A stretch of 63,984 nucleotides of DNA from Bacteroidetes bacterium RIFCSPLOWO2_12_FULL_35_15 (GTDB lineage: Bacteria > Bacteroidota > Bacteroidia > 2-12-FULL-35-15): contig MEPB01000005.1 in the NCBI GenBank assembly GCA_001769385.1, positions 1-63,984 on the forward strand. Reading direction: 5' to 3'. Each line of letters opens with the position of its first letter. The first letter of the stretch is position 1. Under the pieces are notes generated by a model. It worked only from the letters and a program-made list of their open reading frames with translations. It ran no database searches and was not told the origin of the DNA. The translations under genes and the position numbers were made by a program. This document shows, piece after piece, positions 1-63,984 of this stretch.

Positions 1-57
1 ATACGTGATACAACGCTTTTGTGTATTCAGTTTTTTTGTAATTTCTATTAGTTCCAT
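1..57 (-). CDS. Partial CDS at window edge, possibly IS1595/ISXO2-like transposase N-terminus
   Basis: An ATG at 57 on the minus strand opens a frame that runs off the left edge after 19 codons, beginning MELIEITKKLNTQKRCITY. From memory, the pattern of a short polar helix followed by K-C-I-x-Y resembles the first residues of ISXO2/IS1595-type transposases, which continue into a zinc ribbon. A -7 like box (TATATTTG on the minus strand, 62-69) lies just upstream. Only 19 residues are visible, so the family call is weak; it could be another small protein. Confidence 0.3.
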   Translation of the reverse strand, partial: MELIEITKKLNTQKRCITY

Positions 58-136
58 TTTACAAATATAATAATTCTACCTTATCATATGACATTGCCAA
101 AATGAGAGGGTGATTGGATTCTCTTTTTTTTATATT

Positions 137-152
137 TGTTTCACGTGAAACA
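137..152. other. parS: parS centromere-like site
   Basis: The 16-bp perfect palindrome TGTTTCACGTGAAACA is identical to the consensus ParB (Spo0J) binding site. It lies just 8 bp beyond the mnmG stop, between that gene and the left-edge ORF. In many bacteria parS sites cluster near oriC, often near mnmG/parAB, so the position agrees with an origin-proximal location. parAB are not in the window. Confidence 0.85.
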
Positions 153-159
153 TATAAAC

Positions 160-2064
160 TTATCTTCCTAAATAGATCATCAAAATAGAAATATCGGAAG
201 GAGTGATCCCTGAAATTCTGGAAGCTTGTCCAATTGTTCTGGGTTTTATTTTGGTCAATTTTTCACGCGCTTCTGCTGATAAAGAAGTCAGTCTTTTATA
301 ATCAAAATCATCATGCAAAACAAGATCTTCTAATCGCGTTTGCTTATCCGCTAACTCATGTTCTTTTGAAATATATCCTTCATATTTCATTAAAATTTCA
401 GCTTGTTCAATACTCTCTAAATCATATTTAGAAATGAATTCTTTTACCTTTTGGGAATAAATTGCGAAGTCCAAAAGTGTAACACCCGGACGCGCTAAAA
501 CTCCAAACATTTTTACTTTCTGAGAAATAGGAGCGGAGCCAATTGCCTCTAAAGCTGGATTTATTTCTGAAGGATCTATACTCTCTTTTTTGAAATAAGC
601 AATGATTTCCGTAGTCTGTTTTTGTTTTAATTGAACCCGGTCTAATCTTTCTTTTTTCGCTAAACCTATTTCATATGCTTTAGGAGTTAAGCGAATATCT
701 GCATTATCCTGACGCAATAAAATACGATATTCAGCACGGGAAGTAAACATCCGATATGGTTCATTTGTTCCCTTTGTAACAAGATCGTCAATCAAAACTC
801 CGATATATGCTTCGGACCGCTGAAGTATAAATGCTTCTTTTTTATTCACTTTTAAATGCGCATTGATGCCGGCCATCAAACCCTGACAAGCGGCTTCTTC
901 ATATCCGGTTGTCCCATTAATTTGTCCGGCAAAATATAAATTCTCTATTAACTTTGTTTCAAGCGTAAGACTCAATTGTTGTGGTGGAAAATAATCATAT
1001 TCGATAGCATACCCAGGACGAAACATTTTTACATTTTCGAAACCGGGTATCTTTTTCAAAGCTTTGTATTGAACATCTTCCGGTAGTGAAGTGGAGAACC
1101 CATTCACATAAATTTCTACCGTATTCCATCCTTCCGGTTCCACAAATATCTGGTGCCTGTCGCGCTCCGCAAAGCGTGTAATTTTATCTTCTATACTCGG
1201 ACAATACCTTGGTCCTAAACCTTGAATCCGACCAGAAAACATAGGCGATTTTTCAAAACCTGTCCTTAAAATTGCATGGACCTCTTCATTGGTATAGGTC
1301 ACATAACATGGAATTTGTCCTTCCGGTCCGTTCCCAAGTGGTCCCTCTCGTTTCGTTTTAAAGGCAAATTGCTCGCTATTCAGATAGGAAAATTTGTTAG
1401 GATTTTCATCCCCATGTTGTACTTCCATTTTTGAATAATCCAAGGAACGCCCATCGATACGGGGAGGTGTTCCTGTTTTCATTCTGCCTGCTTCAAAACC
1501 TAATTCTACTAATTGTTCGGTAATTCCTTTGGATGCGCTTTCGCCTGCTCTCCCGCCACCATATTGCTTTTCACCCAAATGGATGATGCCATTTAAAAAA
1601 GTTCCATTGGTTAGAACCACTGATTTTGCTCGTATTTTAATATCCATGCCGGTAATTACCCCGCATACTTTTCCATCTTCAATCATCAACCCTTTAACCA
1701 TATCCTGCCAAAAATCCAGGTTTGGTGTGGCTTCCAGCATTAAGCGCCATTCTTCAGCAAATTTCCACCGATCACTTTGTGCCCTGGGACTCCACATGGC
1801 AGGACCTTTTGAGCGGTTCAGCATACGAAACTGAACAGCAGTTTTATCGGTAACAATTCCTGAATATCCGCCCAATGCATCTATCTCCCTCACAATTTGC
1901 CCTTTTGCAATCCCACCCATAGCAGGATTACAACTCATTTGTGCAATGGTTTGCATATTCATGGTAACGAGCAGAGTGGATGAGCCCATATTTGCTGCTG
2001 CAGCAGCGGCTTCACAACCTGCATGACCCGCGCCTACTACTATTACATCGTATTCCTTAAACAT
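160..2064 (-). CDS. mnmG: tRNA uridine-5-carboxymethylaminomethyl(34) synthesis enzyme MnmG (GidA)
   Basis: FAD-dependent partner of MnmE that installs the cmnm5 group on U34 of several tRNAs in the cytoplasm. The 634-residue length fits the family. The N-terminal Rossmann motif G-A-G-H-A-G-C (residues 11-17) binds FAD, and the conserved S-C-N-P-A-M-G-G-I-A-K-G segment follows near residue 45. The C-terminal helical GidA-associated domain runs through to the end. The ATG at 2064 overlaps by 1 nt (TAATG) the stop of a small upstream membrane ORF, so the two are probably co-transcribed from the -7 box at 2248-2255. MnmE is not in the window. Confidence 0.97.
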   Translation of the reverse strand: MFKEYDVIVVGAGHAGCEAAAAAANMGSSTLLVTMNMQTIAQMSCNPAMGGIAKGQIVREIDALGGYSGIVTDKTAVQFRMLNRSKGPAMWSPRAQSDRWKFAEEWRLMLEATPNLDFWQDMVKGLMIEDGKVCGVITGMDIKIRAKSVVLTNGTFLNGIIHLGEKQYGGGRAGESASKGITEQLVELGFEAGRMKTGTPPRIDGRSLDYSKMEVQHGDENPNKFSYLNSEQFAFKTKREGPLGNGPEGQIPCYVTYTNEEVHAILRTGFEKSPMFSGRIQGLGPRYCPSIEDKITRFAERDRHQIFVEPEGWNTVEIYVNGFSTSLPEDVQYKALKKIPGFENVKMFRPGYAIEYDYFPPQQLSLTLETKLIENLYFAGQINGTTGYEEAACQGLMAGINAHLKVNKKEAFILQRSEAYIGVLIDDLVTKGTNEPYRMFTSRAEYRILLRQDNADIRLTPKAYEIGLAKKERLDRVQLKQKQTTEIIAYFKKESIDPSEINPALEAIGSAPISQKVKMFGVLARPGVTLLDFAIYSQKVKEFISKYDLESIEQAEILMKYEGYISKEHELADKQTRLEDLVLHDDFDYKRLTSLSAEAREKLTKIKPRTIGQASRISGITPSDISILMIYLGR

Positions 2065-2228
2065 TATTTATTAAAAATAAAATAGAAAAGACTCAACCAG
2101 ATTAATCCAAAAAATATTGTGAAACTTAAAATTTCCTTTGCTGTTTTTGTATCCTTTTTTATAAAATAATTATAGACAGCCCAAATTAAACCAGCAATAA
2201 TTAATAAAACGGGAAAATAGATTCTCAT
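2064..2228 (-). CDS. Small two-TM membrane protein upstream of mnmG
   Basis: A 54-codon ORF (begins MRIYFPVLLIIAGLIWAVYN) whose TAA stop shares its last A with the mnmG start codon. Two hydrophobic stretches, about residues 4-21 and 35-52, are joined by a short basic loop (KKDTKTAKE), giving a predicted helical hairpin. The overlap, the -7 box 20 nt upstream and the membrane-protein composition argue that it is translated. I do not recognise a family; translational coupling to mnmG is an inference. Confidence 0.6.
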   Translation of the reverse strand: MRIYFPVLLIIAGLIWAVYNYFIKKDTKTAKEILSFTIFFGLIWLSLFYFIFNK

Positions 2229-2247
2229 ATTAAATTGAAAAATTCTG

Positions 2248-2255
2248 CAAAGTTA
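2248..2255 (-). promoter_or_regulatory. Candidate -7 box for the small ORF/mnmG unit
   Basis: Minus strand reads TAACTTTG, an exact TAnnTTTG. A start about 6 nt downstream would leave a leader of roughly 14 nt before the ATG at 2228. No clear -33 element is visible. Confidence 0.45.
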
Positions 2256-2316
2256 TTAATTTTTGAGGAATGTATTTGGAGTAAAGTACAATTCATCCTC
2301 TTTAATAAAACATTAA

Positions 2317-2324
2317 TACCTTTG
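2317..2324 (+). promoter_or_regulatory. Candidate -7 box for the SRPBCC gene
   Basis: TACCTTTG matches TAnnTTTG exactly and lies about 100 nt before the ATG at 2427. No convincing -33 TTTG at the usual distance. Confidence 0.35.
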
Positions 2325-2426
2325 AAGAAATACACTGGTTACTTTCGCCAAATAACCAAATATGGCTGATTAAGCGATTTTTGTTTAAACTGACAAAAGA
2401 CAATTTTTATTTTAATACATGATCTT

Positions 2427-2861
2427 ATGAAATACAAATCAGAAATTGAAATCAACAAGCCATTAGACAAAGTAATTGAATTATTCGACAATCCGGATAA
2501 TATGAAAAAATGGATGGAAGGGCTTCAGAGTTTTGAAGCAATCAGCGGTAAACCTGGGGAGGTCGGTTCAAAATCACGACTTAAATTTAAAATGGGAAAG
2601 CGCGAAATTGAAATGATTGAAACAGTTACAGTAAGAAATTTACCTGAAGAATTCAGCGGGACTTATGAAGCACAAGGGGTATTTAATATTGTTAAAAATA
2701 AGTTTATTCCACTCACTGAGAACAGAACAAAATATATATCTGAACAAGAATTTCAGTTTAATGGTTTTATGAAAATTATTGGCTTCTTAATGCCCGGGAT
2801 GTTTAAAAAACAATCGATGAAATATTTAATTGACTTTAAAAATTTTGTAGAAAAAGAGTAA
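2427..2861 (+). CDS. SRPBCC-family (START-like fold) protein
   Basis: 144 residues. The opening (KSEIEINKPLDKVIELFDNPDNMKKWMEGL) is the classic first strand plus helix pair of SRPBCC/polyketide-cyclase-like proteins: I-x-I-N-x-P-x-x-x-V-x-x-x-F-x-x-x-x-x-x-x-x-W. Such proteins form a deep hydrophobic ligand pocket; no specific ligand can be named. No signal peptide, so cytoplasmic. The C-terminal amphipathic helix (KYLIDFKNFVEKE) fits the fold. It stands alone, with 76 nt to the next gene. Confidence 0.8.
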   Translation: MKYKSEIEINKPLDKVIELFDNPDNMKKWMEGLQSFEAISGKPGEVGSKSRLKFKMGKREIEMIETVTVRNLPEEFSGTYEAQGVFNIVKNKFIPLTENRTKYISEQEFQFNGFMKIIGFLMPGMFKKQSMKYLIDFKNFVEKE

Positions 2862-2937
2862 GGAAAATGTCCCAAAGAAATAGGGAATCAAAGTCTGAAT
2901 GCCTCAGCGAAAACACACCATTTCTCATCTAAAAAAA

Positions 2938-3879
2938 ATGAAAAAATATTTTCTAATACTATTTTTACTCTTTGCGTTCACAGGGATTCATGCACAGGAA
3001 GAATCAATAATTTTAAAAACTGCAAGCGGAGATCTTGCCGGCACCTTAACATTGCCGGATACCAGGACAAATATCTCCGTTGTATTGATCATAGCAGGTT
3101 CCGGACCAACAGACAGAAACGGAAATCAGGAATCGACTGAAAATAATTCATTAAAATTTATTGCAGAAGAATTACGAAAAAATGGAATAGCGTCTGTTCG
3201 ATACGATAAACGTGGCATTGCGAAAAGTGAAGATGCCATGACCGCAGAAAAGGATCTACGTTTCGAAACGTATATTAATGATGTAAAGGAGTGGATAAGT
3301 CTATTATCAAAAGATAAGCGATTTAATAAAATTAGTATTGCCGGACATAGTGAAGGTTCCTTGCTTGGAATGATCGCTGCTGAGAATAATAAAAATGTAA
3401 ATGCATTTATTTCTATTGCAGGTGCAGGCCGTCCGGCAGATGAAATTTTAAAAGAACAATTGGATAAAGTTCCAAAAGATGTAAAGGATTTTATTTTTCC
3501 AGTGATTGATTCCTTAAAACATGGCGATACAGTTGCTAATGTTCCTGTCATATTTTATGCTTTGTTTCGCCCAAGTGTTCAGCCATATATGATCTCCTGG
3601 TTGAAATATAATCCTCAAACGGAAATTAAAAAATTAGAAATTCCTGTTTTAATTTTACAGGGGACAACAGATGTTCAGGTCACAGAAACAGATGCAAACC
3701 TTTTATCAAAAGCTCAACCAAAGGCTGAATTAAAGTTGATCAAAAATATGAATCATGTATTGAAAGATTGTGATACTTCCGATAAAGAAAAACAAAAACC
3801 TATTTATTCGAATCCTGATCTTCCTTTAAATAAAGAGTTTGTTGCTGAATTGGTGAATTTTATTAAGAAGCTGAAATAG
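2938..3879 (+). CDS. Secreted alpha/beta hydrolase
   Basis: 313 residues from the ATG at 2938; an upstream in-frame ATG at 2899 would add 13 polar residues before a clear signal peptide (KKYFLILFLLFAFTGIHAQ), so I prefer 2938. The motif G-S-G-P-T-D-R-N-G (residues 55-63) is typical of a large Bacteroidota esterase-like family. The nucleophile elbow is G-H-S-E-G with Ser138; Asp245 (GTTD) and His273 (MNH) complete a plausible triad. Expected to be periplasmic. Substrate unknown; related proteins are annotated as peptidases, acyl esterases or dienelactone hydrolases. Confidence 0.8.
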   Translation: MKKYFLILFLLFAFTGIHAQEESIILKTASGDLAGTLTLPDTRTNISVVLIIAGSGPTDRNGNQESTENNSLKFIAEELRKNGIASVRYDKRGIAKSEDAMTAEKDLRFETYINDVKEWISLLSKDKRFNKISIAGHSEGSLLGMIAAENNKNVNAFISIAGAGRPADEILKEQLDKVPKDVKDFIFPVIDSLKHGDTVANVPVIFYALFRPSVQPYMISWLKYNPQTEIKKLEIPVLILQGTTDVQVTETDANLLSKAQPKAELKLIKNMNHVLKDCDTSDKEKQKPIYSNPDLPLNKEFVAELVNFIKKLK

Positions 3880-4015
3880 TTTTTTTTGGGGGAGTTAGAA
3901 ATCATGAAAACAAATTTTCATTTTTTCTTTGTCATGCAACAAAAAAAATTCGTAAATCTCATTATTAACTGGTCCTTTCACACGTTCTCGATATATTTTT
4001 CATAAAAGAAAAATA

Positions 4016-4032
4016 CTGCCTACCGCAGGCAG
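4016..4032. repeat. Short hairpin CTGCCT-accgc-AGGCAG
   Basis: A 6-bp perfect inverted repeat with a 5-nt loop in the gap between the hydrolase and the RsmH-like gene (convergent ends). It resembles GC-rich palindromes scattered in Bacteroidota genomes; a weak terminator is possible but there is no clean T run. Confidence 0.4.
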
Positions 4033-4061
4033 GCTCGAACTGAAGCACCCATCACTCGAAC

Positions 4062-5111
4062 TCAGGCTTTTATGGCCCAACGCAATTTTGCTGAACGTGC
4101 ACGAGGATTGGTATTACATTCCTCTGCGGATGGCCGGATCGGATCTGGGGCAATAGAACTGTAAATACCTTCACGAAATAAATTTTGAAATGATTTTTTA
4201 ACGCGCCTGTCTTCGCCTGAATGAAAAGATAGTATGGCCACCCGACCACCTGCTGCCAGCGCATCAGGAAGCTTCTCAAGGAATTTATCCAATACACCAA
4301 ATTCGTCATTTACGGCTATTCGTAATGCCTGAAAGCAGCGCTGACAAGATTTTTTAGTGAGATCCTTGCGGGTATTTGCCGGAAGAAATTCCAGCGTTTC
4401 TGTAATTATTTGCTGCAAATGTGTTGTTGTGGCTATGGAAATTCCTTTTTGTTTTTTTGAAATGATTGCTTTCGCGATAAGCTCGGAGTAGGGTTCATCA
4501 GCATTTTCCAGAAACAACTCTTGTAATTTTTGTTGAGAAATATTTTTTAATAACTCTGAAGCGGGCTTTCCGCTTTTAGGATTAAGCCTCAAATCTAAGG
4601 GGCCTTCGATCTTAAATGAAAATCCTCTTTCGGGATTATCTATTTGCATGGAAGAAACACCAAGGTCTGCGAGTACAAAATTCAAGGGTCCGACTTCGCC
4701 AGCTATTTGATCGATGCCTGAAAAATTCATTTTTTTAATTATTAACACTTCAGGTCCAAAACCTAAAGCCGCCAAACGATCTCTGGTACGTGGTAATTCG
4801 ATAGGATCTACATCAATGGCATATAATCTCCCATTGGGAACCAAGTGTTTCAGCATTTCTAAACTATGACCACCATAACCAAGCGTGGCATCCAATCCTA
4901 TTTGTCCGGGAACAATAGAAAGGAATTTTAGTATTTCATCCACACAAATAGAACGGTGCATCCCTGCCGGTGTGCGCCCTTGTTCCATCACTTTTGCAAT
5001 ATCCTCTTTATAGACCTCCGGTTGAAGTTCTTTGTATTTTTCTTTAAAAGATTTTGGGTGTGTGCCTTTGTATCGTTGCCTGCGAACACGTTCCGGCTTT
5101 TTATCTTCCAT
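4062..5111 (-). CDS. RsmH/MraW-like rRNA (cytosine-N4)-methyltransferase paralogue with N-terminal extension
   Basis: 349 residues. The SAM-binding motif D-A-T-L-G-Y-G-G-H-S (74-83) and later D-L-G-V-S-S-M-Q and A-I-L-S-F-H-S-G-E-D-R motifs are those of the RsmH family, which methylates C1402 of 16S rRNA. A basic extension of about 50 residues (KKPERVRRQRYKGTHPK...) precedes the first family motif, here M-H-R-S-I-C-V-D-E-I-L instead of H-x-P-V-L-L-x-E. The gene is not in a cell-division (dcw) cluster. It therefore looks like the second, divergent RsmH-type subfamily rather than the housekeeping copy. A decayed copy of its first codons lies at 6155-6217. Confidence 0.8.
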   Translation of the reverse strand: MEDKKPERVRRQRYKGTHPKSFKEKYKELQPEVYKEDIAKVMEQGRTPAGMHRSICVDEILKFLSIVPGQIGLDATLGYGGHSLEMLKHLVPNGRLYAIDVDPIELPRTRDRLAALGFGPEVLIIKKMNFSGIDQIAGEVGPLNFVLADLGVSSMQIDNPERGFSFKIEGPLDLRLNPKSGKPASELLKNISQQKLQELFLENADEPYSELIAKAIISKKQKGISIATTTHLQQIITETLEFLPANTRKDLTKKSCQRCFQALRIAVNDEFGVLDKFLEKLPDALAAGGRVAILSFHSGEDRRVKKSFQNLFREGIYSSIAPDPIRPSAEECNTNPRARSAKLRWAIKA

Positions 5112-5192
5112 TTGGTAAAAATAATAAATTTAATTATTAACATACTATTGAAGCAAGATGCTTCTTTATAATTGGAACGTTTAGAAACTATA

Positions 5193-5529
5193 ACTGTTCG
5201 AAACATTTTATTCTTTTACTTTCTTTTTCTGCCGCAAAAAGAAAGTAACAAAGAAAAGCCACCACAAAAACCAACCCCAAGTCTTCGTTTTACCCACAAA
5301 AGCCTTACGCCATATCTCCACGAAACTTGTGGTTCGCACTTTTTGTGGACATCAGCCGCACCGCTGCTAATTTTCTTTGTGCAAAATTTAATTTGGTAAG
5401 AGCGGGTAAGGCTTGAACAAACGCGATGCCGAGTTGCCAGTGTGGAGAAATCGTTTGTTCTTGATTTTTTCGTTCTTTTTGATCAAGCAAAAAGAACAAA
5501 ATACAAAAACTTACAAGATTTCGAACAGT
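5193..5529. repeat. Structured dispersed element, copy 1
   Basis: Bounded by an 11-bp perfect inverted repeat, ACTGTTCGAAA (5193-5203) and TTTCGAACAGT (5519-5529), itself flanked by a 9-bp direct repeat TTAGAAACT (5181-5189, 5535-5543). Inside are a 13-bp perfect hairpin (5216-5228 with 5236-5248), a 9-bp helix GAACAAACG/CGTTTGTTC (5415-5423 with 5452-5460) and a 9-bp hairpin (5472-5480 with 5489-5497). The body (about 5236-5370) is close to 90% identical to 33314-33445. It explains the whole gap between the RsmH-like gene and the next gene; short open frames here are not credible. Confidence 0.75.
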
Positions 5530-5573
5530 AAAGGTTAGAAACTCGCTCCTGCGTAACACTCGTGTTGACGTAT

Positions 5574-6110
5574 TTATTTTTTGCTTTGAAATTTACAGGT
5601 GGCTACAAACTCTTTTAATTCCTTTGATTGTCCAAACTCTCTTGAAAAAAATTGTCTTGCAGGTAATTGTGCAAATTTTTCAACCATACAATTACAAAAT
5701 ATATCAATATTAATTGTCGTGTCTCCATCAGAATTTCTATATTCTTCTAATAACCCTTGTTTAACATAACTTTTTAATGAGTCATTCCATTGCAATTCTG
5801 GATGAGTTGATCTGCTATTTATCGTGTTGTTTTGAGCAGCTGGGGTAATTAATATACCAAACAATGCCATAATGGAAAAGATTTTTAAAAATCCCCACGT
5901 GTAATTTGAATACTTGTTTTCTTCCTCTATTATTTGTTTTGGCTTAAAAGCGCTTCTGAATAATAAACCGCAACCGATAATTGATAAAGAAGTAATAATC
6001 GTAAAGAACCAGATGTTTCCTGTTTCCTTATATCCAGTATACCCTTCCTTTGTAAAACTTACTATAAGTAAAATTCCTAGAAAAATTTTAGCTGTTTTTT
6101 TATTATTCAT
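5574..6110 (-). CDS. Hypothetical membrane protein
   Basis: 178 residues from the ATG at 6110; a TTG five codons further upstream is less likely. Three hydrophobic segments (about 9-25, 36-54 and 75-92) are followed by a soluble C-terminal half. That half contains a C-N-C motif (F-C-N-C-M-V-E-K-F) and another Cys near the end (ATCKFQSKK), a pattern I have seen in small Bacteroidota proteins without known function. It lies between the two copies of a 63-bp duplicated segment, so it may have arrived with that rearrangement. Confidence 0.6.
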   Translation of the reverse strand: MNNKKTAKIFLGILLIVSFTKEGYTGYKETGNIWFFTIITSLSIIGCGLLFRSAFKPKQIIEEENKYSNYTWGFLKIFSIMALFGILITPAAQNNTINSRSTHPELQWNDSLKSYVKQGLLEEYRNSDGDTTINIDIFCNCMVEKFAQLPARQFFSREFGQSKELKEFVATCKFQSKK

Positions 6111-6154
6111 AATATACTTTTTCAAGTGTCACAAAGTAGAACTTAACGCTTACT

Positions 6155-6217
6155 GTGTGTGCCTTTGTATCATTGCCTGCAAACACGTTCCGGCTTTTTA
6201 TCGTCCATTGGGTAAAG
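6155..6217 (-). pseudogene. Decayed duplicate of the 5' end of the RsmH-like gene
   Basis: About 63 bp match 5057-5119 at all but a few positions in the same orientation. On the minus strand it would encode MDDKKPERVCRQ-stop-YKGTH, compared with MEDKKPERVRRQRYKGTH in the intact gene, so an in-frame stop has appeared. It includes sequence just upstream of the start codon. It marks a past duplication or insertion that placed the segment 5120-6154 between the two copies. Confidence 0.75.
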
Positions 6218-6300
6218 CTAAGAAAATTAATGACGTGCAGCCCTTGCAGGTTCTATTTCATCCGCAATACAATACCGAAAAAGTTATAATTTTTCTCTTA

Positions 6301-7584
6301 TTATTTCTTTTGTTGGATGATTAGTTTTCCTGTATTATTTTTTAACTGATAAAAATAAATACCATCCGGCAAATTTGCTATTGTGATTTCCGTTTTCGGA
6401 TCTGTGATCTGAATTTGTTTTACTTCTCTGCCTAACAAATCACTGATCTTCAAATCGCATTGTTCATTTTTAAAATTATCAATTTGCAAGGTAAAATTGT
6501 TAGCCGCGGGATTTGGGTAGATCTTAACTTGTTCTTCTGTGTAGGTGTTTTCATTAAGGGATGTAGCGGGACAATAAGATTGCCAAACAGAGAAAGCCGG
6601 TCGGTCATTTCCTATAGAATCACGCATTGCTATGCTTTTAAAAATTAACGATTCCGGTGTATTGGAATTATCCATCATATAATTTAAAAACAACCAATTT
6701 ACAACCTCCACGTTTCTGCCATTCAGGATATTAAAGAGTTTATTTACCCAATCAACTTGTTCCTGTGGCGAAGCGTTCCAATTTCCATATAAGGAATCAC
6801 CTGGCCAACCTGTTTCTGTTATCGCTAAGGGTATATTTCCAATTTTGGAAAATAATGCATCTAAATAATTCAGTGATACACTGTTTGCTTGTTGTGCATT
6901 AAAGAAAGGGTATAGCGTTAATCCAACGATATCCATTTTTGATGTATCCAGATCCAGTAAAGCATTCCAGAGAGGAGTGTTCCATCCTGTATTTATTCCT
7001 TGTCCGGATAAATGCTCATAATTGAAAATAGTACCCACTTTAGTAGTTGGAGAATAAAATTTAATTGAATCGTAAGCCATGCTGTAAAAGGAGGCCCAAT
7101 TGGCATAATCAGATGAATCTTGTGCGAAATAAAAATTAACTTCATTCCCAATAAAAATATAAGCAGGATTTAATGAATCGGCTGCATGAACCAATGTTTT
7201 TATAAATAAATTACGCATCGTGCTGTTTGTCCAATTGTTGGTGGAATCATTATTTGTATTTAAGTAGAGCGTAGGATAGGTTGCCCAGCCAAATACCAGT
7301 ATGTCGGTATAATTATATGGCACAGGCTGGAGTTGAGCTATTGTTTTTTGAAGCGTTGGAATATTTCCTGAATTAGCAATGTTATCTCTCCAGCTTCCGT
7401 TTGCCATTACAGCACCGCCATTACATGTATTAGCAACTTCAAGTAAAAAAGTCCCGAATTGTGAATAGTCGGTTGGGTGACCAACCGGAGAAACCCCGTA
7501 ACCCAATTTACCATTAAAGGATTGTGAAAACAAAGATGTTGTTAAACACAATGCAACACAGAGAGTAATGATTCGTTTTTGCAT
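6301..7584 (-). CDS. Secreted clan GH-A-like glycoside hydrolase with T9SS sorting domain
   Basis: 427 residues from the ATG at 7584; an in-frame start at 7635 would only put 17 polar residues before the signal peptide (QKRIITLCVALCLTTSLFSQ). The middle looks like a TIM barrel with G-N-E (Glu148, probable acid/base) and I-T-E-T-G-W (Glu257, probable nucleophile), as in retaining clan A glycosidases such as GH39/GH53. The last 75 residues (V-K-I-Y-P-N-P-A ... L-P-D-G-I-Y-F-Y) form a type A T9SS C-terminal domain, so the enzyme is exported and probably surface-anchored or released. Substrate unknown. Confidence 0.8.
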   Translation of the reverse strand: MQKRIITLCVALCLTTSLFSQSFNGKLGYGVSPVGHPTDYSQFGTFLLEVANTCNGGAVMANGSWRDNIANSGNIPTLQKTIAQLQPVPYNYTDILVFGWATYPTLYLNTNNDSTNNWTNSTMRNLFIKTLVHAADSLNPAYIFIGNEVNFYFAQDSSDYANWASFYSMAYDSIKFYSPTTKVGTIFNYEHLSGQGINTGWNTPLWNALLDLDTSKMDIVGLTLYPFFNAQQANSVSLNYLDALFSKIGNIPLAITETGWPGDSLYGNWNASPQEQVDWVNKLFNILNGRNVEVVNWLFLNYMMDNSNTPESLIFKSIAMRDSIGNDRPAFSVWQSYCPATSLNENTYTEEQVKIYPNPAANNFTLQIDNFKNEQCDLKISDLLGREVKQIQITDPKTEITIANLPDGIYFYQLKNNTGKLIIQQKK

Positions 7585-7771
7585 ATTGTTTGATGTTTTT
7601 TTGTAAAATGTGAAACGAATTGACCAAGAAACCAATTAATTGTGCAAAATTTTATCCGATATAAATTTATAAAAAATTACTCAATGGAATTTAAAATACA
7701 GATTTGTACGCATAGTCCCACTTTGTTACTTTTAACAAGATTATAACCTATTATTGAAAAAAAATTATTAT

Positions 7772-7795
7772 TGAAATAGAAAAAATTCTATTTCA
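7772..7795. repeat. 10-bp perfect hairpin between divergent genes
   Basis: TGAAATAGAA - aaaa - TTCTATTTCA. It sits in the 434-bp gap between the divergent glycosidase and POT transporter genes, so a regulatory site fits better than a terminator. The rest of the gap shows nothing except the nadA-like copy at 7912-7940. Confidence 0.45.
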
Positions 7796-7911
7796 GGCGG
7801 AACACCTTGATGTGTCAGACATAGGGCGCTATAAAATTCGAAACATTCTAATTTCATTAATTTTCTATAAAAAAACTTTTGCTTCGTTTCCTATATTTTA
7901 TTTTTAAATCA

Positions 7912-7940
7912 TACAAGCTAAACTGAACTGATAATTCTAA
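7912..7940. repeat. Degenerate third copy of the nadA 3' end
   Basis: 25 of 29 bases match the nadA terminal sequence at 11863-11891, and all four differences are transitions. Read on the minus strand it gives LELSVQFSL against LELSAQFGL at the NadA C-terminus. It lies just upstream of the POT gene, outside the exact copy at 9683. Confidence 0.6.
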
Positions 7941-8018
7941 AAACCAAAAACAACATTTAACTTTTTAATGAGAAACATTTTTTATCTTTCCTCGCAAATT
8001 CTTAAAACCAATTTTCAC

Positions 8019-9653
8019 ATGGCAAAAAAACATCCTAAGGCACTACCTTATTTATTTCTTTCTGAAATGTGGGAACGTTTTGGATTTTATCTTATGCTCG
8101 GCATATTTTTCCTTTATATGACCGATACTGAACGAGGGGGTTTAGGCATGGACAGGAAGGAAGCGGCTGATATTTTCGGAACTTATATTGCGCTTGTTTA
8201 TCTGACACCATTTATCGGTGGTTTGTTAGCCGACCGGATTTTAGGTTACCGGCTTTCAATTACCATCGGAGGAATTTTAATGGGCCTGGGGTATATCGGG
8301 CTTGCACTGCCCGGCACAACAGCTTTTTATGTATCGCTACTTACCATTTGCATAGGCAACGGCTTTTTTAAACCTAATATTTCAACCCTTTTAGGAAATG
8401 TTTATAACGATGAAAAATACAAACCTTATAAAGATGCGGGTTATAATATTTTTTACATGGGAATTAACATCGGAGCTTTTATTTGTAATTTTTTTGGTGC
8501 TTATCTGCGAAATACATTTAGTTGGGGTGCTGCATTTTCAGCTGCAGGAATAGGAATGTTTATTGGGGTAATTATTTTCTGGATTGGATCGAAGCACTAC
8601 AAACATGCGGATGTTCGTAAAGAAACAAAATCAGAAGATATGCCTGTGGTAAAAATTTTAGGCTTAACCCTTCTTCCAGCGCTTATTGTAGGGTACATCG
8701 GTTGGATCATTCCCGGGAATATTTTCGGAAGTGACAGTACCGATGCATTTATTTTTGGTGCCTTACCTGTTGCCGGATATTATGTTTCTCTGATGTTACG
8801 CTCCAATGCCGAAGACAAAAGACCTATTTCGGCCTTACTTGCAGTGTTTGCCGTTGCAATTATATTTTGGGCAATTTTTAAACAAAATGGAACAGCATTA
8901 ACAACATGGGCCGAAAGCTATACGGATAGGGAAATTCCTACCATGCTGGTGAAACCTGCAAAAGTTCTTGGGATGATACAGGAACCAAAATTTGTGAAGG
9001 ACTCTGTTCCGCTTGTGGATGAAAAATTCCGTGTTGTACGCGATGCAAATAATAAACCTCTGAAAACTTTTTCTTATCCATTATATTTTAAAAATCTTGC
9101 TCCTGAAAAACTGCCTGCAGAGGGTGAAAAAGTAACGCTTGTTTCCACTGAATTGATGCAATCCATAAATCCATTCTGGGTAATTATATTAACTCCTCTG
9201 ATTGTATTATTCTGGGTATTTCTGAAAAGGAAAAACAAAGAACCAACCACTCCATACAAAATTTTTTATGGATTATTGATCACCGCTTTATCTACACTTG
9301 TTATGGTAGTTGCCACTTATATGTGCTATAACGGACAGGAAAAAAGTTCGATGTGGTGGCTCGTTGCCAGTTATGGTGTTATAACGGTGGGCGAATTATG
9401 TTTAAGTCCAATGGCATTATCACTGGTTTCAAAACTATCTCCTCCCCGACTAACCGGTTTAATGATGGGAGGCTGGTTTCTTTCTACTTCTATTGGAAAT
9501 AAAATGAGTGGAGTGCTTGCCAGTTTATGGGATGGTTATGAAAATAAAGCAAATTTTTTTCTGGTGAATTTTATTCTTGCATTAATCACCTCTGTTATAA
9601 TTTTATTAATGATCAGATGGCTGAATAAGATCATGAAGGAACATGGAGTTTAA
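8019..9653 (+). CDS. POT-family (PTR2) proton-dependent oligopeptide transporter
   Basis: 544 residues from the ATG at 8019 (MAKKHPKALPYLFLSEMWERFGFY); an upstream ATG at 7968 adds 17 residues that family members lack. The signature E-x-W-E-R-F-G-F-Y on helix 1 is the proton-coupling motif of POT transporters, and G-G-L-L-A-D-R-I-L-G-Y-R is the MFS-type loop. About 14 hydrophobic segments, with an extended loop near residues 300-370 that is usual in Bacteroidota members. It imports di- and tripeptides across the inner membrane. It lies between the degenerate and the exact nadA-end repeats. Confidence 0.92.
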   Translation: MAKKHPKALPYLFLSEMWERFGFYLMLGIFFLYMTDTERGGLGMDRKEAADIFGTYIALVYLTPFIGGLLADRILGYRLSITIGGILMGLGYIGLALPGTTAFYVSLLTICIGNGFFKPNISTLLGNVYNDEKYKPYKDAGYNIFYMGINIGAFICNFFGAYLRNTFSWGAAFSAAGIGMFIGVIIFWIGSKHYKHADVRKETKSEDMPVVKILGLTLLPALIVGYIGWIIPGNIFGSDSTDAFIFGALPVAGYYVSLMLRSNAEDKRPISALLAVFAVAIIFWAIFKQNGTALTTWAESYTDREIPTMLVKPAKVLGMIQEPKFVKDSVPLVDEKFRVVRDANNKPLKTFSYPLYFKNLAPEKLPAEGEKVTLVSTELMQSINPFWVIILTPLIVLFWVFLKRKNKEPTTPYKIFYGLLITALSTLVMVVATYMCYNGQEKSSMWWLVASYGVITVGELCLSPMALSLVSKLSPPRLTGLMMGGWFLSTSIGNKMSGVLASLWDGYENKANFFLVNFILALITSVIILLMIRWLNKIMKEHGV

Positions 9654-9682
9654 GTGATTTTATTAGAAAACAAAATAAACTA

Positions 9683-9734
9683 TTACAAACCAAACTGAGC
9701 TGATAATTCCAACATTCTGATAATTGGTTTTTTA
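9683..9734. repeat. 52-bp exact copy of the nadA 3' end (outer repeat)
   Basis: Identical over 52 bp to 11862-11913, starting exactly at the complement of the nadA stop codon and covering its last 16 codons. Same orientation as nadA. Flanking bases differ on both sides. It forms one end of a direct repeat around the OLD-type nuclease gene, like an attachment site left by integration into the 3' end of nadA. Confidence 0.9.
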
Positions 9735-9886
9735 ATCCTTTACACGAAAAATGGCTACTGGCAAACAACGCAGAGGACTGTTTTTTTTCCAGTGCCAAGT
9801 TTTATAAATCTAAAAATTATGATTTTAGTTTCCTTGTTAACTATTTGGATGTTATGTAGGTTTGCTGATAAATTTACAGACGGCAG

Positions 9887-9912
9887 ATTGCAGGTGAAAT
9901 AACACCTGCAAT
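9887..9912. repeat. 10-bp hairpin downstream of the OLD-type gene
   Basis: ATTGCAGGTG - aaataa - CACCTGCAAT, 41 bp beyond the stop codon of the nuclease gene. No T run follows on the minus strand, so a classical intrinsic terminator is doubtful; it may be an RNA 3' stabiliser or a recombination-related palindrome. Confidence 0.5.
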
Positions 9913-9952
9913 GACTTGGTTAATGCAGCACCAACAGGGACAAAAATTTTCC

Positions 9953-11743
9953 CTATGCCTTGTTAAATACGACAGGTAACTTTCTAAAACAATCTATTTT
10001 TTCTATAATATCCTTAAGTTCGGATGGCACAGATATTTGTTGTAAGCTATTTATTATGTTAGATTGAGTTATTGTAATTTTTAGTTCATTCTGCAAATAC
10101 ATGTTTAATTCGGATAGAAAATCTTTTCCAGGTAGAATTTTTAATCTTTCATTTAAATCATTCCATTGTTGCTCAAATTCTCTTAGAATTGATTCAGTTA
10201 TTGTTGATTCATCATTTCTAGGAGTATTTCCTTTTTCAAATTTTAATCTATATGACTGCAATTGAGCTTGCGTTTTATATTTAAAATTATCCGATATAGA
10301 ATTTAATACTAGATTAATATCTTTATTAAATGATATAGATTTTCCACTTCTAATATTTGCTTCCTTAATACGATCATGTATTGCTTTTTCTATGGCTTCT
10401 GGTACAAGAAGAAAATTTTCTATTTCCTTACAACTATGAATATGTGCAAAATTGTTTCCTTTATTTAAATCTTCCAGTTCACCTGTTACTTCTTTTTCAG
10501 ATCTATAATCTCTATCAAATATAACTGCTGAAAGAATTTTAGATCCTATTGTTTTTTCAATTCCTTCTTTGAAAGCTCTAAGTCGCGTGGGATTGAACCC
10601 TTCAATAGGTACAACCGCGAAATCAGTTCTATTTGCTACTTGTTCTTTATTGAGTATTCTAGCAATTTTTGAAAGAATCGAAAAATCTTTTCCTTCGACA
10701 AATAACACTCTTTTTGACTTAGCTATTTGTGTCAAAATAGGATTTAAATTTGAACCTAACACTTGAAATATATCCCTTAATTGTGAAGGGTCTTTTATTC
10801 TTTTGGCTGATTGATTCACTTTATTTATTAGTAGAATATCATTTAATTCTGCTTCACTAATAAGTTCTGTTGAGTGTGTAGCTATAATAATATCGGGCCC
10901 AATCGTTTTAAGAACAGCAAGTAACTGTCGTTGTAAATCAGAATGTAAATATATGTCAGGTTCGTCTATAAGAAAGATTGATGCATTTTTATTTTTAATA
11001 ATGTATGTTAGCATTTGACACCAAACTTGAAATCCATAACCTGCCCAGAAAATTTCTCTAGGAATTCTTTCTTCTGGACAAAACATATCGAGTGTAGGTT
11101 CTTTTTCAGATTGATTTACTTCTGGTCTATCAATATCCATCCCGGGCCAAGTCCTTTTTATTAATTCCTTAAACTCAAGAAAATCTTCATTGTAATGATA
11201 CCAAATATTTCTAAAATTTCTTGATGCTGTATAAGTTAATAGAGCTAATCTGGCAGCTTCTTTTTGATAAAGCCTTTCTTTATGATCAACCGGTCCTAAT
11301 ATCGGAACAAATCCTATTTCAATATTTACTAATTCTTTAAATTCTTTGGGAGATTTAACTATAGAAGATTCTGATTCATAGTTAAGATAACATTCCCCTT
11401 TTTTTGGAAAAAAAACTTGTAGGTATGCACCATCAGATAGTCGAAACCTTATTATTGCTGGTGTTTCGTCATCATAATTATGAAAAACATTTTCTGTCGC
11501 AACTGGAACTTGACTTAAATCAATTTCATACCCTAAAACTTGATTACCGATAGGATCGTTAATAAAAATTGGTTTTTTAGATTTTGCTTTTCGGATACCT
11601 TCAGCGAGAATTTTTAAGGAACCAATAATGGTAGATTTTCCTGCATTATTTGGTCCTACAAGAATATTAAAACTATTTAATGAAACCGTAAATTGACTGA
11701 AGCTTTTGTAATTTTTATATTTTATCGAAGTTATATGTTGCAT
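9953..11743 (-). CDS. OLD-family ATP-dependent endonuclease (AAA15 ATPase + TOPRIM)
   Basis: 596 residues. ABC-type ATPase: Walker A G-P-N-N-A-G-K-S-T (30-38), Walker B I-F-L-I-D-E-P (256-262), H-loop A-T-H-S (288-291). A TOPRIM nuclease follows: V-L-F-V-E-G-K-D (Glu350), F-D-R-D (Asp410/Asp412), then the C-K-E-I-E-N-F-L-L motif (438-446) common in OLD-like proteins. Family members cut DNA and several act in phage defence (P2 OLD, GajA, PARIS AriA). No UvrD-like helicase, reverse transcriptase or second gene adjoins it, so it looks like a stand-alone class 1 OLD. It is enclosed by 52-bp direct repeats of the nadA end, suggesting recent acquisition. Confidence 0.9.
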   Translation of the reverse strand: MQHITSIKYKNYKSFSQFTVSLNSFNILVGPNNAGKSTIIGSLKILAEGIRKAKSKKPIFINDPIGNQVLGYEIDLSQVPVATENVFHNYDDETPAIIRFRLSDGAYLQVFFPKKGECYLNYESESSIVKSPKEFKELVNIEIGFVPILGPVDHKERLYQKEAARLALLTYTASRNFRNIWYHYNEDFLEFKELIKRTWPGMDIDRPEVNQSEKEPTLDMFCPEERIPREIFWAGYGFQVWCQMLTYIIKNKNASIFLIDEPDIYLHSDLQRQLLAVLKTIGPDIIIATHSTELISEAELNDILLINKVNQSAKRIKDPSQLRDIFQVLGSNLNPILTQIAKSKRVLFVEGKDFSILSKIARILNKEQVANRTDFAVVPIEGFNPTRLRAFKEGIEKTIGSKILSAVIFDRDYRSEKEVTGELEDLNKGNNFAHIHSCKEIENFLLVPEAIEKAIHDRIKEANIRSGKSISFNKDINLVLNSISDNFKYKTQAQLQSYRLKFEKGNTPRNDESTITESILREFEQQWNDLNERLKILPGKDFLSELNMYLQNELKITITQSNIINSLQQISVPSELKDIIEKIDCFRKLPVVFNKA

Positions 11744-11800
11744 TTAATTATACTATCAAAGATTTTTTGTGAATTATATCAAATGTACTTATTCTTTAAT

Positions 11801-11836
11801 ATAAAAAAAGAGGTAAAACATTTGCTTCACCTCTTT
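11801..11836 (-). terminator. Intrinsic terminator of nadA
   Basis: On the minus strand an 8-bp stem (AAAGAGGT with ACCTCTTT; arms at 11829-11836 and 11807-11814) is followed by a T-rich run. It lies 26 bp after the nadA stop, on the island side of the 52-bp repeat, so the present nadA transcript ends in sequence brought by the insertion. Confidence 0.7.
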
Positions 11837-11861
11837 CAATCAATTTAAAAAGTTTTAAAAC

Positions 11862-11913
11862 TTACAAACCAAACTGAGCTGATAATTCCAACATTCTGAT
11901 AATTGGTTTTTTA
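11862..11913. repeat. 52-bp nadA 3'-end repeat (inner copy, within nadA)
   Basis: The in-gene partner of the repeat at 9683-9734. The unit between the two copies, 9735-11913, is about 2.2 kb and carries a single gene, the OLD-type nuclease. Confidence 0.9.
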
Positions 11914-12848
11914 GCTTCCCGTATTAATTCTTCTGATAATAGTATTTCGGGCTGTTCGTATTTAAGGCAATTATAAAGCTTTTCCAGCGTGTTTAATTTC
12001 ATGTGGGGGCAATCGTTGCAAGCACAGGAATTATTAGGTGGAGCGGGTATAAAGGTCTTTAATGGATTTGCTTTTTGCATCTGATGGATGATGCCTGCTT
12101 CGGTAGCAACAATAAATTCGGTAGCAGGTGATTGGGTGGAATATTTTAAAATACCTGTTGTACTACCAATATAATCAGCTATTTCTAATAAGTTAGCTTC
12201 ACATTCAGGATGCGCTAATAATTTTGCATTCGGATGTTGATTTTTAAGTTTGGTGATTTTCTCTAATGAAAATATTTCGTGAACCATACACGCCCCATCC
12301 CATAAAATCATATTACGACCCGTTTTTTTATTGATATAAGCACCTAAATTCTTATCGGGCGCAAATATGATCTTTTGATCAATTGGAAGGCTCTCAACAA
12401 TTTGAACTGCATTGGTGGAGGTACAAACAATATCAGTTAATGTTTTTAATTCAGCAGTGCAATTAATGTAAGAAATTACTAAATGATCGGGGTGTAGTTT
12501 TTTGAATGTTGCAAATTTATCTGCCGGACAGGAATCTGCTAATGAACAACCTGCGTTTAAATCTGGTAATAAAACTTTTTTGTGAGGTGAAAGAATTTTT
12601 GCAGTTTCGGCCATGAAATGAACGCCTGCAAAAACAATAATGTCGGCATCGGTTCTGGCTGCTTCCTGGGATAATCCCAAACTATCGCCAATGTAATCGG
12701 CAATGTCCTGTATGTCGGCATCCTGGTAATAGTGGGCAAGTATGATGGCATTTTTTTCTTTTTTGAGTTTGTTTATTTCGGAGAACAAATCTAGAGAAAA
12801 ATCAATTGGAATATCTAAAAAGCCTTTTGTCAACAAATCACTATCCAT
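11862..12848 (-). CDS. nadA: Quinolinate synthase A
   Basis: 328 residues. Condenses iminoaspartate (from NadB) with dihydroxyacetone phosphate to quinolinate, using a [4Fe-4S] cluster. Cluster ligands are expected at Cys101 (NAGCSL), Cys187 (DGACMVH) and Cys280 (NDCPHM). Conserved H-Y-Y-Q (39-42) and H-P-E-C-E are present. It is separate from nadB, which is at 33609. The last 52 bp are duplicated at 9683. A -7 box with an overlapping palindrome lies upstream. Confidence 0.97.
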
Positions 12849-12920
12849 AATAATAATATATTTATTTTAATTAAAATTTAAAAAATTGTTGTTGTTATTG
12901 GTCTGTTAGTTCAGTGTAAA

Positions 12921-12939
12921 AATACTTTACAAAAGTATT
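12921..12939 (-). promoter_or_regulatory. nadA -7 box overlapping an 8-bp palindrome
   Basis: The minus strand of 12930-12937 reads TACTTTTG (TAnnTTTG), about 80 nt before the nadA ATG. It is embedded in AATACTTT-aca-AAAGTATT, a perfect 8-bp inverted repeat with a 3-nt spacer. A repressor bound there would cover the promoter. No identical palindrome precedes nadB. Confidence 0.45.
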
Positions 12940-13608
12940 GACTTTTTGACTTTTAACATACTGTAAAACGTAATTAAAAAGTTCTTAGGCTATAAATAGC
13001 TGAAAAATAGATTATTCGAGCTTTATAAACAATGTGTTAATTAAGTTATGAGATGATAAGTAATAGGAATAAACAAGCAACTTTATGTTATTAAATTGTT
13101 CATTTATTCTATTAAAAAATAATAAGATTATAGCTGATTATCCAAAAAAATATCCATGCAAATTAAATACTTAACAATCCTATGGAAATCTTTTAAAGAT
13201 TACTAACAGAATAACCCTTTTTCAACAAAATTAGTGTTAATAAAATAAAAATTAGAGTGCTGTTTATCAAGCTATTATTTTTGAACTTTACAAAACTGTT
13301 AATAAGGTGAAAAAGCTGTTAATTACGTTGGAATTGCTTGATATTTAATATAGAAGGTTTATTGGAACGCAGATTTATTAAGAAAGATTAAGAAAGAAAA
13401 ATGATTTTAAGTTTTACTGATTTAGTAGGATATAGTAAATGGAACGCAGATTTAGTAGGAAAGATTAAGGATTTAATATTTTTTAAAATGTTATCCTAAT
13501 ATCAATAGAGAATCAACTAAATCATAAAATTTTAAAATCATAAAGGATCAGCGAAGATCAGCGTACCATAATATAAAGTGCAACACTATAAATTATAAAA
13601 AATAAAAA
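12940..13608. other. Intergenic region, no gene recognised
   Basis: About 670 bp of AT-rich sequence between divergent nadA and rpiB. No convincing coding frame. Two short direct repeats sharing GGAACGCAGATTTA then AAGATTAA occur at about 13364-13395 and 13441-13471, a common scattered motif in this phylum. An isolated TATTTTTG at about 13275 has no gene near it. Confidence 0.6.
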
Positions 13609-14043
13609 ATGAAAATAGCAATAGGTTCTGACCATGCCGGATTTGAATTAAAACAAAAGCTAATACCTTATCTGCAATCCCAAGGATATGAGGTGAAAGA
13701 TTTTGGTTGTTATTCAGAGGAACGCGCAGATTATCCTGATTTTGCACATCCTGTTGCAAATGCAGTAGAAAATAAAGAAGTTGATTTTGGTTTATTAATG
13801 TGTGGCACCGGCAACGGAATTAACATGGCGGCAAATAAACATGGAGGAATACGTGCTGCATTGTGTTGGAAGCCGGAAATAGCAGAATTAGCCCGATTGC
13901 ATAACGATGCTAATATATTAACACTTCCTGCACGTTGCATCAGTGAAGAAGAAGCAAAAAAATGCACAGATGTTTTTTATACCACCGCTTTTGAAGGAGG
14001 AAGACATACGGACCGGGTGAAGAAAATTTCAAATGGTTGTTAA
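13609..14043 (+). CDS. rpiB: Ribose-5-phosphate isomerase B
   Basis: 144 residues. Interconverts ribose 5-phosphate and ribulose 5-phosphate in the pentose phosphate pathway. G-S-D-H-A-G-F-E (6-13) binds substrate phosphate/ring, and M-C-G-T-G-N-G (64-70) carries the catalytic Cys65 and the anion hole. R-x-x-x-C-W-x-P and H-N-D-A-N-I-L-T-L complete the RpiB/LacAB signature. Allose 6-phosphate activity is possible in some homologues. It is followed by a long repeat array rather than an operon partner. Confidence 0.95.
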   Translation: MKIAIGSDHAGFELKQKLIPYLQSQGYEVKDFGCYSEERADYPDFAHPVANAVENKEVDFGLLMCGTGNGINMAANKHGGIRAALCWKPEIAELARLHNDANILTLPARCISEEEAKKCTDVFYTTAFEGGRHTDRVKKISNGC

Positions 14044-14554
14044 TCTACGAAATACGAATGAGTATGAATCTCCGAAACTGTGTTAAAAAAACTTTGCGCC
14101 TTCGCGCCTTAGCGGCAAAAAAACGATAAGTTACGAATAAACGAATGAATACGAATCTACGAAACTGTGTTTAATATAACTTTGCGCCTTTGCACCCGGA
14201 GTTTATCCTGAGCGAAGTCGAAGTGAGGCAAAAAAAATTATGAGTTACGAATAAACGAATGGAAACTAATTTACTAAACTAAGTGTTGGAAAAAACTTTG
14301 CGCCTTCGCGGCTTAGCGGCAAAAAAAATGATGGGTTACGAATAAACAAATGGTTGCTAATCTACGAAATACGAATGAGTACGAATTTACGAAACTGTGT
14401 TTAAAAAAAACTTTGCGTCTTCGCGCCTTAGCGGCAAAAAAGCGATAAGTTACGAATAAACGAATGATTGTTAATCTACGAAATACGAATGAGTACGAAT
14501 CTCCGAAACTGTGTTTAAAAAACTTTGCGTCTTCGCGCCTTAGTGGCAAAAAAT
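14044..14554. repeat. Array of five imperfect 80-125-bp units ending at the peptidase start codon
   Basis: Each unit has a TACGAA-rich part (GTTACGAATAAACGAATG and variants) followed by a core reading roughly AACTTTGCGCCTTCGCGCC then TTAGCGGCAAAAAA. Cores lie near 14089, 14179, 14295, 14409 and 14521. The second core is interrupted by another scattered motif, GGAGTTTATCCTGAGCGAAG (14198 onward). The last core stops 3 bases before the ATG at 14555. Units are too long and too divergent for CRISPR. Confidence 0.8.
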
Positions 14555-16120
14555 ATGACTAAAAAAATACTACTTTTCCTCTTATTTCCTACACTGCTTT
14601 TTGCACAACAGCCGGCACAAAAGGATGCATCCCTTCCTTCAGGAGGAAAAGATACTACCGCTATCCGCTATTCAAAAAGCATTTCAAAAGAGGATCTGAA
14701 AGGGAATTTGACTATTCTTGCTGATGATGCAATGGAAGGTAGAGAAACCGGTGAACCTGGTCAAAAAATGGCTGCCGACTTTATTTCATCACAATTCAGA
14801 TCCTATGGAATTCCTCCCTATAAAGACAGCACCTATTATCAATCGTATCCCTTAAATGTGATTTTGCCAACATCTGCTGAAGTGATCGTTGATGGAAAAA
14901 AATTCACAGCAAAAAAAGATTACTATAATTTTCCGGGACTCATTGAACAGCGCATCGAAGAATACAGTGTTCTTTTTTGTGGTTATGGAATAGAAGAAAA
15001 AAAATACAATGATTATAAGGGAGTGAATGTAAAAGATAAAGTAGTACTAATACTTTCGGGAGAACCTTATTCGAAAGATTCTGTTTCGATCATTTCCGGA
15101 AAAAAAACAGCTTCCCTTTGGAGCACTTATTATAAATTAAAAATTGAAAAGGCAAAAGAAAAAGGGATCAAAGCATTATTAGTTATTGTGGATGATGTAG
15201 CGAAAGATGTAGTAGAAAAAAAACACCGGCTGGAAACACCTTCCTTGAAATTAGACCAGTCGAAAATAGAAATGCCGATTATTTATATTTCCAAAGAAAT
15301 GGCGTGTAAGATCTTAAAAATTGAAAATATTGAAAAGATCAGGCCCAAACAAAAGCCGGTAAAACTGGTAGCAAAAACAACTATTAGTATTGATATTAAA
15401 AATAAAGTTCAAAAAAACAGCTCCGAAAATGTATTGGCTTATATTGAAGGAAGTGATTTGAAAAATGAAGTTATTGTGATCTCTGCTCACTACGATCATC
15501 TTGGAAAAGATGGCAATATTGTTTTTAATGGTGCCGATGATGATGGTTCGGGAACTGTTGCAGTTATGGAGCTTGCAAAAACGTTTGCGAAAGCAAAAAA
15601 AGAAGGAAATGGTCCGCGCAGAAGTATTTTATGCATGACAGTTTCGGGCGAAGAAAAAGGATTGTTAGGCTCCGCCTACTATGTTGAAAACCCCGTGTTT
15701 CCTTTAAAAAACACAGTTTGTGATCTGAACATTGATATGATAGGCCGTATCGATGAAAAGCACGAAAACAATGCAAATTATATTTATTTGATCGGGTCGG
15801 ATAAATTAAGTTCAGAGCTTCACAGCATCAACGAAAACGCAAATAAAAAATATACTAACCTGGAATTAGATTATACCTATAATGATGTGAAAGATAAGAA
15901 TCGTTATTATTATAGGTCCGATCATTATAACTTTGCGAAGAAGGGAATCCCTGTAATATTTTATTTCAATGGTGTGCATGTGGATTATCACAAGCCAACG
16001 GATGATATAGAAAAAATAAATTTCGAGAAGATGGAAAAGATAACCCGGCTTGTTTTTTTTACAGCCTGGGAGCTTGCAAACAGGACGGAGAGGATAGTTG
16101 TGGATTCGAATAAAAAATAA
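14555..16120 (+). CDS. Secreted M28-family metallopeptidase with PA-like domain
   Basis: 521 residues from the ATG at 14555, which begins a clear signal peptide (TKKILLFLLFPTLLFAQ); the frame is open 10 codons further up but that part lies in repeat sequence. Residues about 90-280 hold a PA-like insert. The di-zinc peptidase follows: A-H-Y-D-H (311-315), G-A-D-D-D-G-S-G (327-334), S-G-E-E-K-G (364-369), N-I-D-M (392-395) and a late H-K-P-T-D-D. An aminopeptidase of the Q/S/Y type is likely, in the periplasm or outside. No T9SS tail is present. Confidence 0.9.
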   Translation: MTKKILLFLLFPTLLFAQQPAQKDASLPSGGKDTTAIRYSKSISKEDLKGNLTILADDAMEGRETGEPGQKMAADFISSQFRSYGIPPYKDSTYYQSYPLNVILPTSAEVIVDGKKFTAKKDYYNFPGLIEQRIEEYSVLFCGYGIEEKKYNDYKGVNVKDKVVLILSGEPYSKDSVSIISGKKTASLWSTYYKLKIEKAKEKGIKALLVIVDDVAKDVVEKKHRLETPSLKLDQSKIEMPIIYISKEMACKILKIENIEKIRPKQKPVKLVAKTTISIDIKNKVQKNSSENVLAYIEGSDLKNEVIVISAHYDHLGKDGNIVFNGADDDGSGTVAVMELAKTFAKAKKEGNGPRRSILCMTVSGEEKGLLGSAYYVENPVFPLKNTVCDLNIDMIGRIDEKHENNANYIYLIGSDKLSSELHSINENANKKYTNLELDYTYNDVKDKNRYYYRSDHYNFAKKGIPVIFYFNGVHVDYHKPTDDIEKINFEKMEKITRLVFFTAWELANRTERIVVDSNKK

Positions 16121-16123
16121 AGA

Positions 16124-16164
16124 CCTCACCCCTTTATCCCCTCTCCACAAGAGAGGGTGCGAGG
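16124..16164. repeat. CTCTCC/GGAGAG hairpin repeat
   Basis: CCTCACCCCTTTATCCCC followed by CTCTCC-acaa-GAGAGGG. It lies 3 bp after the peptidase stop. Same family as 19077-19116, 19265-19316, 29255-29284, 29348-29397 and 38026-38074. Confidence 0.7.
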
Positions 16165-16321
16165 CGTAAAAAAAGAACAAATTTTTTTTAATAAAAGAAA
16201 CATAAACTCCGCGCCTTTGCATTCGGAGTTTATCCTGAGAGAAGTCGAAGGGCGGAAAAAAATAAAGAGGAGGGTGGTAAGAGGTGAAAAAAGAGAAACA
16301 GAAATTTTAATAAAAAAAATA

Positions 16322-16363
16322 AACTTCCGCGTCTTTGCGTCTTCGCGGCAAAAAATAATTGGT
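16322..16363 (+). repeat. Repeat core directly before the LutB-like start codon
   Basis: CTTCCGCGTCTTTGCGTC followed by TTCGCGGCAAAAAATAATT ends next to the ATG at 16364. It is the same core that ends at the peptidase start codon at 14555, giving two neighbouring genes a shared leader. A related partial copy with the TTTATCCTGAG motif lies at 16206-16260. Confidence 0.6.
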
Positions 16364-17746
16364 ATGTCGAAAACACTGGAAACATTTTTAGCAGCTTCAG
16401 AAAAAAAAGCCTTTGATCTGGATCATCGCAAAACATTGCGTTATAACATCGGGCAGTATAATAAAAAAGTTATTGAAGGAAAAGAACAGTTCAGTAATCT
16501 GGAACTCGCCAAAACGCGTGCTGCTGCAAGAAAGCAAAAAGCAATTGAAAATCTCGAAAAATATCTGATCGAATTTGAAGCCGCTTTTATTAAACGCGGT
16601 GGTAAAGTTATTTGGGCCGTAGATGCTGAAGAGGCTGTAAAAGAAGCTTTACAGATCATGCAAAAGGTAAATGCTAAAACGGTAGTGAAAGCCAAATCAA
16701 TGGTTACCGAAGAAATTCATTTTAATCCCGCACTCGAAAAACAAGGAATAGAAAGTATTGAAACGGATCTGGGCGAATACATTGTACAGCTTCGTAACGA
16801 GCCACCATACCATATTGTAACTCCTGCCATGCATCTTTCAAAAGAAGAGGTGGCAAAAACATTTAATGAAAAAAAGGGAACACCACTGGATTGGAACCCT
16901 GAACAAATCACCAATTTTGTCCGCCAGGAATTACGACTCAAATACAGTAAAGCCGATGTGGGTGTAAGTGGAGCCAATTTTTTAATTGCTGATGTTGGTG
17001 CTATTGCAGTCACCGAAAATGAAGGCAATGGATTAATGTCAATGGCATTTCCGAAAGTTCAGATAGCGATTGTAGGGATCGAAAAAATTTTACCATCCAT
17101 GGCTGACCTGGATCTTTTTTGGCCGCTATTAGCTACTCATGGCACCGGACAAAATCTGACTGTTTATAATACCATTTATACCGGACCAAAACAAGCGGGA
17201 GAAGCGGATGGACCGGAAGAGATGTATGTTATTTTATTAGACAATGGCCGTTCGGATCTCTTGGCTGAAACAGAACAAAGAAGGGCCCTTTCCTGTATCC
17301 GCTGTGGCGCCTGTTTAAATGTGTGTCCTGTTTATAACACCATTGGCGGCCATTCCTATGGTACTACTTACAGCGGACCAATTGGTTCTATCATCACTCC
17401 ACATTTCAAAGGAATGGAAGAGTTCAAACATTTAAGTTTTGCTTCCAGCTTATGCGGAAAATGTACCGAAGTATGTCCTGTAAAAATTGATATTCACAAA
17501 CTTTTATTATACAACCGTAGGGATTCAATCAGCAAAGGATTTTCATCAAAAACAGAAAACTGGGTTTGGCACTTTTGGAAAAAAGCCATGTTAAAACGCA
17601 GTAAAATGGATAAAGGAGGAGCGAAGCTGAAAAATTTTATGCTTAAACAATTCTTTAAAAAACAATGGGGTGAACGAAGGGATCTACCTGTTGTTGCACA
17701 AAAATCATTTAATCAGATCTGGCGAGAGCGAAAGGGGATGAAGTAA
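16364..17746 (+). CDS. LutB-like iron-sulfur lactate-utilisation protein
   Basis: 460 residues from MSKTLETFL at 16364; the frame is open 69 codons further up, but that stretch is repeat-derived. N-terminal LUD (DUF162) domain, then two [4Fe-4S] motifs: C311-x2-C314-x2-C317-x3-C321-P and C364-x2-C367-x3-C371-P. LutB works with LutA and LutC to oxidise L-lactate to pyruvate. Neither partner adjoins it here, which is common for this family in Bacteroidota. The C-terminal W-R-x-R end is also typical. Confidence 0.9.
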   Translation: MSKTLETFLAASEKKAFDLDHRKTLRYNIGQYNKKVIEGKEQFSNLELAKTRAAARKQKAIENLEKYLIEFEAAFIKRGGKVIWAVDAEEAVKEALQIMQKVNAKTVVKAKSMVTEEIHFNPALEKQGIESIETDLGEYIVQLRNEPPYHIVTPAMHLSKEEVAKTFNEKKGTPLDWNPEQITNFVRQELRLKYSKADVGVSGANFLIADVGAIAVTENEGNGLMSMAFPKVQIAIVGIEKILPSMADLDLFWPLLATHGTGQNLTVYNTIYTGPKQAGEADGPEEMYVILLDNGRSDLLAETEQRRALSCIRCGACLNVCPVYNTIGGHSYGTTYSGPIGSIITPHFKGMEEFKHLSFASSLCGKCTEVCPVKIDIHKLLLYNRRDSISKGFSSKTENWVWHFWKKAMLKRSKMDKGGAKLKNFMLKQFFKKQWGERRDLPVVAQKSFNQIWRERKGMK

Positions 17747-17760
17747 ATTGATAAAAAAAG

Positions 17761-17779
17761 TCGGGATTTTATATCCCGA
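17761..17779 (+). terminator. Possible terminator after the LutB-like gene
   Basis: TCGGGAT - tttat - ATCCCGA, a perfect 7-bp stem starting 14 bp after the stop codon. There is no strong T run, so termination is uncertain. Confidence 0.4.
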
Positions 17780-17862
17780 TTAGCGGGAAAAGAAAATATT
17801 TGTTTTTATTTTTTTTAATTATTGATTTACATATTTTAAAATTAGTAATTGTTTATCCCAGT

Positions 17863-18489
17863 TTACCAATATAAATCATATTCATTACTGCTTTTGGGAT
17901 CATAGAATACAGTATCCTTTATATTGGTATAAATCCCCGATTTGTATTTATCAATATTTATAAAACTATACCCAGAAGATATACCAACAGAAGGGAAATA
18001 TGAATAATTATAATTTGTTATTGTCCAATGATTATTAGGGTAAGATGCACTAATTATATTAAAGGATAACGAATCTCCTGCATTGTATGGAGGTGGAGGT
18101 AAAAATTTAATTATAACATCACACATATACACATTTTTAAGTATTATATCATTACTTTCTCCTTTTTGAATGTTACTTGAACCATTCGGATTTGCCCAAT
18201 CTGTATCCACACTATATGTATACTTTCCTTTTTTTGGGGTAACAAACTCTCCGAAATCATACTTTCCGTTAGCATCCGTGTATCCGGTTTTTAATACATT
18301 AAAAGTATAATTAGCAGATCCCAATGAACTGGTATTATAGATCTCCGTAAGAACAACCTTCATATTTGAAACTCCCATTTGAGTTGTTTTATCAAACACC
18401 GTTACTTTTGCAGAAGTGTTCTCCGTTTTTTTGCAGGAAGAAATTCCAAACAAAAAAAACAGAGCGAAAATAAATTTTAATGCTTTCAT
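17863..18489 (-). CDS. Hypothetical lipoprotein with carboxypeptidase-regulatory-like fold
   Basis: 208 residues. Signal peptide ending in the lipobox G-I-S-S-C (Cys19), so lipid-anchored. Residues about 27-115 (K-V-T-V-F-D-K-T-T ... Y-T-D-A-N-G-K-Y-D-F-G-E-F) match the beta-sandwich pattern of carboxypeptidase regulatory-like domains. The remainder is Tyr/Ser-rich with no recognised motif. Function unknown; such proteins are common orphans in Bacteroidota. Confidence 0.7.
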   Translation of the reverse strand: MKALKFIFALFFLFGISSCKKTENTSAKVTVFDKTTQMGVSNMKVVLTEIYNTSSLGSANYTFNVLKTGYTDANGKYDFGEFVTPKKGKYTYSVDTDWANPNGSSNIQKGESNDIILKNVYMCDVIIKFLPPPPYNAGDSLSFNIISASYPNNHWTITNYNYSYFPSVGISSGYSFINIDKYKSGIYTNIKDTVFYDPKSSNEYDLYW

Positions 18490-18501
18490 ATTATTTAATG
18501 A

Positions 18502-18722
18502 TTAAATAGAGTTCAAAAAAAATGATTCCTTTTTTAAATCCTCTAACTCCTTATTTAATTGTATTACATAAAGTGTAAGCTCTTCAATTTTTTGCATTTG
18601 TAATTTTAATTGTTCACCTACATCAACACCATTTTTTTCTATTTCGGTTGCGCTTGGTATTTCAGGTAAGTGGCCATTCTTTTTAATGTATTGTTCTACT
18701 TCAGCAAGGGGAACGGGATATT
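18502..18722 (-). pseudogene. C-terminal remnant of an endosialidase-chaperone/tail-fibre-like protein
   Basis: An open frame ends at the TAA 18502-18504. Its product includes [18 protein letters not shown], then G-V-D-V-G-E, then K-I-E-E-L-T-L-Y-V. This is the coiled-coil tail found at the end of many Bacteroidota surface proteins. There is no start codon or upstream domain: the frame is broken at about 18721, where a scattered repeat (18721-18792) begins. I read it as a gene truncated by insertion or deletion. Confidence 0.7.
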
Positions 18723-18792
18723 GTCATTTCGATTGAAGAGGGAAATCTTTTTTTGATTAGCAAGATGCTTCATTTTATTCAGCATGACAAAA
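18721..18792. repeat. Dispersed GTCATTTCGA...GCATGACAAAA repeat
   Basis: About 72 bp starting TTGTCATTTCGATTG and ending TTCAGCATGACAAAA. Its inverted relative is at 25063-25156 and shares AAGATGCTTCATT (as complement). It directly abuts the truncated gene remnant. Confidence 0.65.
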
Positions 18793-18849
18793 GAATAAAC
18801 AAATTTTTTTAAAACGATGTTTATTAAAATTCTTAATAAAATTTTATTG

Positions 18850-18931
18850 TTTAATTAATTTCTGCACCTCTGTTTCTCCATCTTCATTGATGCTTTTTAC
18901 ATAATTAGGAGTAATAATTATACTTTGGCTA
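18850..18931 (-). pseudogene. Possible short coding remnant
   Basis: A minus-strand frame reads QSIIITPNYVKSINEDGE then TEVQKLIKQ-stop, preceded by an in-frame stop. The composition looks coding and could be the C-terminus of a lost gene. No family recognised. The rest of 18793-19443 holds only repeats. Confidence 0.3.
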
Positions 18932-19046
18932 ACCTAGTTCAAGTATTTATAAAAAGCAAATTTATTATTCAAATTGGCAGGTTTATTTATCCAATGGTAG
19001 TTTTTCGTGCAAAAAGCATGTTAAGACTCATGGTTTTATTGTTCTT

Positions 19047-19149
19047 ATACCAATTGAAATATAAAATTGTCCAATCATCCTCTCCTTTTTTCAAGGAGAG
19101 GGTTTGGGTGAGGTTTTAAAAATGGACTATTTGATATTTCAATTGGTAT
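19047..19149. mobile_element. 103-bp MITE-like palindromic element
   Basis: Ends are a 16-bp perfect inverted repeat, ATACCAATTGAAATAT (19047-19062) and its complement (19134-19149). The core carries a CTCTCC/GGAGAG hairpin (19077-19116). No coding capacity. The end motif recurs singly at about 39757. Confidence 0.6.
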
Positions 19150-19264
19150 TAAGTTTTAGAGGTAGCCGCAGATTCGCAGATTTTAAAAAGAGATTTATTG
19201 CTAAAGGCAATGATGAAAGAAAGATTAACACAGTTGATTGAACAGACTCTAAAAAACGAATTAT

Positions 19265-19316
19265 TTTTTCCCTTCTCCTTTTTTAAGGAGAAGGTGTCCG
19301 TAGGGCGGATGAGGTT
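19265..19316. repeat. CTCTCC/GGAGAG-family hairpin repeat
   Basis: CCCTTCTCCTT-tttt-AAGGAGAAGG, then GTAGGGCGGATGAGG. It is followed at 19380-19406 by another scattered motif, GGAGTTTATCCTGAGC, that also occurs at 14198, 16225 and, degenerate, 25118. Confidence 0.6.
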
Positions 19317-19443
19317 TTTAAAGTTCTTGGGACGGATGTTTTTTTTCCTAACGGTTAACATCGTTTTTGAGATTTCTCCCGGAGTTTATCCTGAGCAAAG
19401 TCGAAGGAGTCGAAATGACATCCTCCTATTAATCGAACTCTAT

Positions 19444-20202
19444 TTAATACTTAAACATCCTTATGAATTCTTCTTTATAGCTTGGAGAAACATCAATTTC
19501 TGAGCCATCCACAAGAGTAACAAAACCTCCGTTTCCTTTTTGATATGATTTTATAAATCGACTATTTATAATATGTGATTTATGTACACGTAAAAAAGGG
19601 AAGGAAAGGATTTCAGAAAAATGTTTTAAAAACCGACAGATCATTTTCTTTTGTCCGTTTTTCAGATATACATCCGTAAAATTTCCATTGCCTTGTAATC
19701 TAACAATATCTTCGGCCATAACCACTTCAAACCCTTCCAGTGTTGGAAGAATTACCTGTTGTTTTTCAGGTTGTTTTTCTTTGAAATTTTCGAGAATAAC
19801 TTTGTTACGATCAAAAAATTCGTTCTTCAATAATTGTTGTTGAACTTTCGCCACAGCAACAATCAGCTCCTCTATACTTATTGGTTTTAAAAGATAATAG
19901 GCTGCGCTGGTGTTTAATGCTTTGAGGGAATATTCAGAAAAAGCGGTAACAAAAATGGTCTCGAACTGAAGGTCCTGACAAGCCTCTAACACATCAAATG
20001 CATTTCCAAATGGCATTTCTACATCCAGAAAAACAAGTTGTGGTTTTACTTCATGTAACAAAGGCACAGCCTCTTTAATATTTTGCGCTTCTCCAATGAT
20101 CTCTACCTGAGGACAATATTTTTTTATATAATTTTTCAGCGCTTCTCTTGCTGCCGTTTCATCCTCCACAATTACGCTTCTTATTTTATCTAATTGCATC
20201 AT
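19444..20202 (-). CDS. LytTR-type response regulator
   Basis: 252 residues. Receiver domain with acidic pocket E13/D14 and phospho-acceptor Asp60 (V-F-L-D-V-E-M-P), then a LytTR DNA-binding domain from about residue 150 (V-R-L-Q-G-N-G-N-F-T-D-V-Y ... F-L-R-V-H-K-S-H-I-I-N). The ATG overlaps by 4 nt the stop of the sensor kinase gene upstream, so the two are translationally coupled and form a LytS/LytR-like pair. Target genes are not evident; the divergent N/Q-rich gene is a candidate. Confidence 0.93.
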   Translation of the reverse strand: MMQLDKIRSVIVEDETAAREALKNYIKKYCPQVEIIGEAQNIKEAVPLLHEVKPQLVFLDVEMPFGNAFDVLEACQDLQFETIFVTAFSEYSLKALNTSAAYYLLKPISIEELIVAVAKVQQQLLKNEFFDRNKVILENFKEKQPEKQQVILPTLEGFEVVMAEDIVRLQGNGNFTDVYLKNGQKKMICRFLKHFSEILSFPFLRVHKSHIINSRFIKSYQKGNGGFVTLVDGSEIDVSPSYKEEFIRMFKY

Positions 20203-22022
20203 GTCTTGTAAATTAAAGGAAATAGAATTTTAACAATGGTTCCTGAAGAGCCTTTTTCTGTTTTTTCTGAAATTTTCAGCTGTATGTTTTTATGATATAA
20301 TTGGTTAAGCAATTTTATGCGTTCCAACGTATTGTTTAAACCTCTTGATTCGTGCGACTTTTGATTTAAGGTTTTTAATTCTTTACTTTTTTTAAGGCCA
20401 ATTCCATCATCGGATATTTCAATACAAATGTTCTTGTCTTCCAGTGAAAATTTAATTTCCAAAATACCTTTTTCTTCTTTGTAACGAAGCCCGTGCCAAA
20501 TGGCATTTTCCAGTTGCGGTTGAATAATCATATTTGGAACAAGCGTTGTTTCGGTATCTATTTTTTCATCAATAATTAATTGGTAATCGAATTTTTCTTT
20601 GAATCGTAAATGTTCCAGGTCAAGGTATTTTTTTATCAATTCGATTTCGTTGCTTAAAGAAATAAAATCTTTATTTGAATTTTCCATAGTCTGTCGCATC
20701 AAATTAGAGTAGGAGCTAAGGTATTTGTTGGCTTCCAATTCATTGTTTTCGGCAATAAATTGGTTGACACTATTTAAACTATTGAAAATAAAATGCGGAT
20801 TCATTTCTCTGCGGAGTGATTGCAAAGCAATTTCTTTGTTCTTTGTTTTCACCGAATAAAACGCTTTTATCAAAAACGCTAAAAAGGTGAACGCTAAAAA
20901 AATGCCTCCGATAAGCATGTAATTAAAGGTATTTTTCTTTTCAATTAGCTGGTCTTGCAGGCCTTTTTCTTTTTCTAACTGGCTTATTTTTTCTTCGGTG
21001 GCAGCAAGTAATTTAATATCCACCAAGGAGCTGTCTGATTTTACCAGATGTTCTAAAATTTTAAAAAACTGGCCATATAATTCAATACTTTTTTTATAAT
21101 CTCCCACCTCCTGATAGTACTTTATAAGCGCCTCTAAACTTTTTTTCGCCTCCATGGTATTGAAACTTTCTATTGCTTTATCATAACTCTCCTGAAGCAG
21201 TAAAATAGCTTGGGTATTATTTTTTTCTGAAAAATAAATTGTTGCCAAGGACTGCTTTTGAGTTATTTCAGTATTCGCATCCTTGGCCTGTTGGGCATCC
21301 GCAATAAGCTCGTTTTTTATTTCTTTTGCCTTGTCTGTGTTGTTATTCTCTAAATATAGATTAGCGAGTTCATCTTTTATCTTTATTTGCTCAACAGAGT
21401 TTTTGTCCGTATAATTTAATGCATCGTTATAATTTCCTAATGCGCTTGTGTTGTCTTTTTGCTGAATGTTTGATTTTGCTTGTTGAATATAGGCGTCTAC
21501 CACCTCTTGTTTGTCACCCTTATTTTTAAATATTTGAATATTAGAGTTGGAGTAGCTGGTTTGTACTGCCTGATTGGTGCTGTTTAGCAAACGGTTTGCA
21601 TCGTTGGAATTGATCGTGTTTCCTGTTTTATCTATGGATTCCTCTTTTGCCAATTCGTAATTTTTAATAGCATCGTTGGTTTTTCCTTGCTCTTCCTGCA
21701 CCTTGGCTAAGTTTCGGCTAACTCTTGCTTTGTCTTCTTTCCGCTTGAGCTTTGTATAAATAGCTAATGATTTTTTATAATAGTCTTCCGCTTTTAAATA
21801 ATCCAATTGCTTTGAAAAGGTTTCTGCCAATTCTTCATAATTTTTTGCAATGTTCGGTTCATCATTTGATCTATAGGATTGTTCCAGCTTTGTTGAAATG
21901 GAATTTACTTTTTTATTAGTACCCATTTCGTAATCAACAGAGTCCTGCGCTACACCTTGTTGACAAGTGATGAGCATCGTAAAAAGTGAAAATAAATAAA
22001 TAAGGGATCTGTGATTATACAT
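20199..22022 (-). CDS. LytS-like sensor histidine kinase with periplasmic TPR region
   Basis: 607 residues from the ATG at 22022; a GTG at 22046 would add 8 basic residues. An N-terminal signal sequence precedes about 330 residues of helical TPR-like repeats (EELAETFSKQLDYLKAEDYY and similar). A coiled coil and one TM helix (about 368-387) follow. The His_kinase domain has E-M-N-P-H-F-I-F-N-S-L-N with phospho-acceptor His410, and the ATPase domain has N-A-I-W-H-G-L and D-D-G-I-G-L. A Cys in the signal region (L-I-T-C) could make it a lipoprotein, but an internal TM makes that less likely. Confidence 0.9.
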   Translation of the reverse strand: MYNHRSLIYLFSLFTMLITCQQGVAQDSVDYEMGTNKKVNSISTKLEQSYRSNDEPNIAKNYEELAETFSKQLDYLKAEDYYKKSLAIYTKLKRKEDKARVSRNLAKVQEEQGKTNDAIKNYELAKEESIDKTGNTINSNDANRLLNSTNQAVQTSYSNSNIQIFKNKGDKQEVVDAYIQQAKSNIQQKDNTSALGNYNDALNYTDKNSVEQIKIKDELANLYLENNNTDKAKEIKNELIADAQQAKDANTEITQKQSLATIYFSEKNNTQAILLLQESYDKAIESFNTMEAKKSLEALIKYYQEVGDYKKSIELYGQFFKILEHLVKSDSSLVDIKLLAATEEKISQLEKEKGLQDQLIEKKNTFNYMLIGGIFLAFTFLAFLIKAFYSVKTKNKEIALQSLRREMNPHFIFNSLNSVNQFIAENNELEANKYLSSYSNLMRQTMENSNKDFISLSNEIELIKKYLDLEHLRFKEKFDYQLIIDEKIDTETTLVPNMIIQPQLENAIWHGLRYKEEKGILEIKFSLEDKNICIEISDDGIGLKKSKELKTLNQKSHESRGLNNTLERIKLLNQLYHKNIQLKISEKTEKGSSGTIVKILFPLIYKT

Positions 22023-22176
22023 CAGAATTTTTCTGTTTTTTCTCACTGTAAAGTAAATTAAAAATAGAGAATAAACCTACCCATTTCACCAATTCAAAAG
22101 GCAGTTTCACCCATTGGTGTAAATATCCCGGAATTTCAAATCTACTTTTGAATCATAAATCAAAAACCTTAAACCG

Positions 22177-22869
22177 ATGAAAAAACGTAAACTGATTAGC
22201 GCATTTATTTTCTTAGTAATAATGAATACGCACGCTCAAAACCTGAACCAGCAGGTACAGAATCAACTTAGCAACAGGAATGAAAACTTTATTCCTCAAC
22301 AAGTAACAAGAAACAATTTTAATTGGAACAACCAACAAAAAACGGTTGCCACCCCAGTTATCCAACAAAAAACGGTTGTGGTAAATACCAATAAACCTCC
22401 AAAACAAAACGGTTCAGGAAATATGAAAACAAACAAAACAGTGAATCGGCAAACAGTTCAAAAGATTCCACTGGAAGTAACAAGTAATAAAATAAATAAT
22501 TTACCGGAAGTAAATGAACAGGTTCAGAACCAAATTGCAAACGGCAATCAAAGTAGTATGCAACAGGTAATAATTCTTGAAAATGTCAATTTTGACAACC
22601 GGCCAATAGTGAACGATAATTTAAATCGGGGAAACGAACAGGTGGAGGCAAATACAAACAGTGTTTACCCCAAAATTAATTTAGGTTTAGGTGAAATTAA
22701 AAAATTAGTGAGAAAACAAAAAAGCGAAAAATATTCCTTTAAAATTTCGAAGCGAAAAAAGATAAATCAGGACATCAAACGATATTTTTTCAGGGTTTCA
22801 CGAAAACTGGACAGCACTTTCGCAAGACATATAAAAATTAAAGCCGATTATACCTGCTTTGCCTGGTAG
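22177..22869 (+). CDS. Secreted Asn/Gln-rich protein with basic C-terminus
   Basis: 230 residues. A signal peptide (KKRKLISAFIFLVIMNTHAQ) precedes about 150 residues rich in N and Q, with two copies of a N-x-Q-V-Q-N-Q-(L/I)-(S/A)-N-(R/G)-N motif (about 23-34 and 113-124). The last 55 residues are strongly basic (KKLVRKQKSEKYSFKISKRKK) and end in Y-T-C-F-A-W. No family recognised. It is divergent from the sensor kinase gene and may be controlled by that system. Confidence 0.65.
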   Translation: MKKRKLISAFIFLVIMNTHAQNLNQQVQNQLSNRNENFIPQQVTRNNFNWNNQQKTVATPVIQQKTVVVNTNKPPKQNGSGNMKTNKTVNRQTVQKIPLEVTSNKINNLPEVNEQVQNQIANGNQSSMQQVIILENVNFDNRPIVNDNLNRGNEQVEANTNSVYPKINLGLGEIKKLVRKQKSEKYSFKISKRKKINQDIKRYFFRVSRKLDSTFARHIKIKADYTCFAW

Positions 22870-22941
22870 CTCAATCCGGTTATTTGATCCGATTTGAAAA
22901 ATCATCAATTAATCCATTTTAATAAAAAAAAACATAAAGCC

Positions 22942-23051
22942 ATGAAAAAAATGGCAATTGTCAGTGTCCAAGTTGCAAAGGGAAGGGAGCTGAAAAAATG
23001 ATAGCGGCTTTAAAAAGACAGGCTTCAAAAAAAGGCTTTGAATTAAAGTAA
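22942..23051 (+). pseudogene. Small Cys-rich ORF broken in an A7 tract
   Basis: The ATG at 22942 starts a 19-codon frame. Shifting one frame inside the A7 run gives a coherent peptide, K-N-G-N-C-Q-C-P-S-C-K-G-K-G-A-E-K-M, ending at the TAA 23049-23051. C-x-C-P-x-C looks like a metal-binding knuckle. With 8 rather than 7 A residues, a 36-residue protein would be intact. This may be a decayed gene, a sequencing error or a slippage switch. Confidence 0.35.
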
Positions 23052-23157
23052 AATTTCATTCCCGTTTTAACAAAAGCTTCAACACGAATTAAAAATTGGA
23101 CGAACCGGTTTTGTGGAAAATGAAAAGCATCGCATCTATCTTGTAAAATCAAAAATT

Positions 23158-24891
23158 ATGAAAACACATTCTATCAATTTCGGACAAGCTAAAACAAGTG
23201 TTTTGCTTCATTACACAAACTTTGTCTTCAGCAGCAGACTTTGTATTTTACTGCTGATATGCAGTTTCTCAAGCGTTGCGGAAACGACAAAAACAGTTAT
23301 ACCAAAACTTCAAAAGGTTACGGTTTATATTCAGGGAGCTCATTTGTATTACAATGAAAATGTAAGTCTGCAACCGGGAAATAATGAAATTGTTTTCGAA
23401 AACATTTCCCCTTATCTGGTTGAAACCAGCTTGCAGTCAAGCAGCAAAGGCGCTGTGGTAATGGACATCAAACACAATCTAAAATATAAAGAAAGGGTGG
23501 AGGTAACACGCAAATACGATAAAATGATAGAAAATGTATCTGATTCGTTGGAAGAGATCGGTTATCAGTTAAAAGATATTGAAAACAAATTCAATGTTCT
23601 GGCCAAAGAAAAAAATATGCTCTTAAACAACCGGATCATAAAAGGTGAGTCATTAAAAGATTCGCTTGCATTATTAAAAGACGGTATGGTGTATCTGAAA
23701 GAAAAATTAAATTCAATTTATGAACAAGAGTTGAAACTGGAACGTTCCAAGAATAAAATAGTAAAGCAACAATCGAAACTGGAAAACCGGCAGAATGCCT
23801 TGATCTTATTGCAAAGCGGAAACGATAACACCAACAATCTGGCTGCTCAGCCTATCCACCAGGTTATTGTTACACTGTATGCTGAAGAGCAGGTTACTAC
23901 CAATGTGAGCTTTAATTATTTTGTACAAAACGCCAACTGGGTTCCTGTTTATGATCTGCAGGCAACTTCAACCAACAATAGTTTAGCCTTAAAATATTTT
24001 GCCAACGTAACCCAAAAAACGGGAATTGAATGGGGTAACGTTCCATTAACGCTCAGCACCAGCAACCCCAATGAAACCAATACCAAACCCGAGTTAAGTC
24101 CCTGGTACTTGAGTTTTATTGAATACATGAAAGTTAATAGAAATTATAATTCAGTATCGAATGCTTATGCTCCGATGGCAGCTGAAACAATTACCTTAGA
24201 TTCTTATAGTAAGAATACAAAAACAAAGGAGCAGGATGATGCTGTTTATTTAAAAAATTATGTACAGATCACCGAAAACATGATACGAACAGAGTATGAA
24301 ATAAAATTAAATTACAGCATTGCTACGGATGGTAAAATGCATAAGGTGTTAATAAATCAACGGGATGTTCCCATGACCATGCAATTTGCTGCTGTACCAA
24401 AAATTTGTACCGATGCGTTTTTATTGGCCAAAATTACCGGATGGGAAGACATGAATATCATCCCCGGAAAAGCCCGTTTATATTTTGATAACGGATACAT
24501 CGGAGAAATTTATTTAAATGCATCTTCCACATCCGATACATTAAGCATTAATTTAGGAAGGGATAAAAGCATTGCTTTAACCCGCAAAAAGATCAAGGAA
24601 AATTACAAAGAAAAAATATTATCGGAAGAAAAAGTGGAAACCAGAACCATTGAATTGATGGTTCGTAATACAAAAAACAGTCCTATTGAAATAAGCATTG
24701 AAGATCAGATTCCGGTTGTAAGGGGAACAAATGATATCAAAATAGTTTTATTAAAAAGTGATGGTGCCACACTTGATGAAGCTACCGGAAAGCTGACATG
24801 GGATGTAAATCTGAAAGTGAAAGATTCGAAAAAATTAACTTTCAGTTATGAAATTCATTATCCGAAAAATAAAATAATTGCTGGGTTGTAG
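23158..24891 (+). CDS. MuiA-like DUF4139 family protein
   Basis: 577 residues from the ATG at 23158, which precedes a signal/anchor region (CILLLICSFSSVAET). A DUF4140-type N-terminal beta domain (K-V-T-V-Y-I-Q-G-A ... N-E-I-V-F-E-N-I-S-P) follows. Then comes a coiled coil (about 100-205) and a DUF4139 beta-rich domain (N-W-V-P-V-Y-D-L-Q-A ... L-T-F-S-Y-E-I-H-Y-P). Relatives are called mucoidy inhibitor A but the biochemical role is unknown. Likely periplasmic or outer-membrane associated. Confidence 0.85.
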   Translation: MKTHSINFGQAKTSVLLHYTNFVFSSRLCILLLICSFSSVAETTKTVIPKLQKVTVYIQGAHLYYNENVSLQPGNNEIVFENISPYLVETSLQSSSKGAVVMDIKHNLKYKERVEVTRKYDKMIENVSDSLEEIGYQLKDIENKFNVLAKEKNMLLNNRIIKGESLKDSLALLKDGMVYLKEKLNSIYEQELKLERSKNKIVKQQSKLENRQNALILLQSGNDNTNNLAAQPIHQVIVTLYAEEQVTTNVSFNYFVQNANWVPVYDLQATSTNNSLALKYFANVTQKTGIEWGNVPLTLSTSNPNETNTKPELSPWYLSFIEYMKVNRNYNSVSNAYAPMAAETITLDSYSKNTKTKEQDDAVYLKNYVQITENMIRTEYEIKLNYSIATDGKMHKVLINQRDVPMTMQFAAVPKICTDAFLLAKITGWEDMNIIPGKARLYFDNGYIGEIYLNASSTSDTLSINLGRDKSIALTRKKIKENYKEKILSEEKVETRTIELMVRNTKNSPIEISIEDQIPVVRGTNDIKIVLLKSDGATLDEATGKLTWDVNLKVKDSKKLTFSYEIHYPKNKIIAGL

Positions 24892-25219
24892 TCTAAATTG
24901 CTTGTAAAAAAACAATTAAAAATAAATGGTAATGGTTTGGCTGTCGGTGCGGGTATTCTACGTTGAAGTAGAGTACCCGACTGATATTATTACCTGAGTT
25001 CGATTAATAATGCCTCGAAAACATCAACAAACAGAGCTATTTATGAAATTATGTGTTTGTTGTTTTGTCATGCTGAATGGAATGAAGCATCTTGCTAATA
25101 AAAAATTTTTTTTTGCAGAGTTTATCCTAAGCTCAGCTGAAGGGCTCAAAATGACAGGTGCTTGTAAATAAAGTGTTGCTCTCATTTTTTAAAATCAATT
25201 AGTAATCGAGCTAAGGTTA
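24892..25219. other. Intergenic region with a dispersed repeat
   Basis: No gene seen. It holds the inverted relative (25063-25156, TTTTGTCATGCTGAATGG ... AAAATGACA) of the repeat at 18721-18792, fused to a degenerate GAGTTTATCCTAAGC motif at about 25119. Confidence 0.6.
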
Positions 25220-26038
25220 TTAATACATGCGTTTTGCCTGAAGCGGAGCTTTGAGGCTGATCCAAAAAATATGAATCGGTTCTTTCAGATCCACCGTTCC
25301 GTTTTTATTCGTATCCTGTCTTGCAAAAATATACATGACATCATTTTGAGAGTCATATTGTGAACGTACAACAGAGTAATCAGCCGGTATAAGTTGAGTT
25401 TTTACATTGCTGCTTGCATCAAAATAATAAAATTTCCGCAAGTCTTTCTTGTTGATGAGGGTGTCCTTGTTTGTGTCTTCATCATAAACGGAAATCAAAT
25501 AATAGTCACGATTGATGGGCATTTTATTTAAAGAGTCTTGTTCAAATGCAGGATAATACAAGGTTTTTATTAATGCAGGATGATCAAAAAGAAAGTGGAG
25601 TTTCTCTGTTTTCAAATCATAATGCGCTATGTTCAATAGATTATAACCATACAGAATATCGATGCCGGGCATAAAATGTTCCTCCCCTTCACTCTCTGTT
25701 CCACCGTAATCATTAAAGTATTTTGAATAGCCGGTATTTCCTCTTGCAGCAATGTTTTCTTCTCTTGATTTATAAACCGTCACCAATCTGTGGTCTGGAA
25801 GTCCTGTGAGGATAACAGAGTTTGGTTTGGTAGCAATTTTATTTAAGGAAACATTTCCTTGAATAGAATTCAAAAGTGAATCAGTATCTGTTGATGATTC
25901 TGAAGCATTAATGCGAATTTGTTCTTCCTTTTGCTCGCCTTTCTTAGAGGTGCAGGAAGATAAAATACTTGTAAAAATAAAGATTGCCAGAATAATTCTA
26001 TTAGAGGTGGCACAAGCATTGGTGGAGCAGTATATCAT
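25220..26038 (-). CDS. Lipoprotein with two EF-hand-like motifs
   Basis: 272 residues. Hydrophobic leader ending in the lipobox S-I-L-S-S-C. Two calcium-loop-like segments occur in the C-terminal half: D-E-D-T-N-K-D-T-L-I-N-K-K-D-L and D-T-N-K-N-G-T-V-D-L-K-E. Each fits the D-x-[DN]-x-[DN]-G/x-x-[ILV] pattern of EF-hand or dockerin loops. The body has no other recognised domain. Both loops sit in predicted beta-rich context (YLISVYDE, VMYIFARQ), unlike a standard EF-hand. Function unknown. Confidence 0.7.
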   Translation of the reverse strand: MIYCSTNACATSNRIILAIFIFTSILSSCTSKKGEQKEEQIRINASESSTDTDSLLNSIQGNVSLNKIATKPNSVILTGLPDHRLVTVYKSREENIAARGNTGYSKYFNDYGGTESEGEEHFMPGIDILYGYNLLNIAHYDLKTEKLHFLFDHPALIKTLYYPAFEQDSLNKMPINRDYYLISVYDEDTNKDTLINKKDLRKFYYFDASSNVKTQLIPADYSVVRSQYDSQNDVMYIFARQDTNKNGTVDLKEPIHIFWISLKAPLQAKRMY

Positions 26039-26147
26039 ATTTTAAAATTTTATCTAAACCGGAGTGTAATTAGTATAATAGTTTTCCTGGTGCAATTTGC
26101 ATCTGAAAAAACATCTGAAAAATAGTAGAAAATAAAGTTCAAAAAAA

Positions 26148-28205
26148 CTACTTCTTATTTTTAATATCGCTTTCTTTAATAGGGCGGAAGGCTGTTCTTC
26201 TGTTTTTCTGGTGTTCTTCTTCGGTTTGGGCATTTACAACCAAAAGTTTTGTTTCCCCATAACCATGGGCTAATAAACGATCAGCAGCAATACCTTTCGA
26301 AATTAAATAATCAACACAGGATTTGGCACGTTCATGCGAAAGTTTCAGGTTATACACATCGCTTCCGCGATCATCGGTATGAGAACTAATTTCCACACTT
26401 AAGTTGTTGTTAAGCACTAAAAACGCTGTTAAGTCATCCAGTATTATTTTGGATGCAGGACGTAAAGTTGCTTTGTCATAATCATACTCGATACCCGGTA
26501 TTACAATATCTCCGGAAGGTATGGGAGATAAAAAGAAATCCTTTACAAAATGTTGCGATTCAGTTATTCCCAGGGAAGAGAAGTTTCCGGCATCACCAAA
26601 ATATTTATTTTTTTGTGCTTTTACATACAATTCAACACCTTCGTCAAGTACTGTAAAATAAGCTCCCACAGAGTCGGTAATTAAATAAAATGGCTCTTTT
26701 TCACCACGTATATCTTTGAAGGTAAGTAAGGAATTTGGGATCACTGTATTGTTTTCTGCATTATAAACAACACCGCTCAGGTCAAATGTGTTAGGTGCTT
26801 TATCGAATGCATACAATTTGTAGCAGGCGCCATCTTTACAATCAGCACACTCTTTTCGGTCGGAAGAAAAATACCCGTGTCTTTGATTGTGCTCCATTAC
26901 AAAGTAAGCATCATCGGTACTTGAGTTGATTGGTTGTCCCATATTTTTTGGTGCCGACCAAACAGAATCATCTTCATTAAACGTTGTTCTTAAAACATCA
27001 AGTCCGCCAAAGCCCGGTAACCCGTTCGAACTAAAATACAAGGTGTTGGTGTAAGAATGAAAGAAGGGGCTTATTTCATCTTCTGCTGTATTGATCATCG
27101 GTCCCATATTGATAGGTTCTCCGTATGTTCTGCCCTCGTCATCAATAGATTCGTACCAGATATCCATTTTTCCGTATCCTCCCGGGCGGTCGGATGAAAA
27201 ATAAAGAATGCTACCATCAGCAGAAAGTGTCGGGCTCATGCTTTTGTATCCTTCCAGATTTATTTTATCATTCATTTGTCCGGCAGCATACCATTTTTCA
27301 CTCATAAACTTCATAAAATAAATGGAACATTCATTTTTATTTGTTGTGGACCAACGTGTAAAAAAATAATTATTACGATCAAAAGTTAAAAACCCGGAAC
27401 CTTCATTTTTTTCAGTATTAATTGCCAGGTCTATTTTTTTTACGTTCCCCCAAACATTTTCCGTTTTATTAATGGTGTAGAGGTCGGTAGTGTATTGTGG
27501 TTTTTGTGTTTTAGCATCAGTGATGGTATTAGTAGCGCGTGCAGATGTGAATTGAAGCGTATTCGGATCACCATAATAATTAAGCGCAAAACTTGATAAT
27601 CCTGCATTAAAAAGTGTGTCGAGCTCACTTGCAAAAATATCGGTATGTGTAAAATTGGTATCAAAGGCCATGTAACATCCGGCAATTTTATATTTGGAAA
27701 GCCTGAAAATAGAAGGATCTTTTTTTTCAGAAGCATTCATTGCTGTTTCAAACTGAAGATTTGCAGCAGCATATTTTTTGTTTTTCATTAAAGCATCGCC
27801 ATACCAATAACTTTCGAAAGGATAAAGCGGGGAATTATTTTCTAATGACTTTTGGAACCAGATTTCTGCATTTTTATAATCACGGTTCAATCGATACGAT
27901 TCAGCGATCTGATGAATCACATATTGCTCTTTTTCACTTAATTTATTTACTTTTTTTAAGGTGTCATTTACCGAAAGACTATCCTTTTTTACCTTTGCAG
28001 GAGGAGAGTAGGGCCGGATTTCGTAAGGACGTGTAATATCCGGTGGGGTAGCTTTGTCAACCACTCTTAAATAAAATGTAACAGCTGTAAAATAATCTCC
28101 GTTCTTAAATGCCGCATCTCCATATTCTAACCACTCTCTTTTGCTTTGTGCAAAAACAGCGATAGAAACAGAAAATAAAAATACTAATGCAACAATGCGT
28201 TTCAT
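26148..28205 (-). CDS. PorE/OmpA-family T9SS-associated outer-membrane protein
   Basis: 685 residues from the ATG at 28205; the frame is open 3 codons further to a TTG. Signal peptide (VFLFSVSIAVFAQ). TPR-like helices to about residue 160. PD40/WD40-type repeats follow (S-A-D-G-S-I-L-Y-F-S-S-D-R-P-G-G and Y-F-S-S-N-G-L-P-G-F-G-G). Then a carboxypeptidase-regulatory-like domain and a C-terminal OmpA peptidoglycan-binding domain (S-S-H-T-D-D-R-G-S ... L-S-x-x-R-A). This order matches T9SS component PorE, but PorE has a lipobox and this protein does not show one. Third gene of the surface-protein operon. Confidence 0.88.
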   Translation of the reverse strand: MKRIVALVFLFSVSIAVFAQSKREWLEYGDAAFKNGDYFTAVTFYLRVVDKATPPDITRPYEIRPYSPPAKVKKDSLSVNDTLKKVNKLSEKEQYVIHQIAESYRLNRDYKNAEIWFQKSLENNSPLYPFESYWYGDALMKNKKYAAANLQFETAMNASEKKDPSIFRLSKYKIAGCYMAFDTNFTHTDIFASELDTLFNAGLSSFALNYYGDPNTLQFTSARATNTITDAKTQKPQYTTDLYTINKTENVWGNVKKIDLAINTEKNEGSGFLTFDRNNYFFTRWSTTNKNECSIYFMKFMSEKWYAAGQMNDKINLEGYKSMSPTLSADGSILYFSSDRPGGYGKMDIWYESIDDEGRTYGEPINMGPMINTAEDEISPFFHSYTNTLYFSSNGLPGFGGLDVLRTTFNEDDSVWSAPKNMGQPINSSTDDAYFVMEHNQRHGYFSSDRKECADCKDGACYKLYAFDKAPNTFDLSGVVYNAENNTVIPNSLLTFKDIRGEKEPFYLITDSVGAYFTVLDEGVELYVKAQKNKYFGDAGNFSSLGITESQHFVKDFFLSPIPSGDIVIPGIEYDYDKATLRPASKIILDDLTAFLVLNNNLSVEISSHTDDRGSDVYNLKLSHERAKSCVDYLISKGIAADRLLAHGYGETKLLVVNAQTEEEHQKNRRTAFRPIKESDIKNKK

Positions 28206-28278
28206 ACAAAACAATTTAATAGTTGGCTATTAACCAACCCGGATTCGTAATTCGTAAAATTTGTAATTCGTAGTACAT

Positions 28279-29325
28279 TTATAATCTCGGACAATTAGCT
28301 AATGGGTTTGGTTTTATTCTTCTTGCAATGTAGGTGAACGATACCTCAAAACCTCCACGATGACTTGTCGCTGTTTTTAAGGAAGATGTATTGATATCAT
28401 AACTTACTCTGCAAATGTATTTTCCTTTTTTTATTCCGGCTTCAATGATGGCTGCGTCTTTACTTCTGTATGTTGGTCCGAAAATAAGATAGGTATCAGC
28501 ATCTTTTAAGAAGTAGTTTAACAAAAGACTGAATGTAAGTTCTTTGTCGTTTAATTGCCGCATGTATATAAACTTCGGTTGCAACTGAATTTTTTCGTTT
28601 ATGTTCAGTTTTGCTCCACCATGAATGTAATACCTGATCGGTAATTTATTGGTGGCGCCATAAAACGATTCAGTAGGTTGTGTTAAGTGAAATGCAGAAA
28701 AACCAATGAAAGGATTTACGGGTGAATTTTCTTTTGCGTAATAATAGATCAGTCCTGCATTAATATCATGCGTAATAAAGCTTCTGTTTGCGAATGTTTC
28801 ACCGCTGTTAATATCCGTATCAAAGCTTCCGCCATTGTTGGTTGTGTATTGATTTCCAAAGGTAAGTTGGTCAACATGCACACTTTTTTGAATGATACCA
28901 CCTTGCGCGCCAACTGCAATATGGTGACTGTTTTCTTTGTCTAATACCAGATCATACCCTACAGAAAGTAATGCACTTAATGCATTGTAATTACCGGCTC
29001 CGGCACGATAATTAAAGATCTGTAATCCGGCACCGAATTTTTTTATAGGCATATCAAATGATAAACCGGCTGTGGTAAAAGGATTTGTTGCAACAGCGGC
29101 CCACTGGGTTCTATATTGTCCATGAATACGATAATATCCATCAAACATTCCTGTCATGGCCGGATTTAATAATAGAGGAGGAGCATCGTATTGCGAAAGA
29201 TGAAAATCCTGAGCAAAAACAACAGAAGGCAAAAACAAAAATAAAAACAAAAAACCTCTTCCTAACCTTCTCCATAGAAGAGGGAACAGATTAATGCCGG
29301 TTTTATTTGTTATCCTTTTTTTCAT
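28279..29325 (-). CDS. PorP/SprF family T9SS outer-membrane protein
   Basis: 348 residues. After the signal peptide (FLFLFLFLPSVVFAQ) the mature start Q-D-F-H-L-S-Q-Y-D-A-P-P-L-L-L-N-P-A-M-T-G is the PorP/SprF signature. The rest is a predicted beta-barrel. SprF-type proteins help attach or export the large adhesin encoded just upstream. The signal peptide n-region is unusually long, and residues about 13-24 are encoded by a scattered hairpin repeat (29255-29284). Confidence 0.92.
   Translation of the reverse strand: MKKRITNKTGINLFPLLWRRLGRGFLFLFLFLPSVVFAQDFHLSQYDAPPLLLNPAMTGMFDGYYRIHGQYRTQWAAVATNPFTTAGLSFDMPIKKFGAGLQIFNYRAGAGNYNALSALLSVGYDLVLDKENSHHIAVGAQGGIIQKSVHVDQLTFGNQYTTNNGGSFDTDINSGETFANRSFITHDINAGLIYYYAKENSPVNPFIGFSAFHLTQPTESFYGATNKLPIRYYIHGGAKLNINEKIQLQPKFIYMRQLNDKELTFSLLLNYFLKDADTYLIFGPTYRSKDAAIIEAGIKKGKYICRVSYDINTSSLKTATSHRGGFEVSFTYIARRIKPNPLANCPRL
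29255..29284. repeat. Hairpin repeat inside the PorP/SprF signal-peptide coding region
   Basis: CCTCTTC (29255-29261) pairs with GAAGAGG (29277-29283). It matches the CTCTCC/GGAGAG repeat family and is read in frame as F-P-L-L-W-R-R-L-G-R-G. Confidence 0.65.
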
Positions 29326-29347
29326 TTCTTTTTTATCTTTTATAGAA

Positions 29348-29397
29348 TCTCACCTATCGCCTCCTCCCTGTGGAGAGGAGATAAAAAGGAGAGGCCT
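29348..29397. repeat. CTCTCC/GGAGAG hairpin repeat between operon genes
   Basis: CTCACCTATCGCCTCCTCC-ctgt-GGAGAGGAG then AAAAAGGAGAGG. It fills the gap between the PKD protein stop and the PorP/SprF start. Confidence 0.65.
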
Positions 29398-32360
29398 TAT
29401 CTCAACAATGTTACATCGCCCGACAAGTTGTGTTCTTCATCATCCTGGGTTATCCCTGCAACGGTGTACACATAAACACCGATTGCCTGATCAATTCCAT
29501 TTCGTTTGCCATCCCAACCTTTTGCCTGATCATCAGATTCAAAGATCAACTCGCCCCAGTTATTATAGATCCGGAATGATAATTTTTTAAACGGTCCGCC
29601 ATAAACATAAAACACATCATTTTGCCCATCTCCGTTTGGTGAAAATCCGCTAGGAACAGTTGGTGGCGATGAAACAATTTCTGTTCGACAAACAGTGTCG
29701 GTACAACCACTTGCATCAGTAACGTATAAACATACATCATAGAAGCCGCCTTTGTTATAAACATGGGTTGGGTTTTGAACCGTTGATGTAGAATCATCAG
29801 AAGAGTCACCAAAATTCCATACCCACGAAACAGCGCCATTTGATTGATCTGTGAAGTGAACGTTTTGAAATAATACAGCCGAATAATCATCGGAAGAAAA
29901 CCCTGCAACAGGTCCAGGCAGCACATTTACTGTTTGTGAAACAGTATCAATACAACCCTGTGTTGATTGAACAATTAGTGTGGTAAGATAGGTGCCTCCG
30001 GCAGCATAAACGTGTATCTGATTTTGGTTCACCCCGGTTGTTGCGTCACCAAAATTCCAGTTCCAGGAGAAAATGCTTGCCCCGTTCACTGTTGATGAAT
30101 CTAAAAAGGATGTTCCGCTTCCTAAACAAATTCCATCTGCTGAAAAGTCAGCATTCGGTTTATCATACACATTAAGGATTTGCAGCGTTGTGTCAACACA
30201 TCCATTAATTGAAGTAACGATTAAGGAAACAGGATAAGGACCACCGGCAGCATAAATATGTGTCGGGTTTTGAATCGGACTGGTAGTTGCATCACCAAAA
30301 TTCCAGTTCCAGGTAATGATCTGACCAATAGAAACAGAGGCATCTGTAAATACCACATTTGCAAACGGACATGCACTTACACTTGTAAACAAAGGTGTTG
30401 GAGCCGGAATCAAAATAACGGTAGAAGTGTCTTTTTTGGCTTTGCAACCGGTGTTGTTAGTGGTAGTAAAAAACAGAGAAATAATGCCGGATGCGTTATC
30501 CGCGGCACTTGGATTATAAAATGAGTTAGGTAATGTAGTATTGTTTGGAAGAAAATTTCCGCTGCCGCTGGAGGCCCAAATACCTGCATTTGTTGTTGAA
30601 GAGGCAAAAAGCGGAATAGGCGTACCTGCACAAATACTATCAATAACCTTGACATCAATAACATGTAATGGCGTAAAGGTAATAGTTACAGAATCGCTCG
30701 AAGACAAACAATTTCCGTTTCCGGTAGTATAATTATAAAGGATAACAGAGCCGGCAGCAGTATCAGCAGAGCTAGGCACATATTGAGTACAAGTTAACAG
30801 TGAATCTACAAATGTTCCGGTTCCGGTTGTTTGCCAAATCCCACCTGATGCAACCGTAATGGCTGCACAAATTGGAATACTCGTAGTGTCTTTGCAAGCA
30901 ACAATATCTGTTCCTGCATTTACTGTAGGACCTGCGTAAAAGCTGATTATTACCTGGTCAGTATCAGCGGGACAAAGCGCATTGCTGGTTGTTATCAACA
31001 ATAACGTATCTGCACCATTTGCCACAGCAGCAGCAGATGCTGTATAGGTAGTATTTAAAACAAAATTGTTTGGATTAAAAACTCCTGAGCCGCTCCACAT
31101 TCCTCCACCTGCATTCACTACCGTTCCTGTTAAGTCAACGGTTGGATTGTTACTGCAACTAACAGTATCATTTCCTGCATTTGCAATAGGGGCCGCCTGT
31201 ATGCTCTCTGTATGGACTACCGTGTCTTGACATCCATCTGCCGAAGAGGAAATTAATGTTACCGTATAAGTACCTCCGGCATTATATGGATGAGAAGGGT
31301 TTTGCAAGGTGGAAGTGTTTCCGTCACCAAAATTCCAGTTCCAGCCGTTTATAGTTCCTGCAGAGACAGTTGAAGAATCAAAGAACATAACCGGAGTGTT
31401 TAAACAAGCCGGCATATAAGAAAAATCAGCAACAGGTTTAGGACTGGCATTAACAATGACAGTATCAAAAACGGGAGGACAATTAGTTTGATCACTTATT
31501 TTAACCCAATAAGATCCTACCCCGACCGCAATTGTCTGACTTGTTTCTCCTGTACTCCATAAATAAACATACGGAGGATACCCTCCGTTCGAAGTAGCGG
31601 TTAGAATTGAATTGGTTGCTCCGGCACAAACTACAGGATTCACCGGTAAAATTGTTGCCGTTTTTTCAGTTACAAAAAACACCCAAACAGAATCTGTTAC
31701 TGTTGAAGAATTGCAGCCTCCAATTGGTGTGCCTGTTACCTGATATAATACTGAATCAGGATAACCAAGTTGGGCTGTTACAATAGTTGTGTCGCAGCCA
31801 TTTGTACAACTTAAGTAAGTATTATATGCCCCCGGAATACCAGGTGATACGGATGTCCATACAAGTGTAGATTGAACATATCCATTTGCATAGATAATCC
31901 CTGTACAACCATCGCTAACTGCAATTGGAGGTCCGGCACCAGGTTTTGGGATGGAGGTTATATAATAATCATACGCGTTTCCACCCGGTTTACACAAAGT
32001 TACATGATGAGGACCTATACCGGAAAGGCAGATCGTATCCAGAAAACTATAGATCGTGGTATCACATTCAAGCTGAATACCACCTGCTCCCAAAGCAGGC
32101 CCACCGCTGGAATTTAATGCGATCCCCTGCTGGTTAACGTCCATGGTAATAGTGAATTCAACGCATCTGTTAGGGTTTGTTGCAGCACAACATAAGCCGT
32201 CTCTTACAATATTGGCAATTGTCCAGGTTGTATCCGGATGGCCTGTAAAATCAATGGGAAATTCAGGAACGATGGAATCACAAAGTTGTGCAAAAACAAT
32301 GGATTGATTGAAAAATACTGTGGAAATTATTAAGAAAATTCGGAAGTAAAAGTGTTTCAT
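29397..32360 (-). CDS. Large PKD-repeat surface protein with gliding-type (T9SS type B) C-terminal domain
   Basis: 987 residues. Signal peptide, N-terminal beta domains and at least four PKD domains, each with the W-N-W-N-F-G-D-(G/A)-x-T hallmark (about residues 340, 690, 770 and 855 as W-V-W-N-F-G-D). The last 85 residues (G-F-S-P-N-G-D-G-Q-N-D-V-F ... Y-N-N-W-G-E-L-I-F-E-S) are the gliding motility-associated C-terminal domain, a type B T9SS signal. Adhesin or matrix protein exported with the SprF-like product. First gene of a three-gene operon from the -7 box at 32389. Confidence 0.92.
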   Translation of the reverse strand: MKHFYFRIFLIISTVFFNQSIVFAQLCDSIVPEFPIDFTGHPDTTWTIANIVRDGLCCAATNPNRCVEFTITMDVNQQGIALNSSGGPALGAGGIQLECDTTIYSFLDTICLSGIGPHHVTLCKPGGNAYDYYITSIPKPGAGPPIAVSDGCTGIIYANGYVQSTLVWTSVSPGIPGAYNTYLSCTNGCDTTIVTAQLGYPDSVLYQVTGTPIGGCNSSTVTDSVWVFFVTEKTATILPVNPVVCAGATNSILTATSNGGYPPYVYLWSTGETSQTIAVGVGSYWVKISDQTNCPPVFDTVIVNASPKPVADFSYMPACLNTPVMFFDSSTVSAGTINGWNWNFGDGNTSTLQNPSHPYNAGGTYTVTLISSSADGCQDTVVHTESIQAAPIANAGNDTVSCSNNPTVDLTGTVVNAGGGMWSGSGVFNPNNFVLNTTYTASAAAVANGADTLLLITTSNALCPADTDQVIISFYAGPTVNAGTDIVACKDTTSIPICAAITVASGGIWQTTGTGTFVDSLLTCTQYVPSSADTAAGSVILYNYTTGNGNCLSSSDSVTITFTPLHVIDVKVIDSICAGTPIPLFASSTTNAGIWASSGSGNFLPNNTTLPNSFYNPSAADNASGIISLFFTTTNNTGCKAKKDTSTVILIPAPTPLFTSVSACPFANVVFTDASVSIGQIITWNWNFGDATTSPIQNPTHIYAAGGPYPVSLIVTSINGCVDTTLQILNVYDKPNADFSADGICLGSGTSFLDSSTVNGASIFSWNWNFGDATTGVNQNQIHVYAAGGTYLTTLIVQSTQGCIDTVSQTVNVLPGPVAGFSSDDYSAVLFQNVHFTDQSNGAVSWVWNFGDSSDDSTSTVQNPTHVYNKGGFYDVCLYVTDASGCTDTVCRTEIVSSPPTVPSGFSPNGDGQNDVFYVYGGPFKKLSFRIYNNWGELIFESDDQAKGWDGKRNGIDQAIGVYVYTVAGITQDDEEHNLSGDVTLLR

Positions 32361-32388
32361 TCTTAACTTTAGATTATTTCAATTGCAA

Positions 32389-32396
32389 CAAATATA
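32389..32396 (-). promoter_or_regulatory. Candidate -7 box of the T9SS surface operon
   Basis: Minus strand reads TATATTTG. The expected start leaves a leader of about 20 nt before the ATG at 32360. Confidence 0.5.
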
Positions 32397-32560
32397 ATAT
32401 TTTTTTAAAACACACGACTTGGCGAAAGTTAAAAAATCCTTTTATTTATAAAGATCATCATGTTAAAAGATTGTTTTTTTTGATTGATTAATCATGAAAT
32501 TATTCTCACCTCTGAGGAATTAAGGTGTGTTCTTACATTTCATGAATTTGAATTTGATTT

Positions 32561-33184
32561 CTAAAGAGCCTCAGAAATAACTTCCTTAACCTCCGGTATC
32601 ATTCTTTTCAACAAGCCTTCTATACCGGCTTTTAGCGTGACCGTTGATGAAGGACAACCACTGCAGGCGCCACGCATTTGAACGATTACAATTCCATCCT
32701 TAAAACTTTTAAACGTGATGCTGCCGCCATCGCCTTCAACAGCAGGACGGATATATTGTTCCAGCGTTTCCACAATTTTTACTTCAATGTCGGTTGTTGG
32801 TGAAACATGTTCAGTAAAAACTTCTTTTTTTTCAGTGAATGTGTTGTCAACAGCAACTTCTGTTTTCGGCAGGTCGGTAATTATTTCATTTCCTGCGCTA
32901 ATGTAAGTACGAATAAAATCACGCAATTCAAGTGTGATATCTTCCCACTGAACAGCATCTGTTTTTGATACGGTCACAAAATTTGCCGCCATAAAAACCG
33001 CTTTCACAAAAGGGAATTCAAAAAGTTTTGCGGCAAGGGGAGCGCCTTTGGTTTCTTCTTTTGAAAGATATTGGGCTGTTGCACCGTTATGCACCAATAA
33101 ATGATTGGCAACAAATTTCATGGAAGAAGGATTTGGTGTGCTTTCAGCGTATATTACGGTTGGTCTTTTTACTAAGGGGTTCAT
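32561..33184 (-). CDS. Nfu/NifU-type Fe-S cluster carrier
   Basis: 207 residues. An Nfu N-terminal domain (Y-A-E-S-T-P-N-P-S-S-M-K-F) is joined to a NifU C-terminal domain with the cluster-binding C174-x2-C177 in G-A-C-S-G-C-P-S-S. Such proteins take [4Fe-4S] clusters from the assembly scaffold to apo-targets; NadA and the LutB-like protein in this window would be clients. A -7 box lies upstream on the same strand. Confidence 0.93.
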   Translation of the reverse strand: MNPLVKRPTVIYAESTPNPSSMKFVANHLLVHNGATAQYLSKEETKGAPLAAKLFEFPFVKAVFMAANFVTVSKTDAVQWEDITLELRDFIRTYISAGNEIITDLPKTEVAVDNTFTEKKEVFTEHVSPTTDIEVKIVETLEQYIRPAVEGDGGSITFKSFKDGIVIVQMRGACSGCPSSTVTLKAGIEGLLKRMIPEVKEVISEAL

Positions 33185-33231
33185 TTTTGTTAATTAGAAA
33201 TTCTTTGCACCTTTGCTTGAATTTTGTTTAA

Positions 33232-33265
33232 CAAAGATAAGAACAATAGCAAACTTCAATACAAA
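33232..33265 (-). promoter_or_regulatory. Candidate promoter of the Nfu gene
   Basis: Minus strand has TTTG (33262-33265), 22 nt, then TATCTTTG (33232-33239). This is the best -33/-7 pair in the window, with a leader of about 40 nt. Confidence 0.5.
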
Positions 33266-33294
33266 AATGTAATGCCGGTTGATTTTGTCAAATT

Positions 33295-33555
33295 TTTCTT
33301 TCTTTTGTTTGTCCAAAAGAAAGAAACAAAGAAAAAGACACCACGAAAACCAACCTCAAGCTTTTGTTTTACCTGCAAAAGCCTTACGCCACATCTCCAC
33401 AAAACTTGCGGTTCGCACTTTTCGTGGACATCAGCCGCACCGCACAGAATATAGTGAGGCGCGTAAGCCGGAAAAGGTAGCGGGGGATTGTCAGCTTGTG
33501 CGTCTGCCGATGATCTTTTCTTGACTTTTTGTTTTTTGTCATGAAAAAAGAAAAG
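33295..33555. repeat. Structured dispersed element, copy 2
   Basis: The 5' hairpin TTTCTTTCTTTTG/CAAAAGAAAGAAA (33295-33307 with 33314-33326) differs from copy 1 at two positions, both compensated in the partner arm. The body to 33445 is close to 90% identical to copy 1. The GAAAAGGT/ATCTTTTC helix (33471-33478 with 33513-33520, one G-U pair) and a T6/A6 hairpin (33532-33537 with 33544-33549) follow. No terminal inverted repeat found. Confidence 0.65.
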
Positions 33556-33596
33556 AAGAAAAAATAGTAATAGCTTTATTAATAATATTCATAAAA

Positions 33597-33604
33597 TAAA
33601 TTTG
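33597..33604 (+). promoter_or_regulatory. -7 box immediately before the nadB start
   Basis: TAAATTTG ends only 4 nt before the TTG start codon at 33609, so initiation from it would give a leaderless mRNA. It could also be chance. Confidence 0.3.
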
Positions 33605-33608
33605 CATT

Positions 33609-35180
33609 TTGAAAAAGAAAGTTGATTTTTTAATTATCGGATCCGGTGTTGCAGGATTAAGTTATGCACTTAAAGTGGCACAGTACGGCTCAGTTTGTAT
33701 GATCACAAAAGCAAACGAAGACGAGAGCAACACAAAATATGCTCAAGGGGGAATAGCTGCTGTGATGTATAGTCCGGATAGTTATGAAAAACATATTAAA
33801 GATACGTTGATCGCAGGAGATGGAATTTGTGATGAAGATGTTGTGCGAATGGTAATAACCGAATCAACCGACCGGATCAAAGAATTAATTGAATGGGGAG
33901 CAAAATTCGATAAAACTAAAAGTGGTGAATATGATCTGGCAAAAGAAGGCGGACACTCTGAACACCGCATCCTGCATCATAAGGATAATACGGGTTTTGA
34001 AATTGAACGCGCTTTGTTAGTAGCTGTTCACAAACATCCTAATATTGAAATTCTTGATCATCATTTTGCAATTGATATTTTAACGCAGCATCATTTAGGT
34101 GAAGAGGTGAATAGTCGCAGGCCGGATATTAAATGTTATGGCGCTTATGTTCTGAATTTAAAAACCAATGTGATAGATACCATTCTTGCAAAAAGTACAT
34201 TGATGGCAACCGGTGGTGCAGGACAAGTATATGGAACCACCACCAATCCAACAATTGCAACAGGTGATGGGGTAGCAATGGTATATCGGGCAAAAGGCAA
34301 AGTTGAAGGAATGGAGTTTTATCAGTTTCATCCAACATCTTTATTCAATCCAGGGGAAAGCCCGTCATTCCTTATCTCCGAGGCTGTTCGAGGTTTCGGT
34401 GGAATTTTAAAAACGATTGATGGGAAAGAGTTCATGCAGAAATACGATGAGCGCAAATCATTGGCGCCACGTGATATTGTTGCCCGTGCAATTGACAACG
34501 AAATGAAAACACGCGGTGATGATTATGTGTATTTGGATTGTCGCCATTTTGATAAAGAAGAAATGATAAAACATTTCCCAAATATTTATGAAAAGTGTTT
34601 GAGTTTAGGAATTGATCTGATGAAAGATTATATTCCTGTTGTGCCTGCAGCGCACTACATGTGCGGTGGAATCAAGGTGGACAAAACCGGAAAAAGCTCT
34701 ATTGATAATTTGTATGCAATTGGAGAGTGTTCCTGTACCGGTTTGCATGGTGCCAATCGGTTAGCATCCAATTCGTTGTTAGAAGCAATTGTTTATGCAC
34801 ATCATGCGGCTAACGAAGCAATGGCTTTAACAAAAACAACAAGTTTCTGTGAGTCGATTCCTGACTGGGATGCAGAAGGAACCCATTATCCCGAAGAAAT
34901 GGTTTTGCTTATACAATCCATGCGTGAAGTACAATCCATTATGACAAATTATGTGGGCATTGTTCGTTCAAACATTCGCTTACAAAGAGCATTTGACAGG
35001 CTGGAAATAATTTATAAAGAGAATGAAGCCTTGTATGAAAAAACTACGATATCTCCCAAATTATGTGAATTGCGCAATTTGATAAATGTAGCATACATCA
35101 TCATTAAACATGCACAAGAGCGTAAAGAGAGCAGGGGCTTGCATTATAATGTGAATTACCCGAGACAAAAAGAATATTAA
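33609..35180 (+). CDS. nadB: L-aspartate oxidase
   Basis: 523 residues. FAD enzyme that oxidises L-aspartate to iminoaspartate for NadA. The start is TTG: the first residues K-K-K-V-D-F-L-I-I-G-S-G-V-A-G-L place the dinucleotide-binding motif where the family expects it, and no ATG is nearby. Family features include K-Y-A-Q-G-G-I-A-A, H-R-I-L-H-H-K-D-N-T-G, M-E-F-Y-Q-F-H-P-T and the late E-S-R-G-L-H-Y-N. It is separate from nadA. Copy 2 of the structured element ends about 50 bp upstream. Confidence 0.95.
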   Translation: MKKKVDFLIIGSGVAGLSYALKVAQYGSVCMITKANEDESNTKYAQGGIAAVMYSPDSYEKHIKDTLIAGDGICDEDVVRMVITESTDRIKELIEWGAKFDKTKSGEYDLAKEGGHSEHRILHHKDNTGFEIERALLVAVHKHPNIEILDHHFAIDILTQHHLGEEVNSRRPDIKCYGAYVLNLKTNVIDTILAKSTLMATGGAGQVYGTTTNPTIATGDGVAMVYRAKGKVEGMEFYQFHPTSLFNPGESPSFLISEAVRGFGGILKTIDGKEFMQKYDERKSLAPRDIVARAIDNEMKTRGDDYVYLDCRHFDKEEMIKHFPNIYEKCLSLGIDLMKDYIPVVPAAHYMCGGIKVDKTGKSSIDNLYAIGECSCTGLHGANRLASNSLLEAIVYAHHAANEAMALTKTTSFCESIPDWDAEGTHYPEEMVLLIQSMREVQSIMTNYVGIVRSNIRLQRAFDRLEIIYKENEALYEKTTISPKLCELRNLINVAYIIIKHAQERKESRGLHYNVNYPRQKEY

Positions 35181-35271
35181 TACCAATGTCAATAAAAAAA
35201 ATAATAAGACAGAGGAAAACAGATTAGCATGCAAGACTACTTGGTTGTAAATTTCCAATAAGACATTATTT

Positions 35272-36570
35272 ATGACAAAACAACTTTTCATTCTGGTACT
35301 GATCATTTTTTTTAAAGCCGGACAAATTTATGGACAGGACTCAGCAAGCGTAAAACCTGTTAATAGAAGTAATGTTACGCTTGAAATTGGTGGTGCAGGA
35401 TTTTTTGGTTCGGTTAACTACGAACATTTGGTGTATTACAATTCCTATAATAAATTACTGCTTAGGGTTGGCGCCACAGTCCCTTACAAAGATTTCGGTA
35501 ATAACTATTTTGAACTGTTTCCGATTGGAATTTATTATTTAAACGGTAATAAACATCATTTAGAGTTAGGTTTGAACAGTTCTGTTATGTATAATAAAGG
35601 TTTTAAATTAGTCGTTATTAGTCCTTCAATTGGTTACAGGTATCAAAATTTCCTATCAAAGTCCATGTCTTTTAGTGTAGCCATTTCTCCAATTATTGAC
35701 ATTGAAAAACACGATAACTTACAAGTAATACCTTGGGCTAAAATAGGAATAGGATATAGTTTTAACAGTAAAAACAGAACAGTAAAACCGAAATCAAATT
35801 ATTCTGATACATTAAATACACGCAAAAGATTTTTCATCGAGTTAGGGACACATTTTTTAACAGGAAAACAACATGAAATTTCGAAATACAGCAATAATGG
35901 TAACGGATCATCTTCTTATTATGACGCAATTGGGTTTCCTATCGATACTTCAGCTTTGTATATAAATTCTTTAGTGGTGAACAGAAGGATGCTTCCAAGT
36001 CTGAGTACAGGAGTATATTTCAATAATCATGAATTTAAGGCAGAATTTGCCTATACGAAAACCAATAGTTTATATGCATATGCAGAAGATTTCGGGAAGG
36101 ATGCACATTTTAAAAGTAAAGAATATTCGTATCTGATTGGTTATGCATATACCGGTTTGCTGAACAGGATAAAAAAGTTAAATCGAGTAAATCTATACAT
36201 AGGTGCAAACTTGCAATTTATACATAAAGACAGAGAATTTTATTATTACCACTTCAACGCAGGAGGAGGCCGCTATGATTCTCAAACCCTGAATTCCACT
36301 GTCACATCTAATCAATTTTCCTTTATTCCGGATGCAGGTATCAGGCTGAATTTTGGCCGATGTATTTATTTAAAATCGGGGGTGCGTTTTAACACACTCT
36401 CATATACTTACGGAAAATTTTCATGGAACTATAAAGTGATTAGTTGGTGGTCGCAGTCCAATACCGAAAGAGAAAACGAAGGCACTTTCACTAAATTATT
36501 AATCACGGGAGAAAGCAGCTATTTCAACGTTGTTGATAATGTTTATTTAAAAATTGGATTTTCGTTTTAG
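35272..36570 (+). CDS. Hypothetical outer-membrane beta-barrel protein
   Basis: 432 residues. Signal peptide (QLFILVLIIFFKAGQIYGQ), then many alternating hydrophobic/aromatic strands ending in a terminal Phe (Y-L-K-I-G-F-S-F), the usual ending of barrel proteins. The first 165 residues resemble a small OmpW-like barrel; after a Lys/Asn-rich linker (TVKPKSNYSDTLNTRKR) a second strand-rich half begins. No enzymatic motif. Function unknown. Confidence 0.65.
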   Translation: MTKQLFILVLIIFFKAGQIYGQDSASVKPVNRSNVTLEIGGAGFFGSVNYEHLVYYNSYNKLLLRVGATVPYKDFGNNYFELFPIGIYYLNGNKHHLELGLNSSVMYNKGFKLVVISPSIGYRYQNFLSKSMSFSVAISPIIDIEKHDNLQVIPWAKIGIGYSFNSKNRTVKPKSNYSDTLNTRKRFFIELGTHFLTGKQHEISKYSNNGNGSSSYYDAIGFPIDTSALYINSLVVNRRMLPSLSTGVYFNNHEFKAEFAYTKTNSLYAYAEDFGKDAHFKSKEYSYLIGYAYTGLLNRIKKLNRVNLYIGANLQFIHKDREFYYYHFNAGGGRYDSQTLNSTVTSNQFSFIPDAGIRLNFGRCIYLKSGVRFNTLSYTYGKFSWNYKVISWWSQSNTERENEGTFTKLLITGESSYFNVVDNVYLKIGFSF

Positions 36571-36604
36571 TGTTATTAAAAATAATGTAAAAAGAGGACA
36601 TATA

Positions 36605-37954
36605 TTACCGAATCTGATAATCGGTAATTACTTGATACCTTCCTCTCGTAACCTCAATCCCATTTCCCAAAGCGTATGCGGTAACTTCGCCTTCATCGTT
36701 ATAAGTTGGTTTAACTTCAACATTGCGTCCGATGATTTTGCTGATTCCTTTTGTAATGATTTGTGCCACATCCCAGCCGCTGAATTTTTTCAATCGTCCG
36801 CTTTTCTTTTCTATGGCAAGTGTCTTTTCATCCAATGTTTTTTCTTTAATTTTTTCTGCGGCCAATTGACGTAAAGAAAGATACTCTGGAGATTTTGTGT
36901 TTTCCTGCAAGATATCATCATTCAAACGGGTGTTTTTCTTATCAATGGGTGCTGGTTGTTTTAACGATTTATTTATCGCGTTATCAGCAATAATTTCTAT
37001 CTTCTTTTTTTCATCATTGTTTTGAGCCACATGTTCTTTCTGTTCTTCTGTAAAATTTGCAGGGTTTAAATTGGAAGAATTGTTTTTCGAATCTGGAACC
37101 GGAGTGTTTTTTTGTTTTTTTATGTTCTTGTTTTTTATGACCACAGCAACATTCTTTTTCGAGTTTTCAATTTTTGTTTCCTGATTGTTTTCTTTAACAA
37201 TGGTGCTTGTGTTGTTGGTGTTGTTTTGAATTTGTTTTTTAGGAAGAACGAGTTCATTCGCAAAATTTTTCTCCTTGTTGTTGCTGTTATACATGTATGA
37301 TAACCCAAATAACAATAATAAGGAAGCAGCAATCGCAACAAAATAAAACAAAGGAATTACTTTTTTTTCTTTGCGTTTTAGTTCTTCTTTATTTTCAAAA
37401 ACAATGGAGGTTTCCGCTATTACTTTTGTATGTTGATACAAATAAAATTCATGTTTCATTTTTGCATCAGAAACTAGTTGTTGATTTAATAATACTGTTT
37501 CTTCCTTTGATAACAATCCTTCCAAAGACGAAATTAGCAAATTATCAGTAGTTATAGCAATGCGTTTTAATTCATTTTTATTTTCGAATTTTATAGAATC
37601 ATCAACAGAAAGTTTTGTTTTCTTGAATAATTCGAGATCGATTAAATAGTGGGGATGTTGTTTTATGAAATTGTTCAGCAGGTCTTTTTCAGTAGCATTT
37701 AATGTGTTTTCAACGGAACGAATAAAATAATCGTCTTTATTCTCAAGAGTGATCTGTTTTTTTAAACTGGATTTATTTTCAAATTCAAAAGAAGAAAAAT
37801 CTTCCAAAACAAAATTCTCAAAACTTTCGAATTCTTCTTTTAATTCAGGATGTTGTTCAACAAATAATAACAAGTCCGCCACCTGTTGAGGTGAAAGATT
37901 TCCTTCGTGGTAATCAAGGAAAAACGCTTCATAGTTATTTTTGTTAATGCTCAT
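36605..37954 (-). CDS. Membrane anti-sigma-factor-like protein with internal repeats
   Basis: 449 residues, encoded downstream of an ECF sigma factor on the same strand. The cytoplasmic N-terminal 200 residues contain three similar helical units, each ending in F-E-N-K-x-x-L-K (about 57-66, 123-130 and 186-193). One TM helix (about 201-219) follows. The outer part is a Lys/Asn-rich linker and a compact C-terminal domain (about 375-449). No zinc-binding HxxxCxxC motif, so it is not a classical ZAS anti-sigma. Confidence 0.7.
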   Translation of the reverse strand: MSINKNNYEAFFLDYHEGNLSPQQVADLLLFVEQHPELKEEFESFENFVLEDFSSFEFENKSSLKKQITLENKDDYFIRSVENTLNATEKDLLNNFIKQHPHYLIDLELFKKTKLSVDDSIKFENKNELKRIAITTDNLLISSLEGLLSKEETVLLNQQLVSDAKMKHEFYLYQHTKVIAETSIVFENKEELKRKEKKVIPLFYFVAIAASLLLLFGLSYMYNSNNKEKNFANELVLPKKQIQNNTNNTSTIVKENNQETKIENSKKNVAVVIKNKNIKKQKNTPVPDSKNNSSNLNPANFTEEQKEHVAQNNDEKKKIEIIADNAINKSLKQPAPIDKKNTRLNDDILQENTKSPEYLSLRQLAAEKIKEKTLDEKTLAIEKKSGRLKKFSGWDVAQIITKGISKIIGRNVEVKPTYNDEGEVTAYALGNGIEVTRGRYQVITDYQIR

Positions 37955-38025
37955 TTTCTTTTTATTCTCCTCTTGAGAGAGACTTTTTAATTCGTTTATT
38001 TATTTTTAATTTTCATTTTAACAAG

Positions 38026-38074
38026 TCTCTCACCTAATGCCCCCTCTCTTGTGGAGAGGGGATAAAGGGGGGTC
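38026..38074. repeat. CTCTCC/GGAGAG hairpin between sigma and anti-sigma genes
   Basis: CTCTCACCTAATGCCCCCTC followed by TTGTGGAGAGGGG and AAAGGGGGG. It overlaps a second inverted repeat, GAGAGACTT (37977-37985) with AAGTCTCTC (38023-38031). It could adjust the ratio of the two proteins by partial termination. Confidence 0.6.
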
Positions 38075-38077
38075 TTT

Positions 38078-38563
38078 TTAAATCACATTTTCCATTGCAC
38101 CGATATAATTCTTCAGAAATGTCCGTGCTCTGAAAATATATACTTTCACTTGTGATTCGTTCAGGCTGGTTATTTCACCTATTTCGGCATAATTATAACC
38201 TTCGTAATCGCGTAATAAAATAACCGAACGTTGTATCTCGGGCAACTTTGTTAATGCTTCATTCAGTATTTCTTTCAGATCGCTGTATTGTCTGTTGTGA
38301 CTTAAGCTGTGCATGTTTGCCTCTGACATATCGCCTTGCTTTTTCTCTCTCCTTATTTTATCGATCATGGTGCGGTAAGCGGTAGTGAACATATACGATT
38401 TTGCATTGGTACTTTCAACATCCGAAACTTTCAACCACAATTTTTCATACGTGTCCTGCACAATGTCACGCGCCTTTTCCGAATCCTTAACATTCTTAAG
38501 GATGAACCGGTAAAGGTTATCAGCATATAGATCAACAGTTTTATTGAATTCCTCGACTGTCAT
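38078..38563 (-). CDS. ECF RNA polymerase sigma factor
   Basis: 161 residues. Region 2 is V-D-L-Y-A-D-N-L-Y-R-F with D-I-V-Q-D-T-Y-E-K-L-W (-10 melting helix). Region 4 is L-P-E-I-Q-R-S-V-I-L-L-R-D-Y-E-G-Y-N-Y-A-E-I-G with a helix-turn-helix (S-L-N-E-S-Q-V-K-V-Y-I-F-R-A-R). It is followed by the membrane protein gene at 36605, its likely anti-sigma factor. The regulated promoters cannot be inferred. Confidence 0.95.
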   Translation of the reverse strand: MTVEEFNKTVDLYADNLYRFILKNVKDSEKARDIVQDTYEKLWLKVSDVESTNAKSYMFTTAYRTMIDKIRREKKQGDMSEANMHSLSHNRQYSDLKEILNEALTKLPEIQRSVILLRDYEGYNYAEIGEITSLNESQVKVYIFRARTFLKNYIGAMENVI

Positions 38564-38698
38564 GGTAGCATTATTTGTGCGATTCTGTGTTAGGACGATT
38601 TAAGAGAAAGTAAAGTTACACAGAATTTTAAATTTTCTCAAAGTCGTAATAGGAGGTGAAAATTTTTTTTGAAAAGAACTAATAATTCTCAAAAAGAT

Positions 38699-39316
38699 TT
38701 ACCGATTAATTGTATAGGTGAATACACCACCGCTCCATCCGTAATCAACTTCAACATAGTTTAAGGAGCCATGAGAGAACACCCGGTATTTTATTTTAAT
38801 ATTAGTGGGGTCGGTAAAACTAACAACGTTATCTATTTCTGCTAAAATACGTGCCGCCTGATCAAAGTTTCCATGTCCATAGGTTCCCCAGGACCAATTA
38901 CCATTTTTTCGAATTACCTTATTTTGTATGTCGCTTGTGATCGTTGTTTGTTTTGTGTCAATAACATCAGGCACCTTCACAGGTTTAAGTGTTGAGTCAG
39001 CGTTTGTGGTATAGGTAAAAACTCCACCAAACCAATCACTGTTCATTTCCACATAATTTTTGTTTCCTCTTGTAAACACGCGGTAAGTGACTCGACCATC
39101 TGTATAGGTCATCACTTCTTTTTCTGCACCGAATAATATTACAGCATCATCAAAACTTCCATGGCCACATGTTCCCCAATCCCAATTATTGTCACTTCTA
39201 ATGGTTCGTTCAAAGCCTGCTTGATTGGAAGTTAGGGGCACAGCAGGTTGTGATACTAAAATTATTGGAGAGTGTAAAAACCCCAGCAGTAATAAAAAAT
39301 ACTTCTTGGCTTTCAT
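38699..39316 (-). CDS. Secreted protein of two tandem Trp-rich repeats
   Basis: 205 residues. The signal peptide ends near V-S-Q. Two copies of a domain of about 68 residues follow (about 38-103 and 134-202). Each has N-x-x-W-x-W-G-T-x-G-H-G-x-F-D at the start, Y-R-V-F-(T/S)-x-G-x-x-N-Y-V-E in the middle and W-x-G-G-V-F-T-Y-T at the end. The domain is not one I can name. Likely periplasmic or extracellular; the symmetry suggests a binding role. Confidence 0.7.
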   Translation of the reverse strand: MKAKKYFLLLLGFLHSPIILVSQPAVPLTSNQAGFERTIRSDNNWDWGTCGHGSFDDAVILFGAEKEVMTYTDGRVTYRVFTRGNKNYVEMNSDWFGGVFTYTTNADSTLKPVKVPDVIDTKQTTITSDIQNKVIRKNGNWSWGTYGHGNFDQAARILAEIDNVVSFTDPTNIKIKYRVFSHGSLNYVEVDYGWSGGVFTYTINR

Positions 39317-39363
39317 TGTTTATTAACTGAAAGCAGGGGAAGGATATTGTTTAAGGAATTAAA

Positions 39364-39723
39364 TAGGGTTCACTCAAAAAGTCCCGTAAAGCAAGCGCAA
39401 ATCAATGGTGCATAATTTTCAGAAAAATTCTATTTTGAAAATGCGCGTGAGGAATGAGCAAACGCGGTGCAGAGTCGGGGTGAACTCCATTTTTTATGAA
39501 GGTCTTGGTGCGAGCTTTAGCCGCGCACATAGACATTCAGAAAAATGGAGAGAGGCGGGGAGGAATCGTTTGCTCTAGATTTTTTGTTTCTTTTTTATCA
39601 TGAAAAAAGAAAAAAGGTGAAAAGAAATTTCATGTTTTTAATAGAAATGTTTGCACCAAATAAAACAAAAAAGGCTTAAATGATCCGACAACATTGCTTT
39701 TCTTAGTGTTAGAGTGAACCCTA
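39364..39723. repeat. Structured dispersed element, copy 3
   Basis: Ends are a 12-bp perfect inverted repeat, TAGGGTTCACTC (39364-39375) and GAGTGAACCCTA (39712-39723). Nested inside are GAGCAAACG/CGTTTGCTC (39456-39464 with 39567-39575), CTCCATTTTT/AAAAATGGAG (39485-39494 with 39541-39550) and hairpin TTTCTTTTTT/AAAAAAGAAA (39587-39596 with 39603-39612). The spacing from the second to the last helix (11 nt, with ATTTTTT) equals that of copy 1. It fills most of the 497-bp gap before aroE. Confidence 0.7.
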
Positions 39724-39813
39724 AATAATAGTTTATCTTATGGTTCTGCAACTGTTAATACCAATTGAAATCTCAAAAAACAGGTCATCAGGAAGTAAAA
39801 AACGATTTAAAAA

Positions 39814-40596
39814 TTATCCTTCATTCCATATCTCCCAAGTTTTTTCTGCTTGCAAATAAAGCATGGAAAGCCCATTGATACAGATAGCGCCCTTTTCTTT
39901 TCCATGCTTTAAAAAATTGGTTTCGGTTGGATTATAAACCAGATCATAAAGCAAATGTTTATCGGTAATAAATTCAAAAGGAATCTCAGGAACTTCATTC
40001 ACGTTGGGAAACATTCCAATGGGAGTGGTATTAATGATCAGATGAAATGCATTAATTACATATTCATTTATTTCTTCATATAAAAAAATATTCGTTCCCG
40101 AATCATGATGTTTGTTTCTGCTTACAAAATAACAATCAATACCAATTTCTTTTAAAACATAGGCAACCGCTTTTGATGCACCACCGGTTCCTAGTATTAA
40201 TGCACGTTGATGATGCGATTCCAGAAAAGGTTTAATGCTTTGCTTGAAACCGAAAACATCCGTGTTATATCCAATTAATTTAAGATTGCTTTCGTCCCCT
40301 TGTCCAACGCTTCTTTTAATTTTTATACAATTAACCGCACCAACCGCTTTTGCTGTTTCATCCAATTCAGTTAAATAGGGGATTATTTTTTCTTTATACG
40401 GAATGGTAACACTTAAACCACCAAGCGAAGAATATTCAGAAATAAGATGTGGAAATTGATTTATATCTTCAATTGGAAATAGCTCATAGGAACAATCTGT
40501 GATGCCTTCTTTTTCAAACTTTTCAGTGAAATATTTTTTCGAAAATGAATGTGTTAATGGATAACCGATAAGGCCGAATAATTTTTTCTGATTCAC
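39814..40596 (-). CDS. aroE: Shikimate dehydrogenase
   Basis: 260 residues. Reduces 3-dehydroshikimate with NADPH in aromatic amino acid synthesis. S-F-S-K (substrate binding, 17-20), T-I-P-Y-K-E with catalytic Lys68, Y-N-T-D (Asp), and the NADP loop G-T-G-G-A-S-K-A are all present. The length is slightly short but usual for Bacteroidota AroE. Confidence 0.95.
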   Translation of the reverse strand: MNQKKLFGLIGYPLTHSFSKKYFTEKFEKEGITDCSYELFPIEDINQFPHLISEYSSLGGLSVTIPYKEKIIPYLTELDETAKAVGAVNCIKIKRSVGQGDESNLKLIGYNTDVFGFKQSIKPFLESHHQRALILGTGGASKAVAYVLKEIGIDCYFVSRNKHHDSGTNIFLYEEINEYVINAFHLIINTTPIGMFPNVNEVPEIPFEFITDKHLLYDLVYNPTETNFLKHGKEKGAICINGLSMLYLQAEKTWEIWNEG

Positions 40597-40611
40597 ATTT
40601 TAGATTATTTG

Positions 40612-40699
40612 GGTTACGAATAAGCGAATCAAAACGAATTTACGAAAAAACGAAAAAATAAAATTTAGTAAATTAGTAATCATTCGTTTATTAGTAACC
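40612..40699. repeat. Palindromic element of the TTACGAATAAACGAATG family
   Basis: The two ends (GGTTACGAATAAGCGAATCA at 40612-40631 and the complement-like sequence at 40680-40699) pair at 16 to 17 of 20 positions. The same motif occurs in the array at 14044-14554 and at about 50143. Confidence 0.5.
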
Positions 40700-40705
40700 G
40701 ATAGT

Positions 40706-41347
40706 TTAATTCGTTTTTTGCTTATTCATTTTTGCTTTAACTATCTGAAGAAGGATAGGAAGGACAGAAATAAAAATTATCAATAATGCTACGATCTCAA
40801 TATTTTTGCGGATCCATGGAATTTCACCTAAAAAATATCCGGCAAAAGTTAAACTGAATATCCACACTGCTCCACCCAGAATATCAAATGAAAGAAACTT
40901 TTTGTAATTCATTTCTGCAATGCCTGCTACAAAAGGTGAAAAAGTTCTGACGATTGGAACAAAGCGCGCCATGATTATAGTTTTTGGTCCATACTTTTCG
41001 AAGAAGGTATGCGTCTTATCTAAATACTCCTGTTTTACCAGTTTTTTGCCTCTTAATTTTATATGTAAAACACGCAATCCAATTTTTCTACCGATCCAGT
41101 AATTTGTATTATCTCCAATTACGGCAGCAATAAAAAGCAATGTGGTTAAAAATGCCATATTCAAATAACCAAGACGGGCAAATAAACCGGCAGTAAATAA
41201 GAGCGAATCACCCGGTAAAAAAGGCATAATAACCACTCCTGTTTCTATAAAAATTACCAGAAATAAAATAATGTAAACGGCATCATTATAATTTAGAAAA
41301 AGCCATTCAAAATCCAGGTGTAAAATATGTTTAAAGAGTTCGATCAT
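40706..41347 (-). CDS. DedA-family inner-membrane protein
   Basis: 213 residues. Helices and the motifs E-T-G-V-V-I-M-P-F-L-P-G-D-S (about 35-48) and F-x-K-Y-G-P-K-T-I-I-M-A-R-F-V-P-x-V-R-T (about 115-135) define the DedA (SNARE-associated, PF09335) family. Members act as lipid flippases, notably for undecaprenyl phosphate or phosphatidylethanolamine. The conserved acidic and arginine residues are present. Confidence 0.93.
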   Translation of the reverse strand: MIELFKHILHLDFEWLFLNYNDAVYIILFLVIFIETGVVIMPFLPGDSLLFTAGLFARLGYLNMAFLTTLLFIAAVIGDNTNYWIGRKIGLRVLHIKLRGKKLVKQEYLDKTHTFFEKYGPKTIIMARFVPIVRTFSPFVAGIAEMNYKKFLSFDILGGAVWIFSLTFAGYFLGEIPWIRKNIEIVALLIIFISVLPILLQIVKAKMNKQKTN

Positions 41348-41442
41348 TTCTTTATTAGGTTAAAATGTAAATTGAGGATTTATAAAAATAGAAAAGTTTT
41401 CTGCCTGGGATTTAAATAAATACAATTAATGTAATCCATTAA

Positions 41443-41763
41443 TTAATACTTAGTTACAGAAGGGTCAATTTCATTCGACCAAGAAATGATTCCACCAACC
41501 AGGTTATAAACATTTGTATAACCTTCGGCAACTAATATCTGGCAAACTGCTCCGGAACGGGCTCCGGTGCGGCAATAAAATATCACTTGTTTAGTTTTTG
41601 AAATCTTGTCAAGGTTATCCATGACCTCACCCATCGGAATTAATTCGCCACCAATAGAACAGAGTTCTAACTCATGCTCTTCCCGAACATCAATTAATTG
41701 AATATCTTCTTTTTTATCAATTAATTTTTTTAATTCTAACGCGTTTATCTCTTTCATTTTCAA
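41443..41763 (-). CDS. Single-domain rhodanese
   Basis: 106 residues. I-D-V-R-E-x-x-E (24-31) and the active-site loop Y-C-R-T-G-A-R-S with catalytic Cys64 define a rhodanese. No signal peptide, so cytosolic sulfur transfer is likely. It is 37 bp downstream of the phosphosulfolactate synthase gene on the same strand, so the two may form a sulfur-related unit. Confidence 0.9.
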   Translation of the reverse strand: MKMKEINALELKKLIDKKEDIQLIDVREEHELELCSIGGELIPMGEVMDNLDKISKTKQVIFYCRTGARSGAVCQILVAEGYTNVYNLVGGIISWSNEIDPSVTKY

Positions 41764-41800
41764 GTATTTAATGTTTTTACTTAAATATAAAGTTTAAATC

Positions 41801-42586
41801 TTATGCTTCACTGGCATGTTTTAGTTTATTTGGTAAATAACTAAAAAAAGTATCTCCTCTTAAACCGATACGTAATGTTTCTAATGGAATAACATCATCG
41901 TATGCAATATTACCCAAATTTACATTTTCTCCCAGCAATTTCAAAAACCAAACTTGCTGTCCTTTCTGAGGTGCTTCCCATAAAATATTGTCTTTATCTA
42001 CTTTTGCTAATATTTTATTAATTAACAAAGTATGTGCTGTTCCATTGGTTCTATAAATCCCAACATTACCGCTTTCGCGAGCTTCAGCGATCACTTTCCA
42101 TGAACCGGCTTGTAATTCTTTGTTCATCATGGATGTCCACAATGCCGGACGAATAATAATGCCGGCTTCCTTCGACCCAACTTCGGATAATACCGTAAAG
42201 TTCTTAGAAAGCGTTTGTATGTATTCGCATTTTTTGTCATGAGGCATTACAATGGATCCATCAGATACTTCAGCACAATCCAGTTTCCACTTATCCAATA
42301 GCTTCATATAATCTTTGAACATACCTCTGATAATAAACGCTTCGAAAAGCGTCCCACCTAAATAAACCTTTAAACCTGCTTCTTTATAAAGTTTAATTTT
42401 CAGTTCAACATCTTTTGCAAGGTATGATGTTCCGAAACCAAGTTTTACTATATCGGTCAATTCAGCACTTACGGATATAAAATCCTCTACCTGACGGATG
42501 CTCAAGCCTTTGTCCATCATCATTGTTATTCCTTTGTTACGTGGCTTTGCCGGACGTTCTGGGATATGCGGTAATGTAAAATTCAT
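41801..42586 (-). CDS. Phosphosulfolactate synthase (ComA family)
   Basis: 261 residues matching ComA throughout: P-E-R-x-x-K-P-R-x-x-G-I-T-M-M-M-D-K-G-L-S (9-29), V-K-L-G-F-G-T-S (47-54), Y-L-G-G-T-L-F-E (75-82), E-V-S-D-G-S-I (106-112) and E-V-G-S-K (136-140). The enzyme adds sulfite to phosphoenolpyruvate to give (2R)-phospho-3-sulfolactate, as in coenzyme M synthesis in methanogens. In Bacteroidota a route to sulfolactate or sulfonated lipids can be imagined; ComB/ComC homologues are not visible here. Confidence 0.92.
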   Translation of the reverse strand: MNFTLPHIPERPAKPRNKGITMMMDKGLSIRQVEDFISVSAELTDIVKLGFGTSYLAKDVELKIKLYKEAGLKVYLGGTLFEAFIIRGMFKDYMKLLDKWKLDCAEVSDGSIVMPHDKKCEYIQTLSKNFTVLSEVGSKEAGIIIRPALWTSMMNKELQAGSWKVIAEARESGNVGIYRTNGTAHTLLINKILAKVDKDNILWEAPQKGQQVWFLKLLGENVNLGNIAYDDVIPLETLRIGLRGDTFFSYLPNKLKHASEA

Positions 42587-42684
42587 AAATTTATTTTCAT
42601 TTGTTTTATTTCTTACCCTGAAATTTTTTCGGGATAGTTGTTCTTATTTATTTCTATATTGCTATAATAGCCTATAATTTCCAC

Positions 42685-44106
42685 TTATTTTTTATATGCT
42701 TCGATCAGATCGGTGATGCTGGTATTTTCTTTCAGATCGGGTAAATAGTCAAAAAGTTCATTGTGCTTATCGTAATTTAATTTTAGCGCCTTTTGCAAAA
42801 AACTCAAAGCTTCCTGTTTCTGTCCGATACTCATCAAACAAGCGGATATTCGGTAATGTAGTTCAGCATTTTGCGGATGATGTTTTATTCCTTCAGCCAA
42901 TATTTCTAATGATCCATTTTTGTTTTCCTGTTCGAAAAGCAAATTGGCATAATCCAACCAAATTTCTGAATTATCGGGATCCAGTTCAATTACTTTTTTG
43001 AAGGATTCCTCAGCGTCTTCATAAAATTGCATTTTCTCCTGAAACTCCCCTAAAATATACCAGTATTCAGCATTTTCCTTTTCAAGTTCTACCGCTTTTT
43101 TGATATAGTGAATTCCTTCACTCACTTTATTTTGAGCATCTAAAACAATTCCAATCCCAATCCAGGCATCAGCTAACTGGTTGTTTAATTTTATTGCCTT
43201 ATTGTAAAAAATCAAGGCATGTTCCATATCCTCTTTTTTCTCATAACACTCTCCAATGTAATAATACGTAATGGCTTCAGGCTCTTCAAACTTTATTGTT
43301 TCTTTGTAAACTTCAATAGCTTCATCAAAACGGTTTAAATTAGCCAGTGAATTTGCTTTATTAAAATAAGCAGAGGCAAATTGTTCCTGAATGGCAATCG
43401 CATAATCATAAGAATCTATAGCTTTTTCAAACAATCCTAATCTGTTATAAGCCACACCTAAGTTAAACCATGCTGTTGCGGTATATGGATGCCTGTCTAA
43501 AAAATCGGTATAATATTTTACGCTTTCCTCTGATTGTCCGCTCAGTTCATAACAAAATGCTAATTCGTACAGAGCAACTTCATTTTCAGGATTTTCGAGT
43601 ATGGCTTTTTTTAAGTAAAAAATAGCATCTTCAAATTTACCGGTATTCTCAAATTCAAAAGCCATAGCAAGATAGATCTCATCTATATCTTCTGCATTTT
43701 CTGCCGCTTTTTTGAAATTTTCGATTGCCTGCTCGGTAAGTCCCATCTGACTGTAAATGGAACCTTTGGTCATGTATAATTCAGCATTGGAAGGTTCCAT
43801 GCTTTCGACAATGGAAAGTATCTCCAGAGCTTTTTGGCTTTGATTGATGGCGCCTAATATTTGTGCCTTACGTAAAAGAAATACCGTTGAAAACGGATAT
43901 TGATTGGAAGCAAAATCTATTGCCTGTAATGATTTTTTTGAATTATTTTTCTCAATATAATAATCGATAACTTCCTCCAGCTCCTCTGTATCAAAAAAGT
44001 ATTGTTTTCCATTATTGATCATTTCTTCAAAACGGTTGACCAGAATTAAAAGATCTTGCGCTTTGTTCCCATTTTCATCGTTTTCTCCAAACTCTTCACT
44101 GCTCAT
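42685..44106 (-). CDS. Tetratricopeptide-repeat protein
   Basis: 473 residues built of about 12 TPR units, e.g. A-E-L-Y-M-T-K-G-S-I-Y-S-Q-M-G and A-W-F-N-L-G-V-A-Y-N-R-L-G. The spacing is close to 34 residues. No signal peptide or TM, so a cytoplasmic scaffold. The N-terminus (SSEEFGENDENGN) is acidic. No partner can be inferred from context, although it precedes the ComA-like gene by 98 bp on the same strand. Confidence 0.85.
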   Translation of the reverse strand: MSSEEFGENDENGNKAQDLLILVNRFEEMINNGKQYFFDTEELEEVIDYYIEKNNSKKSLQAIDFASNQYPFSTVFLLRKAQILGAINQSQKALEILSIVESMEPSNAELYMTKGSIYSQMGLTEQAIENFKKAAENAEDIDEIYLAMAFEFENTGKFEDAIFYLKKAILENPENEVALYELAFCYELSGQSEESVKYYTDFLDRHPYTATAWFNLGVAYNRLGLFEKAIDSYDYAIAIQEQFASAYFNKANSLANLNRFDEAIEVYKETIKFEEPEAITYYYIGECYEKKEDMEHALIFYNKAIKLNNQLADAWIGIGIVLDAQNKVSEGIHYIKKAVELEKENAEYWYILGEFQEKMQFYEDAEESFKKVIELDPDNSEIWLDYANLLFEQENKNGSLEILAEGIKHHPQNAELHYRISACLMSIGQKQEALSFLQKALKLNYDKHNELFDYLPDLKENTSITDLIEAYKK

Positions 44107-44260
44107 CAGCCTATTTATTAAATTAATAAAATCGATAAAACAATTGTTTTTCCCGATAAAAACAAAAGTAATAAAATTTGATAGATATAACCTATTGTTT
44201 TCAACAGTATATTGACTGATTGTTAAGAATTATTTATTAAATTTTTTAGCTTAAAAACCC

Positions 44261-44268
44261 TATATTTG
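44261..44268 (+). promoter_or_regulatory. Candidate -7 box of the glmM-type gene
   Basis: TATATTTG, 49 nt before the ATG at 44318. The cysteine desulfurase gene 3 bp downstream probably shares it. Confidence 0.5.
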
Positions 44269-44317
44269 TGGGCTTAAATAATAAAAAAACTAAACAAAGA
44301 AAGATAGAAAGTAAGGT

Positions 44318-45751
44318 ATGGCATTAATTAAATCGATTTCGGGTATTAGAGGAACCATTGGCGGAAAGCCGGGAGAAGGGTTTAGTCCTTTGGATATCGT
44401 AAAATTTACTGCGGCTTATGCCACATTTATTCGTAGTCATTCGAAAAACAAAAAAATTAAGATCGTTATTGGTCGCGATGCCCGTATTTCCGGTGAAATG
44501 GTAAATAATTTGGTGATCGGCACGTTACAAGGGATGGGTGTTGATATCATTGATATTGGCCTCTCCACTACTCCAACAGTTGAAATTGCTGTTCCCGAAG
44601 AAAAAGCGGACGGTGGAATTATTCTTACTGCAAGCCATAATCCTAAACAATGGAACGCTTTAAAATTACTGAATGAAAAAGGGGAATTTATCTCTGAAAA
44701 AGATGGCGCTGAAGTATTAGACATTGCTGCCAAAGAATCCTATTTATTTGCGGATGTAAATACATTAGGAAAAGTCACAAAAAATGATACCTATTTTAAA
44801 AAACACATCGATAAAATTTTAGCTTTATCATTAGTAGATGTTGCAGCAATAAAAGCTGCAAAATTTAAGGTGGTAATTGATTGTGTAAATTCTACCGGAG
44901 GAATTGTTCTTCCTCAATTACTGGAAGCATTGGGCGTTGAAAAAGTAGTAAAATTATATTGCGAACCAACAGGTGAATTTCCACATAACCCTGAGCCATT
45001 ACCTGAAAATTTAAGAGATATTGCTAAGTTAGTAGTGAAAGAAAAAGCTCATTTAGGAATTGTTGTTGATCCTGATGTTGACCGTTTGGCGCTGGTTTGT
45101 GAAGATGGTGAAATGTTTGGCGAAGAATACACATTAGTTGCTTGTGCTGAATATGTGTTGAACAAACGCTCTCCTGCCGAAAAAGCTTCCGATAAAAAAG
45201 GCAATACTGTTTCCAATATGTCATCAACACGTGCTTTACGTGATATTACAGAAAAACACGGAGGGAAATACAGCGCTTCCGCTGTTGGTGAAGTAAATGT
45301 GGTAACATTAATGAAAGAAACAAATGCCGTGATTGGTGGGGAAGGTAATGGAGGAGTGATCTTACCGGAATTACATTATGGACGAGATGCATTGGTAGGT
45401 ATCGCTTTATTTTTATCGCATCTTGCAAAATTTGGAAAAAGTGTTTCTATGCTTCGTTCCTCTTATCCGAATTATCATATATCAAAAAATAAAATTGAAC
45501 TGACACCTGAAATTGATGTTGGAAAAATTTTAGAAGATATACAAGAGAAATACAAAAAACAGCCGATCAATATCCTTGATGGTGTCAAGATTGAATTTAA
45601 TAAAGAGTGGGTTCATCTCCGCAGGTCAAATACAGAGCCCATTATTCGAATATATTCTGAAAGTGAATCAGAAACGACTGCCGATAATCTGGCAAAAAAA
45701 ATAATGGCCGATATTCGTGAGATCATAAAAACGCAGCAAATTGCAGTTTAA
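44318..45751 (+). CDS. glmM: Phosphoglucosamine/phosphohexomutase
   Basis: 477 residues. The phosphoserine loop T-A-S-H-N-P-x-x-W-N-A (Ser106), metal loop D-P-D-V-D-R, sugar loop G-E-G-N-G-G-V-I and phosphate-binding R-x-S-N-T-E-P-I-I-R are all present. Bacteroidota genes with this pattern are usually annotated GlmM, which makes GlcN-1-P for peptidoglycan; phosphomannomutase or phosphoglucomutase activity cannot be excluded. It forms an operon with the next gene. Confidence 0.85.
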   Translation: MALIKSISGIRGTIGGKPGEGFSPLDIVKFTAAYATFIRSHSKNKKIKIVIGRDARISGEMVNNLVIGTLQGMGVDIIDIGLSTTPTVEIAVPEEKADGGIILTASHNPKQWNALKLLNEKGEFISEKDGAEVLDIAAKESYLFADVNTLGKVTKNDTYFKKHIDKILALSLVDVAAIKAAKFKVVIDCVNSTGGIVLPQLLEALGVEKVVKLYCEPTGEFPHNPEPLPENLRDIAKLVVKEKAHLGIVVDPDVDRLALVCEDGEMFGEEYTLVACAEYVLNKRSPAEKASDKKGNTVSNMSSTRALRDITEKHGGKYSASAVGEVNVVTLMKETNAVIGGEGNGGVILPELHYGRDALVGIALFLSHLAKFGKSVSMLRSSYPNYHISKNKIELTPEIDVGKILEDIQEKYKKQPINILDGVKIEFNKEWVHLRRSNTEPIIRIYSESESETTADNLAKKIMADIREIIKTQQIAV

Positions 45752-45754
45752 TTA

Positions 45755-46885
45755 ATGAAAGTTTATTTTGATAATGCCGCCACTACTCCATTAGATAAAG
45801 AAGTATTAGATGAAATGCTGCCTTATTTAACAGAGCATTTTGGTAATCCTTCCTCCATACATTCTTTTGGTCGTAAAACACGTTCAGCGATTGAAGGAGC
45901 ACGTAAAAAAATTGCCAGACTTTTAAATGTTTCTCCTTCCGAAATTTTCTTTACCTCTGGAGGAACAGAAGCTGATAATATGGCTATTCGTTGCAGCATA
46001 TCTGATTTTGGCATTAAACACGCCATTACCAGTAAAATTGAACATCATGCGGTGTTGCATACGTTGGAAAAATTAGCTGACGAAGGAATTATTACATTAA
46101 GCTTTGTGAATCTCCATCCGGATGGACATATTAATCTGGGTGATCTGGAAGCATTATTAAAAAATAATGAACGTTCTTTTGTTTCATTGATGCATGCAAA
46201 TAATGAGATCGGGAACTTATTGCCAATAAAGGAAGTCGGAGAGATTTGTTCTGCTAACAATGCTATTTTTCATTCGGATACCGTGCAAACAGTTGGGCAT
46301 TATGATATTGATCTTCAAAAAATAAAGATTCATTTTATTTCCGGTGCGGCACATAAGTTTCATGGTCCAAAAGGAGTTGGGTTTCTTTATATAAACGGAA
46401 GTATTAAAATAAATCCTTTACTATATGGAGGTTCTCAAGAGCGCGATATGCGCGGAGGAACAGAAAATCTGTATGGAATTATTGGTTTGGCAAAATCCTT
46501 AGAAATTGCCATGAGAGATTTATCTGATCATCAAAACCATATTTTGGAAATTAAAAATTATATGAAGCAGCAATTAACAGCTTCTATTCCGGGAATTGAA
46601 TTTAATGGCGCATCTGCAGGCAATTCTTTATACACCGTTTTAAATGTACATTTCCCAAAAACTGAAAATGCCGAAATGTTATTATTTAATTTAGACATTG
46701 CCGGTATTGCTGCATCCGGAGGAAGTGCCTGCACTTCGGGCAGCGACAAAGGTTCTCATGTATTAGAAGGTATTGGAGCTGATATTACCCGCCCATCTGT
46801 TCGTTTTTCATTTAGTAAATACAATACGAAAGAAGAAGTTGATTTTACGATCAATAAATTGAAAACCTTGTTTCCTGTAAAATAG
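45755..46885 (+). CDS. Cysteine desulfurase (NifS/IscS-like)
   Basis: 376 residues. PLP enzyme that removes sulfur from cysteine for Fe-S clusters and tRNA thiolation. Y-F-D-N-A-A-T-T (4-11), T-S-G-G-T-E-A-D-N, H-A-N-N-E-I-G, and the PLP lysine in S-G-A-A-H-K-F-H-G-P-K-G are present. The persulfide Cys is in G-S-A-C-T-S-G-S. The A-C-x-S-G loop is of the class I (IscS/NifS) type. Starts 3 bp after the glmM stop. Confidence 0.93.
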   Translation: MKVYFDNAATTPLDKEVLDEMLPYLTEHFGNPSSIHSFGRKTRSAIEGARKKIARLLNVSPSEIFFTSGGTEADNMAIRCSISDFGIKHAITSKIEHHAVLHTLEKLADEGIITLSFVNLHPDGHINLGDLEALLKNNERSFVSLMHANNEIGNLLPIKEVGEICSANNAIFHSDTVQTVGHYDIDLQKIKIHFISGAAHKFHGPKGVGFLYINGSIKINPLLYGGSQERDMRGGTENLYGIIGLAKSLEIAMRDLSDHQNHILEIKNYMKQQLTASIPGIEFNGASAGNSLYTVLNVHFPKTENAEMLLFNLDIAGIAASGGSACTSGSDKGSHVLEGIGADITRPSVRFSFSKYNTKEEVDFTINKLKTLFPVK

Positions 46886-46910
46886 ATGATTCAGTTCCTG
46901 AAAACCACAA

Positions 46911-48446
46911 TTACGTTCTCAAAAACTTATATGCATCCGATAAATGTTCGATGATATCTGATGCGATCATGCTTTCTTCTGATTTTTCGTGGGAAGCAAA
47001 ATCTCCTGCTAATCCATGAAGATAAACTCCTAAAATACAAGCTTGTTTTGAGTTATAACCTTGGGCTAATAAGGAAGTAATACTGCCGGTAAGCACATCG
47101 CCACTTCCTGCAGTAGCCATTCCGGGATTGCCGGTTGAATTAAAAAAAACATCGCCATCAGGTGAAGAAATTGAAGTATGCGCCCCTTTTAAAACAACAT
47201 ATGCATTGTATTTAATTGAAAAATCGCGTTGCAACTGCAAACGTTCCATACTGTTTTTTGCTTTACCAACAAGTCGTTCAAACTCTTTGGGATGTGGAGT
47301 AAATATGGAATTAGCAGGAATAAAGGATAGCCAGGTTTTATTTTCAGCAATGCAATTGATCGCATCCGCATCAAACACTAATGGGATGGAACTACTTTGA
47401 ATCAGATTTTTTACAACATTCTGAGTTTCTTTTTCTGTACCAATTCCAGGGCCAATCCCTATTGCATTGTATTTTTCTACTCGTATAGAATCTGTGATAA
47501 AATTTGTTTCAGTATCCGTTTCACACATTACTTCAGGAATGGTTGTTTGCAAAATTTCGTATCCGCACTTCGGAATATGAATCGTTAAAAGACCTGCACC
47601 GGAATGCATACAAGCTTTTGCTGATAAAACAGCAGCGCCCATTTTACCATAACTTCCGGCAATTATTAGTGCATAACCAAAATTACCTTTATGAGCAGCT
47701 TTACTTCTGGTTTTCAAAAAACTTTTTACATCTGTTTTAGTTGTAAAGTAATTTTTTGTTTGTGTCTGATCAATGTAATTAGGATGCAAACCGATATCTA
47801 AAATCGTAAACTCTCCCAGGTAATTAGCATTTTCAGGAAACATAAAAGAGATTTTCGGAAATTGAAATGTAAGGGTATGATCAGCAGAAATTATTTTATC
47901 AGCTGGTTCATTTAATGTATCACCATATAATCCGGAAGGAATATCAATTGATATTATTTTGCAATTACTATTATTCATCACATCAATTACCTGAGCTGCT
48001 AATCCTTCGATTGATCTGTTTAAACCGGAACCAAATAAAGCATCAATTAAAACACTTTCTTTGTTTGAAACTAAAGCTGTTTGAAAAGATACTATGGAAT
48101 TGATCTCATCGATAACACAATTGTTATTTTGAATCAATTTCAATCGTTGGTAATTCGTTGAAAAATCAGCAGAACGTTTATTAACCCCGGTATCAATAGG
48201 GGCGATAATAAATACTTCAACATTATAATTTTTTTCGGTAAGTAAACGTGCAATTGCCAATCCATCGCCACCATTGTTTCCTAAACCACAAACAATTTTA
48301 AATTTTGTTGTTAGATCAAATCGTTCCATTATCCAATTTACACATCGCTTTGCGGCACGTTCCATCAGATCAGCAGATGCAATTGGTTCGTGTTGAATAG
48401 TATATCTATCAGCTTCACGAATTTGTTCAATGGATAAGATCTTCAT
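46911..48446 (-). CDS. nnr: Bifunctional NAD(P)H-hydrate epimerase / ADP-dependent dehydratase
   Basis: 511 residues. The N-terminal YjeF_N epimerase domain has G-L-G-N-N-G-G-D-G-L-A-I-A-R (55-68). The C-terminal ribokinase-like NnrD domain has the T-P-H-P-K-E and G-S-G-D-V-L-T-G motifs. It repairs damaged NADH and NADPH hydrates. Its 3' end faces the cysteine desulfurase gene (convergent, 25 bp apart). Confidence 0.95.
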   Translation of the reverse strand: MKILSIEQIREADRYTIQHEPIASADLMERAAKRCVNWIMERFDLTTKFKIVCGLGNNGGDGLAIARLLTEKNYNVEVFIIAPIDTGVNKRSADFSTNYQRLKLIQNNNCVIDEINSIVSFQTALVSNKESVLIDALFGSGLNRSIEGLAAQVIDVMNNSNCKIISIDIPSGLYGDTLNEPADKIISADHTLTFQFPKISFMFPENANYLGEFTILDIGLHPNYIDQTQTKNYFTTKTDVKSFLKTRSKAAHKGNFGYALIIAGSYGKMGAAVLSAKACMHSGAGLLTIHIPKCGYEILQTTIPEVMCETDTETNFITDSIRVEKYNAIGIGPGIGTEKETQNVVKNLIQSSSIPLVFDADAINCIAENKTWLSFIPANSIFTPHPKEFERLVGKAKNSMERLQLQRDFSIKYNAYVVLKGAHTSISSPDGDVFFNSTGNPGMATAGSGDVLTGSITSLLAQGYNSKQACILGVYLHGLAGDFASHEKSEESMIASDIIEHLSDAYKFLRT

Positions 48447-48458
48447 GTTATGAATTGT

Positions 48459-48755
48459 TTAATGAAACAATTTAATAATGTAACTGATAACTACGATACA
48501 AATGGTGGTGATGAACGAATATTTAATATAGTTTGCGCCATTCTTAAATTTGAAGAACAAATGTGCCATAGTTAATCCGAGTGTAAAAATAACTGGAATT
48601 AATGCAGGATACAATTGGAAACTTTGAAATAAATTCCCTTTCAATAATTCGATGAATGAACGCTGCATTCCACATCCCGGACAATCAATACCTGATAGCG
48701 CCTTGTAAGGACAAGCCATCATGTGATTTTCAAGCCAATGTAAGAATGAATTCAT
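48459..48755 (-). CDS. DUF2752 membrane protein
   Basis: 98 residues. C-P-Y-K-A-L-S-G-I-D-C-P-G-C-G-M-Q-R-S is the DUF2752 signature, followed by two TM helices (about 47-65 and 77-95). Function unknown. The gene is 12 bp upstream of the nnr start and may be co-transcribed with it. It often neighbours CCC-motif proteins, as here. Confidence 0.9.
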   Translation of the reverse strand: MNSFLHWLENHMMACPYKALSGIDCPGCGMQRSFIELLKGNLFQSFQLYPALIPVIFTLGLTMAHLFFKFKNGANYIKYSFITTICIVVISYIIKLFH

Positions 48756-48770
48756 TTATTCAGGAATAAA

Positions 48771-48792
48771 AAAAGGACGCAAGCGTCCTTTT
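48771..48792 (-). terminator. Intrinsic terminator after the CCC-motif gene
   Basis: AAAAGGACGC and GCGTCCTTTT form a 10-bp stem; on the minus strand it is followed by T7. It lies 20 bp past the stop at 48813. Confidence 0.85.
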
Positions 48793-48812
48793 CAAAACAA
48801 TTAATTTTATTT

Positions 48813-49193
48813 TTAGTTTCCCATCATATTCCAAGGCATTGCAGTTAAAACAGTTCCAAGGATTGCAATGTAAATAATGATGATGATGAAATATACGGCA
48901 GATAAACAAAGCCCGATAATCGCACATATTTTTCCGGCTTTCATATTTTTAAACGATGATTCAGAATACATTTCAGGATTCGCCTGATATAATTTAGCAG
49001 CTTTCCCCGCTAAAACAATAGCAATAATTCCAAGAATTAAACCGATGATACCATAACAGAAACAACCTACTATTGAAATAATACCTAAAACCAAAACTGC
49101 TGTTGCATTTGGCAATGGTTGCTGTCCGAATTGTTGTGTAAATTGCTGATTAACTTGTTGAGGATTTGAAGGTCCCTGATTTTGATTTTCCAT
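48813..49193 (-). CDS. CCC-motif (DUF4190-like) membrane protein
   Basis: 126 residues. A Gln/Asn-rich N-terminus (about 1-28) precedes a helix pair with V-G-C-F-C-Y-G (about 42-48), then A-G-K-A-A-K-L-Y and a second helix pair. The order and spacing fit the small Bacteroidota CCC-motif membrane proteins. Function unknown. Confidence 0.85.
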   Translation of the reverse strand: MENQNQGPSNPQQVNQQFTQQFGQQPLPNATAVLVLGIISIVGCFCYGIIGLILGIIAIVLAGKAAKLYQANPEMYSESSFKNMKAGKICAIIGLCLSAVYFIIIIIYIAILGTVLTAMPWNMMGN

Positions 49194-49260
49194 ATTAGTT
49201 TTTGTGTTTGTTTAAATCTGCATCGAAATTAAGAAAGAATTCGGATTCACCAAAAAAAAT

Positions 49261-49848
49261 TTATGAATTCATCAATTGCTCATGAATGGCAATGACTTGG
49301 GGAATCAATAATTGTTGCTCATCATTATAAATTATAAATTGCGATCGTTTTATTTTTTCATCCTCACTCATTTGATTTTTAATGCGTTCTTCTACTTGTT
49401 CTCGCGAAACAGCATCTCGTTGCATGGCCCTTTTAATTTTTAATTCTAAAGGTGCAACCACTGTAATTACTTTTTCTACTTGTTTGAATGCGCCACTTTC
49501 AAATAAAATCGCAGCTTCCTGTAAAATATAATTGCTCGACTTTTGTTGCAAACACCAATCCTCAAAATGTTTCGCCACAGCAGGATGAACAATCGAATTA
49601 AGTTCTTCGAGTTTTTCCTTATCGTTAAAAACAAGGGTTCCCAGTTTTTTCTTATCAATTATACCTGTATTATCAATGATTGCAGAACCAAATTTATTTA
49701 AAACAGCATCTTTTACTTCAGGATCGTTATCCAGCATTTTTTTTGCTTCCAGATCAGCATTAAAAATATGCGCACCAAGTAATTCAAACAACCTGCAAAC
49801 AGTTGTTTTTCCACTGCCGATACCTCCTGTAATACCAATTTTTAACAT
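49261..49848 (-). CDS. coaE: Dephospho-CoA kinase
   Basis: 195 residues. Last step of coenzyme A synthesis. P-loop G-I-T-G-G-I-G-S-G-K-T-T (5-16), D-A-D-x-E-A-type segment (N-A-D-L-E-A-K), and the lid/base region Q-R-D (132-134) are present. Sits downstream of the ybbR-type gene in the usual Bacteroidota order. Confidence 0.95.
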   Translation of the reverse strand: MLKIGITGGIGSGKTTVCRLFELLGAHIFNADLEAKKMLDNDPEVKDAVLNKFGSAIIDNTGIIDKKKLGTLVFNDKEKLEELNSIVHPAVAKHFEDWCLQQKSSNYILQEAAILFESGAFKQVEKVITVVAPLELKIKRAMQRDAVSREQVEERIKNQMSEDEKIKRSQFIIYNDEQQLLIPQVIAIHEQLMNS

Positions 49849-49962
49849 GACTTTTTTTTATTAAAACTGCTCAGTAGATGAACAAATAAATATAACGCTG
49901 ATTAGTATGAATTATATTTTTTGATGTTAATACCATTACCTAATATATTTTAATTCAAAAAT

Positions 49963-50085
49963 AACCACATAGGAACATCGATTTTAAGAAATTGATAGCC
50001 CTTCAAAGAAGGGTTTCACATAGGCTATGATTAAGTTCTGCCTATGTTTTACAATAGTATTAAATTTTTCTATGATCATGTGGTT
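49963..50085. repeat. Palindrome-rich element of about 123 bp
   Basis: Bounded by AACCACAT (49963-49970) and ATGTGGTT (50078-50085). Inside are CCCTTC-aaa-GAAGGG (49999-50013) and ACATAGG/CCTATGT. No gene in the 348-bp gap between coaE and ybbR. Confidence 0.5.
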
Positions 50086-50196
50086 GATTTTAAAATATAA
50101 TTATTGGACCAAATCATAACACGTATTAGTATAATAAGCAACCATTCATTTATTAGTAACCAAAGGAAGTTTTATTCCATTGCCTGAATTTTACTT

Positions 50197-51189
50197 TTAC
50201 TTTCTGATAATATACTCTACTTTCTCAGGACTTACTTTTATTGAATGAACTTCCGATGGAGACTTCACTATTTGTACTTTTAATTTATTATTCCCTTCTT
50301 CAATTTTTTTATAATCAACAATTGCCCGAAACTGAAGTGAATTAATTTTTTCATAATTTTCAAAAGCAACTATATATTTTACAGAAACTTTATCAGGAAG
50401 TGTTTTTAACCCCAAACCGGATGGTAAATTATCTACTTCGATTGGCAAATCAATGCTCCCTTCCGTAAATTTTGTAACATTCACCAATGCTTGAATGGTT
50501 GTTTGCGAGAACTCGACAAATTTTAAATCAGAAGTTATTGAAACAGCTAATTTCACATTAACAGAACTATTAATGTTTTTAATGTTCATTGGTACAGTTT
50601 CTACTTGTTTAATTTTTTCAATAACATCAGAAGCTCCAGAAACAGTAATAAATGCAGGTATTAATTTAACGGAATCAGCTTGTTGGTATTGGTTTTCGAA
50701 ACTTAAATTAAGCTTCGCAATTACAGGAACTACTTTAGAGATTTTTTTATTAAAATTCAAAAGTATTGAGTCCGGTTCAATTTTTACAATTTTAATATCA
50801 TTGTTAAATTGACCAGTGATCTTATCGATCTTCGAATTGGTAAGTAAATAATAACGGTTCCTTGAGCTTAAGGACCTGGCATCATTTATATCGATTAAAA
50901 CGGTATCTCTTTGTCGCTTAAATTTATATTTTAATAAATTAAAACCACTCGATTTTATTTCGATAGCAATGCTTTCGGGTAAAGTATTAGCAAGAACTTT
51001 GTCCTTTGGTAAGTTTGTATATTTAACGGGGAAAGTTGCTGTGATGGAATAATCCTTTGAAAGAGCCATTAATAACCAAAAAAATACCGACACTAAAATA
51101 CAAGTAAAAAAACTGATCATACGTTTATTAAAACGGATGCTTGCTTTCTCAGCAGATCTATTTACTTTTTTAAAGAGTGGAGATTTCAA
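50197..51189 (-). CDS. YbbR-domain (CdaR-like) membrane-anchored protein
   Basis: 330 residues. A basic N-terminus and one TM helix (about 26-44) anchor the protein. Three YbbR-like beta domains follow, each with the P-x-x-I-x-I-x-x-x-G pattern. In Firmicutes YbbR/CdaR regulates the diadenylate cyclase; the cyclase gene is not in the window. Located between coaE and yajC as in other Bacteroidota. Confidence 0.85.
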   Translation of the reverse strand: MKSPLFKKVNRSAEKASIRFNKRMISFFTCILVSVFFWLLMALSKDYSITATFPVKYTNLPKDKVLANTLPESIAIEIKSSGFNLLKYKFKRQRDTVLIDINDARSLSSRNRYYLLTNSKIDKITGQFNNDIKIVKIEPDSILLNFNKKISKVVPVIAKLNLSFENQYQQADSVKLIPAFITVSGASDVIEKIKQVETVPMNIKNINSSVNVKLAVSITSDLKFVEFSQTTIQALVNVTKFTEGSIDLPIEVDNLPSGLGLKTLPDKVSVKYIVAFENYEKINSLQFRAIVDYKKIEEGNNKLKVQIVKSPSEVHSIKVSPEKVEYIIRK

Positions 51190-51330
51190 TGATTTTTAGA
51201 TTAAAAACATATTTCAACAAACAAAATTAACAATTACTTCTTTAATAAATTTTGCACAGGTTCTTGGAATAATTTTTTTGACGATTTCCTCTATGGATTC
51301 GATAACTTATAGCCAAGGTGGTTTACCAAT

Positions 51331-51370
51331 AAAAAACAGCGTTGAACCTGTTAATCCAACGCTGTTTTTT
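51331..51370 (-). terminator. Intrinsic terminator after yajC
   Basis: AAAAAACAGCGTTG and CAACGCTGTTTTTT form a 14-bp stem with a 12-nt loop. T6 on either strand makes it bidirectional. It lies 18 bp past the yajC stop. Confidence 0.9.
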
Positions 51371-51388
51371 TATAAAACGATTCGAAAA

Positions 51389-51709
51389 TTATTTTTGATC
51401 TGCACCAATTAATGTTGAAGAATCCATTGATACAGCACTTTTTTCAAGCTTCAATTTATGTCCGCCCTCTACTTCGATCAGAAAAGTTGTTTCCTGAACT
51501 TCTGAAATTTTTCCATGAATCCCACCAATGGTAACAATTTTATCACCTTTTTTAATATTTTCACGAAACTTTTTTTGATCTTTTGCTTTTTTCATCTGAG
51601 GACGGATCATGAAAAAATAAAATACTACGATAATTAAGATTAACGGAATAAATTGACCTAATGCATTTCCTCCACCGGCTGCGCCTGTCATTAATAAAGT
51701 GTTCATCAT
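51389..51709 (-). CDS. yajC: Preprotein translocase subunit YajC
   Basis: 106 residues. One TM helix (about 20-38, F-I-P-L-I-L-I-I-V-V-F-Y-F-F-M-I-R-P-Q) and a small cytoplasmic domain with G-D-K-I-V-T-I-G-G-I-H-G-K-I. Accessory to SecDF. Family length normal. Confidence 0.95.
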   Translation of the reverse strand: MMNTLLMTGAAGGGNALGQFIPLILIIVVFYFFMIRPQMKKAKDQKKFRENIKKGDKIVTIGGIHGKISEVQETTFLIEVEGGHKLKLEKSAVSMDSSTLIGADQK

Positions 51710-51807
51710 TTTTAAAATTTAATTGTTAAATTGTTTTATTATTAATTATCTATTGTAAACTATATTTTTTCTTCTCAAATTATGGAATTTCCAAATCAGC
51801 AAATTGC

Positions 51808-52290
51808 TTATTCTTCTTCCGGGACAATAATAGTAGCACTAATCGTCAAAATTTTTGTGCTGGGATTACAATTTGTAACCAAAGTTACTGTTTTTTGCAC
51901 CAATCCTGATTTCCCTTCACTGTTAAAAAGGATATCAATTTTTGATTCCTGTCCTGCTTTAATTGGTTCTTTCGGATAGGATGGAACGGTACATCCACAA
52001 CTTCCTTGAGCGGAAGAAATTACCAGATCAGATCCTCCTGTATTTTTAAAAACAAAAGAATACGTAACCTTTTCGCCCTGAGTGATCGTTCCAAAATCAT
52101 GTAATGCCTCATTAAAAACCATCAAAGGTGCTGATCCCGGTGTTGCAGGCTCCCCGGATGCTGTTGATGGCACATTAATTACATCTGTTGAAATAGAAGT
52201 TGCTGCATCCTTCTTCTCTTCCTGCTGACAAGCTGTTATTGTACCAAAAAATACAATCATCAATAATTTTGAAATCAAACGTGTTCTCAT
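51808..52290 (-). CDS. DUF1573 lipoprotein
   Basis: 160 residues. Lipobox T-I-T-A-C (Cys21). The DUF1573 domain has H-D-F-G-T-I-x-x-G-E-K-V-T-Y-S-F-V-F-K-N-T-G and the S-C-G-C-T-V-P motif. Common in Bacteroidota next to yajC and nusB. Function unknown. Confidence 0.92.
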   Translation of the reverse strand: MRTRLISKLLMIVFFGTITACQQEEKKDAATSISTDVINVPSTASGEPATPGSAPLMVFNEALHDFGTITQGEKVTYSFVFKNTGGSDLVISSAQGSCGCTVPSYPKEPIKAGQESKIDILFNSEGKSGLVQKTVTLVTNCNPSTKILTISATIIVPEEE

Positions 52291-52342
52291 GTGTTTTCTT
52301 TGAATTCCGATTTTTTTAATACTCTCAAACCAAACAAATCCA

Positions 52343-53290
52343 CTACTCCATCAATCCCCTGCCCATTTTATTAAGCATATTTCCTGATTTAAAATCCACC
52401 AACAGCTTATCTAAGATCCCATTAATAAATATTTTACTTTTGGGTGTACTGTACATTTTCGAAATCTCAATAAATTCATTCAATGTAACTTTTACCGGAA
52501 TATTTGAAAAATGAAGGATTTCAGTAATAGCCATTTTCATTAATAACACATCCATCATGGCAATTCGTTCCACTTCCCAGTTTTGTGTTTTGTCGCCAAT
52601 TAGTTTTTCTGTTTCATCAGTTTTTAAAATGGTTTGACGAAACAGATCCTTAATAAATTGTTCATCCTCTTCTTCATCTTTGTATAAAGGTAATAATTGA
52701 AAATCAGGATTTGAACTTTCTTTAAATGATTCTATCGTTTTAACGATCATTGGGTTTACAATGTAAATATCATCCCCCCAGTGTAAATTCCGTTCTTCGT
52801 AAATATGATTGATCAATTCATAATCAGCAATGTATTCTTTGAAGATATCGGCAATAAAATCGCGATCTGTTTTGTATGAATTATCAGAAACATTCATGTA
52901 TTTACCAAACTCATCGCTTGCTTTGATGATATTGTAAACCTTTTTTACGAATTCAAATTCGTTGTTCCAATTAATTTTCCTGTTATTCATTTCGCGTTGC
53001 AAATGAATGTTTTCAGCTAACTGAGCAATAAATTTATTTTCAATAAATTTTAAATTAGGATCCAGATCGTCTTTGGTCGGTAACCGTTTGTTTTTTGCAT
53101 CCTCCATTAAAATGGAAGCCACATGACGCAATTCGATAAGAAAAGCCAATTGATATATATATAAGTCGTAGATCTTATCTATCCCTTTAAATAATTCTCG
53201 TTCCGCTTTTGCCAGATCTTGTGAATCAGATTGAAAAAATCCGTATAGCGCCTGCATTACCTTTATTCTAATAAATCTCCTGTTTAACAT
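52343..53290 (-). CDS. nusB: Transcription antitermination factor NusB (long Bacteroidota form)
   Basis: 315 residues, against about 140 in Proteobacteria. R-R-x-I-R-I-K-V-M-Q-A-L-Y at the start and the C-terminal helical NusB core (M-D-V-L-L-M-K-M-A-I-T-E-I-L ... N-E-F-I-E-I-S-K) match. The long middle insert is normal for the phylum. Acts on rRNA transcription with NusE/NusG. Confidence 0.93.
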   Translation of the reverse strand: MLNRRFIRIKVMQALYGFFQSDSQDLAKAERELFKGIDKIYDLYIYQLAFLIELRHVASILMEDAKNKRLPTKDDLDPNLKFIENKFIAQLAENIHLQREMNNRKINWNNEFEFVKKVYNIIKASDEFGKYMNVSDNSYKTDRDFIADIFKEYIADYELINHIYEERNLHWGDDIYIVNPMIVKTIESFKESSNPDFQLLPLYKDEEEDEQFIKDLFRQTILKTDETEKLIGDKTQNWEVERIAMMDVLLMKMAITEILHFSNIPVKVTLNEFIEISKMYSTPKSKIFINGILDKLLVDFKSGNMLNKMGRGLME

Positions 53291-53420
53291 TTCTACGAAT
53301 TACGAATTTTTACTTATCTACGAATTTTACTTATCTACGAATTCGAATTTTTGCGAATGTACGAATTACGAATCTTTACGTATCTACGAATTACGAATTA
53401 CGAATTTTTACGAATGTACA
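53291..53420. repeat. TACGAATT-rich low-complexity repeat upstream of nusB
   Basis: About ten copies of CTACGAATTACGAAT-like words run through the region between leucine dehydrogenase and nusB. It is related to the TACGAA part of the array at 14044-14554. Confidence 0.65.
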
Positions 53421-53498
53421 AATAAAGAAAAATTTAATAATAACCAAACTTTCCAAGCAACACCGATTCGTATATTCGTAAAAATCCGTATTCGTTGA

Positions 53499-54605
53499 TT
53501 AAAAACTAACCTTGATCTTTCCAATATCAGCAATACGCTTTTCAGCAATGCGATTAGCAGCCATGTATGTTGGAATATTTTGCTCTTTTGAGATCTTAAA
53601 GATATTTAAGGTTGTATCATAAATTTTTTCGGCATGTGACAATGCACGTTCACGATTATAACCTTCTAATTCATAATATACATTAATAATACCACCTGCA
53701 TTCACAACAAAATCGGGAGCATATATTATTCCTTTTTCAATCACCATCTTTCCATGTACATTTTCATCCGCCAGTTGGTTGTTTGCTGCACCACAGATGA
53801 TGGAACATTTCAAACGGTTTAATGAATCTGTATTTACAGTTGCACCTAATGCACATGGAGCATAAATATCCATATCCATATCGTATAATGTATTACCATC
53901 TGTAATTACGGTAGCGCCGGTTTCTTTAGCAACTGAATTTACACGTTCTGTATTGATATCAAAAATGGATACTTTGGCTCCATCTTTCACCAGGTGTTTT
54001 ACGAGGCTCTCACCAACATGGCCAATCCCCTGAACAACAACTTTTTTTCCGGCAAGACTATCGCTTCCCCATTTTTCTTTTGCTGAAGCTTTCATGGAGA
54101 TATAAACACCATAAGCTGTAACAGGTGAAGGATCACCACTTCCGCCCATACTTTCCGGCAATCCGGCTACAAAATCGGTTTCCATTTTTATATACTCCAT
54201 ATCTTTTGTGCCTACTCCAACATCTTCAGCAGTAATGTATTTTCCGGAAAGACTATTGATAAACTTCCCGAATCTGCGCATCAAGGCTTCATTTTTCTGA
54301 GTTTTTGAATCTCCGATAATTACTGCTTTGCCGCCACCTAAATTCAAACCGGCAACAGCGGATTTGTATGACATTCCTCTTGAAAGACGCAAAGCGTCAG
54401 TAAGAGCTTCCATCTCATTGTTATATGCCCACATTCTTGTTCCACCTAAACTTGGTCCAAGCACTGTATTATGAATTGCAATAATTGCTTTTAATCCTGT
54501 TTCATTGTCATTGCAAAAAACCACTTGTTCGTGATTATTCAACGCCATTTGTGCTATTACAGGGTTTTCTGCCAATGGTGATTTTTTAATATCTAGAACT
54601 TCCAT
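53499..54605 (-). CDS. Leucine/valine-type amino-acid dehydrogenase
   Basis: 368 residues. The catalytic Lys is in A-G-L-N-L-G-G-G-K-A-V-I, the S-G-D-P-S-P-V-T-A-Y-G-V segment follows, and the NAD Rossmann motif is G-I-G-H-V-G-E-S-L. The length fits the Leu/Val/Phe branch rather than hexameric glutamate dehydrogenase. Reversible oxidative deamination of branched-chain amino acids; exact specificity uncertain. Confidence 0.88.
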   Translation of the reverse strand: MEVLDIKKSPLAENPVIAQMALNNHEQVVFCNDNETGLKAIIAIHNTVLGPSLGGTRMWAYNNEMEALTDALRLSRGMSYKSAVAGLNLGGGKAVIIGDSKTQKNEALMRRFGKFINSLSGKYITAEDVGVGTKDMEYIKMETDFVAGLPESMGGSGDPSPVTAYGVYISMKASAKEKWGSDSLAGKKVVVQGIGHVGESLVKHLVKDGAKVSIFDINTERVNSVAKETGATVITDGNTLYDMDMDIYAPCALGATVNTDSLNRLKCSIICGAANNQLADENVHGKMVIEKGIIYAPDFVVNAGGIINVYYELEGYNRERALSHAEKIYDTTLNIFKISKEQNIPTYMAANRIAEKRIADIGKIKVSF

Positions 54606-54896
54606 ACTTTTTGTTTTAACAATTTGTACACTATTTTCTTTATTTATTTAAGTACTTTTAACGCGCTAAAAATAGCACCTGTATTTTAATTGCCGGCAAA
54701 ATTATATTTATTTTCCGAGTGCACAAAATTGGTTGATAAGTAAATTGATAAAACGGGGATAAATAGGTGAAAAAAAAATTGAGAAATTATGTAAATTGGG
54801 AGGAAACAGGTTAAAAATTATACAGAAAGAAGGTTTGATTAAATGTTTTCGAATTCAACCTAATTAACCTAATCAACCAATTGACTTAAACAAAAA

Positions 54897-56657
54897 ATGA
54901 GATCACTAAAACACATAAATAAATATTTTTTCAAATATAAGTGGAGACTTCTATTGGGATTTGTTTTTGTTGGGATTTCAAATTATTATGCAATAGATAG
55001 CTTTACCTATGCACGTAAAGCCATTGATTATATTAAAAACAATATCAATATTACTGACAATGCCACAATAATGCACGAATTGGTGATTTATGGAGGTATC
55101 ATTTTAGGATTGGCAGTATTAAGCGGAGTGTTTTTATTTCTTACCCGACAAAGCATCATCGTTATGTCACGGTTAATTGAATATGATCTCAAAAATGAAA
55201 TATACGGGCATTATCAAAAACTGGATATTTCTTTTTACAGACGTAACAATACAGGTGATCTGATGAATCGTATCAGCGAAGATGTTAGCAAAGTACGTAT
55301 GTATATCGGACCCGCGGTAATGTATATTTTAAATACTTCTTTCCGTTTTGCATTAGTAATCACAGCCATGTTAAGAGTTGATGTAACCCTTACACTCTAT
55401 GTTTTGATCCCATTACCAATTTTAGCGGTTGCTATTTATTTTGTCAGTAATACCATTAATAAAAAAGGAACAAAAATCCAGGAACAGCTTTCCGGTATTA
55501 CCACCATGGCTCAGGAAGCTTTTTCAGGGATCAGGGTATTAAAAGCGTATGGACGTGAAGATCATTCTGCTTCCGAATTTGAAAAACAAAGTTCCGAATA
55601 CCGAAAACGTACAATGGGCTTGGTAAAAGTAGAATCCTTGTTTCAACCTTTTATTATTTTCCTAATAGGATTAAGTAATATTTTCATCATTTATATTGGG
55701 GGGAAATTGGCTATTGAACATAAAATCAGTTACGGAAATATAGTTGAATTTATACTTTATGTAAATGCCCTGTCATGGCCAATAGCTTCTTTAGGCTGGG
55801 TTACATCACTGATCCAGCGCGCTGCGGCATCTCAAACAAGGATTAATGAATTTTTGCAGACACAACCTGAAATCTATAATCCGATAAACAGCCCCTCAAA
55901 ACTGGAAGGTGCCATAGAATTTAAAGAGGTATGTTTCTCCTATTCCGATTCAAAAATAAAAGCATTAAATAATATTTCTTTCCAGCTAAAAAAAGGAGAT
56001 ACTCTTGCTATTATTGGACGAACAGGCTCAGGAAAATCAACCATCGCAAATCTTCTTTGTCGTTTATACGATGTTAGTTCCGGGGAGATCCTGCTGGATG
56101 AAAAGAATATAAAAAATGTAAATTTATTTGATCTCAGAAGTCAAATTGGATATGTCCCTCAGGAAGTTTTTTTGTTTTCCGATACCATTTCGCATAATAT
56201 TGGATTTGGCCTTGATAAAAACAAACAAAATAGTTCCGACATTGAAATAGCAGCAAGAAATGCGGCTATTTATTCGAATATCAAAGATTTTCCCGAAAAA
56301 TTTGAAACCATTGTTGGAGAGCGGGGAATAACGCTTTCGGGCGGACAAAAACAACGTATCTCCATTGCCCGTGCCATTTTAAAACAACCGCAGATCCTGA
56401 TTTTTGATGATTGCCTGTCAGCTGTTGATACAGAAACAGAAGAAGAAATTCTTAGCAATTTAAAAGAGGTTATGAAAAATAAAACATCCATCATTATCAG
56501 CCATCGTGTATCCTCCGTAAAGAACGCAAATAACATCATAGTACTTGATCATGGTCAAATTGTTGAACAGGGAAATCACCAGCAATTGATGGAGAAACAA
56601 AAAGTATATTTCGAACTTTTTAAAATGCAACAACTCGAAAAACAAGAACAGTCATAA
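54897..56657 (+). CDS. ABC exporter half-transporter with Asp at the catalytic Glu position
   Basis: 586 residues. Six TM helices to about residue 320, then an ATPase domain: Walker A G-R-T-G-S-G-K-S-T, Q-loop V-P-Q-E-V, signature L-S-G-G-Q-K-Q-R, H-loop S-H-R. Walker B is L-I-F-D-D-C-L-S-A-V-D: Asp505 stands where the catalytic Glu is expected after Asp504. That substitution, with L-S-A-V-D, is typical of the degenerate subunit of heterodimeric exporters (MdlA-like). No partner ABC gene adjoins it. Lipid or drug export is possible. Confidence 0.92.
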   Translation: MRSLKHINKYFFKYKWRLLLGFVFVGISNYYAIDSFTYARKAIDYIKNNINITDNATIMHELVIYGGIILGLAVLSGVFLFLTRQSIIVMSRLIEYDLKNEIYGHYQKLDISFYRRNNTGDLMNRISEDVSKVRMYIGPAVMYILNTSFRFALVITAMLRVDVTLTLYVLIPLPILAVAIYFVSNTINKKGTKIQEQLSGITTMAQEAFSGIRVLKAYGREDHSASEFEKQSSEYRKRTMGLVKVESLFQPFIIFLIGLSNIFIIYIGGKLAIEHKISYGNIVEFILYVNALSWPIASLGWVTSLIQRAAASQTRINEFLQTQPEIYNPINSPSKLEGAIEFKEVCFSYSDSKIKALNNISFQLKKGDTLAIIGRTGSGKSTIANLLCRLYDVSSGEILLDEKNIKNVNLFDLRSQIGYVPQEVFLFSDTISHNIGFGLDKNKQNSSDIEIAARNAAIYSNIKDFPEKFETIVGERGITLSGGQKQRISIARAILKQPQILIFDDCLSAVDTETEEEILSNLKEVMKNKTSIIISHRVSSVKNANNIIVLDHGQIVEQGNHQQLMEKQKVYFELFKMQQLEKQEQS

Positions 56658-56755
56658 AGGACAAGCTATAAAAAGTTATTAACAAGCCTTGTTTTTGATT
56701 TTTATTTTGTAAACATTTGCCAAGAACTGTAATAAAAACGATAAACAATATCATT

Positions 56756-57118
56756 ATGACGATGGAAGAAGGATTTGAAAAAAACGGAATGGATAGAGAA
56801 GAAATTTTCTCAAAAGCCGTTAGAGCAGGGAAAAGAACTTATTTCTTTGATGTAAAAAGTACAAAAGGAAATGATTACTATTTAACAATCACAGAGAGCA
56901 AAAAGCGTTTTGGTGATGATGGTAAATTCTTTTACGAAAAACACAAATTGTTTTTGTATAAAGAAGATTTCGAAAAATTTGCGGAAGGCTTTTCTGAAGC
57001 CATCGCTCATATAAAATCTATTTCGCCTATTGTTGAAGAAACAACTGAATATACTTCTGAGGCACCAAAATCTGAATCAGGCTTTTCTGATGTAAGTTTT
57101 GAAGATCTGGATAAATAA
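56756..57118 (+). CDS. DUF3276/PUR-like nucleic-acid-binding protein
   Basis: 120 residues from the ATG at 56756; a TTG at 56717 extends it by 13 residues but ATG-initiated forms are usual. G-K-R-T-Y-F-F-D-V-K-x-T-K-x-x-D-Y-Y-L-T-I-T-E-S-K-K is the PUR-alpha-like repeat of this Bacteroidota/Spirochaete family, thought to bind single-stranded nucleic acid. The tail is acidic and Ser-rich. Confidence 0.88.
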   Translation: MTMEEGFEKNGMDREEIFSKAVRAGKRTYFFDVKSTKGNDYYLTITESKKRFGDDGKFFYEKHKLFLYKEDFEKFAEGFSEAIAHIKSISPIVEETTEYTSEAPKSESGFSDVSFEDLDK

Positions 57119-57199
57119 GAAATATTCATCTTTCACTCTTTTTTTTATTTCGATACTATCGAGAACTCTTTTTAGTTTGCAAAAGTAAAAATATGTAAA

Positions 57200-57232
57200 G
57201 AAAAAAGCTCCGGATCTTTCGGAGTTTTTTTC
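57200..57232 (+). terminator. Intrinsic terminator after the DUF3276 gene
   Basis: AAAAAAGCTCCG - gatcttt - CGGAGTTTTTTT. It lies 82 bp past the stop. The remaining 360 bp to the next gene hold no ORF; a small GACTG-aaa-CAGTC hairpin lies at about 57552-57564 in the likely leader. Confidence 0.8.
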
Positions 57233-57592
57233 TTTACATACCATTATCTTTCTTGCCTAATTTTCAAAATAAGTAAGGGATTACAAAGTATTATTTACCT
57301 GTAAGGAGATACTCCTTATTGATAAAGGATCAAAGCAAAAAATTAGATTTATAAAAAAATGCAATATAAAATACCTTAGCATTTTGGGTAGTGAAAAAAA
57401 AATTGCCAACTATTCATTTATAGGTGCATGAAATATAGTTTTTTAAAAAAAATTTAAACTTTGATTAGGCTTTAATAGTAGTTAAAACTGAAAATAGCGG
57501 GCTGTTTTTATTTTTTTTGACAAAAAAATTATATATTTATTCGCTATTTCTGACTGAAACAGTCGGTAAAGGTAAAAAAACTCAATACTTTT

Positions 57593-60500
57593 ATGGGACT
57601 ACTCCTCCGTAAATATTATTTGTGGATATTGATTTTTTCTTTATACTGCATCCCAATTCAATTGTACGCACAAGGACAATGTCTTGGAGGTGGCTGTACC
57701 GGTGGATCTCAATACCCAAGTTCAACACAATCATCAAACACAAATTCGTGGACAACAGTATCTACCGTAAGCTGGGCGGGTGAATATGCAGTATATAATG
57801 TTACAAACGGATCAACTTATGAATGGTCGTTATTAGCTGCAGATGGAGGTTCGGCAAGTTATGACGCGCAACTAACTTTATTAAATAGCACCGGTTCCAC
57901 TATAATTTGTTTCAGCGATGACTATTCGGGTCTATTACCAAAAATTCAATGGACAGCAACTTTTACAGGTACGGTAAGAGTTTTATTGAATGCATACAGT
58001 GGTAGTGGATGCCAGACAAATACACTATCCACTACCATTGTTTGGCACTGTTCCAGTTGCGGTTCCGGCTCTGCCCCTGCAAATGATAATTGTTCCGGTG
58101 CGACAGTATTGACACCAGGAGCTTCCTGTACACCCACTGCCGGAAATGTAACCGGTGCAACACAATCTGTTTCCGCACTTACCTGTAGCGGATTTACCGG
58201 GGATGCAAATGATGATGTATGGTATAAATTTACTGCAACAGCCACTCTTCATGCAGTTACTGTTGTCGGCTCAGCAAGTTTTGACGCAGTTATTGATGTC
58301 CGTTCAGGTGCCTGCAATGGAGCAAACATTAATTGCGCTGATATTACAGGTTCAGGAGGTACGGAAGTAATAAATCTTACAGGATTAACTGTAAGTTCTG
58401 TTTATTATGTCAGAGTGTATGATTATGGTTCAGGGGCTCCTGCTACTTCCACTTTTACAATTTGTGTGACTACCCCTTCAAGTTGTTCCCCTTATTATTC
58501 TTCTGGAACAAGTTCAGGTGATTTTATTAATCGTGTTCAGCTTGGTACAATTGATAATACTCCTGCCGGTACAGGCAGTACAGGAGGTGCTTCTTACAAT
58601 GATTATTATTCAATAGTCAGCACCACATTACAGGCAGGTACAAATCAAAACCTGACCGTTACCGTTGGAACGTATGGCGGACAAACAGTTGCCGCCTGGA
58701 TCGATTATAATAATGATGGAGATTATTCGGATGCAGGAGAAAATTTAGGCGAAATTGCAAATATTGCAACAAGCGCTGCCGGGATTCTTAATTTTACCAT
58801 CCCTTCGGGAACCGCTGCTGGTGCAAAAAGGATGCGGATAAGAACTGCCTGGTCCACCACGACACTTGATCCTTGCGCTTCTTATGCTTATGGAGAAGCC
58901 GAAGATTATAAAATAAATATTACAGCTGCCTGTACTACTCCGGGAACCCCGGCAAGTTTGAGTACGAGTGCAATTGGAATAAATGGTGGAACACTAAATT
59001 GGAGTGCCGGAACTCCGGCCGGCTCGGCAACAGTTACCTATTATTGGGCGCTGGGTTCAGCAAGTAATGTAACGTATGAAGCAAACTATCTTCAAAGAGG
59101 CACTACAACATCCTTAAATTCAGGGGCACTTACAGGTTTAAATCCGGGTACAACCTATTACTGGACAGTGAAAGCGATCACGTCCTGCGATGGAACTATT
59201 TCTGCTTATGCTGCAGCAATTTCGTTTACAACATCGTGTACAACACCAAGTTCACCTACCGCACTTAATACAACTAATATTTCCACAACAAGCTCAACAT
59301 TAAACTGGTCAGCAAGTGCAGGTTCTCCAACCATCAGTTATAAATGGGCTGTATATACAAACAATACCGTTTCTTATGGTGGAAATCAAATTCAGCAAGG
59401 TATAACTACTTCTACTTCTGTAAATATTTTTGGATTAACACCTGGAACCACTTATTGGTGGACCGTAAGGGCTGTCACTTCGTGTAATGCAACAGAATCG
59501 GCTAATGCAGCAGCAATTAGTTTTGCAACCTCAACTATAACTATTACCCAATACTGGTTTGGGAATACAAATACTGATTGGAATACAGCCTCCAACTGGT
59601 CCACAACAGCACCCCCAACATTCACCGCAGGTTCAATTCCCGGGATAAATGATAATGTTCAGATACCTGCCGGAAGACCTAATTATCCATTAATTGGAGC
59701 TGGAGGATTCAGTATTAATAATTCTGTAAGAACAAATCTTTGTAAAACACTAACTATTAATGTCGGTGCATCTATGACCATTACTTCAACGCTTTCTGTT
59801 GATATTCAGGGTACTTTCGATTTGTCTGGAACATTTAATCATCAACCCGGCAGTAGTTCGAATATTTTTCAGGTAAATTCAGGAGGAGCAGTAACTGTAA
59901 AAAATGGTGCCTACTTAAATATTGGCAGCACCCTTATTTCCGGTGGTGTACCTGCAGGAACAATAAACGGAAGTAACGATTTACAAATTAGCGGGGGACA
60001 ACTTACTGTTGATCCCGGAGGAACCGTATATGTGCAGGATGCATTGAAAGTTTCAAGCGGAACATTTTATCAGAAAAATGGTATTGTTAGTGTTGCTTTA
60101 AATGGAGTTGGTGATGCATCAGATAAAGTATCTGTTTCCAGCGGTGCAACCTTTAAAATGCTTGACGGCACTTTCAGGGTTTCCGGAGATAATGATGGTA
60201 CTGTTTCTACCTGGGATGCGATATGGTTTGGAGCAGGTTCTACTATTGATATTCAAGGCGGTACGATAGAATTATCAAATGGAACCACGGCAAATGATTT
60301 TACCTTGTCATTTGCTCAGGCAACTTCATTAAATAATCTTATAATAAACAAAACCGGAAAATCAGTATTGCTGGATGGTTACAACGTAACAACAAACAGT
60401 GATATAACAATTTCTGCCGGAACTTTCAATGCCAATGGATTTAATATTACAGCCGCAGGTAATTGGGCAAACAGTGGAACATATACTGCGGGGACTGGAT

Positions 60501-63500
60501 CTGTTACCTTTACCGGGGCTTCGAAAACGATCAGTGGAAATAGTGCAACAGTTTTCAATACGGTAAATTTTAACAGTGCCGCAAATTACACACTCAACTC
60601 TGCTGCTGCTGTACCACAAGCAACATTCAACGGAACTTTTACATTGAACACGAATGCTTCTTTTGCCCTTGCTGCAGGGAATGTAATAAGTCTTGCAGGC
60701 GCTTCTGATGTTATAAACGGAACGCTTTCTGCTGTAAATGCTTATGATGGCACCAGGGACATCGGACTCAATAACGCTGCAGGTCAGCTATCAGGAACAG
60801 GCAGCGTCAATGCCGATCTGCAGGTAAGTTCAGGCGCAACAACACTGATGAATAATTTTACTCTTAATGGTGATTTTTTCATGAACACCGGAACTTTTAG
60901 TATGTCAACCCATACATTTACTGTTAATGGAAGCTGGACCAACAACGGAACATTTACCAGCGGGACAGGAACCGTTGTTCTTGGAGGAAGTACTAAAAAT
61001 ATTACAGGAACCTCAGCTGACGGAGCAACATCTCAATTCAATAATCTAACTATCCAAACCGGTGCTTCTTATACTTTTAATCCAACAGTTTCCAACTGGA
61101 ACATCTATGGTTCATTTAATAACGCAGGAACTGTGAATATTGCTGCCAATAAATACTTCGACATTTATTCAGCAACTGTTGATGGAGAATCCATTGTATT
61201 GGATGGAACTATTATCGCCTCTTCCGTTAATAACCTAACGAAAGACATTGATATTAACAATACAGTTTCGCTTTCCGGAACAGGTTCTACAACAGCCGAT
61301 ATTAGAATTTACGGAGGAACAACTACACTCGCTTCCGACTTCATACTTAATGGCGACTTTATTATTAGCAATTTAGGACCAGGTACTTTTACCATGACTA
61401 CACAAAACCTTACCATTGGAGGTTCCTGGCAGAATTTTAATACTTTTAATTCAGGTACAGGTACTGTTAAATTCACCGGTAGTGTTCCGGGCATTATAGA
61501 AGCAAACGGTAATTACAATGGTTCGAATAAAACAACAGCTGATTTTTATAATGTGATTGTTGATCGTAGTGCTGATACTCTTGCAATGAAAAATACTCCC
61601 ATGAAAATTTTGCACGATTTTACTTTAACAGGAGGAATATTTTCTACAGGATGGCATACACAATCAAACGGGAACGCAGGAAACAACAGGCGACTTACTG
61701 TTTTAGGTTTTGCAACCATTGGTGCAGGCAGTACTTTTTTTGTTGGATATCGGAAAGCCTGTTCTAATCCTGATGAAGGTCTGAGCAATGCATTTTGTGG
61801 TTGCTGTAATACAGACTCTTTAAATGTACCCGTTTTTAAAGGTGATTTTTATAATTATGGGAACGTAAGGACCAACCGCCCCATAATTAGCGCATACATG
61901 GATATAAAACTAGCCGGAGCGCGAATATCCGGAACAGGAGTAGCAAATGAATTTGGTGTGGATTTTCAGGTTGAAACAGCTTTGTCGGCTACACAAGTTG
62001 GACCGGTTGATATTCAAGGCGATCTTATCGTCCAGGACAATACAAGTTTTATCAATACCAACCCCAATAATGTACTTACCGTACGAGGCAATTTTTACAT
62101 GTATTATAATCTTACTCATAACGGAACAGTGAACTGTTACAGGGATTTTACAAGTGGCAGTACGACATTCTTCAACCCAAATACAGTTTCTATCAATAAT
62201 AGTATTTTTAATTTTTACCAAACAGGAGCCCTTCGCCATATTTTTCTGAAAGCCACTGCAGCCAATCCAATCTATAATTTTGGAGATATAAATGTTATTG
62301 CCGGTGCAGGGAATGTTCGTGAATTAAGGCAACGTATTTCTGTTTCAGGGAATTTAGTGATACAATCGGGCACATTGGATGCCATTAATTCGGGAACCAC
62401 CTCCAGTGGTGGTAGTATTAGTCCGGCTGTGGGTGTGAATAACGCATCAATTGTTCTTTCCGGCACTACTTCTGCCTGGACCAACAATGGAGCCTTTATT
62501 CCACATTCAGATACCGTTTCTTTTACCGGTAGCGGTGCACAAACAATGGGTGGTTCTACTGCAACAACATTTTATAATTTAACGATAAACAAAAGCAGCA
62601 GCTCTGAAGTAACTTTCGCCAATGCAGGAACGGTAACAAACCTGATGTCGTTATCCGGTGGATATATTGTTACCAATCCGGTTAAGCTTTTAATAATGGC
62701 TGATCAATCAAGTGTAACACCCGCTGGTGGGCAGTCTGGTAGTTTTGTAAGAGGTCCGGTTAAAAAAATTGGTCGTGAAGGAGTTGCCGGTAGTTATAGT
62801 TTTCTTTTCCCGATCGGAAAAAATTCGATCTGGGCAAGATTAAATTCGCTTCATTGGAGCGGCACAACTGCTACTACGGATGCATTTACCTGCGAATATT
62901 TTGATGCCGGTTATGGAAATTATGCAGTGAATGCCCCGTTAAATCATGTTAGTATAATCGAATATTGGGATCTTGCAAAAAATTCGGGAGATGCCACCTT
63001 GAATAAAAAAGTTCGACTTTATTCTGAAGATAAAACCAGAAGTGTAATTACGGCTTTTAACAATGTCGATTTAACGGTTGCTCATTGGAACGGTACAAAA
63101 TGGGATGATATTGATAACCCTACCAGCAATAATAACAGCGGCAATACTGCTCCTGCAGGTTGGATAACATCAAGTGCTAACAACTCCTTTAGTCCGTTTA
63201 CATTTGGTTCCCGCTCTTCTTTAAATCCTTTGCCAATTGAATTGCTTTCTTTTACTGCAAAACCAAATGGCAGTCAGGTTGATTTATTCTGGACCACTTC
63301 CAGTGAACTCAATAATGATTATTTTAACGTGGAACGAAGCATAGACGCAACTACTTTTGAATCCATCGCAACAGTACAAGGAGCAGGCAACAGCAACCAA
63401 ACACTAAATTATTCAGCCATCGACAATAATCCTAAAATGGGTTTATCTTATTATCGTCTTAAACAAGTGGATTATGATGGGAATTATACCTATTCTCAGA

Positions 63501-63808
63501 TTGTACCAATAACTATTCAGGACTTTGCATCATCTGAAATTCAAAAAGAAGGAATTGCTAAATTGGTTGTTTATCCTAATCCTACCACAGGAATAATAAA
63601 TGTAAGTTTCGATAATTTAAAAGAAGACAACTATCAGATTTCCATACTTGACATGTTAGGTAATATGATACAATCTTCCTTAAAAACATTGAACGAAGGA
63701 AATGTGGTATTACAATTCGATCTACAAGATCTTCCTCAAGGAGTTTACATTCTTGTATTACAGACTTCCACAAAAAGGTATTCTCAAAAAATTATCGTAC
63801 AACACTGA
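57593..63808 (+). CDS. Giant T9SS-secreted adhesin (GEVED, Fn3, beta-helix)
   Basis: 2071 residues. Signal peptide, then two PPC-like beta domains (about 45-150 and 160-295). A GEVED domain follows (about 310-445: A-A-W-I-D-Y-N-N-D-G-D-Y and Y-G-E-A-E-D-Y). Two Fn3 domains (about 450-650) share T-T-Y-(Y/W)-W-T-V-(K/R)-A-(I/V)-T-S-C. Over 1000 residues of Gly/Asn/Thr-rich parallel beta-helix repeats come next, e.g. G-T-(G/V)-(S/T)-V-x-F-T-G. The end is a type A T9SS tail (V-V-Y-P-N-P-T-T-G ... L-P-Q-G-V-Y-I-L). Cell-surface adhesin or matrix protein. Confidence 0.92.
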   Translation: MGLLLRKYYLWILIFSLYCIPIQLYAQGQCLGGGCTGGSQYPSSTQSSNTNSWTTVSTVSWAGEYAVYNVTNGSTYEWSLLAADGGSASYDAQLTLLNSTGSTIICFSDDYSGLLPKIQWTATFTGTVRVLLNAYSGSGCQTNTLSTTIVWHCSSCGSGSAPANDNCSGATVLTPGASCTPTAGNVTGATQSVSALTCSGFTGDANDDVWYKFTATATLHAVTVVGSASFDAVIDVRSGACNGANINCADITGSGGTEVINLTGLTVSSVYYVRVYDYGSGAPATSTFTICVTTPSSCSPYYSSGTSSGDFINRVQLGTIDNTPAGTGSTGGASYNDYYSIVSTTLQAGTNQNLTVTVGTYGGQTVAAWIDYNNDGDYSDAGENLGEIANIATSAAGILNFTIPSGTAAGAKRMRIRTAWSTTTLDPCASYAYGEAEDYKINITAACTTPGTPASLSTSAIGINGGTLNWSAGTPAGSATVTYYWALGSASNVTYEANYLQRGTTTSLNSGALTGLNPGTTYYWTVKAITSCDGTISAYAAAISFTTSCTTPSSPTALNTTNISTTSSTLNWSASAGSPTISYKWAVYTNNTVSYGGNQIQQGITTSTSVNIFGLTPGTTYWWTVRAVTSCNATESANAAAISFATSTITITQYWFGNTNTDWNTASNWSTTAPPTFTAGSIPGINDNVQIPAGRPNYPLIGAGGFSINNSVRTNLCKTLTINVGASMTITSTLSVDIQGTFDLSGTFNHQPGSSSNIFQVNSGGAVTVKNGAYLNIGSTLISGGVPAGTINGSNDLQISGGQLTVDPGGTVYVQDALKVSSGTFYQKNGIVSVALNGVGDASDKVSVSSGATFKMLDGTFRVSGDNDGTVSTWDAIWFGAGSTIDIQGGTIELSNGTTANDFTLSFAQATSLNNLIINKTGKSVLLDGYNVTTNSDITISAGTFNANGFNITAAGNWANSGTYTAGTGSVTFTGASKTISGNSATVFNTVNFNSAANYTLNSAAAVPQATFNGTFTLNTNASFALAAGNVISLAGASDVINGTLSAVNAYDGTRDIGLNNAAGQLSGTGSVNADLQVSSGATTLMNNFTLNGDFFMNTGTFSMSTHTFTVNGSWTNNGTFTSGTGTVVLGGSTKNITGTSADGATSQFNNLTIQTGASYTFNPTVSNWNIYGSFNNAGTVNIAANKYFDIYSATVDGESIVLDGTIIASSVNNLTKDIDINNTVSLSGTGSTTADIRIYGGTTTLASDFILNGDFIISNLGPGTFTMTTQNLTIGGSWQNFNTFNSGTGTVKFTGSVPGIIEANGNYNGSNKTTADFYNVIVDRSADTLAMKNTPMKILHDFTLTGGIFSTGWHTQSNGNAGNNRRLTVLGFATIGAGSTFFVGYRKACSNPDEGLSNAFCGCCNTDSLNVPVFKGDFYNYGNVRTNRPIISAYMDIKLAGARISGTGVANEFGVDFQVETALSATQVGPVDIQGDLIVQDNTSFINTNPNNVLTVRGNFYMYYNLTHNGTVNCYRDFTSGSTTFFNPNTVSINNSIFNFYQTGALRHIFLKATAANPIYNFGDINVIAGAGNVRELRQRISVSGNLVIQSGTLDAINSGTTSSGGSISPAVGVNNASIVLSGTTSAWTNNGAFIPHSDTVSFTGSGAQTMGGSTATTFYNLTINKSSSSEVTFANAGTVTNLMSLSGGYIVTNPVKLLIMADQSSVTPAGGQSGSFVRGPVKKIGREGVAGSYSFLFPIGKNSIWARLNSLHWSGTTATTDAFTCEYFDAGYGNYAVNAPLNHVSIIEYWDLAKNSGDATLNKKVRLYSEDKTRSVITAFNNVDLTVAHWNGTKWDDIDNPTSNNNSGNTAPAGWITSSANNSFSPFTFGSRSSLNPLPIELLSFTAKPNGSQVDLFWTTSSELNNDYFNVERSIDATTFESIATVQGAGNSNQTLNYSAIDNNPKMGLSYYRLKQVDYDGNYTYSQIVPITIQDFASSEIQKEGIAKLVVYPNPTTGIINVSFDNLKEDNYQISILDMLGNMIQSSLKTLNEGNVVLQFDLQDLPQGVYILVLQTSTKRYSQKIIVQH

Positions 63809-63893
63809 TTTGGATTTATAAATACTCCTGATGTTTGTAGATATTGTTCTTACCAGGTTGATAGCAATTTTAGTTTTATCGGTATAAAAAAAC

Positions 63894-63926
63894 GAGGCTG
63901 TCTCAAAAGGGCAGCCTCTTTTTTTT
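63894..63926 (+). terminator. Intrinsic terminator after the giant adhesin gene
   Basis: GAGGCTG (63894-63900) pairs with CAGCCTC (63912-63918) and is followed by T8. It lies 86 bp past the stop. Confidence 0.85.
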
Positions 63927-63984
63927 GCAATATAAATTAAGTTTTCAATAGGACTAAAAATTTGTAAAAAGTCTGCTCTATGCG

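Follow-up and report, generated by a model that had tools for sequence, protein, structure and literature searches.

Two single-gene pieces lie directly behind the stop codon of a nadA gene that has remained whole, and beyond each of them lies a spare piece of the nadA 3' end: an exact one beyond an OLD-type nuclease gene and a decayed one beyond dtpT, a peptide transporter gene. Because similar footprints were found at five other genes, nadA appears to be one target among several. Our tentative reading, held with somewhat less than even confidence, is that these are att-like insertions that restored the gene end, made by a recombinase that acted in trans or has been lost; they would resemble cis-mobilizable elements (CIMEs) and would not reflect a dedicated nadA/OLD element. 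Coordinates refer to the window, the whole stretch of 63,984 nucleotides that was analysed.

Table 1. Coordinates of features at the nadA and rsmH loci of the window
Feature	Position	Strand	Basis or remark
mnmG, the gene that normally follows nadA in the genus	160-2064	-	~9.8 kb from nadA here
rsmH 5' end, working copy (54 nt of gene + 23 nt upstream)	5058-5134	-	PF01795
Insert 3, ~1 kb: ORF 5574-6125 + dispersed repeat ~5190-5536	5135-6154		between the rsmH-end copies
Spare rsmH 5' end, 90% identical, internal stop	6155-6231	-	repeat comparison
Copy 3, decayed last ~30 bp of nadA	7911-7940	-	25/29 aligned bases
Insert 2, 1.74 kb, carrying dtpT	7941-9682		bounded by copies 2 and 3
dtpT-like POT peptide transporter	7968-9653	+	PF00854, E 2e-59
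Copy 2, exact second nadA 3' end, 52 bp	9683-9734	-	exact repeat
Insert 1, 2,127 bp, single ORF	9735-11861		bounded by copies 1 and 2
Insert 1 tail, hairpin-rich	9884-9952		z -4.4; in part akin to a dispersed palindromic repeat
Stand-alone OLD-type ATPase/TOPRIM nuclease, 596 aa	9953-11743	-	Pfam, PADLOC, PDB sequence matches
Intrinsic-terminator-like hairpin, ~25 nt past the nadA stop, within insert 1	11806-11837	-	14 pairs; z -4.4
Copy 1, terminal 52 bp of nadA, part of the working gene	11862-11913	-	exact repeat
nadA (quinolinate synthase), intact	11862-12848	-	ORF; PF02445, E 3.5e-126

Direct comparison of copies 1 and 2 gave 52 identical nucleotides, made up of the nadA stop, 16 codons and one base, with position 11862 being the final base of the stop codon. 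Identity breaks sharply on either side (9682 A versus 11861 C; 9735 A versus 11914 G), and nothing longer is repeated exactly, in direct orientation, anywhere in the 64 kb analysed. The initial annotation had described just such a repeat starting at the nadA stop, which holds base for base, and had placed one gene between the copies; a single ORF of at least 80 aa is listed there, with ATPase domains and an Old match. It had missed copy 3, a 77-bp repeat at rsmH and the distance to mnmG. Copy 3 lies below the sensitivity of our repeat scans and was first spotted by eye and tested afterwards; its score was reached in 4 of 10,000 shuffles of the query and 1 of 10,000 shuffles of the region. A 30-bp IUPAC pattern from the stop-side part of the block, designed to cover copies 1-3 and allowed up to three mismatches, matched three places in the 5.39-Mb genome, all at the nadA locus and in a single orientation, and the reversed-pattern control matched none. 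No tRNA was found in the window and no Rfam RNA across 5000-13700. Tandem and interspersed repeats of 22-27 bp occupy 14037-14545, between rpiB and the next peptidase-like ORF.

The gene in insert 1 seems to be an unremarkable stand-alone representative of a known family; its putative TOPRIM part is identified by motif. The top PADLOC match of the ORF was Old (E 7.9e-23), and Pfam returned AAA_21 (E 2.1e-19) and AAA_15; the Pfam TOPRIM model gave no match at 1e-3. An ABC-type ATPase domain with a conserved Walker A (GPNN.GKST) is present, and Walker A, E350, D410 and D412 are invariant among four homologues. The FVEG and DxD residues are invariant among the same four, and there are PADLOC matches to both Old and GajA. 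From the meaning of the motif, we take the E and DxD residues to be those expected of TOPRIM. The flanking genes are dtpT and nadA, so that neither a UvrD-like helicase nor a reverse transcriptase stands next to it as a partner; nor is there a GajB helicase among them, which separates the gene from Gabija (Class 2 OLD). Class 1 OLD, as characterized in the portion of PMC10568477 available, is a single gene without a UvrD-like helicase or reverse transcriptase partner. The predicted protein resembles the Class 1 proteins P2 Old and Thermus scotoductus OLD in being encoded by a single gene with an ABC-type ATPase and TOPRIM-type residues, but differs in that, among solved structures matched by sequence, GajA chains (E 1.7e-7) outrank the OLD chain 6p74 (4.3e-4). 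We infer that it may work as a Class 1 OLD nuclease, perhaps with an antiphage role.

Outside the ORF, insert 1 has only 218 and 118 bp, too small for a decayed recombinase, and Pfam finds no recombinase in the ORF itself, in agreement with the initial annotation. The hairpin-rich tail was considered as an att arm and rejected, as it consists in part of a palindromic repeat that is dispersed in this genome. This extragenic repeat (GCAGGTG..CACCTGC and variants) occurs at many places, including 9884-9914 and the loci L002 and L122-L130, often near a TTGGTG-type hairpin; its strict forms are rare.

The nuclease gene looks foreign to this genome. Its GC content is 29.4%, versus 34.4% in a sample of the genome, and none of 814 sampled ORFs had a lower GC3. 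An ortholog was absent from the 35 congeners searched, which gave short weak matches only, and 4 of 394 genomes of the phylum, this one excluded, matched at 1e-20. The nearest relatives found were in G100, from another family of the phylum (58% identity), and G295 (56%), with others on two Cupriavidus megaplasmids (48% and 47%); viral contigs held no close relatives, and phage records gave no tblastn match. The homologues in G100, G295, G236 and the two megaplasmids were considered as carriers of the repeat and rejected: none has a gene-end direct repeat, although the G295 contig ends inside the gene and the G236 gene is broken. The G100 homologue has dispersed repeats on one side. The repeat is thus seemingly not a property of the nuclease.

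Relatives indicate what the site looked like before. A nadA gene turned up in 28 of the 35 congeners searched. With distances taken from where the tblastn alignment stops, mnmG begins about 92-255 bp past nadA in 16 of these and 781-1014 bp past it in three. In one (G005) it lies 5,067 bp away with other genes between, and in eight it was unseen within the stretch examined. The nadA gene is 81-90% identical to those of congeners with mnmG close on its 3' side, and most sampled congeners have neither the OLD piece nor the dtpT piece behind nadA. The much greater nadA-mnmG distance here makes the nuclease one of several additions. No second nadA end of comparable strength was found (best E 4e-4) in 112 nadA loci, some sharing genomes, with flanks of 0.3-8 kb and many of only 1.5 kb; neither OLD nor dtpT matched beside nadA in 114 such loci, several from the same genomes, with flanks up to 6-10 kb and often 1.5 kb.

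These comparisons bear out the earlier proposal that the nuclease was inserted at the nadA 3' end and left nadA intact, as relatives have one nadA end and no adjoining nuclease. That proposal had named two patterns as counting against it, a nuclease beside nadA without the repeat throughout the relatives and an empty site already carrying both copies; we saw no nuclease in the 35 congeners and no second end in the 112 loci. Relatives carry a single nadA end, and the empty site that it had called for is nadA-mnmG and not nadA-dtpT. The closest relative by mnmG (86% of DNA) and ispF (94%), G023, shares the order mnmG, small ORF, hydrolase, rsmH with this genome, and nadA was not found in its assembly. 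The nadA-mnmG spot seems to take insertions repeatedly. The G005 gap (L176 6482-11546) holds 5 kb of other genes, and no nadA-end repeat was found in it. It includes a gene pair that we take to resemble HigB/HigA.

The dtpT gene of insert 2 is 85-87% identical to dtpT in G017, G005 and G007; in the first two, dtpT and nadA sit on different contigs. Homology with the G005 dtpT region starts at 7939, the edge of copy 3. The boundaries of the repeat pair around dtpT may be off by a few bases or more. With the order nadA, OLD, copy 2, dtpT, copy 3, the distal copy is the decayed one. Since the dtpT-side copy has decayed and the OLD-side copy is exact, we infer that dtpT probably arrived first and OLD second.

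A second footprint lies within the window, at the 5' end of rsmH, where 77 bp (5058-5134 and 6155-6231, 90% identity) flank an insert of about 1 kb. The spare end reads MDDKKPERVCRQ*YKGTH, the working gene MEDKKPERVRRQRYKGTH and the G023 gene MDDKKPERIRRERYKGTH; G023, G017 and G033 each have a single rsmH 5'-end copy in the stretches examined. Because the spare end shares V and Q with the gene of this genome and carries a stop, an origin within this lineage is probable, although G023 has the same D as the spare. The ORF at 5574-6125 was seen solely in this genome among the loci examined. The accompanying dispersed repeat (5190-5536), about 290-350 bp long with imperfect inverted ends as judged by eye, has many copies genome-wide and genus-wide.

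Elsewhere in this genome, on C19, about 22 bp of the ispF 3' end, plus a short stretch past it, recur at a distance of 1.6 kb next to a glycosyltransferase-like gene, with one ORF bearing a T9SS tail between the copies. In G023, ispF abuts the glycosyltransferase gene (90.6%, within 13 nt), which constitutes an empty site and means that the spare ispF copy here occupies the native place. The stop codon is TAA in the spare copy and in G023, and TAG in the working gene. Among 29 other ispF loci, with flanks of at most 1.5 kb, none had the T9SS ORF alongside. Three further cases come from two relatives: a 36-bp repeat (89%) around an FMN reductase and an M43 peptidase in G018 (C22), a 41-bp repeat (100%) around 6.4 kb with four ORFs in the same genome (C34), and a 102-bp repeat (90%) in G017 (C31), whose frameshifted spare lies behind a 1,201-aa ORF with SprB repeats. 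For the ispF and C34 pairs, too, the boundaries may be off by a few bases or more. In all there are seven cases, six at gene 3' ends and one, rsmH, at a 5' end, with duplicated blocks of about 30, 30, 36, 41, 52, 77 and 102 bp. No Pfam recombinase family was found in the scanned main ORFs of the seven inserts, the scan of the G017 ORF covering 625 of its 1,201 aa; three ORFs match no family.

The scans behind these cases covered 1.27 Mb of this genome and 0.40 Mb each of G018 and G017 at a cut of 42 bits, with pairs in more than three copies excluded (before this filter there were 49 in G000, 10 in G018 and 6 in G017). Nine low-copy pairs were listed, of which five were accepted. The four set aside were C60 1262-1298 (three copies) and C49 143609-143675 (a palindromic repeat) in this genome, and G018 C2 87284-87321 (three copies) and G017 C31 88996-89038 (three copies, terminator-like) in the relatives. 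The ispF pair scored 41.9 bits, just below the cut, and was recovered in two other scans; the nadA/OLD case was the starting observation and is no independent hit. Also left out of the count were G018 C22 2819-2853/7373-7407 (86%, an ORF 5' end), C60 4404-4516, C68 363-804 and the tandem-like pairs of G018 C44. No accepted leftover exceeds 120 bp; among the few long pairs some look tandem and others were left out of the count. As a control, 1.07 Mb from 90 other loci, of which the nadA search supplied 80 and congeners or genomes with OLD homologues the remaining 10, yielded two pairs (L014, L020), both of one dispersed repeat, in a less sensitive scan of pieces up to 19.5 kb at a cut of 40 bits. 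A 204-bp repeat at C60 was rejected as a case and is instead part of a two-gene tandem duplication; there, a 3.3-kb unit is duplicated (L190 7971-14146, G000 C60).

At the six gene 3' ends, the match between the copies extends beyond the stop codon by about 0, 0, 0-8, 3, 9 and 0 nt. Against simulated duplications dropped at random into these sequences with every ORF left unbroken, which end halfway on average (mean d/L 0.48), this pinning has P 0.00013 for all six cases and 0.0006 for the four clearest. Pinning to the stop codon is what integration of the att type, restoring the gene end, predicts, and so it favours the att-like reading. Under that reading, the dtpT piece would have integrated first at the nadA 3' end, restoring it, and the OLD piece later at the same end, through a recombinase that acted in trans or has meanwhile disappeared; the outcome would be CIME-like remnants accumulating at one site. 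The terminator-like hairpin that insert 1 carries for nadA fits this account. Against it count the lack of any recombinase match in the scanned ORFs of the inserts and the variety of targets: to reach six different genes in three genomes, recombinases of several specificities would be required. In addition, one case involves a 5' end, and much of the cargo is untypical of mobile elements (a peptide transporter, an FMN reductase, T9SS-tail and surface-type proteins). A crude motif scan of 153 ORFs behind nadA at 74 Bacteroidota loci found no tyrosine recombinase, and the degenerate nadA-end pattern had no match in viral contigs. The earlier interpretation is therefore supported in part: insertion at the nadA end is borne out, but nadA as the nuclease element's own attachment site is not, as the nadA end also brackets dtpT and footprints with unrelated cargo occur at rsmH, ispF and genes of relatives (three cases). 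A transposon with target-site duplication was rejected, the duplications being about 30-102 bp and the inserts showing no shared ends by eye.

Known systems offer partial parallels to att-like insertion. The CIME definition that we used follows the part of PMC5704250 available. At nadA the target gene is intact, gene-end copies flank the inserts, and each insert has one gene and no integration or transfer gene. Both features that recall CIMEs and tandem accretion, as that excerpt presents them, are found here: direct repeats of a gene 3' end around an insert in which no integration or transfer gene was seen, and tandem insertion at one site with the distal copy decayed. The differences lie in the very small size of the nadA inserts, 2.1 and 1.7 kb, and in the spread of footprints over several unrelated genes; our searches also yielded no parent ICE or IME sharing the att. 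The Dehalococcoides ssrA islands, in the sections of PMC3146451 consulted, stand in tandem with ssrA-end repeats, 15 without an integration module and 16 with a CcrB-like integrase; they are alike in serial insertion behind one gene, each leaving a 3'-end copy, and unlike in having that integrase and an RNA-gene target, whereas here the target is a protein gene and no recombinase was seen. The microcin H47 island is likewise small, with short direct repeats and no site-specific recombinase of its own, according to extracts of PMC5426353; RecA-independent excision between its repeats has been shown, whereas our case is built from sequence.

A broader possibility, which we consider doubtful, is that a general and so far undescribed insertion process operates in the genus, placing short, mostly one-gene pieces directly behind stop codons. 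The same process, no less doubtful, would rebuild the gene end (30-102 bp) and leave the old end as a decaying spare beyond an insert without a recombinase. No description of this footprint appeared among the matches listed in searches of open-licence papers. Bacterial pangenomes commonly contain small gene insertions that bear no mobile-element signature, and how these arise is seldom known. If such a process exists, it would give housekeeping genes a simple route to new neighbours, defence genes included. The footprint is recurrent, datable by decay and checkable against empty sites, which makes the question directly testable; it also offers a means of finding captured genes, among them stand-alone defence genes, that element finders would miss.

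Illegitimate capture is an unlikely explanation, a shade below that general process in our estimate. Two nicks 30-100 bp apart would be filled in and a stray fragment ligated between them, leaving a long target-site duplication; the joining would be done by Ku and LigD. No recombinase is needed, any gene could serve, block lengths vary, the inserts share no ends by eye, and this genome encodes Ku (E 9.1e-43) beside LigD-like ORFs. Random breaks would not pin blocks to the stop codon (P about 1e-4). They would also leave about 4.4 of seven cases wholly intergenic in simulation, and none was accepted, a weak contrast because four repeat-like pairs were set aside. Ku was found in 10 of 36 genomes, this one included, yet G018 has two cases and no Ku match, so Ku end joining is seemingly not required. 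In this genome, Ku is followed by two ORFs that jointly resemble LigD (L241 4491-8158, G000 C26), presumably its phosphoesterase part and its ligase plus polymerase part. Non-homologous end joining is sporadic in bacteria, as stated in the passages of PMC7719229 used.

We regard homology-anchored capture as improbable, slightly more so than illegitimate capture. A fragment from a relative with cargo after the same gene would recombine through the shared gene end, either by single crossover of a circle or by homology-facilitated illegitimate recombination, and the recipient's own end would stay. This would account for the stop of identity at the gene edge, for chromosomal-looking cargo, for any gene serving and for the one 5'-end case. 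Such capture is described in naturally competent species and as rare in E. coli in the text of PMC3240628 seen. However, among the relatives sampled the cargo never adjoins that gene (114 nadA loci; 29 other ispF loci), and the ORF at 5574-6125 is private to this genome among the loci examined. The exact 52 bp would moreover require a conspecific donor, because the matched congeners, weaker matches not being listed, differ there by 14-20%.

That the OLD repeat arose by chance or through an assembly artefact is very improbable: the source assembly is in 110 contigs, but the match breaks off exactly at the stop codon, the remaining copies differ from their originals, unlike the product of a misjoin, and the ispF and rsmH cases are separate, with G023 single-copy for both.
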